From an uncultured Erysipelotrichaceae bacterium (GTDB lineage Bacteria; Bacillota_I; Bacilli_A; Erysipelotrichales; Erysipelotrichaceae), in the NCBI GenBank assembly GCA_900315225.1, contig OMYM01000002.1, positions 1-34,307 on the forward strand: DNA of 34,307 bases, given 5' to 3'. Made by a program: the position numbers and the translations under genes. This document shows positions 1-34,307 of the stretch, in pieces; positions within the stretch are counted from its first letter, which is position 1, and each line of letters begins with the position of its first letter. The notes beneath the pieces were generated by a model. It saw nothing but the letters and a program-made list of their open reading frames with translations, did no database searches and was not told where the DNA came from.

Positions 1-118
1 AAGAGTCCTGTGATTCTAAAGCAACGGTTGACGCCGAGGCTTTGTCCTGGGACATCGCCTGGGCGGGAATGACAGTGCCAAAAAGCAGACAGACAATTAA
101 CAATAATTTGTTAAACAT
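1..118 (-). CDS. Secreted protein, N-terminal fragment
   Basis: The gene runs off the left edge, so only the first 39 codons are visible. They begin at ATG 118-116, preceded by a good ribosome binding site (AAAGGAG). The start reads as a classic signal peptide: MFNKLLLIVCLLFGTV followed by an Ala-Gln-Ala cleavage-like stretch and then a Ser/Ala/Asp-rich mature start. The protein is therefore probably exported. Nothing of the mature domain is present, so no function can be given. It is transcribed away from the monooxygenase gene at 369. Confidence 0.75.
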   Translation of the reverse strand, partial: MFNKLLLIVCLLFGTVIPAQAMSQDKASASTVALESQDS

Positions 119-139
119 TGTGATATCTCCTTTTTCTAT

Positions 140-168
140 AGTCTACGGAAACTGATGTGAATTGTCAA
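140..168 (-). promoter_or_regulatory. Promoter of the secreted-protein gene
   Basis: On the minus strand a consensus TTGACA (168-163) is followed after 17 nt by TAGACT (145-140), 22 nt upstream of the ATG at 118. This is a strong sigma-A type match. Confidence 0.6.
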
Positions 169-196
169 GCTTTATTTCCGTTGTTCATGCACAAAC

Positions 197-301
197 CTAT
201 ACTTGGACGCACAAATAGGTAGAATTCTGCATCGTCTGTCTGCAGTTATATGCGCAACGATTGTGAATATCTGTTCTGGATATTTGATCGTTCCAGTATA
301 A
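197..301. repeat. Dispersed intergenic repeat, copy 1
   Basis: This stretch of about 105 bp aligns from end to end with 16990-17096, at about 85% identity by hand alignment. The match starts at CTATACTTGGACGCA and ends at CAGTATAA. Its right half contains an imperfect inverted repeat, AACGATTGTGAATATC against GGATATTTGATCGTT. It lies between two divergent genes, so in this copy it is not placed as a terminator. It contains no credible gene. It may be a small non-autonomous element or a conserved intergenic structure. Confidence 0.75.
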
Positions 302-316
302 CAGGCAATAAGGCCA

Positions 317-344
317 TTGAAGAAAATACAAGAAATAGTATAAT
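317..344 (+). promoter_or_regulatory. Promoter of the ABM monooxygenase gene
   Basis: TTGAAG (317-322), a 16-nt spacer, and a perfect TATAAT (339-344), 25 nt before the ATG at 369. It lies just outside the right end of repeat copy 1. Confidence 0.65.
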
Positions 345-368
345 GGTTGAAGAAAGCGAGGATAATGC

Positions 369-692
369 ATGATTACAGTAAACCTGAGATACACGGGAAC
401 CAATGGCAGTGCAAAGGCATTTGCCCAAGAAATGATTTCTTCCGGAACGGTGGAGGCGATTCGCAAAGAGCCAGGCAATTGCCGCTATGAGTATTACATT
501 CCACTGGATGATCCAGAGACCGTCTTGTTGATTGATGCATGGGAGAACCAGGAAGCAATCGATTTGCATCATGCTTCGCCAATGATGGCTACCATTGCCA
601 AGTTGCGCGAGAAGTATGACTTGCATATGACTGCCGAAAGATTCATCAGCATTCAGGACAACGAGGAAGACGCTAAATTTCTCAGGAAATAA
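369..692 (+). CDS. Antibiotic biosynthesis monooxygenase (ABM) family protein
   Basis: This 107-aa protein has the size and pattern of the dimeric ferredoxin-like ABM/YgiN family. It opens with the strand MITVNLRYTG, has a central YEYYIPLDDPETVLLIDAWE segment, then EAIDLHHASPM with the His pair typical of the family, and a final strand near MTAERFISI. Family members include cofactor-free quinol monooxygenases and haem-degrading enzymes; the substrate cannot be told from sequence. The start is ATG 369 with a weak AGCGAGGA ribosome binding site. The gene is monocistronic, with its own promoter and a strong terminator at 701-731. Confidence 0.85.
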   Translation: MITVNLRYTGTNGSAKAFAQEMISSGTVEAIRKEPGNCRYEYYIPLDDPETVLLIDAWENQEAIDLHHASPMMATIAKLREKYDLHMTAERFISIQDNEEDAKFLRK

Positions 693-700
693 TCGGGGAT

Positions 701-731
701 AGGCTTGGATGCAGGGATCCAAGCCTTTTTT
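701..731 (+). terminator. Rho-independent terminator after the ABM gene
   Basis: A 10-bp perfect stem, AGGCTTGGAT / ATCCAAGCCT, with a short loop, followed by a run of T. It starts 8 nt after the stop codon at 692. Confidence 0.9.
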
Positions 732-841
732 CATGTATGACACGATACGTATCATCATTGTGACGGAGCGATTCTTTCGTTTTTCTGGACATGTGCTAAA
801 TTCAATTTGGCGATAAAGCCAAGTGAAAGGCAGGTTTGAAA

Positions 842-1510
842 ATGAAAGAAAGAAAACATAGGGACATGGTGATAGGCATGGCATTGTTGCTTTGCTTTGG
901 GGTGTGGACGGCATTGATCCAGTGTATCGATGTACAAGGGATTGGACCAAAGGGAACGGAAGTTGGGTTCGCTAATATCAATATGTGGTTTCATGAAATA
1001 ACAGGTGTGCATATGGGAATCTATGTTGCCACGGATTGGCTGGAGCTAGCCGCTATCCTTGTGTGCATGTATTTTGCTTGGGTAGGGATTGTTCAGTCGA
1101 TCAAGAGGAAAAGCCTGTTGCGGGTTGACGTGGATATTCTATTGCTTGGTGTGTATTATGCGCTTGTAATCACATGTTATCTGGTTTTTGAGGTGTTTCC
1201 CGTCAATTATCGGCCAATCTTGATCGATGGGGCATTGGAAGCTTCATATCCTTCCTCGACAACCCTTCTGGTTCTTAGCGTGATGCCAACATTGAAATAC
1301 CAGATTGAAAGAAGAATGAGAAATACGACATGGAGGAAAACAATGGTTGTTTTTGTGGTATTATTCTCGTGGGGAATGGTTTTGGGAAGGTTGGTATCGG
1401 GTGTCCATTGGGCAACGGATATCATAGGCAGCGTGTTGTTGGCCAATGGAATGTTTCGTATGTATCGATCATTAGCGGAAACGCTGGGAGGCAAGCATGG
1501 AATTCAATGA
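842..1510 (+). CDS. PAP2-superfamily membrane phosphatase-like protein
   Basis: The protein has about 222 aa, with several hydrophobic segments and the C-terminal PAP2 signature. Near residues 180-195 (LGRLVSGVHWATD) the Arg, His and Asp of the family's third catalytic motif are present. The second motif, normally PSGH, reads YPSSTT, so the usual histidine is missing. A FPVNYRP segment stands where the first motif is expected. Family members dephosphorylate lipid phosphates such as undecaprenyl pyrophosphate or phosphatidate. The altered second motif leaves catalysis uncertain. I chose ATG 842 over TTG 836 because GAAAGGCAGG ends 7 nt upstream of it. The 3' end overlaps the XRE gene at 1497 by 14 nt, indicating co-transcription. 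Confidence 0.8.
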   Translation: MKERKHRDMVIGMALLLCFGVWTALIQCIDVQGIGPKGTEVGFANINMWFHEITGVHMGIYVATDWLELAAILVCMYFAWVGIVQSIKRKSLLRVDVDILLLGVYYALVITCYLVFEVFPVNYRPILIDGALEASYPSSTTLLVLSVMPTLKYQIERRMRNTTWRKTMVVFVVLFSWGMVLGRLVSGVHWATDIIGSVLLANGMFRMYRSLAETLGGKHGIQ

Positions 1511-2117
1511 AAAACTACAGGAATTACGCAAGAGCAGGTCTTTGACGCAGGAACAATTGGCCAAGGAGCTATATGTCTCAAGGACAGCCATATCCAAGTG
1601 GGAATCAGGCAGAGGGTACCCAAGCATCGATTCATTGAAAGAGATATCGAAGTTTTTTTCCATAAAGATCGATGACTTGATTTGTTCGGATGAGATCATT
1701 GTCGTGGCGGAAAGAGAAAAAGAAGACTTTGCGTCCAAATACATCTCGTTGATCAGTGGTGCCTTGGATGTGTTTGTCGGTATTCTGCTTGTCATTCCTG
1801 CCTTTGGCATGGGCAATGAGGTAACATCGACGGTGTCATTGTTTGCTATGGAAAGCATCAGCCCATGGATCAAGACTGTCTTTGTGTTTATTATCGCCAT
1901 GACGGTATTGAATGGGATCGCTGGCGTTTTAACAATCCTCTTGGACAAGCCTTCCTGCAACAAGCATTTGCTTGTTGCAGGAGTGATGTTGTCCATTGTG
2001 GGCGTTGTTGTTTTTCTTGCGACAAGACAACCATATGCTGGACTGGTGTATTTTGCGATCTTCGTCATGAAAGCGTTTGTGTTCATTGTTGTACGCTATC
2101 CATTCAACCAAAAATAA
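1497..2117 (+). CDS. XRE-family regulator with C-terminal membrane domain
   Basis: Of 206 aa, residues 5-65 form a standard Cro/C1 helix-turn-helix (LTQEQLAKELYVSRTAISKW, then ESGRGYPSIDSL). Residues from about 80 on are hydrophobic, with roughly four membrane segments (for example LDVFVGILLVIPAFGMG and KTVFVFIIAMTVLNGIAGVL). Membrane-tethered XRE proteins of this shape are common in Bacillota, and their ligands are mostly unknown. The start has a GGGAGG site inside the end of the PAP2-like gene; the overlap implies translational coupling. It probably regulates its own operon in response to a membrane-derived signal, but that is inference. Confidence 0.88.
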   Translation: MEFNEKLQELRKSRSLTQEQLAKELYVSRTAISKWESGRGYPSIDSLKEISKFFSIKIDDLICSDEIIVVAEREKEDFASKYISLISGALDVFVGILLVIPAFGMGNEVTSTVSLFAMESISPWIKTVFVFIIAMTVLNGIAGVLTILLDKPSCNKHLLVAGVMLSIVGVVVFLATRQPYAGLVYFAIFVMKAFVFIVVRYPFNQK

Positions 2118-2147
2118 CACCCGTGTTCAAAGAACACGGGTGTTATT
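2113..2147. terminator. Convergent (bidirectional) terminator
   Basis: A perfect 16-bp stem, AATAACACCCGTGTTC / GAACACGGGTGTTATT, with a 3-nt AAA loop. It lies between the plus-strand XRE gene (stop 2117, inside the stem) and the minus-strand FHA gene (stop 2155). The minus strand has the better T tract (TTATTTTT), so it most likely ends the kinase/cell-wall operon and also serves the PAP2/XRE pair. Confidence 0.85.
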
Positions 2148-2154
2148 GGTTGGG

Positions 2155-2901
2155 TTATTGATAGATTTTTGTCTTGGCATCCTTGCTTGCGTCTGGTTCC
2201 TTGGTATCGGACATCTTGCCCACTTTCAAGACGCTAAGCGGTTTATCATCATAATTGGAGGATGGTCTACGTACTGAGGGTCTCTGCTCGGTTTTTGGGT
2301 TCTTCTTCTTTTCCTTGTCTTTTTTCTTGCTTGTTTCTTCTTCGGGCTTTTGTTCAATATGCACGGGAGGAAGAACAGGCATGAGGTCGGTATGATGGAA
2401 GCGAAGCTGGTAGTTGCCAAGGAGAAGATCAAGATCTTCTTCCAACATGATTTCATCGATTCTCTGTCGGGTGGATAGGTTGATGGTTCCCGAGGATTCG
2501 GATCTGTTTTCGTAGATGAAGTTGCCATCGCCATCCATGGTAATGGCACCATGGTTCCATGACACTCTGCCATCGGGCAGGCAGAGGTCACTTTCGGGGT
2601 CTCTGCCGATGGTGTATTCTTCCTGGTTGGAGGTCATGTTTATATCGTAGTGATCTTCCCATTCTTCGCCAGTGACGGTATCGGCGATCTGGATGTACCA
2701 GTCGGTCATCAATTGGGTTGCCGGGTTGTTGGCGTTGCTTTCTTTCTTGGTGCTTTTGGTCTTTTTCTTCATGCCAAATAACTTGCGCATGCCAGAAGTC
2801 TGGATCTGCAGGCTGTCGCTGTTGGTAATGACGTAGAAGCCGATCAGTGCCAAAACAGCGATGATGACGATAATGGCGGTAAGACTGTTGTTACTCTCCA
2901 T
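2155..2901 (-). CDS. Membrane-anchored FHA-domain protein
   Basis: The protein has 248 aa. Residues 8-25 are a single N-terminal membrane segment, followed by a basic KKKTKSTKK linker. Residues about 75-165 form a forkhead-associated (FHA) domain with the phosphothreonine-binding signature: the GR of YTIGRDPESD, the Ser-x-x-His of RVSWNHG, and the Asn of YENRS. The C-terminal third is a Lys/Glu/Pro-rich low-complexity tail. FHA domains bind phosphothreonine made by Ser/Thr kinases, and one is encoded in this same operon. It is the last gene of that operon, and its start overlaps the penicillin-binding protein gene by 11 nt. Inferred role: a phosphorylation-dependent adaptor at the membrane for the cell-wall enzymes. 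Confidence 0.88.
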   Translation of the reverse strand: MESNNSLTAIIVIIAVLALIGFYVITNSDSLQIQTSGMRKLFGMKKKTKSTKKESNANNPATQLMTDWYIQIADTVTGEEWEDHYDINMTSNQEEYTIGRDPESDLCLPDGRVSWNHGAITMDGDGNFIYENRSESSGTINLSTRQRIDEIMLEEDLDLLLGNYQLRFHHTDLMPVLPPVHIEQKPEEETSKKKDKEKKKNPKTEQRPSVRRPSSNYDDKPLSVLKVGKMSDTKEPDASKDAKTKIYQ

Positions 2902-4336
2902 CGGAGTCTCCTTTCTGTTGGTTTTTCTGTTCGAGGATATAGTTTACATAGCTGACGAGTTTCTTGGCTGGTTCATATAGGTCGCTAGAGCGTCTCGAAG
3001 CGGAATCGTTGATCGAAATGCAGAAGCTATAACGATCCGTGAAGCCAAGGAGATAGGTGTGGATGCGGTTTTCGCCACATTCGGCGGTACCGGTTTTCGC
3101 ATAGACAACACCATGTGCCGTCTCAATGAAGCCATATGACTTTTCCGCTGTGTAACGAAGCCCTTCCTTCAACCTTTGCGCCACATTTTCACTGACGCAA
3201 TTTTCAGCGAGAATGCTGGGTGTGTTGACGTATGTAGCGTAGGATTCATCGTTGGAGGTGATGGACGAGACGATGTATGGTTGACGCATGACGCCATTGT
3301 TCGCAATGGCGGAAGCGATCATCGTCAAGTGCAGTGGCGTCAAGGACAAGGCACCTTGCCCATACGAAGTAAACGCTAGGTAAAGGGGGGAGCGGTTCTC
3401 ATACGCAAAGTTGGAAGATAATGTTCCAAGATACGGTATCGAGATCTTTTCCCCGATGAGAAAACGCGAAGCAGTTTCCTCCAAGGCACTCCAGGACACC
3501 TTTGTGCCTAGGTTGGCGAAATAAGTGTTGGAGCTATATGCAAGGGCATCGTTGAGATCCAGCTGGCCATAGGCGTAGTTGCCATAGTTCTTTACTTCGT
3601 AGTCGGAACCTTCCGCAAAGAATGAACCAGAGTCGTAGTAATGGAATGCACTTTCGTCTAATAGCCCTTTGTCCTTGAGGTCCAGTGCTGCGGCGGATGT
3701 GATAATCTTGAACGTTGATCCTGGAGGATCGGTTTCTCTTACGCCTGGCATGTATTGGCTGCCTGGAACTTGGTTGGATTCCTGGAAGAATTTATTGAGA
3801 TCCAATAGGTCGAAGACAACGGGTCCATGGCTTGCCAGGCACAGGATTTCCCCTGTCGTATTGTCCAATACGGTAACACTGCCATATTGGCCGGCGAGAA
3901 TCTCGTTATAGGCGATTTTCTGGATGTCGGTGTCGATTGTCAGGTGGATTGTAGAACCACGATGGTTTTCATCCAACGTGTAGTACAAGTCTCTTTGCGC
4001 TATTCCTTTGATGCCAAAGGGAGATGCGCCAATGTTGTTGAAGCCTAGGATCCAGGCATATGGTTGGGAGAGATCGCTGGCGATCTCTCCCGCTTTGCGG
4101 GGTTCTACGCCATGGGAGATGACATTGCCATCACGATCCTTGAAGTCTCCTTCAATCGCAATGGAGCGGATGGCATTGTCGGTGATGACCCCCACGTATT
4201 CTTCATCGGTGTGGTTTTTTTCGCTCTTGATGAAATATCTTGCGCCATACAAGAAACAAATCAATACCGCCAAGGCAAGGGTGGAGAGCTTGATTGCTTC
4301 GATTCTTTCCTTGACGTTCAACTTGGCTTTCTTCAT
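2891..4336 (-). CDS. Class B penicillin-binding protein (PbpA/FtsI-like transpeptidase)
   Basis: The protein has 481 aa, with one N-terminal membrane anchor (about residues 15-34) and an extracytoplasmic part. All three transpeptidase motifs are present: SxxK at 207-210 (STFK), SxN at 268-270 (SSN) and KTG at 414-416. It would cross-link peptidoglycan together with the SEDS protein encoded just upstream. It is shorter than typical PBP2 or FtsI and resembles the compact PbpA of actinobacterial kinase operons. I place the start at ATG 4336, which follows GGAAGGGAG and overlaps the SEDS stop in an ATGA arrangement; an upstream in-frame start at 4387 would lie inside the SEDS gene. Expected target of beta-lactams. 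Confidence 0.92.
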   Translation of the reverse strand: MKKAKLNVKERIEAIKLSTLALAVLICFLYGARYFIKSEKNHTDEEYVGVITDNAIRSIAIEGDFKDRDGNVISHGVEPRKAGEIASDLSQPYAWILGFNNIGASPFGIKGIAQRDLYYTLDENHRGSTIHLTIDTDIQKIAYNEILAGQYGSVTVLDNTTGEILCLASHGPVVFDLLDLNKFFQESNQVPGSQYMPGVRETDPPGSTFKIITSAAALDLKDKGLLDESAFHYYDSGSFFAEGSDYEVKNYGNYAYGQLDLNDALAYSSNTYFANLGTKVSWSALEETASRFLIGEKISIPYLGTLSSNFAYENRSPLYLAFTSYGQGALSLTPLHLTMIASAIANNGVMRQPYIVSSITSNDESYATYVNTPSILAENCVSENVAQRLKEGLRYTAEKSYGFIETAHGVVYAKTGTAECGENRIHTYLLGFTDRYSFCISINDSASRRSSDLYEPAKKLVSYVNYILEQKNQQKGDSDGE

Positions 4337-5619
4337 CTCTTTCTCCCTTCCGGCATTGCGCACATGGCGATGATCAGGATCATGCATACGAGTTCATAGG
4401 TGCCTCCCACCGAGACAAACGGCAGACATATGCCTGCCAGGGGAAACAAACCCGTTGACATGGCGATATTTAACAATGCCTGTAGCGTGATCAGGGTTGT
4501 GGCACAGAACATGAATACTTGGCGAAACCCGTTTTGTTCCACGGTTGCCGCATAGCCATTGACCCCAAGCAGGACATACAAAACCAATAGGCTAAATCCC
4601 GTCAAGGCGCCAAAATTCAGGATCACATAGGTGAACACCATGTCGGAATCTGCCACGGGGATGGAGATCGGCAGCCTTGTTCCAAGCAATCCACCAAGGA
4701 TCAAGGCTTGCCGTGCATGATCCATCTGGTATCCCTCGTTGTTGAGGTCGAGGGAATCCAGGTCATATGCCATCTGGTAGCGGGTGTAGATCTTGTCGAT
4801 ATAGTTGTATATGTGGCTGGAACCTGGAAAGTCAAAGCGCATTTCCTTTAACATGGGGTGGAATACCAGCAGGCATATGCCAGAAGCGATCAGGGCAAGG
4901 CATATGGTCATATAGGCTGCCTTTGCCTTGGAGGGCTTCATAAACACCCAATAGGCAAGTATGTGTAGGAAGAGTAGGACAAGCATGTTCCCAAGCTCCC
5001 TGATGGCCAAACAGCCCAATAGATTGCCTATGACAAAGCCAGTGGACAAAGCCATTTTCTTCTTTTCAGTGAGGGAATGGTCGGCGAATATGACCGCATA
5101 GAACAGGCAGGCGATGATCTTGATGAACTCGGTCAACTGGAAGGTTGCTCCACCAATGGAGATCCATGCGGTTGTCCCGGTGTTGTTCATGTCCGTGCCA
5201 ACGGTAAACAATAGGCCATAGATGACGATGTTGGCGATTGCCAAGGGGATTGGCAGCCATTTGGGTGCTTTTCCCTTGGGAAACATTTTTTGGAACATGT
5301 AGCAGGCACCTACGCCTATGATACATGTAGCAAGGCCATACATCTCGATCTTGATGTTGGGGAATACTTGTCGCAATAGACATTGCACAGCTGCCCCGAT
5401 CGCAAATATCATCGCAGCGACATATAACATGTTGGTATTGCCCTTTTGCTTGGCGATCCAGAAGGCAAGAACTGTTTCAAACACGACAATCCCTGCCATG
5501 ACCACGATATACTGGTCGGCTGCCAAAAGAGACTTTGTTCTAAGTAACAGATACAGTGTGAGTTGTATCGCGATTACCAGGATCAAGGGGCGTATTTTTC
5601 TTGCGTTTTCGTTTTTCAT
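4333..5619 (-). CDS. FtsW/RodA/SpoVE (SEDS) family peptidoglycan glycosyltransferase
   Basis: This 428-aa polytopic membrane protein has about ten hydrophobic segments and recognisable SEDS motifs. TTAWISIGGATFQLTEFIKI corresponds to the family's RWI-lG-xxQPSE-xxK region. TGLFPLAGICLPFVSVGGT matches the conserved TGllP-tGipLPfiSyGG motif near the C-terminus. SDMVFTYVILNFG lies where the extracytoplasmic loop motif is expected. SEDS proteins polymerise lipid II and pair with a class B PBP, here the next gene with a 4-nt overlap. Ribosome binding site AAGAGG precedes ATG 5619; the kinase gene ends 10 nt upstream. Whether it serves elongation, division or a special wall process cannot be decided from this window. 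Confidence 0.9.
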   Translation of the reverse strand: MKNENARKIRPLILVIAIQLTLYLLLRTKSLLAADQYIVVMAGIVVFETVLAFWIAKQKGNTNMLYVAAMIFAIGAAVQCLLRQVFPNIKIEMYGLATCIIGVGACYMFQKMFPKGKAPKWLPIPLAIANIVIYGLLFTVGTDMNNTGTTAWISIGGATFQLTEFIKIIACLFYAVIFADHSLTEKKKMALSTGFVIGNLLGCLAIRELGNMLVLLFLHILAYWVFMKPSKAKAAYMTICLALIASGICLLVFHPMLKEMRFDFPGSSHIYNYIDKIYTRYQMAYDLDSLDLNNEGYQMDHARQALILGGLLGTRLPISIPVADSDMVFTYVILNFGALTGFSLLVLYVLLGVNGYAATVEQNGFRQVFMFCATTLITLQALLNIAMSTGLFPLAGICLPFVSVGGTYELVCMILIIAMCAMPEGRKR

Positions 5620-5629
5620 TCGTTGCCTC

Positions 5630-8600
5630 TTATTGATGTCCGTAGTTGATCAGGTTGCTGGAAGCGTTGTTAACGACTTCGGTGTCCGCAAGATTCATGT
5701 AGGCACCTTTGCCGGCATAGATGCACGCATTGGGGGAACTACAGGTGAAGCTGCGGTTTTCCTTGCCATCCATGCGGGGATCTTGCACATAGATGTTTCC
5801 ATCCACAAGCAAGTCTTGCCCATGGTCGTTGGTCATCTTGAGGGAAGAGCCATCCTCGTACAACAAATGCAAGGATCCACCCGTCACCCTGATCAAGGGA
5901 ATGTCAAGTCCCGTCTCGTTAACAAATGTATTTTCCCCGATCAATTGCAGGGTGATGTTTCCCTTGAATTCCATGGGGAAGGTCACATGCATGTTTTCCA
6001 GGACTAGTCGTTTGTTCTCTGCGTCATAGCGAAAGCCATTGCCAAGGTCTCTGACAAAGACCTCGTTGCCATCGATGACGACCGTTGTATCGTCGTAGTT
6101 GGTGGAATCATCGCTCCAGGCAATGATGACCGAGCTATCGGCGCTGTTGTTTTGGAAGGTTGCAGTGCGCTTGGTGATGTTGGTGTTGATTCCAGCATAG
6201 ATGCATGCATTGCTGCTGAGGCAATTGAAAGTGCCATGCAGATTGGCGGAATTTGCCGCATATACGTAGTTGTCGGCGTAGATGTCTTCACCCTTGGCGT
6301 TATCCATCGTCAAGGAGGAACCCTCATCGGAATAGATGCGCAATGTACCTTTTTTCACTTTGATCAAAGGAGCCTCGGCTTCAGTGTTGCGCAAGACAAC
6401 GTTTCCCTTGATCCAGATTTTCACGTCGCCTTGGAATTCTATACACTTTTCGATGGTTGCCCCATCAAAGACAACTCTCTCTGTTTCCTCGTCGTAGTAT
6501 ACGCCTTCAACCTCAAGCATGGAGGCGATGTTTTCTGGGTTGTCCACATGGACGACGCCTCCGTTTTCCAGAAAGTAAGGGAACCATAGCCTGACGACAA
6601 GCGTTGCGATGGTGATAAAGACCACAAGGGAATTTAGCCCAAAGAACAAAGATGCCATGTCATTGCTGTCGGCGACAGGGTTTTTCATGTTCTTGGCATA
6701 TGTGATGGTGCTGTCCTCGAGAACATATAGGATCAAAAGGACGATAGAGCTGATTGTTCCAAGTCGCAATTCACCAAACAATGGCGCATTGAACATCGGG
6801 TATTTGGCGGAAAAGCCAAGGTATTGCTCGATGAGCACTAAGACAAACAACAGCGAAGGCAAGCCTAGCGCGATCAGCGCCAAGTGTCGCCAATAGTTGT
6901 CGAGTTGTTTCTGCAGGGTGATATTGCTGGACGCAAAGCTCACCAGGATGGCAATGCCATATGCCAAGAAAAACGTGGGCAACATTTCGAACATCTGGTT
7001 AAAATACAGATAGGCAAAGATGAATATGAAGATAAACGTCTTTGCGATATCCCAGCCATGGTTGACTAGCGTGGCATTGGGATGTTCCTCCAAGAGGGAC
7101 TTACCCTTGCAGATGGCATCGAGCTTTTGGGCGATAGCGGTTTTCTCTATCTTGAGATTGTTGTTCTCGGAGGAAAGCGCTGAAGCATTTTCGTTGGCTT
7201 TCCTTAGGCTTGCCCGCAAGTCATCGATGGTTTGGCTCTGTTCTTCGACATTGCTTGCGTCATGTTGCAATTGTTCGATTTTCTTGAGGTTATTGTCTTT
7301 CTCGGTCTGTAGCTCGGTGATTTTCTCCTGCATTTGCGACATCTTTGGCTGGATGCTTAGCAATTGCTTCTCTTTGACCTCTAGTTCCTTGATGCGCTTG
7401 TCCTTGGCTTCAAGCTGTTCTTTGAGGGCTTTGTTGTCCTCGATCAGTTTCTCGTTGCGGGTGTCCACATGGACAGCCGCACCTTCGTAGCGCGTTGCTT
7501 TTTCTTCCGCGTCCTGCAGCTTTGCGTTGAGGGTGCGGATTTCCTCGTCTTTCTTGGTGATTTGCTGGCTGAGGGCGTTGATTTGCTCGATGGCGGAAGA
7601 ATCTTCCTGCCGATTTCCGGAAGCGCCAGCCCGTAATTCTTCTTCGAGATCCTCGATCTTCTTTTGTAGCTTTTCAACTTCTTCCTGGTGGCGCATTTCG
7701 ACATTGCCCAACCGCTTTGCGAAGTTGTCTTTGGCTTGTTCGATGTAGATCTGTTCTTTCTCAAAGTTCAGCGATTGGATGTCCTTCAACATCTCGGTCA
7801 CGGACTGGTAGCGATTCTCAGGATCAGGTGCCGTTGCTTTCTGCAGGATGTCGCGGAATCCTGGTGGCGTATTGTCCCAATACGCTTGTTCGTTAGCTTG
7901 CTCGGACTCGAATTGCTTGGCAAGGTTATGCTCGGTTTCGCCAAGCGTGAAGCCATTGCATATGTAGAAAGCAGTACGGGCAAAGGAGAACAAGTCGGAA
8001 CGGATGTCCTTGGCTTCTTCTGGCGCACTGAAGCCAGGGGACATGAACTTGGTGTTCGAAGAATACCCCGAGCCAATGGAACCCATGCCAAAGTCCGAGA
8101 GATAGTAGAATATACGCCTGTTCTTGATCTTGAAAAGAATATTGGAAGGCTTGACATCCCTGACGAAGATATTGGTTTCTCCGTTGTGTTCGGAAAGAAA
8201 CCGTACATCATCCAAGATATCCTTTAACATCTCATATGCGATGCGCCAGTTTTCCACGGTATCAGGCAATGAATCAGGGCGATTTAGCAATGATCCATCC
8301 ATCTTTGCCATGACAATGAAGCCAACGTGATCCCTTACGGAATTGTCGATGAAGCTGTATTCCGGATAGAATCTGACACAGTTCTGCATCTGTCTGTCAT
8401 GGATGATCTGGTTGATCTTGAACTCGGTATCGATGTGGTCGCAAATCGAGATATACGAGCTATCGTTTCTTAATTGCGCCAGCGTCATGCCGGTGTTTTT
8501 ACCTTTGTGTTGGTCTTTGTAGGCGGTGGAAGGGTCGATTACCTTGAGCGCAAGCTGTTCGTCTTCGTCATCTTGTTCAATCACGAAGACATTCGCAAAG

Positions 8601-8896
8601 CCTCCTTCGCCGATCTTCTCCTTGACCGTTAGCTCGGGATGATGCGCACGCATGATCTTGTTGAGATCTTTGCGCGAAAGATTATCAATTGTCCCAAGCT
8701 TCTTTTCCTTGTCCTTGAAATCAGGACCAGAAGTATTTGTCTTGCTGTTGCGCGAATGCGGCTTGTTACTGGACGAGGATTGGTTCTTGGCGATAGGTTT
8801 TCTTGCTGTGCCTTGTGGCTTGTTGGCGGGATGCGCCTTGTCCATGAGGCTGTTTAGCTCTTCGGGAGGCATGATTTTTGTACTCTCATTGGCCAT
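5630..8896 (-). CDS. Membrane Ser/Thr protein kinase with coiled coil and duplicated ectodomain
   Basis: The protein has 1088 aa. A basic, Ser-rich N-tail (1-85) precedes a Hanks-type kinase domain (about 90-375) with the glycine loop GEGGFANV (96-103), Lys118, the catalytic loop RDVKPSN (246-252; the usual HRD histidine is Val), DFG (268-270) and APE (291-293). The catalytic set is therefore intact. Residues about 380-605 are a long, highly charged coiled coil. About five membrane segments follow (617-775), which puts the C-terminus outside. The last 300 residues hold two related units of about 120 aa (about 797-915 and 952-1070), both with a YDxExxRxV strand, an IPLI/APLIxV segment, a SDEGSSLTM/EDGSSLKM motif and a (S)xNACIYAG motif. 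There are no PASTA repeats. The stop of the phosphatase gene lies 2 nt upstream. Probably senses an envelope signal and phosphorylates wall-synthesis partners; the ligand is unknown. Confidence 0.93.
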   Translation of the reverse strand: MANESTKIMPPEELNSLMDKAHPANKPQGTARKPIAKNQSSSSNKPHSRNSKTNTSGPDFKDKEKKLGTIDNLSRKDLNKIMRAHHPELTVKEKIGEGGFANVFVIEQDDEDEQLALKVIDPSTAYKDQHKGKNTGMTLAQLRNDSSYISICDHIDTEFKINQIIHDRQMQNCVRFYPEYSFIDNSVRDHVGFIVMAKMDGSLLNRPDSLPDTVENWRIAYEMLKDILDDVRFLSEHNGETNIFVRDVKPSNILFKIKNRRIFYYLSDFGMGSIGSGYSSNTKFMSPGFSAPEEAKDIRSDLFSFARTAFYICNGFTLGETEHNLAKQFESEQANEQAYWDNTPPGFRDILQKATAPDPENRYQSVTEMLKDIQSLNFEKEQIYIEQAKDNFAKRLGNVEMRHQEEVEKLQKKIEDLEEELRAGASGNRQEDSSAIEQINALSQQITKKDEEIRTLNAKLQDAEEKATRYEGAAVHVDTRNEKLIEDNKALKEQLEAKDKRIKELEVKEKQLLSIQPKMSQMQEKITELQTEKDNNLKKIEQLQHDASNVEEQSQTIDDLRASLRKANENASALSSENNNLKIEKTAIAQKLDAICKGKSLLEEHPNATLVNHGWDIAKTFIFIFIFAYLYFNQMFEMLPTFFLAYGIAILVSFASSNITLQKQLDNYWRHLALIALGLPSLLFVLVLIEQYLGFSAKYPMFNAPLFGELRLGTISSIVLLILYVLEDSTITYAKNMKNPVADSNDMASLFFGLNSLVVFITIATLVVRLWFPYFLENGGVVHVDNPENIASMLEVEGVYYDEETERVVFDGATIEKCIEFQGDVKIWIKGNVVLRNTEAEAPLIKVKKGTLRIYSDEGSSLTMDNAKGEDIYADNYVYAANSANLHGTFNCLSSNACIYAGINTNITKRTATFQNNSADSSVIIAWSDDSTNYDDTTVVIDGNEVFVRDLGNGFRYDAENKRLVLENMHVTFPMEFKGNITLQLIGENTFVNETGLDIPLIRVTGGSLHLLYEDGSSLKMTNDHGQDLLVDGNIYVQDPRMDGKENRSFTCSSPNACIYAGKGAYMNLADTEVVNNASSNLINYGHQ

Positions 8897-8898
8897 AG

Positions 8899-9708
8899 CT
8901 AGATATCCTCCGTGTCGGTTGCGTACATGATGATGATCGAGCTGTTGTCAATGTAGCTTTTGTCGGGTGTTTTCCGATGCATGAACTCGATCAACATCTG
9001 TGCCGGGTTTTCTCCTGTGTTGAAGTCCTTGTATGCTAATAGTCTGTTTTTCAAGAGCGTAATGTCTTCCGTCCAATCGCTCATGACAATGAATATGTCA
9101 TTGTCTTTGCAGGAATCAAGATAGACATGTGGCTCGATCTTTTTCGCTTGCCCAAAGCATTGGATAAGCGTATGTCCATCCGATGGCTTGATCGCTTCTG
9201 GGTCAATGCCTTGGTCAAGCTTCCGTTGCGCCAATGTGTCGATATGCGCCAAGGGTGTCAGTTCCCTGTCGCGTAGAAGAAAGATGGGTGAATCCCCGAC
9301 ATTGCACGCAATGAAATGATTGTCGTTGACGTATAGGGCGGACATTGTCGCAGCATATGCCCTTTCGCGGCCTTCAACATGTCGGGCGTAATTGCGCACT
9401 GTTTCATCGGCGGCTAGGACGCTGCGGCGTATATAGTCTTCGTTCCCCAATAGGAACGAAGGGAAATGTTCGATCATTGCCTGGACGACGATCTTGGATG
9501 CGCTTGCCGAATTGGCGAATTGGCTCACGCCATCCGACACCACGGCAAGGCATCCATCCTGAATGTCGTGGATGACACTTTCACAGGCACTCTTATCTCC
9601 ATCCAGCATTTGCGTTTCTTCAATCGAATAGTATCCGATGTGGTCTTGGTTTTCTTCCTTGGTGCCAATGTCTGTCGCGGCATAGATTTTTATAACTTTG
9701 TCATTCAT
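8899..9708 (-). CDS. PP2C-family Ser/Thr protein phosphatase
   Basis: The protein has 269 aa and the PP2C fold landmarks in order: TDIGTKEENQDHIG (metal-binding Asp), AVVSDGVSQ (DG motif), CNVGDSPIFLL (GDS), IVMSDW (the SDG site, with Trp for Gly) and a final DNSSIIIMY (DN). The four metal-binding aspartates are kept, so it is probably active. Some surrounding residues differ from the consensus (DGVSQ for DGxGG, GDSP for GDSR). It should reverse the kinase encoded 2 nt downstream and is the first gene of the five-gene operon. I chose ATG 9708 because GGAAAGGAAA lies just upstream; an upstream in-frame start at 9753 would precede that site and the promoter. Confidence 0.9.
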   Translation of the reverse strand: MNDKVIKIYAATDIGTKEENQDHIGYYSIEETQMLDGDKSACESVIHDIQDGCLAVVSDGVSQFANSASASKIVVQAMIEHFPSFLLGNEDYIRRSVLAADETVRNYARHVEGRERAYAATMSALYVNDNHFIACNVGDSPIFLLRDRELTPLAHIDTLAQRKLDQGIDPEAIKPSDGHTLIQCFGQAKKIEPHVYLDSCKDNDIFIVMSDWTEDITLLKNRLLAYKDFNTGENPAQMLIEFMHRKTPDKSYIDNSSIIIMYATDTEDI

Positions 9709-9736
9709 CGATTTCCTTTCCTTTCCTTTCCAAACT

Positions 9737-9745
9737 ATTCTATCA
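9737..9745 (-). promoter_or_regulatory. Probable extended -10 promoter of the kinase/cell-wall operon
   Basis: The minus strand carries TGATAGAAT, a TGn plus TAGAAT extended -10, about 28 nt before the phosphatase start. No good -35 hexamer is seen. It is the only promoter-like site found for the five genes. Confidence 0.45.
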
Positions 9746-9827
9746 TACGGCAAAATAGAAATTTTGGCAGATCATTTTTTTCCTCTTCGCATTTCATTGG
9801 CGAAAGGGAAAACGAGTGGGAGATACC

Positions 9828-9854
9828 GAAACGATATTTTCAATCGTTCCAGCA
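9828..9854. other. Short hairpin resembling the right end of the dispersed repeat
   Basis: GAAACGAT-attttca-ATCGTTCC forms a 7 of 8 bp inverted repeat, followed by CAGCATA. The string AATCGTTnCAGnATA also ends the repeat copies (AATCGTTTCAGTATA at 17082-17096). It lies in the divergent region between the PP2C and Rpn-like genes. It may be a shortened relative or chance. Confidence 0.35.
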
Positions 9855-9862
9855 TATGGTAC

Positions 9863-9891
9863 TTGACATGAAGCGATGCGTGTCGTATCAT
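9863..9891 (+). promoter_or_regulatory. Promoter of the Rpn-like gene
   Basis: Perfect TTGACA (9863-9868), 17-nt spacer, TATCAT (9886-9891), 36 nt before the start at 9928. Confidence 0.7.
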
Positions 9892-9927
9892 CGAGGCTCA
9901 AGATTGAATGACAGGAGGACATGATCA

Positions 9928-10806
9928 ATGGAAACACTTGCGAGCAACCGCAATCTTTTTGTGGAACTTGATGAAGAAAGCGAAAGAATCCAGAAGCTGG
10001 AGGAAGAACTTGCGCAGTTGAAGCGTTTGCATAAGGAACATCTTGACCGTGTCAATGAAATGGCAAGCTTTAACATGGATGAGGGATACGAGGATCGCCT
10101 CTTCAAGTATATCTTTGGCAATCCAGCCAACAAGGAATGGGCATTGTCCCTGCACAATGCGCTTACGGGCGCGCATGGCACGGATACTAGAATGATCAAG
10201 GTTGATGCTATTGGGGAAACGGTGTACATCAGGATGAAGGATGAAACATGCTTGTTGGTATCGTTTGACATGCATCTATTGGGACTCAAAGGCATGCCTG
10301 ACGATGATATGCCAAGGCGCTATATCGTCTATGGGGGAAAAATGTACGCCAAGTACGATGATGGGCCACAAGAAAGAGCAGGGTATAGCAAGAAAATCCA
10401 CCTGCCAACCCCTATGTGCGTATGTCTTTGCAATGGGGAAGATGAAGAGGAAAAACAGGAGCTGACGCTGGATGCCGGTGGTTTTGGCGTAAAAGTGAGA
10501 ATGTTTAATGTCAATGCGCCCGGCAACAAGGAAATTGTGGAGACATGCAAGCCACTTGGGGAATATATCTGGCTTTTGACAGAGATCAGACGCTATCAGG
10601 CAGACGGAAAGCAGATTGGCGAAGCCGCTAGCCTGGCGCTTGAGGCAATGCCTGATGATTTTGTCGTCAAGGGATATTTGCACGCCAACAGGCAAGCCGT
10701 CCAGGATATGCTCGTGGCGGAATATGAAAAGAAGATTGAATTGGAATGGATCATGGAAGAATACGCCAAGGCATGCGCGCTTAAGGATAAAAACAACCAA
10801 GAATAG
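9928..10806 (+). CDS. Rpn / PD-(D/E)XK nuclease-like protein (transposase-related family)
   Basis: The 292-aa protein has an N-terminal coiled coil (about 15-50), then the pattern I associate with the Rpn/PDDEXK_2 family of gut Bacillota: EDRLFKYIFGNPANKEWALS, a Leu-rich helix, a VYIRMKDETCLLVSFDMHLL strand pair, MPRRYIVYGGKMYAKY, LPTPMCVCLCNG, and a C-terminal CKPLGEYIWLLTEIRRYQ helical region. Rpn proteins are predicted nucleases linked to recombination. The catalytic Asp/Glu spacing is hard to confirm here, and the usual NEM-like strand reads SFDM, so activity is uncertain. Start ATG 9928 follows AGGAGG (9913-9918). There is no transposon around it. Family assignment is from memory of the motif pattern. 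Confidence 0.7.
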   Translation: METLASNRNLFVELDEESERIQKLEEELAQLKRLHKEHLDRVNEMASFNMDEGYEDRLFKYIFGNPANKEWALSLHNALTGAHGTDTRMIKVDAIGETVYIRMKDETCLLVSFDMHLLGLKGMPDDDMPRRYIVYGGKMYAKYDDGPQERAGYSKKIHLPTPMCVCLCNGEDEEEKQELTLDAGGFGVKVRMFNVNAPGNKEIVETCKPLGEYIWLLTEIRRYQADGKQIGEAASLALEAMPDDFVVKGYLHANRQAVQDMLVAEYEKKIELEWIMEEYAKACALKDKNNQE

Positions 10807-10814
10807 CGACAGTG

Positions 10815-10843
10815 TTGAATCGATGCGGCATATGTGGTAAAAT
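10815..10843 (+). promoter_or_regulatory. Promoter of the Hpt / c-di-GMP operon
   Basis: TTGAAT (10815-10820), a 17-nt spacer and TAAAAT (10838-10843), with an extended -10 TG at 10835-10836. A strong match, 62 nt before the Hpt start. Confidence 0.75.
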
Positions 10844-10904
10844 ACATTTGGTTATCTGGATGCCATGTGGCATTTTAGCATGAAGATTGATCATGGAGGT
10901 GAAT

Positions 10905-11252
10905 ATGTTAACGATAGATAATCTTAGGCAGTTTGGCGTCAATGTTGAAGAAGGCTTGGGCAGGTGCATGAACAACGAGATGTTCTACCTGAGAATGGTG
11001 AATATGTCATTGGCGGACAAGAATTTCGATATCCTGGCAAAAGGTGTGGAAGATGGAGATCGAAAGACTTCGTTTGAGGCAGCGCATGCCTTGAAAGGTG
11101 TTCTCGGCAACTTGTCGTTAACGCCTCTCTACGAGATTGTCCAGGTCTTGACGGATCAATTGCGCAGCGAAACGGCGGATGTTTCCGGTGCCAAGGAAAT
11201 GGTGGTGCGTTTGACAAAACTGAAAAATGATTTGAATGATTTGGCGAAATAG
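10905..11252 (+). CDS. Hpt-domain phosphotransfer protein
   Basis: A 115-aa stand-alone histidine phosphotransfer domain, all helical. The phosphoacceptor motif AAHALKGVLGNLSL puts His61 in the HxLKG context of the family. Hpt proteins pass phosphate between receiver domains. The next gene, 50 nt downstream, begins with a receiver domain, so a direct phosphorelay pair is the simple reading. The hybrid histidine kinase that feeds it is not in this window. The ATG at 10905 is chosen over an in-frame TTG at 10887 because GGAGGT (10895-10900) sits at the right distance from the ATG. Confidence 0.88.
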   Translation: MLTIDNLRQFGVNVEEGLGRCMNNEMFYLRMVNMSLADKNFDILAKGVEDGDRKTSFEAAHALKGVLGNLSLTPLYEIVQVLTDQLRSETADVSGAKEMVVRLTKLKNDLNDLAK

Positions 11253-11302
11253 CAAATGGAAGGCAAGCCTTTTGCGGTAAATAGAAAGTTGTTGGTCGGG
11301 GG

Positions 11303-14212
11303 ATGAACGAAGAGTTGGAAAGAAAGCGAATTGGCGGGAAAAGGACGATACTGATTGTTGACGATGAGATGGTCAACCGTTTTATGCTTGGCAATATCTT
11401 CGAGGGGCTTTACGAGATATTGTACGCCGAGGATGGCGGTCAGGCAATGGACATTATTCGTGAACAAGGCAGCTCGATATCATTGGTTCTTTTGGATTTG
11501 GTCATGCCTGTTATGACAGGCATGGAGGTTCTTCATGCAATGAGGGCAGATAAGACGCTGCAGGGGATTCCTGTGATTGTGTTTACATCCGACCAAAAGG
11601 CGGAAGTGGAATGCCTGAAGCTTGGAGCAATGGACTTTGTCTCCAAGCCCTATCCGATTGCTGATGTGATTCTCGCCCGTGCCGCACGAACAATTGAGTT
11701 GTCCGAAGACAGGACGCTCATTGATGAAACGGAAAGAGATCAATTGACCGGACTGTACAACCGGGAGTTTTTCTACCGGTATGCCGATCAGATCGATAAA
11801 ACGAACCAAGGCACCCAGATGGATGCGGTTGTCGTTGACATCCATCGCTTTCATATCATTAACGAACGGTATGGCAAGGGATATGCGGATGATGTCTTGC
11901 GGGAATTGGCGGGAAAGCTGGAAAAAGAGGCACAAAAGCTCAATGGCATTGTAGGAAGATTGGCGGCGGATACGTTCCTTGCGTATTGGCCGCACGTTGA
12001 AAGCTACCAGGAAGTCTTCGACGCATTGTCTTTCGACAATGCGGGAAGCGAAGAGACGCATGTTCATTTGCGCATGGGCGTATATGAAAAAGCCGACATG
12101 GACCTTGACATTGAGCGAAGGTTTGATCGCGCCAGAAGCGCCTCTAACACGGTCAGGGGCATGTTAACGACGGCCATTGGCGTATATAACCAAGAGATGC
12201 ATGAAAAGGAGATCTACGCCGAACAGTTGGTCGAGGAATTCCCCGGGGCGATACGCGAGGGGCAGTTTATTATTAACTTCCAACCGAAGTTTGATATCCA
12301 GCAAAGGGTTCCCGTACTTGCTGGAGCAGAGGCATTGGTACGCTGGATCCACCCCAAGCAAGGAATGATCAACCCAGGCGTGTTCATTCCCCTGTTTGAG
12401 GAAAACGGCTTGATCCTGGAGATGGACAGGTATGTCTGGCGCGCTACGGCGGCGCAGATCCACGATTGGAAGAAACGCCTGGGATTCTCGGTACGTGTAT
12501 CGGTCAATGTCTCAAGGATCGACATGTACGACCCACAGCTCATTAACACATTCAAATCCCTTTTGGAAGAATATGAGCTGGATGCTGGAGACCTTGTGCT
12601 AGAGATCACTGAATCGGCGTATACCAACGATTCGGGGCAGATCATCGAAACGGTAAATGAACTTCGCAGCCTAGGTTTCATGGTGGAGATGGACGACTTT
12701 GGCACAGGGTATTCCTCCCTGAACATGATCCACCGCTTGCCAATCGATGCCTTGAAGCTGGACATGCAGTTTGTGCGCGATGCCTTCCGCGATGGAAGGG
12801 ATACCCGTCTGATCGAAGTGATCATTGAGATCGCCGACTATTTGCATGTGCCAGTCATTGCGGAGGGAGTGGAAACCCACGAACAAATGCTTGCTCTCAA
12901 GGCAATGGGATGCAAGCTGGTCCAAGGCTACTATTTCTCACGTCCTGTTCCAGCAGCAAGCTTTGAAAAGTTCCTTGTTGAAAGGATCGAACACGACAAC
13001 AAAGAGGCAATCAGGATCCTCATGCAATCGAGCCAAGGCAAGGAGGCAGGCACCAAGAACAAAGGCGAAGTGAACATTACAACCATCAAGAAACAGTTCC
13101 TGCCCATGTTGAAGTGGCTAAGCGACCAGATCCCTGGAGGTTTCTTTGTCTATCGGGCGGATGAATCACAGGAAATCATTCTGGCAAACAAGACAATGTT
13201 GCATTTGTTTGGCTGCCAGACGATGGAAGAATTCAAGCGCTTGACAGGAAACACATTCAACGGGATTGTCCACCCGGACGACCTCGAGGCGACCCAAAGC
13301 TCCATCCTGCGCCAGATCGCAGCTTCTGGCGCAGAGAACATGGATCATGTGGAATACCGCATCATCGCCAAGGATGGCAGCGTCCATTGGCTGGATGACT
13401 ATGGACACCTGGTAAACCTGGAAGAGCTAGGAGGTGTATACTTCGTATTTGTTTCCGATATCACCGAGAAACACAAAGACCGTGAAACCACTAGGCGGTC
13501 CAACAACATGTACACCACCCTCAGCAACCAGATTGACGATGAAAGGAACGAATTTCTGTCCATAGCCAGGGTGAACCTGACAGCCACTGTCGTCAGTGCC
13601 ATCACGGGAACCGAACTGTATGAATCCGACTATGTTGGATCATCATTCGAATCATTCATGGAAAGCAGGGTATACAGCTTTATCTTCGATGACGAGAGGA
13701 AACGCTTTGCCCAGATATTCAATCTCGAAAATCTCTTGCGGAATTACGAGAAAGGGGAAAATCCACCTAGAATGGTTGGCTATTGCCATAGGCAATCGGG
13801 AAGGCAATGTTTTGTCCTATTCCGGGGAAACCTTGCGTCCAACCCTGCCGATGGCTCCATCACCCTGTTCTTAGAGGAAAGGGTGTACGACAAAGAACAC
13901 GTAGGCATGGTTCTAGAAACGAGCGTATTGCCGATCAGATACAGCATGGTTGCATATGTGTGGCGTGACCATCTCCATGCGATCTATGGCTATGACAAAG
14001 ACGTATCGTATTCTTCATACATCGGTCAATCATTGTCGTTGTTGCCGGAAGAACAGAAGCAAGCAACTGCTGAGGCATTGTCCATGAGGACAATCGCCGC
14101 CAAGCTAGCCTCTAGCAATGAATATATCGTGGAAACGATAGACAAACGCCTTGCTTTCTACAAAGACAACCTAGAGAGAGAATTGTTCCTGCTGTTGGTG
14201 GCAGAGAAATGA
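11303..14212 (+). CDS. Response regulator: receiver, degenerate GGDEF, EAL, PAS
   Basis: The protein has 969 aa. Receiver domain (about 14-130): acidic pair in IVDDE, phosphoacceptor Asp65 (LLLDLVMP), Lys115 (SKPY). GGDEF-type domain (about 143-290): the active-site loop reads RLAADTF (219-225), so it cannot make c-di-GMP. EAL domain (about 305-555): intact E343-A-L, SVNVSR, LEITES, MDDFGTGYSS, LKLD, AEGVET and VQGYYFSRP, so an active c-di-GMP phosphodiesterase is expected. PAS domain (about 610-725) and a PAS-like C-terminal region (to 969). The likely role is phosphorelay-controlled c-di-GMP breakdown, with the upstream Hpt protein as partner. The ribosome binding site is poor: GGGGG touches the ATG at 11303. 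A hairpin follows the stop. Confidence 0.93.
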   Translation: MNEELERKRIGGKRTILIVDDEMVNRFMLGNIFEGLYEILYAEDGGQAMDIIREQGSSISLVLLDLVMPVMTGMEVLHAMRADKTLQGIPVIVFTSDQKAEVECLKLGAMDFVSKPYPIADVILARAARTIELSEDRTLIDETERDQLTGLYNREFFYRYADQIDKTNQGTQMDAVVVDIHRFHIINERYGKGYADDVLRELAGKLEKEAQKLNGIVGRLAADTFLAYWPHVESYQEVFDALSFDNAGSEETHVHLRMGVYEKADMDLDIERRFDRARSASNTVRGMLTTAIGVYNQEMHEKEIYAEQLVEEFPGAIREGQFIINFQPKFDIQQRVPVLAGAEALVRWIHPKQGMINPGVFIPLFEENGLILEMDRYVWRATAAQIHDWKKRLGFSVRVSVNVSRIDMYDPQLINTFKSLLEEYELDAGDLVLEITESAYTNDSGQIIETVNELRSLGFMVEMDDFGTGYSSLNMIHRLPIDALKLDMQFVRDAFRDGRDTRLIEVIIEIADYLHVPVIAEGVETHEQMLALKAMGCKLVQGYYFSRPVPAASFEKFLVERIEHDNKEAIRILMQSSQGKEAGTKNKGEVNITTIKKQFLPMLKWLSDQIPGGFFVYRADESQEIILANKTMLHLFGCQTMEEFKRLTGNTFNGIVHPDDLEATQSSILRQIAASGAENMDHVEYRIIAKDGSVHWLDDYGHLVNLEELGGVYFVFVSDITEKHKDRETTRRSNNMYTTLSNQIDDERNEFLSIARVNLTATVVSAITGTELYESDYVGSSFESFMESRVYSFIFDDERKRFAQIFNLENLLRNYEKGENPPRMVGYCHRQSGRQCFVLFRGNLASNPADGSITLFLEERVYDKEHVGMVLETSVLPIRYSMVAYVWRDHLHAIYGYDKDVSYSSYIGQSLSLLPEEQKQATAEALSMRTIAAKLASSNEYIVETIDKRLAFYKDNLERELFLLLVAEK

Positions 14213-14219
14213 CTATGCA

Positions 14220-14247
14220 AAAGAAGCAGCCATATGGCTGCTTCTTT
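14220..14247 (+). terminator. Terminator-like perfect palindrome after the EAL gene
   Basis: A 28-bp perfect inverted repeat, AAAGAAGCAGCCAT / ATGGCTGCTTCTTT, centred at 14233/14234 and starting 7 nt after the stop. The T tract is short (CTTCTTTG). It separates the c-di-GMP gene from the Fic remnant. Confidence 0.75.
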
Positions 14248-14249
14248 GA

Positions 14250-14815
14250 TGTAGTCGTGGGGAAAGAAAACGGATGATCTCAGCTTTTCTTTGCGTAGAA
14301 AAGTCGCTTAACGCATGAGCAACAAAACCATTTAAACGATTGATAATTGTTTTGTTTGTTGTATTGATATCTTTGCTTACCTCAATTGAGGTAAATGATT
14401 TCTTCCTCATGCACACTTTTCACAAGCTCACATACTTTTTTTGCGTAAAGTAGCATCATGCCAAGGAAATAATGGGTCTAAGATCTCAGGATGAGACATC
14501 TATAGGGATTCATAATACTCATTCACATCATATGCAAAGTATTCCTCTAGCGACCCTATTCCATGAAAGCCATAGCCATTCATGTCAAGGATATATCCAG
14601 ACAACAGACGCGCTGTTCTTCCATTGCCATCTTCAAAAGGATGGCTCTTGACCAACTCGTAATGGACAATCGCCGCAACAATCAAAGGATGATCATCCGT
14701 TGCATTGACATATTCAAGCAATTCACTCAACAACATAGGGATGTTGCAATATTCAGGTGTGAAAAAGGCAAGCGCCATTTCTTAACGAAAGACTGAAATA
14801 TTAGGGTTTCCTTCT
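14250..14815 (-). pseudogene. Fic-family (AMPylase-type) gene remnant
   Basis: The minus strand at 14778-14500 encodes a Fic core with an intact HPFEDGNGRTAR motif (about 14643-14608), the catalytic His loop of AMP-transferring Fic proteins. The gene is broken in several places. The same frame continues upstream through a TAA just before the Met at 14778 (VFR-stop-EMALAFF). It stops at TAG 14500-14502 right after YYESL. Sequence past this stop resumes in another frame (HYFLGMMLLYAKKVCELVKS) and then, after a second shift, as an HTH (SIEVSKDINTTNKTIINRLN), matching the usual Fic C-terminal winged helix. The N-terminal part is not found. A clear decayed gene next to the ATPase/TOPRIM-like module. 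Confidence 0.8.
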
Positions 14816-15169
14816 GACCCCATTGGATCACAAGCAATACAACCTTTCACTATACACTAAACTGTTACGTTATATCGCTTTTTTGTTTGGCATTCTGGAC
14901 TTTATGCTTACAATAAAACAACCGCTAGAATTGAACGACATTCCTGTTTGTATCCTATAGCTGAATCCCTTTCGGCATCCACTTATTATGGGAGAAGCTG
15001 GCAAATGCGTGGAAAAGATTCTCCAACACATGCCGCATAATCGTTCGGCAGCCAAAGATCATGATTAAATCATTCATCCTATGATCATTATTCCTCCCGC
15101 ACTTCTAGTCGTTGGCAGGGGGCTACTGGATACACTCATGCAAAACGCTTGGCAATATGGAAGTTCATG
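14816..15169. other. Intergenic stretch without a recognisable gene
   Basis: No reading frame here has a ribosome binding site and a protein-like composition, and I could not find the missing N-terminal part of the Fic gene in it. A short minus-strand frame (15055-14870, 61 codons) has no recognisable motif. It probably holds decayed sequence left when the module to the right was gained. Confidence 0.5.
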
Positions 15170-15198
15170 TTGCAAGCATGCATAATATGATGTAATAT
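15170..15198 (+). promoter_or_regulatory. Promoter of the ATPase/TOPRIM-like module
   Basis: TTGCAA (15170-15175), a 17-nt spacer and TAATAT (15193-15198). It gives the two-gene module its own transcription start about 40 nt before the GTG. Confidence 0.65.
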
Positions 15199-15217
15199 AG
15201 TGATGACGCCTGATATC

Positions 15218-15232
15218 AACGTCTCAGACGTT
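15218..15232. promoter_or_regulatory. Palindrome between promoter and ribosome binding site (possible operator)
   Basis: A perfect 7-1-7 inverted repeat, AACGTCT-C-AGACGTT, starting 20 nt past the -10 and ending directly before AAGGAGG (15234-15240). It could be a repressor site or a small 5'-UTR hairpin limiting translation. Confidence 0.5.
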
Positions 15233-15245
15233 ATAAGGAGGATCT

Positions 15246-16418
15246 GTGGTTAAGATATTAAAAATCAGGGCAGAGGGGCTGCCGCTTTATAAACAACCCT
15301 TGGTTCTTACATTCACTGCAATGCAACGTGTTCATGAATCGCATATGAATGCTGTGTCAAATCTATTTGGCAACGTGTATGTGAATCATGCTGAAGCGTT
15401 CATTGGCTTGAACGCAACTGGTAAGACAATGACATTGAATGTTATTTCATTTGTATTCTCACTCTTAAGCGCAAAGCCATTGAACTCTATCGAAACCCCA
15501 ATGCTTATGTACAGTGATAAGAATGTTACTTTCGATGTTGATTTTTTTGCGGATGGCAAGTTATATCACTTGAAAAGTGAAATCGCTAAAAAAAAGCAAG
15601 CAAATAGGATTGATCCTAATGAGAGTGAGTCATATTTAATCTTGAATGAAAAACTATGGATAAGGCAAGTTAACACTAGGATGAATAAGTCTCATCTATT
15701 TGATTATGCTGGGCTTGAACCGACCATGGAACGTAGTACATTCGAGAAATATCTACCGGCAGATGTGAGTATCATGGTAACTTTAAACAAAGAAATGGAT
15801 GGTGGAATAAAATTCATTGATTTGACTGTATTTACTAACAACAATACATTTTACACATTTGGCGATTTTGTTCCCAGCGAAATCATATCAATGCTTGATC
15901 CAAGCATTGCGTCTATTTCACGAGAAGGTTTCAATGATAAACCATGCATTAAACTTAAATTTAAGAATGGATCAGAATACACTATATTCGAGCGATATGA
16001 ACTAAACAAGTATTTATCGTCAGGAACAATCAAGGGAATATACATATTTGAAATTTTGGCAAATGTCTTGGAATTGGGTGGTTATATGATTGTTGATGAA
16101 TTAGAAAATCATTTCAATCATGAGCTTGTCGCAACATTGCTAAGGATATTTTTGAACAAGCGGACAAACCCGAAAGGAGCCGTGATAATATTCTCAACGC
16201 ATTACCCAGAGCTTCTCGATGAGCTTCAAAGGAACGATTCCGTATTCATTACCCGGAAAAACGATGGACTTGCGACAGAAAATTTGAACGACTTGCTGAA
16301 GCGGAATGATTTGAAGAAAAGCGAAATATATGAAAGTAGCTTTCTTGGTGGAACGGCACCAAAGTATAGTGCGATCGATGCCTATCGTAAAAGTATTATA
16401 GCTCGCTTGGGAGGATAA
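15246..16418 (+). CDS. ABC-type AAA ATPase of a two-gene (probable defence) module
   Basis: The 390-aa protein has Walker A GLNATGKT (54-61), an ABC-like signature LSSGTIKG (257-264), Walker B YMIVDELENHF with the catalytic Glu285 (280-290), and an H-loop STHYPELLDE (317-326). There is no membrane segment. This is the layout of overcoming-lysogenization/RloA/AbiLi-like ATPases, which act with a second protein. The start is GTG 15246 with a perfect AAGGAGG site. The stop TAA abuts the ATG of the partner gene with no gap. Base composition is more AT-rich than the flanking genes, which suggests transfer. Role in phage defence is inference from family and gene pairing; the direct biochemical role is unknown. 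Confidence 0.85.
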   Translation: MVKILKIRAEGLPLYKQPLVLTFTAMQRVHESHMNAVSNLFGNVYVNHAEAFIGLNATGKTMTLNVISFVFSLLSAKPLNSIETPMLMYSDKNVTFDVDFFADGKLYHLKSEIAKKKQANRIDPNESESYLILNEKLWIRQVNTRMNKSHLFDYAGLEPTMERSTFEKYLPADVSIMVTLNKEMDGGIKFIDLTVFTNNNTFYTFGDFVPSEIISMLDPSIASISREGFNDKPCIKLKFKNGSEYTIFERYELNKYLSSGTIKGIYIFEILANVLELGGYMIVDELENHFNHELVATLLRIFLNKRTNPKGAVIIFSTHYPELLDELQRNDSVFITRKNDGLATENLNDLLKRNDLKKSEIYESSFLGGTAPKYSAIDAYRKSIIARLGG

Positions 16419-16961
16419 ATGATAGTTGAAATTCCCAGTAATTGTCCAGTCGCGTGTATATGCGAGGGAGGGGCTGAAACAGCAATCATCAATATTCTTC
16501 TTGATGCGGGGAAATTGATTTTCAAAAGTTCTCAATTGATAGAGGATGAGCCTCTTAGGCGAACTTCAGGCAAGGAGTTTTGCGAAAGATATTTAAAGAA
16601 AGACTTCGAATCTAAAGTATATGTGATAAGAGTGATAGATTCGAAACGTGAAAATTTTAAAATTACCCAGCAATATAAGAGTAAAATTGAACAAGTTATT
16701 GATGTTGTTACGTCTCCTGAAATTGAAATGTTGATAATAATTAGCGAAGGAATGTATGATGATTACAAAAATTCGAATTATAAGAAGCCAAGTGAATATT
16801 GTAAATCGAAATTGAAGATTAAATATGTGAAATCTCCTAGCTATTATCAAGATAAATTTGGCAATGATGTTGATTTTTTGATAAAATGTATTAAGGAATA
16901 TAGTAGAGTTCATAAGCAAGATGAAGATAAAGCTACACTTTATGACTTAATTAAAAAATAA
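16419..16961 (+). CDS. Small TOPRIM-like (RloB/AbiLii-type) partner protein
   Basis: A 180-aa soluble protein, markedly AT-rich and Lys/Ile-rich. It shows a TOPRIM-like order of acidic motifs: an N-terminal strand and CICEGGAETAIINILL (Glu16, Gly17), then YVIRVIDSKRENF (Asp74, with a D-S-K in place of the canonical DxD), then TSPEIEMLIIISEG (98-111), which resembles the P-x-hE-x-hhL segment of RloB-type proteins. TOPRIM partners of ABC-type ATPases are thought to be metal-dependent nucleases. The incomplete DxD makes activity uncertain. Its ATG follows the ATPase stop directly, with GGGAGG inside the end of the ATPase gene as ribosome binding site. The TOPRIM assignment is tentative; the pairing is certain. 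Confidence 0.75.
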   Translation: MIVEIPSNCPVACICEGGAETAIINILLDAGKLIFKSSQLIEDEPLRRTSGKEFCERYLKKDFESKVYVIRVIDSKRENFKITQQYKSKIEQVIDVVTSPEIEMLIIISEGMYDDYKNSNYKKPSEYCKSKLKIKYVKSPSYYQDKFGNDVDFLIKCIKEYSRVHKQDEDKATLYDLIKK

Positions 16962-16989
16962 CGATGTATGACGACTGATTTGAACTTTT

Positions 16990-17096
16990 CTATACTTGGA
17001 CGCATAAATAGGTAGAATTCAGTATCGTCTGCCTGCTGTTATATGCGGAACGATTGTAAATATCTGGAACAGATATTTACAATCGTTTCAGTATAA
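16990..17096. repeat. Dispersed intergenic repeat, copy 2, with near-perfect hairpin
   Basis: This 107-bp copy matches 197-301 from CTATACTTGGACGC to CAGTATAA. Its right half is a long inverted repeat, CGATTGTAAATATCTG-gaa-CAGATATTTACAATCG, perfect over 16 bp and extending to about 20 with one mismatch. It lies between the convergent TOPRIM-like gene (stop 16961) and the XRE pseudogene, where the hairpin could also act as a terminator. Confidence 0.8.
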
Positions 17097-17448
17097 AACG
17101 TTTCGACCATGTCATAGATTACCTTTCTGTTTCCTTGGGTATCATGCATTTTTTTCAATTGCTCTATTTCCTCGGGATGCAGGTCAAGCAAGGATTCCTC
17201 GGCTTTGGTTCCGTAATCTCCACATGGAAAAAGCCAGCGATTGCGTTGATATGGCGCATAAACGATGTGTTCTCGCCATTTTTCTATTTTGTAAAAGCGA
17301 CTTCGTTGATCCCCAGGTGCCTTGCGAGTTCTATCTGTTTGAGGCATCTAATCCCAAGTGTTTTAAGGGTGTGGTCCAGCACTGGGTTGTATTCCCTTTT
17401 GTTTTCTTTCATTTTTTCTTCCAAATAGTCAAATAACACAAGCTTCAT
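17097..17448 (-). pseudogene. XRE-family regulator, inactivated
   Basis: From ATG 17448 the minus strand reads MKLVLFDYLEEKMKENKREY and on into an HTH (LKQIELARHLGINEVAFTK). An in-frame TAG (17286-17284) falls exactly where XRE helices carry a conserved Trp (TK-stop-KNGENTSFMRHINAIAGFF), so a TGG to TAG change is the likely event. Further on, a frameshift near 17215 is needed to join a plausible tail (DYGTKAEESLLDLHPEEIEQLKK in two parts, then VIYDMVE). Two independent lesions argue against sequencing error alone. The 3' end runs into repeat copy 2 and is uncertain. The 190 nt upstream (17449-17640) hold only the promoter of the next gene. Confidence 0.7.
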
Positions 17449-17571
17449 GATCACATATTGATAATTTCCTGGCTGTGTGCCATTGTATAGTTAACCAGAA
17501 GCCCGCGAATATCTATAGTGGCTTTGATCACTCTATAACAGACATTTGTACTGTCGCATTATGCCCCATTA

Positions 17572-17580
17572 TGGTAGAAT
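17572..17580 (+). promoter_or_regulatory. Possible extended -10 promoter of the 17.6-22 kb gene run
   Basis: TGGTAGAAT (TG, one base, TAGAAT) lies about 60 nt before the zinc-ribbon gene. No clear -35 is visible, so the call is modest. Confidence 0.4.
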
Positions 17581-17643
17581 GATGGATATGCAGGAAGCAG
17601 CCGGGAAAGGCAAGCGAAAAGCATGCTTCATTGAGGTGTTATG

Positions 17644-17847
17644 ATGAGAATATGTGAGAGATGTGGCGTACAGATGCTGGAAGGATTTAGCTCTGGCAGC
17701 CATGGCATAAGATTGACAAGAGATGGGTTGTTGGATCGAACGCCAGTCGCAGAACTGAAATACGCTGTTTGCCCGCAATGTGGCAAGGTTGAGGCGTATG
17801 TTGAGGAACTTGATCGGATCAAGGAACTGGCGGAAAAGAATAGCTGA
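17644..17847 (+). CDS. Small zinc-ribbon protein
   Basis: A 67-aa protein with two CxxC pairs: MRICERCG at the start and VCPQCGK near residue 45, spaced as in a zinc ribbon. The middle (SGSHGIRLTRDGLLDRTPVAELKYA) is typical of a small Bacillota family of unknown function. Two adjacent ATGs exist (17641, 17644); GAGGTG at 17633-17638 is better spaced for the second. Function unknown; a nucleic-acid or protein-binding role is possible. Seventy-eight nt separate it from the next gene. Confidence 0.75.
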   Translation: MRICERCGVQMLEGFSSGSHGIRLTRDGLLDRTPVAELKYAVCPQCGKVEAYVEELDRIKELAEKNS

Positions 17848-17925
17848 TTGTTTGGGTGTATGCGGAGCGTAGGTTGTCTTTCGATCATTTACGAATTAAC
17901 ATACTGTTGCAAGGAGGAAAAATCT

Positions 17926-18531
17926 ATGAATCAGTATGTTACAGGAGCGATGATCAAGCGTTTGCGTGAAGGCAGGAAGATGACCCAAAGCCAATTAGCG
18001 AGGAAAATCATGGTCAGCGACAAGACGATATCAAAATGGGAGACGGGCAGGGGATACCCCGATATATCCCTTGTCGAGCCCTTGGCAGCAGCCCTTGGCG
18101 TGTCGGTGATCGAGTTGTTTTCGGGCGAGGATGTCGTGAATACCAACAAGTCATTCAACATGTTACGGATGAAGATCCATGTGTGTCCCATCTGTGGAAA
18201 CATGATACAGAGTACAGGAGAAGCAGTGGTGAGTTGTTGCGGAATTGTCTTGCCAGCCCTTGAGGCAGAGGATGAGGATGATGACCATCAAATGTACATG
18301 GAACGGGTTGAAGACGAATACTATGTCGCACTGCGACATGACATGAACAAGAATCATTACATTTCCTTCATCATGGCGATGAAAGACGATGGATGCGAAA
18401 TCAAGAAACTGTATCCCCAGGGGAATGCCGAGGCTCGCTTCAAGATTGCAGGAACCAGGCATATCTTGTACTATTGCACGCATCATGGGCTGTTCAAGGT
18501 GCCGATGAAACGTATTACAACAAAAAGTTGA
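17926..18531 (+). CDS. XRE regulator with desulfoferrodoxin-like zinc-binding tail
   Basis: A 201-aa protein. Residues 8-65 are a canonical HTH (KMTQSQLARKIMVSDKTISKW, in two helices, then ETGRGYPDISLV). Residues about 82-105 carry HVCPICGNMIQSTGEAVVSCCG, a four-Cys metal site like the N-terminal part of desulfoferrodoxin; the rest has His residues (HYISF, YYCTHHGLF) that fit the same fold. XRE-desulfoferrodoxin-like fusions occur widely in Bacillota and are presumed redox or metal sensors. Start ATG 17926 has a perfect AAGGAGG (17911-17917). It is the probable regulator of the downstream genes. Confidence 0.88.
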   Translation: MNQYVTGAMIKRLREGRKMTQSQLARKIMVSDKTISKWETGRGYPDISLVEPLAAALGVSVIELFSGEDVVNTNKSFNMLRMKIHVCPICGNMIQSTGEAVVSCCGIVLPALEAEDEDDDHQMYMERVEDEYYVALRHDMNKNHYISFIMAMKDDGCEIKKLYPQGNAEARFKIAGTRHILYYCTHHGLFKVPMKRITTKS

Positions 18532-18548
18532 GACGAAGGAGAAAAACA

Positions 18549-19202
18549 ATGATCGTAAACAGTGGGTTTAGAAAAGAAGGCTTTGATGCCTATGGTGACA
18601 CTGTCTTGAAAAAAGAAGACATGGCGTATTGGCTGGACAGGGAGGAAAGATTAGATCCCGCAGGCGTGGCATTGGGGCTCGACGAGGAGATTGAAGAAGT
18701 AGAGCCTGATTTCTTCGACTTGTTACCGACGATCAACGATGTGTGGATCAATAATCCCCATTGCAAGATCCATATGACAAAGAAGACCATAAAGCTGTTC
18801 CAAGCCAATCATGTCATACTGCGTGGCGTGTATGATTCGGTTGCGGAAGAATTGGCGCGTAAGTATCATCTTCGCTTTCTTCACCTGGATGTAAAACTTG
18901 CTAAGGTAGGAGATTATTTTGATCGTGGGAGTGATATGATCACCTTGCGTTTTCGCACAGATGGGACGGTATATATACACCAGGATGCTAGTTGCCAAGG
19001 CATATCCGCTGGAAGCATTGGTGGAGCTGAAAATAGCTTTGACATCCCAAACGACTTCTATCTGAAGATGACGGTTGAGCAAGTAGCCGATATGTGTTGG
19101 GGCAGTTGTTATCGGGAAATGATTGAGAATGGAACGCTTGCTGATTTTATGGCGAAAGCAAGAGAGAAGAATGGCTTTATGCTAGATTTCACTGAACGAT
19201 AA
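18549..19202 (+). CDS. Conserved-looking protein of unknown function
   Basis: A 217-aa soluble protein that I do not recognise. The first half is acidic (GLDEEIEEVEPDFFDLLP). The second has beta-strand-like segments (MITLRFRTDGTVYIHQDASC) and ends in helices with Trp and Cys residues (VADMCWGSCYREMIENG). There is no signal peptide or membrane segment. ATG 18549 is supported by AAGGAG (18536-18541), 17 nt after the XRE stop, so the two are almost certainly one transcript. Composition is like its neighbours. Confidence 0.75.
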   Translation: MIVNSGFRKEGFDAYGDTVLKKEDMAYWLDREERLDPAGVALGLDEEIEEVEPDFFDLLPTINDVWINNPHCKIHMTKKTIKLFQANHVILRGVYDSVAEELARKYHLRFLHLDVKLAKVGDYFDRGSDMITLRFRTDGTVYIHQDASCQGISAGSIGGAENSFDIPNDFYLKMTVEQVADMCWGSCYREMIENGTLADFMAKAREKNGFMLDFTER

Positions 19203-19221
19203 TTTGCTGCAGGAGTAAATG

Positions 19222-20202
19222 ATGAACATACAAGATATCGATGCATACGTCAGGGAAAAAGAACCAAATATATGCCAGATATGCGCTTGGAAAGATGGGA
19301 AAGAAGTCTTGTCCAAAGAGTGGAATGGATACAAGAAAAACGACTGCACACACATTATGTCGGCTACCAAGAGCATTGTTGCTCTTCTCTTTGGCATTGC
19401 GATTGATCGAAACATGATAACAAGCGTGGATGAGAAGGTGATTTCCTTCTTTCCCGATTATGTTGTAAAGCGAGGGGAAAAGACAATCTACGATGTTACC
19501 ATCAGGCATCTTTTGACCATGCGTGCGCCTTACAAGGGGAAAGGCGACCCATGGTCAAAAGTATGCGCAAGTGAAAACTGGACATTCTCTTCGCTTGATT
19601 TCCTTGGCGGAAGAAAAGGAATGACCGATACATTTGACTATCGGACAGTCTGCCTGCATATTCTATCGGGAATCCTATGGAAAGCAACGGGAATGAAGAC
19701 GGTGGACTTTGCGAATGCATATTTGTTTTCACCATTGGGTATTCCGGAACACGAGAACTTCTTTGCGAAAAGCGCCGAGGAACACAAACAATTTACCGTT
19801 TCCAAGACTCCCAAAGGAAACATATGGTTTGCAGATCCAGATGGATTGGGAACACCTGGGTATGGATTGTGCATGAGTGCAGCAGACATGGTGAAAATCG
19901 GGCAGCTTTGCCTGGATAAAGGGATATGGGAAGGAAAACGCATTGTTTCCGAAGAATGGATAGACAAGATGATTGAACCAAGAGCTGTTGAAAGCAAATA
20001 CTTCCGTGGTATGCAATATGGCTATCTTTGGTGGATCATTCATCCGGAAAAGAACATCTACGCTGCCATAGGAAACAGTGGCAATGTCATCTATGTCAAT
20101 CCAGAAGAGAACATTGTCGTTGCTGTTTCGTCCTACTTCAAGCCAACGGTTTTTGATCGGGTGGATTTCATTGAGGAGATTCTTCTTCCATGCCTGAGAT
20201 AA
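19222..20202 (+). CDS. Serine hydrolase of the class C beta-lactamase / DD-peptidase fold
   Basis: About 326 aa. The SxxK nucleophile motif is S47-A-T-K50 in HIMSATKSIVALL, typical for the family. The tyrosine motif is probably FDYRTVCLHIL, where the usual YxN has Thr for Asn. The third motif region is YAAIGNSGNVIYV. There is no signal peptide, so it appears cytoplasmic, as are many AmpC-like esterases. Substrate unknown; simple beta-lactam resistance is not implied. AGGAG (19211-19215) favours the ATG at 19222 over the adjacent one at 19219. The next gene overlaps its end by 13 nt. Confidence 0.88.
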   Translation: MNIQDIDAYVREKEPNICQICAWKDGKEVLSKEWNGYKKNDCTHIMSATKSIVALLFGIAIDRNMITSVDEKVISFFPDYVVKRGEKTIYDVTIRHLLTMRAPYKGKGDPWSKVCASENWTFSSLDFLGGRKGMTDTFDYRTVCLHILSGILWKATGMKTVDFANAYLFSPLGIPEHENFFAKSAEEHKQFTVSKTPKGNIWFADPDGLGTPGYGLCMSAADMVKIGQLCLDKGIWEGKRIVSEEWIDKMIEPRAVESKYFRGMQYGYLWWIIHPEKNIYAAIGNSGNVIYVNPEENIVVAVSSYFKPTVFDRVDFIEEILLPCLR

Positions 20203-20723
20203 TGACGCTACGTCCCACGCCATTTCCCAAGAGTCGTATTCAGGCGATACTGGATCAACATGAGATCATGGTAAATCATTACGCAAGGGAGTACTTTGCT
20301 CATCCAAGGTTTGTAACCGAGCAAGCAGAGGAAACCATTTTAACCATTGTATCTCTACGGGAAATTGGCTTGGAACATAGGGCGACATTGGCAGAAATAT
20401 CCCGTCAAATAGAGAAAAAAGGCTTTCTGCCTTGTCTAGCAAACACAGGTCTGTTTCTTCGCCTGGTGTGGAAACACCAGCAACAGAGTAATAATTCCAT
20501 TCTTACGGGAACACATGACGCGCCTGACCAGGCGGTCATGGTGTTCTCTGAATTGCTCGAAAGGGATGATGCTTTTCCCAAGGGGCTGTATCTTCGCAAT
20601 GTTAATGGGCAGCTTTGGTTGCGTGGCTACACATGTGATTCCTTGTATCGGTTTCCCGCTGATGCCATGTTTGCCATAGGGATGCCAAACACCTATGGTC
20701 AATCGCAAAATGAAGGGACATGA
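20190..20723 (+). CDS. Hypothetical protein with FPKGLYLR / LWLRGY motif
   Basis: A 177-aa soluble protein. The N-terminal two thirds are helical; near residues 129-145 it has DDAFPKGLYLRNVNGQLWLR, followed by GYTCDSLYRF. I recall similar FPKGFYLR...WLRGY segments in hypothetical proteins of other phyla, but no function. Its ATG at 20190 lies inside the end of the hydrolase gene, and its stop overlaps the next ATG (ATGA), so three genes here are translationally coupled. Confidence 0.75.
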   Translation: MPEIMTLRPTPFPKSRIQAILDQHEIMVNHYAREYFAHPRFVTEQAEETILTIVSLREIGLEHRATLAEISRQIEKKGFLPCLANTGLFLRLVWKHQQQSNNSILTGTHDAPDQAVMVFSELLERDDAFPKGLYLRNVNGQLWLRGYTCDSLYRFPADAMFAIGMPNTYGQSQNEGT

Positions 20724-21277
20724 TGGCACGAAAGATTACACCTGAAGAAAGAAACATCCTGTTGGAGAATCCTGAACTGGTCATGTTCGATCCATACGGC
20801 GTTTTCAAGACGCATTGTTGTACTCTGGGCAAGGCACTCATTCTTCCCAGTCTCACGGGCTTGTTCTTTTTCCTGTGGGGCTTTCTATGCCCTGATTTTA
20901 TCAATGCCCATCCGATGTTTTTTGCTGGAAGTGGATGTGTCGCATTGGTCATTGCCAGTGGATGCTTGCCAATACTGTATTATTGGCTGGATGACAGGAA
21001 TTTTCGCAAGGCCAGGGAAGAACATTACGCAACGCAATTGAAGTTCCTGCTTCCAGAGGAACTTCAATGCCAGATCGCTCATGTACAATGGGTCACTTAC
21101 GAGAAGGCGGAAGGGGGATGGCTCCTTGATGGCAAGGAAGGAATGTTTGGCTATGTTTCTTACGTGAACTACTTCAGAATCGACCCAGATACCGATCTTG
21201 CGGTGATAAGCGGCGGCGATAGATTCTATGCGTATATCAAACCTAACATAAAGACAGAAAGCTTTTATAGATCATGA
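20720..21277 (+). CDS. Membrane protein of unknown function, two transmembrane segments
   Basis: A 185-aa protein with a short cytoplasmic N-part, two hydrophobic segments (about residues 38-58 and 67-90, LILPSLTGLFFFLWGFL and FFAGSGCVALVIASGCLPIL) and a soluble C-terminal domain of about 90 aa with mixed strands (GMFGYVSYVNYFRIDPDTD). The start overlaps the previous stop by 4 nt, and its own stop overlaps the methyltransferase ATG by 4 nt. An alternative ATG lies at 20723. No family recognised. Confidence 0.75.
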   Translation: MMARKITPEERNILLENPELVMFDPYGVFKTHCCTLGKALILPSLTGLFFFLWGFLCPDFINAHPMFFAGSGCVALVIASGCLPILYYWLDDRNFRKAREEHYATQLKFLLPEELQCQIAHVQWVTYEKAEGGWLLDGKEGMFGYVSYVNYFRIDPDTDLAVISGGDRFYAYIKPNIKTESFYRS

Positions 21278-22071
21278 TTACCAGAAAAGAAATAATAAGT
21301 GGGTTTTATGAACAAATAGACGAGGATGGTCGTTTACAAAGACATCGCCATGGTCAGTTGGAGTACATCACGACCATGGCCTATATCCATCGTTACACAA
21401 CAAAAGGATCAAAGGTTCTTGAGATCGGAGCAGGAACCGGCAGATATTCCATTGCGCTAGCAAATGAAGGAATGGATGTTACGGCTGTTGAATTGGTTGA
21501 TAGCAATCTTGCCATCCTAAGGGAACACAGCAAGTGGATATCGAACATCCAGTCATGCCAAGGCGATGCGACAGATCTTAGTCGCTTTGCGAATGACTCG
21601 TTTGATGTGACATTATCTCTTGGCCCAATGTATCACTTGTATGAGGAAGAAGAAGTAAATCGGGCGATTGACGAAGCCATTCGGGTTACCAAGCCTGGTG
21701 GCATAATGCTGTTTTCTTTCCTGTCTGTGTATGCGATCATGTTTGCAAATTACTTTTACGGCAACTGGACATTCGGGCAGGAAGAAAACTTTACTGCCGA
21801 TTACCAGGTGAAGCATTTCAAGGAACAGCTCTTCACTGGATATGACGTAAGGGAATTTGAAGAGCTGTTCCTTGGTAAACCAGTCGATTGGCTCACAACG
21901 GCAGGGGTGGACGGCATGCTGGAAACTATTGAAAAGCAACCTGATTTCTCGCTCTCCGATGCTGAATTTGCTAGTTTCGCCAAATGGTATCTAGCATTTG
22001 CTGAGAAACGGGAATTGTTGGGAAGCACGAATCACCTTTTGTATATCTGTCGAAAACAGCATGATATGTAA
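21274..22071 (+). CDS. Class I SAM-dependent methyltransferase
   Basis: A 265-aa protein with the Rossmann SAM-binding set: motif I VLEIGAGTGRYS (48-59), an acidic end of strand 2 (VTAVELVDSN), GDATDLSRF, and a motif IV-like FDVTLSLGPMYHLYE. This fits the small-molecule Methyltransf_11/25 type. The acceptor is unknown. ATGA overlap with the membrane protein upstream makes it the last gene of a run that starts near 17.6 kb. The next gene begins after 49 nt with its own promoter and also concerns SAM. Confidence 0.88.
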   Translation: MITRKEIISGFYEQIDEDGRLQRHRHGQLEYITTMAYIHRYTTKGSKVLEIGAGTGRYSIALANEGMDVTAVELVDSNLAILREHSKWISNIQSCQGDATDLSRFANDSFDVTLSLGPMYHLYEEEEVNRAIDEAIRVTKPGGIMLFSFLSVYAIMFANYFYGNWTFGQEENFTADYQVKHFKEQLFTGYDVREFEELFLGKPVDWLTTAGVDGMLETIEKQPDFSLSDAEFASFAKWYLAFAEKRELLGSTNHLLYICRKQHDM

Positions 22072-22102
22072 TTGACAGCTAAAAGAAATAATATGTTATA
22101 GA
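22072..22102 (+). promoter_or_regulatory. Promoter of the SAM hydroxide adenosyltransferase/OsmC genes
   Basis: Perfect TTGACA (22072-22077), directly after the methyltransferase stop, with TATAGA (22097-22102) preceded by TG; the 19-nt spacer is long. A ribosome binding site GGAGG follows at about 22109. Confidence 0.5.
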
Positions 22103-22120
22103 TGACATGGAGGTTGAGGA

Positions 22121-23020
22121 ATGGATTCGAATACTTCATCGTTGACAAGCATTGCGACTCTTCGTACTGAAAATGTAAAGCCATTGAACCTGCTTGTATT
22201 CCAAACGGATTTCACGTACAAAGAAGGGGCTGTAGCCGCCATGTATGGCGTTGTAAGAAGCGTTAGCCGTGATGTTGAAATCATCACGGCTACCCATGAA
22301 CTGCCACAGTATGATATCTGGAGTGCTTCTTACAGATTAATGCAATACCTACGGTTTTGGCCAAAGGGAACCGTGTTTGTCTCGGTAGTAGATCCAGGGG
22401 TAGGAACATCCCGTAAGGCTTGTTGCGCCTTGACGAAAGATGGATACTACATTTTCACGCCAGACAATGGCACATTGACCCATGTGGAACAAGTTCACGG
22501 CATTCGAGAAATCAGGGAGATCGATGAATCGATAAACATGTTGAAAACCGACTTGCGCTCTTGTGTATTCCATGGTCGTGACCTGTTTGGTTATTGTGCC
22601 GCAAGGCTTGCTGCGGGAATTATTACTTATGATCAGGTTGGCAGTGCCTATGACCCTAGGGAAATTGTTAGGCTAGCTATCCAGGAACCAGTCATTACCA
22701 AAGGGAAAGCGACAGGAATACTGGAAATCATCGATCCGAATTTTGGCAATGTATGGACGAATATTCCAACCAATGATTTTGTCAAGGCTGGTTTCTCGCA
22801 AGGCGATATGGTTCATGTTATTCTGCGCCATGGCGAAGAGTTGCTATATGACAGGGACACATTGTTTGCTAGGACATTTGCGGATGTGGACAAGGGAGAG
22901 ACACTGATCTACAACAACGAACTAATGCATATATCGCTTGCGATAAACCAAGGAAATTTCTTAGCAACTTACCATGCTGGACACGGCAGCGAGTATCACA
23001 TAGAATTTATGAAGAAATGA
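22121..23020 (+). CDS. S-adenosyl-L-methionine hydroxide adenosyltransferase family protein (DUF62)
   Basis: A 299-aa protein with the family's characteristic segments: LLVFQTDFTYKEGAVAAMYG (N-terminal Asp), FVSVVDPGVGTSRK, YIFTPDNGTLTHV and FHGRDLFGYCAARLAAG. Members split SAM with hydroxide into adenosine and methionine, and some relatives halogenate. The C-terminal beta-barrel domain is present (ILEIIDPNFGNVWTNIP). The first 20 residues are an extra N-tail. It has its own promoter and heads a pair with the OsmC gene 19 nt downstream. A role in controlling SAM level beside a methyltransferase is suggestive only. Confidence 0.88.
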   Translation: MDSNTSSLTSIATLRTENVKPLNLLVFQTDFTYKEGAVAAMYGVVRSVSRDVEIITATHELPQYDIWSASYRLMQYLRFWPKGTVFVSVVDPGVGTSRKACCALTKDGYYIFTPDNGTLTHVEQVHGIREIREIDESINMLKTDLRSCVFHGRDLFGYCAARLAAGIITYDQVGSAYDPREIVRLAIQEPVITKGKATGILEIIDPNFGNVWTNIPTNDFVKAGFSQGDMVHVILRHGEELLYDRDTLFARTFADVDKGETLIYNNELMHISLAINQGNFLATYHAGHGSEYHIEFMKK

Positions 23021-23039
23021 CAAGAAGGAGAAATGAATC

Positions 23040-23477
23040 ATGGCGGAAATTAATTATCACGATGGGTTTCATGGCACATACAGAATTGGCGATCAGACAC
23101 TGGTCATTGGCTCAGAAGCAATCATGCCATATGACATGACATACGGGGCAATTGCGTCTTGCTTGTATGCTACATTCCTAGGCATTGCTAAGACGAAAGA
23201 CATTTACGTCAAGGATGCACATGTATCGATCAATGGAAGAAAACGTACGACCATTCCAATGACATTAGAGTATATTTCCATTGACATTACTGTGGATACA
23301 GAAGCTGAAGAAGCAGATGTCAAGGCATGCATGGATCAAGCTATCCAAAACTGCTCCATGGTGCAAACATTTGTCAAAGTGGCAGAGATTGATTGCACGG
23401 TAAAAGTCGGAACTGTTGTGACAAAGGAAGAAAGTGAAGCAGTGATAGCTTGTGGCTTGGATGGAAAGGAATGCTAA
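23040..23477 (+). CDS. OsmC/Ohr family protein
   Basis: A 145-aa protein with the OsmC layout. The first catalytic Cys is Cys41 in GAIASCLYATFL, followed by a beta-rich middle (EYISIDITVDTEAEEADV), and a second Cys105 (IQNCSMVQTF). Members reduce organic hydroperoxides with this Cys pair. The ribosome binding site AAGGAG lies a little far (about 10 nt) from ATG 23040. It is followed by a terminator at 23581. No transcriptional regulator of the OhrR type is nearby. Confidence 0.85.
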   Translation: MAEINYHDGFHGTYRIGDQTLVIGSEAIMPYDMTYGAIASCLYATFLGIAKTKDIYVKDAHVSINGRKRTTIPMTLEYISIDITVDTEAEEADVKACMDQAIQNCSMVQTFVKVAEIDCTVKVGTVVTKEESEAVIACGLDGKEC

Positions 23478-23580
23478 TCATAACCTTTTGGCATTAGAAG
23501 AAAACAGGCTAGAGAAAAATATACAGAAGCTGCTTTGCAAAGGAATTGTGTGAACCATCATTTTGATCAATTGATAAGTG

Positions 23581-23609
23581 AAAACAGCGCTCTTTGATGC
23601 GCTGTTTTT
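23581..23609. terminator. Terminator, usable in both directions
   Basis: A stem AAAACAGCGC / GCGCTGTTTT with an 8-nt loop and a T run on the plus strand. It lies between the OsmC gene and the convergent hydrolase remnant (stop at 23632-23634). The 100 nt between the OsmC stop and this stem hold no other feature. Confidence 0.9.
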
Positions 23610-23631
23610 ACTGTCAGAATGTTGAATTGTT

Positions 23632-24129
23632 TTATCTGGACATTTGCCATTCCTGTAGCTGGTGTAATATTTTATCAGCAACTTCCTGATGCTTCATTTG
23701 ATATGTGTGACCAGTCTTTTCGATGAAGATCAGGCTATTCTGGGCAGACGTTGGCATATGTGAATTCAAGTTTTTTAAAAACTCGGTTGGATCGCCATCG
23801 GTGAAATTGTCATATGTGCCCACGAGCAGCGCTCCGGTATGTGTAATTTGTTCCGCTTGGGAGAAGTCGTTGTTTTTTGCCGTATGCACATTGTTTAGCA
23901 TGTCTGAAAACAACCAATCATATGCTGTGTAGGCAATGCAATCCACCCACCCCATGAAGGGAAACGGTAACATTTTGTTCCCATCCCCACGATCAACCTG
24001 ATCCTTGATCATTTGTTTTTGTCGTTCTGTTACATTAGACATCATGTATGTAAGATTCGCTGGCGATAACAAGAAGAAACGTTCAACCCTTGGGTTATAC
24101 CCAGAGGCACAAGCAAACGGAATTCCAAA
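23632..24129 (-). pseudogene. Alpha/beta hydrolase, C-terminal remnant
   Basis: The minus strand encodes the last ~165 residues of an alpha/beta hydrolase: a NPRVERFFLLSPANLTYMM strand (the segment that follows the nucleophile elbow), a cap region, TGALLVGTYDNFTDGDP (acid residue strand) and IFIEKTGHTYQMKHQEVADK with the catalytic His. The nucleophile Ser motif and everything before it are missing. The frame is open upstream only as far as the stop of the DUF3592 gene (24132-24130), directly where homology begins. The head of the gene was apparently deleted. A short ORF from TTG 24072 remains but lacks a ribosome binding site. Confidence 0.7.
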
Positions 24130-24642
24130 TCATCTGCATGTAGTAAAATGCGGAAGCCTTGTAGAAATCTGAAACGGAGTTCTGTGGCTTCTGGTATATT
24201 TGATTACCGATGCACCGATTGTTATCGCGCCAATGATTAACAAGACCACGGAAATCTGTTTTGTATATGGCGTGGTAGAAATATTGGCGGGATTGTCAGG
24301 GTCGACATAGAGAGGGAATTCTTCGCCTATCGTGTATTGTGTATTGCTATCGGTGAAAGACGATGTGTATTTGATGTCATCGTAGTAATACTTGAAAGTC
24401 ACATCGTATTTCTTTTCGTCATCCTTGTAATATGATTGTACATTTGTTACCACTGCCATTGTCTCGAAATATTCATCAGGTGAATTAACCAGCCATAGTG
24501 TTCCGATTCCAATGATGATCATGCCAAAGACGATGAAAAACAACAACTCATGGAATTCAAAGTTGAATCTTGTGCTTTTTCTACGAATGACTTTTTGCTT
24601 TAGGTGGATGTTTCTGGAACTATGCTTTATAATGTTTGTCAT
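24130..24642 (-). CDS. DUF3592 membrane protein
   Basis: A 170-aa protein with a basic N-tail, a membrane segment at about 33-52 (LLFFIVFGMIIIGIGTLWLV), an extracytoplasmic domain with the DUF3592 pattern (MAVVTNVQSYYKDDEKKYDV, then IGEEFPLYVDPDNPAN) and a second membrane segment (ISVVLLIIGAITIGASVI). Function unknown. The last 15 or so residues (PFQISTRLPHFTTCR) run to the junction with the hydrolase remnant and may be new sequence created by a deletion. Start ATG 24642 has a good AAAGGAG site and a strong promoter. Confidence 0.85.
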   Translation of the reverse strand: MTNIIKHSSRNIHLKQKVIRRKSTRFNFEFHELLFFIVFGMIIIGIGTLWLVNSPDEYFETMAVVTNVQSYYKDDEKKYDVTFKYYYDDIKYTSSFTDSNTQYTIGEEFPLYVDPDNPANISTTPYTKQISVVLLIIGAITIGASVIKYTRSHRTPFQISTRLPHFTTCR

Positions 24643-24667
24643 ATAGCAACTCCTTTATGCATAAAGC

Positions 24668-24696
24668 AATATACCATAGAACATTTAAAAAAGCAA
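24668..24696 (-). promoter_or_regulatory. Promoter of the DUF3592 gene
   Basis: On the minus strand TTGCTT (24696-24691), a 17-nt spacer and TATATT (24673-24668), with an extended TGG before the -10. Confidence 0.7.
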
Positions 24697-24720
24697 CAGT
24701 ATTATATGCCGATGGCTTGG

Positions 24721-25332
24721 CTAGGATTCACGCATGGTGACCTTGGAAAAGTAGGTCTGTAGTTTTTCTGGTGTCGTCTGTAGTTCTGTTTTGAACCACC
24801 ATTTGATCGCTTCGATAAAGGCAGAACAATAGTAGTTCCTGTAGAAATCATCGGGGATGTCTTTCTGATGAATATCATACCTTAGCATCAGTTGGGCAAA
24901 TTGATCCCTGAAGTAGCTCCAAAACAGATTGGAGCTTTCGCAGGCAAAGATCCTGGCGTAGCGTGTCTTGTCGTCCTTGAGGTGGTAGAGGACGTGCGTC
25001 AATGCATCTGAAAGGGAGTTTTCAGATGCGGAGAAATCGTGGGATGATTCCTTGGCGGGATGGGACGCAAAGATATGATTGAATAGGTTTTCGCAAGTAC
25101 TTCGCAATAGTTCGTCTTTTGTCTCGAAGTGGGAATAGAATGTGCTTCTGGCGATGTTTGCCTTGTCGATGATGTCCTGCACGGTGATATGCTCGTATTT
25201 CTTCTGCGCAAGCAATTCCTCGAATGAAACAAGGATTGCTTGCTGTGTCTTTTGTTGTCGTCTGTCCATTGTTTTTGTACATTTTTGTGGATTTGTCCGA
25301 TATCGAACAAATGCATGAAGATGATTATTCAT
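24721..25332 (-). CDS. TetR/AcrR-family regulator
   Basis: The protein has up to 203 aa. The DNA-binding domain is residues about 22-75: DRRQQKTQQAILVSFEELL, ITVQDIIDKANIARSTFYSHF and ETKDELL, a textbook TetR HTH. The remainder is helical, resembling the TetR_C_8 type, with a FYRNYYCSAFIEAIKWW signature. ATG 25332 has GGAAAGG close upstream, so I use it; an in-frame ATG at 25269 (MDRRQQ) gives the more usual N-terminus but has no ribosome binding site. It is divergent from the EamA transporter gene and probably represses it and itself through the palindromes at 25346-25367. Confidence 0.9.
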   Translation of the reverse strand: MNNHLHAFVRYRTNPQKCTKTMDRRQQKTQQAILVSFEELLAQKKYEHITVQDIIDKANIARSTFYSHFETKDELLRSTCENLFNHIFASHPAKESSHDFSASENSLSDALTHVLYHLKDDKTRYARIFACESSNLFWSYFRDQFAQLMLRYDIHQKDIPDDFYRNYYCSAFIEAIKWWFKTELQTTPEKLQTYFSKVTMRES

Positions 25333-25345
25333 TTCCTTTCCAAAG

Positions 25346-25367
25346 ACAGTATATCATACAGACTGTA
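25346..25367. promoter_or_regulatory. TetR promoter with overlapping palindromes (likely operator)
   Basis: TACAG-A-CTGTA (25357-25367) is a perfect 5-1-5 palindrome, and ACAGT...ACTGT (25346-25350, 25362-25366) a second, wider one. The minus strand of the same stretch contains the extended -10 TGATATACT (25356-25348) for the regulator gene. Autorepression is the natural reading. Confidence 0.55.
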
Positions 25368-25381
25368 AGGAAGTGAACAAT

Positions 25382-26737
25382 ATGTATGATAACTTGAGAG
25401 CGATACTATATGCCATTTTGGCAGCTATACTCTATTCTCTCATGACCCCTGTGTCGAAGCTTTTGTTAATTAGCGTATCTCCTGTAAAGGAGGCTGGCTT
25501 ATTGTATCTTGGGGCAGGCGTGGGCATGTCGATTGTATATGTCTTTGGGAAGAAAGGCGACATGCCTTCTGTGCGCAAGGAGGATACAAAGTATGTTCTT
25601 GCTATGGTTGTATTGGATATGTTGGCTCCAGTTTGCCTGTTGGCTGGGTTGTCGATGTCTACGCCAGAGAGTGTTTCTTTGTTGAATAATTTTGAAATTG
25701 TCGCAACGGCGACTATTGCCATGGTTTTCTTCAACACAGACTCCGCAAATATTAGGTAATATTGGCTCTTTCGGAACCTGTGTCCAAAACGTTTCTTGGC
25801 TGGTTCTCTAATCCGAGGAGAGTAGACCCGCCAAGCTTCCAGAGAATGCTATTTTTTCGGTGGAAGGGGGACGCCTGAAATATCAACAATAAGAAAAGAA
25901 GTTAGGGACACATAGAAATGCTTCATGGCCTTATGCGAACGTTCGCGTAATTGCTCCCAATAGTTTTCGAATGCGTACAGACCACCTTCACAAAGCAGTC
26001 TATGCCTGAAGGCTTAAGGGCATCCATCTCCCTCGGTACTGCATACCTTCCATTTGACGCATGTCTTGCCACGTATAATCCCACCTGAATATAGTATTAC
26101 CTAATACAATGGTGGATTATACACCAATTAGGAAATGACGTGAAGCATGCCGAAACAAGAAGCGTCAACGGTTTTACGCTGGTTATTACCTAATAGTCAT
26201 CTTGTTACCTAATATTTAAGGAGTCTGTGCTTCAAAGAACACATTACCAAACGCCTTGCGTTGGCGATTGCCATCATCATATTATCGTGTGTCCTCCTGT
26301 CATTTGATGGAAATGATTCTCTATCTTTCTCGAAGGGGTCTTTGCTTGTTCTTCTTGCTTGTGTTTGCTGGGGGTTTGAAAACAACTGCACAAGATCTTT
26401 AGCAAGAAAGGACACCAGGCAGATTGTCATGATCAAGGGATTTGGTTCTGGCATGGCTTCTTTGGTGTTGTCAAGATTGGTGGGTGAAGGGGAGGCTTCG
26501 CTTGCGTCTTGTGTGTGGGTCATGTTGTTGGGTTTTTGTAGCATTGGCTTAAGCGTTTATTTCTATGTCTTGGCACAGGCAAAGATTGGTGCAGCCAAGA
26601 CAAGTGCATATTATGCTGTGGCTCCCTTTGTCGGGGTATTGTTGTCGTTGGTTCTGTTTCGGGAAATACCTGGGATGATGTTTTGGCTATCGTTTGTAAT
26701 CATGGCTTTGGGAGTGTATGTATCACTGGATGCATAA
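25382..26737 (+). pseudogene. EamA/DMT-family transporter gene interrupted by a mobile element
   Basis: The first half (25382-25734) encodes five hydrophobic segments of an EamA transporter (ILYAILAAILYSLMTPVSKL, AGLLYLGAGVGMSIVYVFG and more) up to ATIAMVFF. The second half (from 26236) continues KEHITKRLALAIAIIILSC through LAQAKIGAAKTSAYYAVAPF to the stop at 26737. Removing the 495-bp element plus one copy of its 6-bp target duplication (501 nt) restores one open frame of about 284 codons, normal for the family. With the element, translation stops at TAG/TAA signals inside its left end. Such transporters export small metabolites; substrate unknown. ATG 25382 follows AAGGAAG. Confidence 0.9.
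25735..26229. mobile_element. MITE-like non-autonomous element, 25-bp inverted ends, 6-bp target duplication
   Basis: Ends: 25735-25759 begins CACAGACTCC and ends AAATATTAGGTAA. The complement of 26205-26229 has the same two blocks, so 23 of 25 positions match (GC against TT in the middle). The flanking hexamer CTTCAA occurs at 25729-25734 and 26230-26235. The 12-mer TATTAGGTAATA occurs at 25750-25761 and, inverted, at 26095-26106 and 26184-26195, with an 11 of 12 match in the right end: candidate transposase sites. No intact transposase is encoded. At 25764 the sequence GGCTCTTTCGGAAC resembles an ISL3-type terminus, but no partner end is seen. Confidence 0.85.
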
Positions 26738-26742
26738 AATAA

Positions 26743-26791
26743 TTGACATGTGGTCGTGAGTCTACTACAATAAGTGAACTTGCGATCACTT
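26743..26791 (+). promoter_or_regulatory. Promoter with inverted-repeat module (copy A)
   Basis: Perfect TTGACA (26743-26748), 17-nt spacer, TACAAT (26766-26771), followed directly by AAGTGA-8 nt-TCACTT (26772-26791). A nearly identical -10 plus inverted repeat stands at 31958-31983. The repeat spans the expected transcription start. It is followed by a T run, so an early hairpin in the RNA is also possible. It drives the hydrolase gene at 26844. Confidence 0.75.
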
Positions 26792-26843
26792 TTTTGTTTT
26801 GAGAAGATAGGCAGAAGGTCGTAAAGACATGGAGGATAGATCA

Positions 26844-27461
26844 ATGGTTGCGGTATTATATGTACATGGAAAAGGGGGAGATGCCTCGGAATGCAAACAC
26901 TACAAGCCCTTTTTCCCAGATTGCGAAGTGATAGGACTGGATTATAGGTCATTTACGCCATGGGATGCAGGGAAAGAGATCTATAAGATGGTTGAGGGAT
27001 GGAAGGAAAAGCATGGGAAGGTTATCATGATTGCTAATAGCATTGGTGCCTACTTTAGCATGTGTTCTCACATTGATGGGATGGTGGAGCGGGCATTCTT
27101 TATCTCGCCTGTAGTGGATATGGAAAAGCTGATTTGCGATATGATGGATTGGGCAGGTGTTACCGAGAAGGAATTGAAGGAACAAGGGGTGGTTCATGCT
27201 TCGTTTGGCGAAGATTTATCGTGGGATTATTTGTGTTGGGTGAGGGTACATCCCATGAAATGGGATGTACCAACCGATATACTGTATGGAGAAAAAGATA
27301 CATTGACATCCTTTGAAACAGTCAAAGGGTTTGCTTGCACGCACAATGCGAGCTTGACTGTCATGGAGGGTGGCGAGCATTGGTTTCATACGGAAGAACA
27401 GATGCGGTTTCTGGATGGATGGCTGTGGAATTGCCTGGGCAATGAAGCCACAGAAATCTGA
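26844..27461 (+). CDS. Alpha/beta hydrolase
   Basis: A 205-aa protein of small serine-hydrolase type: HG loop (VLYVHGKGGDAS), nucleophile elbow MIANSIGAYF (Ser in N-S-I-G rather than GxSxG), acid in LYGEKDTL, and His in GGEHWFHTEEQ. This triad order fits the alpha/beta hydrolase fold; the substrate is unknown. I chose ATG 26844 because GGAGG (26831-26835) lies 8 nt ahead; the upstream in-frame ATG at 26829 overlaps that site. The transcript has a 5' leader carrying the shared inverted-repeat module. Confidence 0.87.
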   Translation: MVAVLYVHGKGGDASECKHYKPFFPDCEVIGLDYRSFTPWDAGKEIYKMVEGWKEKHGKVIMIANSIGAYFSMCSHIDGMVERAFFISPVVDMEKLICDMMDWAGVTEKELKEQGVVHASFGEDLSWDYLCWVRVHPMKWDVPTDILYGEKDTLTSFETVKGFACTHNASLTVMEGGEHWFHTEEQMRFLDGWLWNCLGNEATEI

Positions 27462-27518
27462 TCCCAGATATTTGATTGCCCTGATATATTTTTCACAATG
27501 GAAAAAAATTAAGACAGT

Positions 27519-27527
27519 TGCTATAAT
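27519..27527 (+). promoter_or_regulatory. Extended -10 promoter of the large EAL/GGDEF gene
   Basis: TGCTATAAT, a TGn plus perfect TATAAT, about 72 nt before the ATG at 27599. There is no convincing -35, as is usual with extended -10 promoters. Confidence 0.55.
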
Positions 27528-27598
27528 ATATGATAGAAGATCGAGAAAGGGGGGAGAAACATTCCAATGATAGCGTTTAAAGAACTGGAGGATATGAC

Positions 27599-30500
27599 AT
27601 GAATCCTTCGGAAGAATATTGCTTTGATATTGAAATACAGGAAATACTGACTTGCTTAAGCATTCCGTTTGTGATATATCGACACATTGGCCAACAAGTC
27701 GATACACTTGTTGTTTCACAAGGTTTTTGCGATGAATATGGCTTTCGAGAATTGACGGATGCTTATCATTCCTTGCATCCAGACGATAGGGACAGGGTGA
27801 AGGAAGCAATGGAACGCTTGGCGAAGCATGATGTTCGTTGTGATATTGTCTGTCGTGCCAAGACATCCAAAGACGATGGCTACGTCCTTTTGCATGTCTT
27901 TGGCAAGAGTATATATCCTAAGATAGGGGTGCGCTTGTGTCTTGTCTGGCTGGTTCGTGAGGGAAACAATGCAGCCTTGGCGTATGAGAGAGTCTTGGAT
28001 GGTACCATGGAACGTCTATCGATGAATGCCAAGGTACGTGGCTCGTATTGCGATTACTTGACGGGACTGCCCAACATGGCGTATTTTTGTGGCTTGGCGG
28101 AAGAAGGACGCAAAAGACTACAGGAACAAAACATTGCTTCAGCGATTCTTTTCGTTGGCATGATGGGATTGAAGGATTTTAACCGCAGGCATGGCAATGG
28201 CGAGGGGAATCGCTTGATATGCGCTGTCGCAGATATTTTAACAAGATGGTTTGGACGTGAGAATTGCGCTCGGTTTGCGAGTGGGAATTTTGCGGCGCTT
28301 TCCAGAGAAGAAGGGTTAGAAGAATGTCTTGAGGAAATGATGGCTGCATGCAACAGCATTAACAACGGGAAAAACTTGCCGATTCGCATCGGGATATATC
28401 CCGATCAAATCGAGGAAGTGGAGGTTGACGTTGCCTGGGAAAGAGCCAGGCTTGCTGTGGAAAACAAGCAAAGCCGCAAGGAATCATTCTATTGTTTTTA
28501 TGATTTGGCGATGCTCAAGGAAGAGAAAGAACGCCAGGATATCATGGAACATCTGGATGAGGCCATAGAAAAAGGATGGATCAAGGTGCATTATCAGCCA
28601 ATTGTCCGTTGTGCCAATGGAAAGGTGTGCAATATCGAAGCATTGGCGCTTTGGGATGATCCAAAAAGAGGCATGTTGTTACCGGTGTCGTTTGTTCCTG
28701 CTCTGGAAGAAGCCATGTTAATACACAAGCTGGATCTATGCATCGCAAAGCAAGTGCTTTGCGACATAAAGTCCATGGAGAAGGAAGGAAACATGCATGT
28801 TTCGGTAACCATCAATCTTTCTCGCATCGATTTTGATTCTCTTGACATTGTCCAGGCGATGTGTGACTTGGTGGATGAAGCAAAGGTTGAGCGCAAGATG
28901 ATCGTCATAGAGATCACGGAGAGTGGCCTGGGAAACGATTTCGACTATATGAAGGAACAGATCGAACGTTTCCGCAGGCTAGGGTTCCAGGTATGGATGG
29001 ATGACTTTGGCGGTGGATATTCATCGCTGGAAATGCTTCAAAACGTAAAGCTTGACGCGATCAAGTTTGACATGGGTTTCATGATGCGCATGGATGCAGG
29101 CAACGAAGCAAGGATCATCCTGGCACAGATGATGAAGCTAGCTACTTCACTAGGGGTGGATACGGTTTGTGAAGGAGTTGAGACAAAAGAACAAGCGCGC
29201 TTTCTGCGGGAAATCGGTTGTTCAAAGCTTCAGGGATTCTATTACATGAAACCGTCCTTGCTTGACCAAATCATTGAAAGATACGCCAGGGAATTACCCG
29301 ATGGGATAGAAGATCCCCGCCAATCCGCCTATTACGACACGATGGGAAGGGTCAATCTTTTCGATTTGTCATTCCTTGCGAACAGGGATGACAGTGTGAT
29401 AAAGAATACCTTTGACACAGTTCCAATGGGCGTGATGGAAATCAATGAAGAAGGCGACAGGGCAAGATATTCCCGCTATAATCAATTCTTTAGGGAGTTC
29501 GTGAAAAGAGCCTTTGGCTTTGATCTCTTTGATCCAAACATAGAGTATCCCGTGCCGCGGGAAGGCGTGGGACATGGCTTTATAAAAGCCATTGAACAGT
29601 GTCGTAGCAATGGAACAGATCGGGCGTTTATCGATGAGGAAATGCCTGATGGCACGATGGTTCATTCCTTTGTGCGCAAGATTAACATCAATCCAGTGAC
29701 AGGAAGCTTGGCGGTTGCGGTCGCTGTTCTTTCAATCACCGATCCAGATGAAAAGACAACCTATGCGGACATTGCCCGATCGCTTGCGGCTGATTACTAC
29801 AATATCTATGTGATAGACTTGGATACGGATGAATATATCGAATACTCTTCCATGGTTGGCAAAGAGGAATTGGCCATTGAACGTCATGGCGTAGAGTTCT
29901 TTGCGTCCGCAAGGCGAGACGCCTTGGAACGCATCTATGAAGAGGACAGGGAATCGTTCTTGAAGAGGTTTTCCAGGGACAACGTTCTCCAGGAATTGGC
30001 TGCTCAGGGAGGATTCACAATGACATACAGGCTGATCGATACAGGAATGCCGAAGTATGTCAATATGAAAGCCACCAGGATGCATCGGGGAAATCGCATT
30101 ATCCTTGGCATCAGTGATGTCGATGCCCAGATGAAGCAACAGGAAGAAGAAAAAAGACTACGACAGGAGAGAGTCTCGCTTGGAAGAATCGCTGCCCTGT
30201 CCTCTAGTTTCATTGTGCTTTATACGATTGATCCTTCAACGGGAAATTATACGCAATACAACCCTTCGAATGAATTCGCCAGCTTTGGCCTGGCAAGGCA
30301 AGGAGATGATTTCTTTCGTGATGTCAGGCTGGATGCGCCAAAAGCCATTGATTCAAGGGACATGGAGAGACATTTACGCGTTTTGACGAAAGAAAACATG
30401 ATGCGAGAGATCCAAGCAAACCATTTCTTCATGCACAACTATCGGCTTTTGTTAAACGGACAGTCTGTTCCTGTGAGTTTGAAGGCTACACTGATCGAGG

Positions 30501-31918
30501 AAGATGATGGCGAAAAGCTTCTCCTTGGTGTTCTCAAAGATGAAAAAGAGGAATATAGGCAAGGCTTTGCGGCAGCCTATGACAAGGCACGAAACAACCT
30601 TATCATCTTCACCCACATAGCCCAGGCGCTTGCCAGAGGATGCATAGACCTCTTCTATGTGAACCTGGAAAGCAGTGAGTATATCGAATACCACACAAAC
30701 GATGAGCGTGGGGTGTTGACCCAGGCACGCCAGGGCAATGATTTCTTTGCTAGCTGCAAAAGAGATGTAAAGCTATATGTGCATCCAGACGACCAGAATA
30801 TGTTTATCGCTGCCATGGACAGGGAATGCATCGCCAAGGCACTAAGCCAAGACAAGACATTCGAGATGATCTATCGGAGAATCAAAAACGATCATTCCTT
30901 CTATGTGAGAATGAGTGTTTCGCGGATCGAGGAAGACAAACGATATATTGTCATCGCTGTATCGGATATCGATGAACTGATGAGAAAACGCTTTGCGGAA
31001 GAGAGAATACAAGAGGAACGCATTATCTATGCCCGTCTGCATGCTATCACAGGTAATTTTATATGCGTGTATGTGATTGATCCAAAGACGGGAAGCTACC
31101 GTGAATTTAGCGCCATAGACAACTACAAGACATATTTTTCCCAGGAAAAGGAAGGAGAGGACTTCTTTGCCCAACTTCGGAAAGCCGCAAGATTATTCAT
31201 TCATCCAGATGATGTCAATCGTGTCCTTTCGCTTGTTACCGAGATGAATGTCATGGCAGAGATAGAACGCAGTGGCATCTTTACCCTTGGCTATCGCATC
31301 ATGATGGATGGAAAGCCAATCCATTGCCAGCTAAAGGCAGCCATGGTGGAAGAAAAAGATGGACCATGCTTGATTGTTGGTCTCAATGACATAGACGCAC
31401 AAGTCAGACAAGAAGAGGAATACAGAAGATGCCTTGCCCAGGCACAAGCGCAGGCAAACATAGATGCCTTGACAGGCGTTAGGAACAGGCATTCTTTCCT
31501 CGAGGCAGAGACTGCCATAGACAGACAGATTGCGGAAGGTCGCCCATCGCCATTTGCAATCGCGATACTCGATATCAACGACTTGAAAAAAGTCAATGAT
31601 ACCGTTGGTCACCAGGCGGGAGACCAATACCTCAAAGATGCAGCAAATATTATCTGTAGCATATTCGACCAAAGCTTCGTCTTCCGAATCGGAGGGGATG
31701 AATTCGCAGTGATTGCCCAAAGAGAGGAATATATGTCCATCAAAGACAAGGCCATGGAACTTGAAAGGCATAACCTAGAAGCGTTGCGGACAGGAGGCAT
31801 TGTCATTGCCTGCGGTATCTCGATATTCAAAGACGATACATGCGTTGCCCAGGTATTTGAACGTGCCGACCATTTTATGTACGAGAACAAAAACGCCTTG
31901 AAGTCCATGCGATTTTGA
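27599..31918 (+). CDS. Multidomain c-di-GMP enzyme: degenerate GGDEF, EAL, four sensor repeats, GGDEF
   Basis: The protein has 1439 aa and no membrane segment. Order: a PAS-like N-terminal part (to about 130); a GGDEF-type domain (about 150-305) whose loop reads ASGNF (227-231), so inactive; an EAL domain (about 315-560) with E347-A-L, TINLSR, IEITES, MDDFGGGYSS, CEGVET and LQGFYY, expected active; a PAS-like part (590-730); four tandem repeats of about 140 aa starting near 732, 868, 1015 and 1154, each with a (L)YxID/NLxTxxYxEY opening and, in all but one case, a xGxDFF motif; a final GGDEF domain (1295-1439) with intact GGDEF at 1365-1369 and no RxxD inhibition site. It could both make and destroy c-di-GMP, switched by sensing. 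Ribosome binding site GGAGG precedes ATG 27599. Confidence 0.93.
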   Translation: MNPSEEYCFDIEIQEILTCLSIPFVIYRHIGQQVDTLVVSQGFCDEYGFRELTDAYHSLHPDDRDRVKEAMERLAKHDVRCDIVCRAKTSKDDGYVLLHVFGKSIYPKIGVRLCLVWLVREGNNAALAYERVLDGTMERLSMNAKVRGSYCDYLTGLPNMAYFCGLAEEGRKRLQEQNIASAILFVGMMGLKDFNRRHGNGEGNRLICAVADILTRWFGRENCARFASGNFAALSREEGLEECLEEMMAACNSINNGKNLPIRIGIYPDQIEEVEVDVAWERARLAVENKQSRKESFYCFYDLAMLKEEKERQDIMEHLDEAIEKGWIKVHYQPIVRCANGKVCNIEALALWDDPKRGMLLPVSFVPALEEAMLIHKLDLCIAKQVLCDIKSMEKEGNMHVSVTINLSRIDFDSLDIVQAMCDLVDEAKVERKMIVIEITESGLGNDFDYMKEQIERFRRLGFQVWMDDFGGGYSSLEMLQNVKLDAIKFDMGFMMRMDAGNEARIILAQMMKLATSLGVDTVCEGVETKEQARFLREIGCSKLQGFYYMKPSLLDQIIERYARELPDGIEDPRQSAYYDTMGRVNLFDLSFLANRDDSVIKNTFDTVPMGVMEINEEGDRARYSRYNQFFREFVKRAFGFDLFDPNIEYPVPREGVGHGFIKAIEQCRSNGTDRAFIDEEMPDGTMVHSFVRKININPVTGSLAVAVAVLSITDPDEKTTYADIARSLAADYYNIYVIDLDTDEYIEYSSMVGKEELAIERHGVEFFASARRDALERIYEEDRESFLKRFSRDNVLQELAAQGGFTMTYRLIDTGMPKYVNMKATRMHRGNRIILGISDVDAQMKQQEEEKRLRQERVSLGRIAALSSSFIVLYTIDPSTGNYTQYNPSNEFASFGLARQGDDFFRDVRLDAPKAIDSRDMERHLRVLTKENMMREIQANHFFMHNYRLLLNGQSVPVSLKATLIEEDDGEKLLLGVLKDEKEEYRQGFAAAYDKARNNLIIFTHIAQALARGCIDLFYVNLESSEYIEYHTNDERGVLTQARQGNDFFASCKRDVKLYVHPDDQNMFIAAMDRECIAKALSQDKTFEMIYRRIKNDHSFYVRMSVSRIEEDKRYIVIAVSDIDELMRKRFAEERIQEERIIYARLHAITGNFICVYVIDPKTGSYREFSAIDNYKTYFSQEKEGEDFFAQLRKAARLFIHPDDVNRVLSLVTEMNVMAEIERSGIFTLGYRIMMDGKPIHCQLKAAMVEEKDGPCLIVGLNDIDAQVRQEEEYRRCLAQAQAQANIDALTGVRNRHSFLEAETAIDRQIAEGRPSPFAIAILDINDLKKVNDTVGHQAGDQYLKDAANIICSIFDQSFVFRIGGDEFAVIAQREEYMSIKDKAMELERHNLEALRTGGIVIACGISIFKDDTCVAQVFERADHFMYENKNALKSMRF

Positions 31919-31934
31919 AAAAATACCAGAAAGC

Positions 31935-31983
31935 TTGACGGTTTTGCTTGTGTCATGTACAATAAGTGAACGAACGATCACTT
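31935..31983 (+). promoter_or_regulatory. Promoter with inverted-repeat module (copy B)
   Basis: TTGACG (31935-31940), a 17-nt spacer and TACAAT (31958-31963), followed at once by AAGTGA-8 nt-TCACTT (31964-31983). The 20-nt repeat matches copy A at 26772-26791 in 17 of 20 positions, with the same spacing to the -10. It drives the small membrane protein gene and probably the GNAT-deaminase fusion. Confidence 0.75.
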
Positions 31984-32004
31984 TGTGACACGGAAGGAGA
32001 AACT

Positions 32005-32265
32005 ATGAATGGATTGTATGATGGAGCCATGGCGGCGTTGCCATGGATTGCTGTAGGACTGGTGCTTGCCATCTTTTTCGCAAGATCCGCAAGCCATAAG
32101 AAAAAAACAGAAAAGATAGAAGACTATGGCACAGAGGGCATGTCTCTTGGCATGTGCATAGGCGTTGCCATGGCAACGGCCATGCACATGAATGTTGGGC
32201 TTGGCCTATCGATTGGCATGGTCATTGGCCTTGCTGTGGGGTCATCCATGAAGAAGGAAGAATAA
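32005..32265 (+). CDS. Small glycine-rich membrane protein
   Basis: An 86-aa protein with an N-terminal membrane segment (ALPWIAVGLVLAIFFA), a short basic/acidic loop (SHKKKTEKIEDYG), and a Gly/Met-rich hydrophobic region with GxxxG-like spacing (LGMCIGVAMATAMHMNVGLG, then LSIGMVIGLAVG), ending in MKKEE. The pattern suggests tight helix packing. Small proteins like this are common in Bacillota and uncharacterised. ATG 32005 has AAGGAGA just upstream. The next gene follows after 16 nt. Confidence 0.8.
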   Translation: MNGLYDGAMAALPWIAVGLVLAIFFARSASHKKKTEKIEDYGTEGMSLGMCIGVAMATAMHMNVGLGLSIGMVIGLAVGSSMKKEE

Positions 32266-32281
32266 ACCAAGGGGATGCATG

Positions 32282-33190
32282 ATGCTTGAAACAAAACGAT
32301 TGATTATACGTCGTTGGGAAGACAACGATGCGGAAAACCTGTATGAATATGCCAAAGACCCAGATGTAGGTCCGATCGCTGGTTGGCCTGCCCATCAAGA
32401 TATTGATGAGAGCAGGGAAGTCATCAAACATGTTTTCACAGGCAAAGAAGCCTATGCCATCTGTCTGAAGACAGATGGCAAGGCCATTGGCGCAATAGAG
32501 CTAAAGCTAAACGGATATACCGACATGACATCGCGTGATGATGAGTGCGAGCTAGGCTATTGGCTTGGCAAGCCGTTCTGGGGACAGGGAATCATGCCAG
32601 AGGCAGTGCAAGAGATGCTTCGCCATGCCTTTGAAGACATTGCCATGGCAAAGGTATGGGTTGGATATTACGAGGGAAACGACAAATCGAAACGTGTTCA
32701 GGAAAAATGCAAGTTCCGCTACCAATGGAAATCGGAGAATGTCGATGTACCCTTGATGCATGAAAAACGGACAGGTCATGTCAGCAGTTTGAGCAAAGAT
32801 CAGTGGCAATGGGATAGGATGTTCTTAGCGGCTAGCGCCGTGCGTAGAGAAAGAAAGATCTCTAGATATGTGAGTGGCGGGGAAGTATCCGCCGCCATCT
32901 TGGCAAAGTCTGGTAGAATCTACACAGGTGTATGCATTGACACTTGTTCTACGCTTGGCATATGTGCCGAAAGAAACGCCATCTTCAACATGATCACAAA
33001 TGGCGAGCAAGAGATCGACAAGGTGTTGGCAATCATGCCGGATGGCACTTGTGGCGCTCCTTGTGGCGCATGCCGAGAACTGATGGTGCAGATAATGCCA
33101 GAGACATACAAAGACATCGAGATCATGCTGGACTATGAGAAAGAAAAAACCGCCACACTGGGGGCATTGACCCCCATGTGGTGGATATGA
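32282..33190 (+). CDS. GNAT acetyltransferase fused to a cytidine/blasticidin deaminase-like domain
   Basis: One open frame of about 302 aa with two enzymes. Residues 1-165: GNAT fold of the RimJ/RimL type, starting METKRLIIRRW-like (MLETKRLIIRRW), with the acetyl-CoA loop WGQGIMPEAVQEM. Residues about 172-302: cytidine deaminase fold with the zinc motifs CAE (ICAERNAIF, Cys and catalytic Glu near 228-230) and PCGAC (about 260-264), giving three Cys ligands. The deaminase half starts near DQWQWDRMFLAASAVRR as if it were once a separate gene. Substrates unknown; an antibiotic or modified-nucleoside function is possible. AAGGGG favours ATG 32282 over 32279. The stop abuts the convergent GNAT gene. 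Confidence 0.88.
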   Translation: MLETKRLIIRRWEDNDAENLYEYAKDPDVGPIAGWPAHQDIDESREVIKHVFTGKEAYAICLKTDGKAIGAIELKLNGYTDMTSRDDECELGYWLGKPFWGQGIMPEAVQEMLRHAFEDIAMAKVWVGYYEGNDKSKRVQEKCKFRYQWKSENVDVPLMHEKRTGHVSSLSKDQWQWDRMFLAASAVRRERKISRYVSGGEVSAAILAKSGRIYTGVCIDTCSTLGICAERNAIFNMITNGEQEIDKVLAIMPDGTCGAPCGACRELMVQIMPETYKDIEIMLDYEKEKTATLGALTPMWWI

Positions 33191-33700
33191 CTATGCAGAG
33201 GTTAATTGTCTTTGAGCGACAATGACCGTATAGCCGTTTGTCTCATACGTTACACCAGTTTCAACAAAATGGTTCTTGTGCCAAAAATGTTCTGCCTGGG
33301 GATTGCCTTTTACCCAGCCAAGTCGTATCGCTTGATATCCCAAGTGTTCTAGATATGTGCATAGTTCATTGATGATGCTTGAGCCAATCCCTGCTTTCTG
33401 CAGGGATTTCTTTAACATGAAGAAACCGATGAATGCTGTATCTTCATGGGGAAAGCCATCAATGAAGTCCATGACAGCAATCAGTTGTCCCTGGTTGTAG
33501 TAACCGATATAATGCTTGTCCTTCATTTCCTTTCCAGGGGGAAGGGCAAGCATGTCCTGGCGAATGCTTTCGCATGACACAAAGGGAGGACAATAGCGAT
33601 AAAAGAAATCGTTTGGCAAACAGATCTGATAGATTTCAGGTATGTCTTGTTCATTTAGATGACGGACAATGTAATGACTGGAGAAGAAAGAAACGTCCAT
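33191..33700 (-). CDS. GNAT-family N-acetyltransferase
   Basis: A 169-aa protein with a clear GNAT core: the strand GQLIAVMDFIDGFP, then FIGFFMLKKSLQKAGIGSSI (acetyl-CoA loop QKAGIG) and a final strand with GNPQAEHFWHKNHFVETG. The substrate is not known. The stop is directly adjacent to the stop of the convergent fusion gene with no terminator between. The ribosome binding site is weak. The upstream DUF1275 gene ends 10 nt before its ATG, so the two are probably co-transcribed. Confidence 0.87.
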   Translation of the reverse strand: MDVSFFSSHYIVRHLNEQDIPEIYQICLPNDFFYRYCPPFVSCESIRQDMLALPPGKEMKDKHYIGYYNQGQLIAVMDFIDGFPHEDTAFIGFFMLKKSLQKAGIGSSIINELCTYLEHLGYQAIRLGWVKGNPQAEHFWHKNHFVETGVTYETNGYTVIVAQRQLTSA

Positions 33701-33710
33701 GTTGCGATAC

Positions 33711-34307
33711 CTATATGATTCCTTTGTCCTTGTTATGTTTGGTGATTAGAAAGATGGTTGTTACAGAGATTGCGGCTGGAACCAAGATGGAATATGTATG
33801 GAGGAACATCGAAGACTTGGCGCCAATAAAGACCCCAAGAATGAACACAAGAACAATAAAGCCATATTGCAAGGAGACAAGAAGATCCTTTTGGTCATGC
33901 TTGGTACACCCAAGATACAGGAATTCAATGGCTTTCCTGAGGTTGCCCGTGGATACCGTGGTAGCGATGACTTGACCGACAAACTGCTTGAATCCTCCCA
34001 TCTGCATGGCGCATGCAAAGGATACAAGCGTGTTAGCGATGATATTTGTTTCCTCCCTTTGCGGTATCAGGGCAACCATGACAAAGCATAATGTTTCAAT
34101 CGCCAGGATGGTACGTCTTTTTAGCTTGATGTCATGTCGATCCATCCAGTCTTCGATTACCATCACCGCAAGGATGCCTAAGACAAACGCCATGATTGGC
34201 ACAAGATATCGCAAACACCGCATATACTCGTTAGACGCAAGGCTCAAGCCAAGCTTGATGATATTTCCTGTCTGGGCATTGGCGAAGACCCCGCCACGCT
34301 CAAAATA
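33711..34307 (-). CDS. DUF1275 (YoaK-like) membrane protein, 5' end outside the window
   Basis: The 198 visible codons are open to the right edge, so the N-terminus is missing. The visible start, GGVFANAQTGNIIKLGLSLA, is the DUF1275 signature. Hydrophobic segments follow (YLVPIMAFVLGILAVMV, TILAIETLCFVMVALI, YGFIVLVFILGVFIGA, ILVPAAISVTTIFLI). A central MGGFKQFVGQVIATTVSTGN segment matches the family's second TGN-like motif. Function unknown; family members are multi-pass inner-membrane proteins of about 220 aa, so roughly 20 residues are lost. Confidence 0.88.
   Translation of the reverse strand, partial: YFERGGVFANAQTGNIIKLGLSLASNEYMRCLRYLVPIMAFVLGILAVMVIEDWMDRHDIKLKRRTILAIETLCFVMVALIPQREETNIIANTLVSFACAMQMGGFKQFVGQVIATTVSTGNLRKAIEFLYLGCTKHDQKDLLVSLQYGFIVLVFILGVFIGAKSSMFLHTYSILVPAAISVTTIFLITKHNKDKGII

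What the first reader, a model, noticed from the sequence alone, without database searches (positions are those of the whole stretch)
2155..9708. Actinobacteria-like kinase/phosphatase/SEDS/PBP/FHA operon in a Bacillota-type genome
PP2C, Ser/Thr kinase, RodA/FtsW, class B PBP and FHA genes are packed with gaps of 2 and 10 nt and overlaps of 4 and 11 nt. The same set forms the pstP-rodA-pbpA-pknA/B-fha cluster of mycobacteria. In most Bacillota the PP2C-PASTA kinase pair sits with other genes and not with SEDS/PBP/FHA genes. Here a complete write/erase/read set is linked with the wall polymerase and cross-linker.
Basis: partly seen in the sequence, partly recalled or inferred. Interest (0 to 1): 0.72.

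Follow-up and report, generated by a model that had tools for sequence, protein, structure and literature searches.

The report
Kinase-linked cell-wall synthase operon
A gut/rumen Erysipelotrichaceae bacterium carries an extra cell-wall-building enzyme pair packed in one operon with a protein kinase, its phosphatase and a phospho-binding protein; the layout resembles the mycobacterial one, but the wall enzymes are the group's own, most of the layout is common in Clostridia, and only the unusual kinase is new.

Summary
The five-gene operon is real, at the stated coordinates, with the stated gaps and overlaps and a strong terminator just after FHA. It is not an actinobacterial import. SEDS and PBP trees place both with the Erysipelotrichaceae pair (95-100 support); grouping them with Actinobacteria is rejected (p-AU 4e-7 and 4e-6). 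It is not alien to Bacillota either: 173 of 391 Clostridia species have this PBP type, and 32 of 40 neighbourhoods read carry FHA>SEDS>PBP. Full kinase/PP2C/SEDS/PBP/FHA sets are rarer but occur in an Oscillospiraceae MAG, and a paper reports the mycobacterial cluster in a subset of Firmicutes (PMC6554272). What is unusual: this genome has the ordinary prpC-prkC(PASTA) locus and the genus-type lone SEDS-PBP pair elsewhere, so the window set is an additional system. Its kinase lacks PASTA and has a coiled coil, about five TM helices and a ~300-residue beta-rich C-terminus predicted outside; relatives were found only as two paralogues in the same genome. Best reading: a lineage-specific, kinase-controlled second peptidoglycan synthase. 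A new variant of a known kind, of moderate-low interest.

The parts
8899..9708 (-). PP2C Ser/Thr phosphatase, soluble, about 269 aa; first gene of the operon
   Evidence: Pfam PP2C_2 1.3e-12; best PDB match M. tuberculosis PstP 6e-8; Asp motifs present, but SDG>SDW in one motif
5630..8896 (-). Membrane Ser/Thr kinase, 1088 aa: kinase domain 90-370, coiled coil ~376-600, about 5 TM segments 618-768, two beta-rich repeats ~790-1088 predicted outside; no PASTA
   Evidence: Pkinase 4e-16; TM and motifs; PASTA only on contig C103; paralogues C166 48% and C477 38% in the same genome
4333..5619 (-). SEDS glycosyltransferase (RodA/FtsW/SpoVE family), 428 aa, conserved Asp326 in DSDMVF
   Evidence: PF01098 4.6e-26; aligned to solved FtsW HTDFVF; trees
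2891..4336 (-). Class B PBP of PbpA type, 481 aa, STFK / SSN / KTGT motifs; 4-nt overlap with the SEDS gene
   Evidence: PF00905 1.4e-36; solved PbpA relatives; trees
2155..2901 (-). FHA protein: one N-terminal TM helix, cytoplasmic FHA domain, Lys-rich tail; GR, S and H present, the usual NGT is SGT
   Evidence: PF00498 1.8e-7; below-cut-off match to FhaB_Rv0019c over TM+FHA; alignment with clostridial TM-FHA proteins
2113..2147 (-). Intrinsic terminator, 16-pair stem, closing the operon
9742..9770 (-). Weak promoter-like site upstream of the PP2C gene (no better than chance)
   Evidence: 10 sites found in the region against 9.5 expected in shuffles

Best explanation
The operon encodes a second, lineage-specific SEDS-bPBP peptidoglycan synthase with its own phosphorylation control, working like the mycobacterial PknA/B-PstP-FhaB-RodA-PbpA unit. 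Proposed steps: the membrane kinase senses an envelope cue through its beta-rich C-terminal region (inferred); it phosphorylates cytosolic parts of the wall machinery and itself (inferred); the soluble PP2C reverses this (inferred); the membrane-anchored FHA protein binds phosphothreonine sites and gathers or gates the SEDS-PBP pair (inferred); SEDS polymerises glycan and the PBP cross-links it (inferred from intact motifs and family). Shown here: gene content and order, intact catalytic motifs, family assignments, the place of SEDS/PBP inside the Erysipelotrichaceae/uncultured-Clostridia branch of the PbpA-type family, and that the set is additional to the genome's normal prpC-prkC pair and genus-type SEDS-PBP pair.
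For: Tight five-gene operon with a terminator. Intact motifs. Trees and AU tests for SEDS/PBP. The same gene set in another order in Actinobacteria, in an Oscillospiraceae MAG (L110) and partly in Syntrophomonadaceae (L121: FHA, FHA-SEDS fusion, PBP, PASTA kinase), so the linkage recurs in different orders. The FHA-SEDS-PBP triad is common in Clostridia. Ordinary prpC-prkC (L032) and genus-type SEDS-PBP (L020) elsewhere in the genome. Window composition matches that of housekeeping contigs (tetranucleotide r about 0.92), against misbinning. In mycobacteria the linked genes act in wall growth (PMC6554272, PMC11898655).
Against: No functional data. The FHA domain lacks the usual Asn of NGT, so phosphothreonine binding may be weak. 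One PP2C motif is altered (SDG>SDW). Long branches of SEDS and PBP could mean relaxed constraint. No second species with this kinase was found, so there is no comparative proof that the five genes work together. The sensor role of the C-terminus rests on hydrophobicity and a low-confidence all-beta model (mean pLDDT 47).
Confidence: 0.62

Rival explanations
1. Horizontal transfer of an actinobacterial pstP-rodA-pbpA-pknB-fha locus into a Bacillota genome.
For: Same gene set; M. tuberculosis PbpA is among the PBP's top PDB matches, and PstP is the PP2C's top match.
Against: SEDS and PBP trees: window+Actinobacteria rejected, p-AU 4.4e-6 and 4.2e-7; window with Erysipelotrichaceae 95-100%. Kinase lacks PASTA and its only close relatives are own-genome paralogues. 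Gene order differs from Actinobacteria.
Confidence: 0.03
2. A linkage of FHA/SEDS/PBP with a kinase and phosphatase ancestral to the Erysipelotrichaceae + L110-type branch, lost in most of the genus and kept in this strain, with the kinase later replaced.
For: L110, in the sister group of the Erysipelotrichaceae SEDS/PBP clade, has FHA-SEDS-PBP-PP2C...PP2C-STK; FHA-SEDS-PBP is widespread in Clostridia.
Against: Window and L110 kinase, PP2C and FHA are only weakly similar (FHA no BLAST match, PP2C E 0.001, kinase E 5e-8) and the gene orders differ; no window-type SEDS found in 69 other genus genomes.
Confidence: 0.25
3. Independent assembly: one of this genome's several PP2C-STK cassettes and an FHA gene became linked to a duplicated or acquired SEDS-PBP pair.
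For: PP2C-STK cassettes sit beside other output genes in this genome (C384 with prepilin peptidase and FHA; C189 with AAA ATPase and FHA; C299). Kinase paralogues with swapped C-termini (C166 DUF6273, C477 TM only). FHA lies downstream here, upstream in Clostridia.
Against: Full gene sets in other lineages suggest the combination is not a chance join.
Confidence: 0.45
4. Binning artefact: the contig belongs to another organism.
For: MAG of 5.2 Mb in 591 contigs with 9.16% contamination; kinase absent from 271 other family genomes.
Against: Tetranucleotide profile agrees with housekeeping contigs (r about 0.92, against 0.60-0.73 for four other genus members); SEDS/PBP sit with the family.
Confidence: 0.1

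Closest known systems
Actinobacterial fhaA-fhaB-pstP-rodA-pbpA-pknA-pknB locus
   Same: PP2C, SEDS, PbpA-type PBP, Ser/Thr kinase and an FHA protein linked on one strand
   Different: One kinase instead of two and without PASTA; order PP2C-STK-SEDS-PBP-FHA; soluble PP2C (no TM segment found; mycobacterial PstP is transmembrane); SEDS and PBP from another clade
Clostridial FHA-SEDS-PBP triad (32 of 40 neighbourhoods read)
   Same: TM-anchored FHA protein next to a SEDS/PbpA-type PBP pair
   Different: FHA lies upstream there; kinase and PP2C usually not nearby
Oscillospiraceae MAG RGIG3420 locus (L110): FHA-SEDS-PBP-PP2C-x-x-PP2C-STK-STK
   Same: Full gene set in Bacillota, SEDS/PBP in the sister group
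   Different: Kinase 508 aa, too short for the window kinase's layout; gene order differs; non-SEDS/PBP proteins only weakly similar
Bacillota prpC-prkC (PASTA kinase) locus
   Same: Adjacent PP2C and membrane Ser/Thr kinase
   Different: That pair exists separately in this genome (L032); the window kinase has no PASTA

Membership tests
SEDS glycosyltransferase | PF01098 over cut-off, multi-TM, conserved catalytic Asp | tested here: met
   92 bits against 26.4; Asp326 aligned to the FtsW TDFVF Asp
PbpA-type class B PBP | Transpeptidase domain with SxxK, SxN, KTG; groups with PbpA-type PBPs | tested here: met
PASTA (PknB/PrkC) kinase | Extracellular PASTA repeats | tested here: not met
   All PASTA matches are on contig C103, none in the window; NCBIfam PknB_PASTA_kin 45.6 bits against cut-off 450
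Hanks-type Ser/Thr kinase | Pkinase over cut-off; Gly loop, RD, DFG, APE motifs | tested here: met
   59.6 bits against 31.7; motifs
PP2C phosphatase | PP2C_2 over cut-off; metal-binding Asp motifs | tested here: met
   48 bits against 24; one motif SDG>SDW
FhaB-type FHA protein | N-terminal TM plus FHA domain with GR, S, H, N residues | tested here: inconclusive
   TM, GR, S, H present; Asn of NGT replaced by Ser; NCBIfam FhaB_Rv0019c 24.4 bits against cut-off 125
Actinobacterial pstP-rodA-pbpA-pknAB-fha locus | Descent from the actinobacterial locus | tested here: not met
   AU tests for SEDS and PBP
Kinase-regulated wall synthase | Kinase-dependent phosphorylation of wall proteins | not testable with these tools
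   needs phosphoproteomics

The most novel reading that the evidence does not exclude
A peptidoglycan synthase dedicated to a specific condition, controlled by a new kind of sensor kinase (coiled coil, about five TM helices, extracellular beta-repeat domain instead of PASTA), used alongside the housekeeping SEDS-PBP pair and PrkC in the same cell.
Probability: 0.35. Interest if true: 0.5.

Novelty: new variant of a known kind. Interest (0 to 1): 0.33.

Why it matters
It shows that linkage of a wall-synthase pair with phospho-signalling genes is not an actinobacterial speciality: the FHA-SEDS-PBP core is widespread in Clostridia, and kinase/phosphatase genes join it in different orders in several lineages. 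The window adds a case in which a non-PASTA kinase takes that place in a cell that still has PrkC, which makes 'what does the kinase sense, and does it act on the linked synthase?' testable.

Tried and rejected
Actinobacterial transfer: rejected by AU tests. PASTA kinase: rejected. Misbinning: unlikely by composition. A wider family of this kinase: none in 271 other family genomes and only 28-29% kinase-domain matches in 2 of 371 Clostridia; these searches scored only the best two candidates per genome, so weak relatives may be missed. PDB search and AlphaFold of the kinase C-terminus: no sequence match, all-beta but mean pLDDT 47, so no fold search was run. Literature searches for FHA/SEDS/PP2C clusters in Clostridia found no dedicated paper. 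Kinase, PP2C and FHA trees were not built, because their matches outside the genome are too weak.

Full report
WHAT IS THERE. Pfam finds each domain above its cut-off. A 16-pair terminator follows the FHA gene at 2147-2113; a promoter-like site at 9770-9742 is no better than chance. Motifs needed for catalysis are present in the kinase, SEDS and PBP, and largely in the PP2C (SDG>SDW in one motif); the FHA domain keeps GR, S and H but has SGT for NGT.

THE KINASE IS UNUSUAL. It has 1088 residues: kinase domain 90-370, a coiled coil of about 225 residues, about five hydrophobic segments between 618 and 768, and two repeats of about 150 residues at the C-terminus that an odd number of TM helices would put outside. 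AlphaFold gives all-beta structure there at low confidence and no solved relative is found by sequence. It has no PASTA: the genome's PASTA matches lie on contig C103, in the PASTA kinase next to a PP2C gene (prpC-prkC type; Pfam) and in a PASTA-bearing PBP in a dcw-like gene order (gene order read by eye). Close relatives of the window kinase are two paralogues in the same genome with other C-termini: C166 with DUF6273 and C477 with TM helices only. None was found in 271 other genomes of the family, and only distant kinase-domain matches in 2 of 371 Clostridia.

GENOME CONTEXT. Composition ties the window to the genome's housekeeping contigs. The genome also holds a genus-type SEDS-PBP pair on C368 (29% and 37% identical to the window's). 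30 of 70 genus genomes searched, own included, have a SEDS of this kind. In 27 named-scan loci of this type, 25 show SEDS beside the PBP and none shows a kinase, PP2C or FHA gene nearby; only 12 of them have 4 kb or more on both sides. The window set is therefore an additional system.

IS IT ACTINOBACTERIAL? A named scan with the PBP found the Erysipelotrichaceae pairs, a few Clostridia, and many Actinobacteria with FHA-FHA-PP2C-SEDS-PBP-STK-STK. Trees place the window PBP inside the Erysipelotrichaceae clade (100/99) and the window SEDS as sister to it (99/91); an uncultured Clostridia group (L110, L112, L114) is next, and Actinobacteria lie with the bulk of Clostridia. In reduced sets the AU test rejects window+Actinobacteria for PBP (p 4.2e-7) and SEDS (p 4.4e-6); joining the window to the L110 group is rejected weakly for PBP (p 0.026) and not for SEDS (p 0.088). 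Both window branches are long. Kinase, PP2C and FHA were not treed.

IS THE LINKAGE NEW IN BACILLOTA? No. In a sample of 391 Clostridia species, 173 have a PBP matching the PbpA-type profile at E 1e-70 or better. Of 40 neighbourhoods spread down that ranking, 32 have FHA>SEDS>PBP, 6 have SEDS>PBP and 2 show the PBP alone; one has PP2C-STK some kilobases away. These counts use my own ORF finder and HMMs. Fuller sets exist in L110 (FHA, SEDS, PBP, two PP2C, a kinase by Pfam and a second by my HMM) and in a Syntrophomonadaceae MAG, L121, where FHA, an FHA-SEDS fusion, PBP and a PASTA kinase sit in the usual def-fmt-rsmB...rsgA-rpe locus (flanking genes named by eye). A 2019 paper states that the pknB-fhaA cluster is conserved in a subset of Firmicutes (PMC6554272).

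MECHANISM. By analogy with mycobacteria, where the linked kinases, PstP and FHA proteins govern growth and division (PMC6554272, PMC11898655), the likeliest role is phospho-control of a second SEDS-PBP synthase, with the FHA protein as the membrane-bound reader. The genes, motifs and phylogeny are shown; the signal, the substrates and the interaction are inferred.

VERDICT. It is a new variant of a known kind: the linkage is known, while the non-PASTA kinase, the gene order and its being an extra copy are distinctive.

Noticed in passing
L079 (C384), L076 (C189), L080 (C299): The same genome carries several PP2C-STK cassettes next to different outputs: a prepilin peptidase with a DUF6382-FHA protein, an AAA ATPase with an FHA protein, and a 721-aa protein of unknown function.
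   Followed up: partly
L121 7966-9663: In a Syntrophomonadaceae MAG an FHA domain is fused to the N-terminus of the SEDS protein (565 aa), upstream of PBP and a PASTA kinase.
   Followed up: partly
window 11303-14212 and 27599-31918: Two large GGDEF/EAL/PAS proteins, the first with a receiver domain and an Hpt gene just upstream at 10887-11252, near the operon.
   Followed up: no
window 9928-10806: Divergent 292-aa gene with no Pfam match; a good promoter-like site (TTGACA-17-TATCAT) precedes it.
   Followed up: no
L072 2997-5432 (C166): Paralogous kinase (48% identical in the matched part) with a DUF6273 domain in place of the TM/beta region: modular swapping of C-termini.
   Followed up: partly

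What the first reader, a model, noticed from the sequence alone, without database searches (positions are those of the whole stretch)
15170..16961. AT-rich two-gene module: ABC-type ATPase plus small TOPRIM-like protein, candidate defence system
The two genes abut with no gap, share one promoter, are more AT-rich than their neighbours, and lie between a decayed Fic gene and a dispersed repeat. The ATPase has full Walker A, signature, Walker B and H-loop. The 180-aa partner has an N-terminal EGG motif, a D-S-K motif and a PEIEML segment, like a shortened RloB/AbiLii-type TOPRIM. ATPase-TOPRIM pairs (OLD, RloAB, AbiL, PARIS) are known anti-phage systems. This partner is short with an atypical DxD, so it could be an undescribed subtype.
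Basis: partly seen in the sequence, partly recalled or inferred. Interest (0 to 1): 0.78.

Follow-up and report, generated by a model that had tools for sequence, protein, structure and literature searches.

The report
Self-regulated ATPase and mini-nuclease module
Two neighbouring bacterial genes, an ABC-type ATPase and a very small TOPRIM-like nuclease, form a widespread pair that family libraries do not recognise as a pair and that carries its own conserved double DNA switch; it is probably a self-regulated anti-phage system related to AbiL, PARIS, Septu and Gabija.

Summary
The two-gene module is real. The pair sits together in patchily distributed genomes of at least seven phyla (261 genome-scan hits; ATPase and partner distances correlate, r = 0.94). 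The ATPase matches AbiLi (9e-33) and folds like PtuA/Rad50. The 180-aa partner matches no Pfam, PADLOC, NCBIfam or PHROG model. Its confident AlphaFold model puts E16, E20, D74, T98, E101 and E103, invariant in 95 of 95 members, where OLD/Gabija TOPRIM nucleases hold their metal ligands; the second D of DxD is lost in 92 of 95. Homology to RloB/AbiLii is not significant by sequence, and the ATPases form their own clade beside RloB-paired AbiLi, so this is not an AbiL member but a sister type.

In all 49 two-copy loci the copies are 61-64 bp apart and straddle the promoter (0.03 loci expected). It is almost absent elsewhere. The window keeps one copy and half of the other. The module lacks a separate regulator, so one of its two proteins, or their complex, probably reads this operator. 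Anti-phage activity and the operator's reader remain untested.

The parts
15152..15176 (+). Half-decayed upstream operator O1 (GCAATATGGAAGTTCATGTTGCAAG); the right half-site TGTTGCAAG is kept
   Evidence: 61 bp from O2 and same right half as L021 CGTTGCAAG; the left half is degenerate, so this copy is inferred
15170..15175 (+). -35 element TTGCAA inside O1
   Evidence: Same place as TTGATA in homologues, 17 bp before the -10; inferred
15193..15198 (+). -10 element TAATAT
   Evidence: Position as TATAAT in homologues; inferred
15213..15237 (+). Downstream operator O2, ATATCAACGTCTCAGACGTTATAAG (AACG-N7-CGTT)
   Evidence: only copy in the window
15235..15241 (+). Ribosome-binding site AAGGAGG of the ATPase
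   Evidence: Sequence
15246..16418 (+). ABC-type ATPase, 390 aa, AbiLi/PtuA-like
   Evidence: PADLOC AbiLi 9.1e-33; Pfam AAA_21 6.7e-11; AlphaFold pLDDT 90.8; PtuA 9e90 Z 17.3
16419..16961 (+). Small TOPRIM-like nuclease partner, 180 aa
   Evidence: AlphaFold pLDDT 94.2; OLD Toprim Z 6.1; E16, E20, D74, T98, E101, E103 invariant in 95/95

Best explanation
A two-gene, abortive-infection-type defence module: an ABC ATPase (AbiLi/PtuA-like) that senses infection or gates activity, and a minimal TOPRIM-type two-metal nuclease that is the effector. In resting cells the pair keeps its own promoter down: one of the two proteins, or their complex, binds two 25-bp palindromes, O1 on the -35 and O2 at the transcript start, six helical turns apart. 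A phage-derived trigger changes the ATPase state, frees or activates the nuclease, which cuts nucleic acid (RNA such as tRNA is somewhat more likely than DNA) and stops the infected cell. Shown by computation: the pair, its co-inheritance, the conserved catalytic-type residues, the operator and its geometry. Inferred: nuclease activity, autorepression, the trigger, the target and the anti-phage role.
For: Co-occurrence: 87 of 88 pairs lie within -38 to +17 bp; distance correlation r 0.94, best of 2000 permutations 0.24. Patchy and mobile: 14 of 392 genomes, megaplasmids, UViGs. ATPase: AbiLi 9e-33 and AriA 5e-13, PtuA and Rad50 folds. Partner: residue offsets of the structural matches put OLD E400/E404 and GajA E379 on E16/E20 (with PMC6755086, PMC8136825); D74 ends strand 67-73 and T98/E101/E103 follow strand 90-97. 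Operator: 49 of 82 loci with a second site at 61-64 bp, 0.03 expected; 62 of 83 loci with a strong site upstream, 1 site in 822 kb elsewhere; 18 of 19 genome-wide match loci hold the module ATPase; 17 of 24 divergent loci keep the core, 1 expected. The partner family is basic (median pI 8.6), the ATPase acidic (6.0).
Against: No significant sequence or Foldseek match of the partner to any TOPRIM; the structural Z of 6.1 is in the range of common arrangements. The second D of DxD is absent in 92 of 95. No enrichment of known defence families next to the module over genes 4-6 kb away. Neither protein has a recognisable DNA-binding domain. One partner lacks its ATPase (L091), which is odd if free partner is toxic.
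Confidence: 0.6

Rival explanations
1. It is an ordinary AbiL system (AbiLi plus AbiLii/RloB) whose second protein has shrunk and diverged.
For: The ATPase hits AbiLi in 51 of 51 members. The best profile alignment puts D74 on the RloB aspartate and TSPEIE on SNPCFE. Same gene order.
Against: RloB/AbiLii models do not hit any of 76 partners; profile score within reach of decoys; ATPase clade separate, 100/100; the operator is absent from the AbiL loci. The same genome also holds canonical AbiL pairs.
Confidence: 0.15
2. A toxin-antitoxin or addiction module whose main role is its own upkeep, with the ATPase as antitoxin; any phage defence would be secondary.
For: Two-gene operon with operators on both sides of the promoter, like AbiE (PMC7319586, found). 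AAA proteins neutralise TOPRIM toxins in NetFlax pairs (PMC10440598).
Against: F. nucleatum AbiLi did not neutralise AbiLii (PMC3985639); in WonAB the ATPase is needed to activate the nuclease (PMC12137116). Orphan and half-decayed copies exist.
Confidence: 0.15
3. The partner is not a nuclease but a TOPRIM-derived DNA-binding protein; the pair works in DNA repair or plasmid/chromosome upkeep (Rad50-like).
For: The ATPase fold also matches Rad50/SMC heads; the second D of DxD is lost; the palindromes point to sequence-specific binding.
Against: Metal-ligand-type acids are the most conserved residues; patchy distribution; AbiLi is the closest family.
Confidence: 0.1

Closest known systems
AbiL (AbiLi + AbiLii/RloB, Lactococcus lactis)
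   Same: ATPase then TOPRIM-type partner, two genes; the ATPase matches the AbiLi model
   Different: Partner 170-185 aa without RloB/AbiLii match or full DxD; separate ATPase clade; own double operator
PARIS (AriA + AriB)
   Same: ABC ATPase and separate TOPRIM nuclease; weaker AriA match (5e-13)
   Different: Partner has no AriB match; trigger unknown
OLD / Gabija GajA
   Same: TOPRIM ligand pattern: Glu, Glu at +4, Asp after the third strand, Thr and Glu at the next helix; GajA also reads a palindrome (AATAACCNGGTTATT)
   Different: Separate genes, second D of DxD missing, no invariant Lys found to match the OLD catalytic Lys
Septu (PtuA + PtuB)
   Same: Best fold match of the ATPase (Z 17.3)
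   Different: The partner has no match to PtuB or any HNH family
[quoted passage not shown]
   Same: ABC ATPase plus one small nuclease, two-gene operon
   Different: WonB is PD-(D/E)xK with an essential Lys; no invariant Lys here. Sequences of the related Anaerovibrio pair could not be compared
AbiE (type IV toxin-antitoxin)
   Same: Inverted repeats at the promoter of a two-gene abortive-infection operon
   Different: Different protein families; here no protein with a recognisable DNA-binding domain

Membership tests
AbiL | AbiLi-type ATPase | tested here: met
   PDLC02335 9.1e-33; 51 of 51 members
AbiL | AbiLii/RloB partner (PF13707 or PADLOC AbiLii) | tested here: not met
   No hit in 76 members; hhalign Prob about 1 or less
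AbiL | ATPase groups with RloB-paired AbiLi | tested here: not met
   Separate sides of a 100/100 branch
PARIS | AriB-type TOPRIM partner | tested here: not met
   No AriB hit of the partner or its 75 relatives in PADLOC
OLD / Gabija | ATPase and TOPRIM in one chain | tested here: not met
   Two ORFs in all 88 pairs measured
Septu | HNH partner PtuB | tested here: not met
   No PtuB or HNH-family hit among the families listed for the partner
TOPRIM superfamily | Conserved Glu after strand 1 | tested here: met
   E16 in 95/95, strand 11-15; offset equals OLD E400 and GajA E379
TOPRIM superfamily | DxD after strand 3 | tested here: not met
   D74 95/95, but D at position 76 in 3 of 95; E/D at 78 in 92 of 95
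TOPRIM superfamily | TOPRIM fold | tested here: inconclusive
   OLD Toprim ranks 3-6, Z 5.8-6.1, about 140 residues, rmsd 4.1-4.5; Foldseek not significant
WonAB | PD-(D/E)xK nuclease with catalytic Lys | tested here: not met
   No Lys is invariant in 95 members
Anti-phage defence system | Protection against phage | not testable with these tools
   Needs a phage challenge
Toxin-antitoxin system | Partner toxic, ATPase neutralises | not testable with these tools
   Needs expression tests

The most novel reading that the evidence does not exclude
The small nuclease (alone or held by the ATPase) is itself the sequence-specific reader of the O1-O2 palindromes: a TOPRIM nuclease that doubles as repressor of its own operon, so that whatever activates it for attack also lifts it from its promoter.
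Probability: 0.2. Interest if true: 0.8.

Novelty: new variant of a known kind. Interest (0 to 1): 0.6.

Why it matters
A common two-gene module is absent as a pair from the family libraries scanned, so annotation pipelines probably miss it; one partner is even annotated 'N-6 DNA methylase'. It may show one of the smallest TOPRIM effectors of this kind and how far the DxD motif can erode. The conserved double operator gives a concrete handle on a largely open question: how ATPase-nuclease defence pairs are kept silent, and whether they regulate themselves without a dedicated regulator.

Tried and rejected
Partner against Pfam, PADLOC, NCBIfam, PHROGs and PDB sequences: nothing credible. Weak NsnC hit (3.9e-4 in 5 of 76): not pursued. 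Foldseek PDB and BFVD: no significant match. RloB homology by profiles: not significant. Defence-island enrichment: no difference between immediate and 4-6 kb neighbours; crude, only counts of matched families. Empty-site comparison in the genus: flanks too divergent. RNA element instead of DNA operator: rejected, because O1 lies on or just upstream of the -35 and half-sites are conserved rather than compensated. Operator scan of viral contigs: swamped by chance matches. The one genome-wide match away from the module (L241) looks like a terminator-type hairpin beside another gene. The ABC-ATPase survey of Krishnan 2020 is not held, so prior mention there cannot be excluded.

Full report
What is there. 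The window is a whole contig of a 5.2-Mb draft genome with 9% estimated contamination. The ATPase (15246-16418) and the partner (16419-16961) abut; each has a ribosome-binding site. The module is the AT-rich trough of the window: GC 0.35 against 0.46. To the left lies a Fic remnant. To the right lie a 108-bp palindromic repeat with some 40 copies in the genome and a decayed HTH gene.

The pair is a unit. A profile of the partner found 261 relatives in the genome collection, of which the best 80 were fetched. 76 of these 80 keep at least part of the ATPase upstream; three others stop at a contig edge, and one (L091) keeps only the last 27 residues of the ATPase. Of 88 pairs measured, 87 lie within -38 to +17 bp. 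ATPase and partner distances correlate at r = 0.94 over 95 loci. Hosts by record title are Bacillota, Fusobacteriota, Campylobacterota, Psychromonas, Spirochaetaceae, Synergistaceae and Bifidobacterium; some are metagenome bins, but Psychromonas and the Bifidobacterium plasmids are isolates. Distribution is patchy: 10 of 149 relatives and 14 of 392 genomes of the phylum. Megaplasmids and viral-collection contigs carry it too.

The ATPase. PADLOC AbiLi at 9e-33 is the best family, then AriA at 5e-13; all 51 relatives match AbiLi. Its model (pLDDT 90.8) fits PtuA of retron and Septu systems (Z 16-17, over nearly the whole chain) and Rad50/SMC heads. In a maximum-likelihood tree, ATPases with the small partner and 22 other AbiLi-family ATPases, many of them RloB-paired, fall on two sides of a 100/100 branch. 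Canonical AbiL pairs occur elsewhere in the same genome.

The partner. It has no family in Pfam, PADLOC, NCBIfam, PHROGs or PDB sequences. The AlphaFold model is confident (pLDDT 94.2, pTM 0.89). Foldseek finds nothing significant. The slower aligner ranks OLD Toprim domains 3rd to 6th (Z 5.8-6.1, about 140 residues) and GajA at Z 5.3, with unrelated Rossmann-like folds at similar Z, so the fold call rests on more than Z. The alignment starts give the same register in three proteins: OLD 392 on model residue 8 (Xcc), 391 on 7 (Bp), GajA 371 on 8. If the first strand has no gap, OLD E400 and E404 fall on E16 and E20, and GajA E379 falls on E16. In OLD, E400 and D455 hold metal A, and E508, E404 and T506 serve metal B (PMC6755086); E379A kills GajA nuclease activity (PMC8136825). 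In the partner family E16, G17, E20, D74, T98, E101, E103 and L105 are invariant in 95 of 95, with D74 right after strand 67-73 and T98 right after strand 90-97. The second D of DxD is missing in 92 of 95; an E or D stands at +4 instead in 92. This supports an active two-metal TOPRIM-type nuclease by inference. Homology to RloB in particular is not shown: the best profile alignment pairs the right motifs, but its score is within reach of shuffled decoys.

A double operator not in the finding. A scan for inverted repeats upstream of the ATPase gave 30 of 88 loci against 6 after shuffling, with one recurring sequence, TAAAAACG-N7-CGTTKWTA. Where two copies are found (49 loci) they are always 61-64 bp apart; 0.03 such loci are expected when the flanks are shuffled (a few loci are near-duplicates). 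The upstream copy overlaps or abuts the -35 (CGTTGATAA contains TTGATA), a TATAAT follows 17 bp on, and the downstream copy lies between the -10 and the ribosome-binding site. A strong site lies upstream in 62 of 83 loci, with one in 822 kb of other DNA and none in 187 kb of AbiL and RloB loci. In 25 whole genomes an exact pattern matched almost only at the module: 18 of 19 loci returned hold its ATPase. Members with proteins only about 30% identical keep the core AAACR-N7-YGTTT in 17 of 24 cases, 1 expected. The window has O2 intact at its core (15213-15237) and, 61 bp upstream, the right half of O1 with the -35 TTGCAA. A housekeeping regulator with a single target in so many phyla is unlikely, and no third gene family recurs next to the pair. 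So one of the two proteins, or both together, probably reads the site. The partner is the basic one. AbiE shows the same logic, with inverted repeats bound by its antitoxin (PMC7319586, abstract).

How it most likely works. ABC ATPases of this group sense infection and hold or fire a nuclease: AriB cuts tRNA (PMC12409363), Septu cuts tRNA (PMC13096335, abstract), GajA nicks DNA (PMC8136825), and WonA is needed to activate a 16-kDa nuclease that stops translation (PMC12137116). The F. nucleatum AbiLii is toxic, and its AbiLi did not neutralise it (PMC3985639). I infer the same division of labour here, with self-repression through O1-O2 keeping the module low until it is triggered. RNA as target is a slight preference only.

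What limits this. No function was tested. The neighbourhood gives no defence signal over its own control. The Krishnan 2020 survey is not held, and the sequences of the Anaerovibrio 'novel REase' pair and the NetFlax D60 toxin could not be compared, so the pair may have been glimpsed before under another name.

Noticed in passing
window 16988-17096: About 108-bp repeat with a long hairpin (fold z -4.9), some 40 copies in this genome, several at contig ends; a REP/MITE-like element that may also end the module's transcript.
   Followed up: partly
window 17039-17428, minus strand; G000:C505 (L216) and G000:C460 (L215): Decayed XRE-type HTH gene; its two closest copies in the genome each stand upstream of another ABC-ATPase gene (in C460 with a 364-aa TOPRIM-like partner), as if the HTH gene marks an exchange site for such modules.
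   Followed up: partly
G000:C77, C229, C291 (L217, L218, L219): Further copies of the same module in this genome, decayed or cut by contig ends; the C77 copy keeps an operator about 97 bp before its ATPase.
   Followed up: partly
L091 3191-3718: Intact small partner with only the last 27 residues of the ATPase left upstream: an orphan that bears on whether free partner is toxic.
   Followed up: no
L013 9998-10540: The partner is annotated 'N-6 DNA methylase' on the L. salivarius megaplasmid, probably a mis-annotation.
   Followed up: no
G000 (whole draft genome): Ten AbiLi-family ATPase matches in one draft genome, at least two with RloB partners; 9% contamination may inflate this.
   Followed up: no
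window 14220-14247: Perfect 28-bp palindrome just after the GGDEF/EAL gene, probably its terminator; near-copies occur in a related genome.
   Followed up: no
L165 1480-2022, L168 1501-2046: Partners of a side branch with DRP or DRV in place of DSR, no Arg at position 71 and no acid at +4; they may differ in activity.
   Followed up: no

Follow-up and report, generated by a model that had tools for sequence, protein, structure and literature searches.

An EamA transporter gene is interrupted in the window, the 34,307-nucleotide stretch of DNA that was analysed, which corresponds to contig C275 in an assembly of 5.2 Mb and 591 contigs with a reported contamination of 9%. The 5' part of the gene (25373..25728) and the 3' part (26236..26737) lie on the plus strand, and each half matches PF00892 (E 8e-12 and 3e-13, respectively). 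A 495-bp element (25735..26229) separates them and is bordered by a left (25729..25734) and a right (26230..26235) copy of the hexamer CTTCAA, which on the basis of the sequence form a target site duplication. The left terminal inverted repeat, CACAGACTCCGCAAATATTAGGTAA, occupies 25735..25759 on the plus strand and the right one, CACAGACTCCTTAAATATTAGGTAA, identified by end comparison and genome search, occupies 26205..26229 on the minus strand; the first 25 bases of the element and the reverse complement of its last 25 agree at 23 positions. When the whole 34.3-kb window was scanned exhaustively for inverted ends spaced 100-700 bp apart and flanked by an identical hexamer, the runner-up scored 15/25, so the match between the two ends is far beyond chance. 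The sequence and the end scan thus bear out the element length, inverted ends and flanking hexamers that had been described in the first-pass annotation. Two other loci in the window were noted in passing. A 92-aa frame on the minus strand at 14500-14778 has just the C-terminal portion of a Fic domain, with the HPFEDGNGR motif, and is probably a truncated gene, and a plus-strand frame at 32279-33190 fuses a GNAT acetyltransferase domain with a cytidine deaminase domain.

When the two flanks are joined with one hexamer, a single open frame of 284 aa is obtained in which VFF runs into KEH in frame, confirming that excision of the element and one hexamer restores the gene. Within the genus, eight other genomes contain genes that match the joined protein, at up to 65% amino-acid identity; its named relatives come mostly from Firmicutes of the gut or rumen, with the top match in an Erysipelotrichaceae MAG of goat omasum (61%). 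Because the congeneric matches cross the insertion point, the comparison, which is at the genus and not the strain level, shows the uninterrupted gene to be the ancestral state. Loss of transporter function is a very probable consequence of the insertion. One could instead regard the insert as ancestral to the gene or as a functional piece of it, or as an assembly artefact, and not as a product of transposition, given that its exact form is single copy and the assembly is a metagenome-type draft. This account is opposed by the perfect target site duplication, the restored frame and the eight congeneric genomes.

It is also contradicted by a second copy with a different duplication. A DNA search revealed one other relative of the element in the genome, on contig C536 (1127-2267), and a search with the end pattern, allowing up to three mismatches, located exactly four 25-bp ends genome-wide, one pair in the window and the other in C536. 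The copy on C536 spans 1141 bp and is flanked by its own perfect 6-bp duplication (GTAAAT/GTAAAT), and we consider an ancestral or artefactual origin of the insert to be extremely improbable. The left terminal repeat has the same sequence in both copies. The difference between the two ends of the window element at positions 11-12 (GC versus TT), is also present in the C536 copy and is therefore ancestral and not the result of decay. A non-coding left-end segment of 162 bp (25735..25896, plus strand) is 95% identical to C536:1127-1288, while the right ~280 bp of the element are 87% identical. With an identity of only 87-95%, the window copy is not a fresh duplicate of the C536 copy; the perfect duplication and the intact gene halves support the earlier view that the insertion is recent. 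The annotation had also named two observations that would speak against an insertion, the lack of any other copy or related end and an ancestral insert in sister strains. The searches found another copy, that in C536, and the insert-free gene in relatives.

The two copies lose their similarity at the same left breakpoint, AATAAGAAA, at 25896 in the window and at 1288 in L005 (C536), and their interiors differ; beyond this breakpoint C536 carries ~300 bp without visible transposase homology. The possibility that the conserved left segment encodes a structured or regulatory RNA was considered and rejected: the window element had no Rfam match and the C536 copy had one chance-level miRNA match, and folding was no better than that of shuffled sequences (z -0.3 and -0.7).

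About 170 codons from the N-terminal part of a transposase, interrupted by one in-frame stop, lie on the minus strand of the C536 copy. The window copy retains the transposase promoter region and the first ~40 codons, followed by a 26-bp insert and an internal deletion. This remnant (25923..26072, minus strand) has a GTG start and ~40 codons that resemble the C536 N-terminus (80% identity); it is frameshifted by the insert and reaches a stop at codon 50. A promoter-like sequence, TTCACG-17-TATAAT, precedes it (26116..26144, minus strand), as judged by its match to the consensus. The earlier statement that no transposase is encoded is therefore correct for a functional enzyme, but the beginning of a transposase gene persists.

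The 26-bp insert, ATGGCCTTATGCGAACGTTCGCGTAA (25925..25950), is absent from C536 and includes a 20-bp palindrome, TTATGCGAACGTTCGCGTAA, at 25931-25950. A near-identical copy of the palindrome, TTACGCGAACGTTCGCGTAA, is found at 652-671 of L006 (C418), where it adjoins a different repeat, and the palindrome resembles two TTATGCGAAC-type tips placed head to head. Such tips are the inverted ends (doubled as ATTATGCGAACCCYGGTATTATGCGAAC) of another repeat family, mostly non-coding and present on at least three contigs, at ~188-648 of L006 (C418), ~1035-1340 of L027 (C18) and ~1500-1945 of L028 (C101). The repeat in C418 appears to split a transposase-like gene.

The 495-bp element shares with MITEs a short length, terminal inverted repeats, a target site duplication and the lack of a functional transposase. 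MITEs are also multi-copy, but the 495-bp form occurs once, together with one larger derivative, in a draft that may collapse repeats, and for this reason the element is called MITE-like. The proposal of a MITE-like, non-autonomous insertion is thus upheld by the ends, the duplication and the homologous C536 copy, but not with respect to high copy number. An autonomous partner had been expected elsewhere. The truncated, transposase-bearing C536 derivative has the same ends and a more distant intact element is present on contig C380, but neither an intact element with exactly the same 25-bp ends in the assembly nor an intact cognate transposase in the host's own genome, family or order was found, the transposase search returning only more distant relatives. 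Repeated insertion sequences are commonly lost from such fragmented assemblies. No copies of the element were found in 69 congeneric genomes or in the plasmids and phages searched, no relatives of the transposase in the plasmids and viral contigs searched, and no match to the C536 fragment among named genomes. C275, C536 and C380 are likely co-resident in one organism; because of the number of contigs and the level of contamination, C536 and C380 may come from another cell.

The C536 transposase fragment had no family match in Pfam or NCBIfam and was assigned via full-length relatives. In two congeneric genomes, G007 and G031, it matches ORFs of ~500 aa. Its identity in aligned columns is 40% to the G007 ORF, 38% to the G031 ORF and 31% to the C380 ORF, these ORFs being 490-498 aa long. 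The C380 element (L033:1217-3119), in the same assembly, is an intact IS1634-like element of 1903 bp with a 490-aa transposase (33% identical to the G007 protein), inverted ends that agree at 23 of 26 positions and a 5-bp target site duplication, TACAG. The two congeneric proteins match DDE_Tnp_1, and the best NCBIfam model for the G007, G031 and C380 proteins is IS1634 (E 3e-28 to 3e-19), with scores of 99 and 90 bits for G007 and G031 and 69 bits for C380, all below the 100-bit cut-off. A published re-classification of the IS4 family describes IS1634 elements as having C-----YT tips, 5-6 bp AT-rich duplications and a length of 1500-2000 bp (PMC2266710). The duplications CTTCAA and GTAAAT are of this kind, with 6 bp each, and the tip CACAGACT is found at both ends of the window and C536 copies. 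Of the ~500 aa DDE transposase, only the N-terminal ~170 codons are preserved in C536, and the relatives that supply the full length score below the cut-off. At 495 and 1141 bp, the two copies are shorter than IS1634 elements because both are internally deleted derivatives, and the window element is thus a derivative and not the insertion sequence itself.

The sub-threshold IS1634 scores, together with matches of the G007 and G031 relatives to the IS4_1 model (E 1e-17 and 1e-21), would also suit an element from another DDE family with 5-6 bp duplications, such as another IS4-related group, in which case the likeness to IS1634 would hold only at the superfamily level. We regard this as improbable, since all three relatives have IS1634 as their top-scoring model and the combination of a 6-bp duplication and a C-----YT tip fits IS1634 and not IS4, whose duplications are 7-13 bp (PMC2266710). 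G071 has three further similar elements (22% identity), which were left out of the comparison since they have different tips, TAGAACTTTCCC. These IS1634-like matches lie on C1 (L036, L037) of this relative from the same family and have 516-aa open frames; the two that were inspected have TAGAACTTTCCCAAT ends.

Our analyses indicate that a non-autonomous, internally deleted derivative of the IS1634 family has very likely transposed into the EamA transporter gene. This reading is carried by the ends, the 6-bp duplication, the second copy with its own duplication, the retained transposase start and the uninterrupted gene in relatives. The transposase would have been an IS1634-type DDE enzyme, provided in trans by a related full-length element. 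It may have recognized both tips by CACAGACTCC and a TAGGT motif at base 19, and mobilized the element into a 6-bp staggered cut at CTTCAA.

The window element contains four copies of the motif in question, TTAGGTAA. The motif is present at the left tip (25752..25759, plus strand) and the right tip (26205..26212, minus strand), with TAGGT beginning at base 19 in both, where it is a putative transposase binding site. A second right-end copy lies at 26186..26193 (minus strand), and the fourth follows the -10 box and precedes the start codon of the transposase remnant (26097..26104, minus strand). When the interior was shuffled 10,000 times, only 2 shuffles gave as many as two copies outside the tips. 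A CAC tip with TAGGT exactly at base 19 was seen at all eight ends examined, which comprise both ends of the window, C536 and C380 elements and the upstream end of those in G007 and G031; the G007 and G031 tips count for less than the other six because they were placed by likeness on contigs that lack the other end. The C380 version of the motif, TAGGTCGG, is present in seven copies, one per tip and five in the transposase leader. From this arrangement we infer that the TAGGT-containing motif may be a transposase binding site used for both end recognition and self-repression. The copy between promoter and start codon would then be an operator by which the parental transposase kept its own production in check. 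A more general proposal, which we advance only tentatively and which may well prove incorrect, is that this IS1634-like clade carries the base-19 motif at its tips and in its leader, that one protein binds the ends and represses its own promoter, and that element-specific flanks provide private specificity. The fixed-distance motif offers a testable guess on end recognition and expression control in little-studied transposases.

The C380 element resembles the window element in its CAC tips, in TAGGT at base 19 of both ends and in the repetition of the motif in the transposase leader, but differs in the remainder of its ends, its motif flanks (TAGGTCGG versus TTAGGTAA) and its 5-bp duplication; its transposase is probably not the cognate one. 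ISPfe2, an IS1634-family element of 1884 bp with a 6-bp direct repeat (PMC3281130), agrees with the window element in duplication length and, via the C536 copy and its relatives, in DDE transposase kinship, while the window element lacks a functional transposase and is about a quarter as long. The window element is a clear case of gene interruption by an IS1634-derived mini-element, and otherwise represents routine mobile-element biology. IS1634-derived MITEs are already published in Methanosarcina, with 23 copies of a 247-bp MITE from ISMba11 in M. barkeri (IR 20, DR 6) and 15 copies of a 249-bp MITE in M. acetivorans (PMC3852290). The window element has in common with the ISMba11 MITE its small size, its non-autonomous IS1634-derived nature, ends of ~20-25 bp and 6-bp duplications (PMC3852290). 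In contrast, it is longer (495 bp), keeps a transposase start, is single copy in the assembly and resides in a bacterial host, thus adding an example from an Erysipelotrichaceae-like, gut-type organism.
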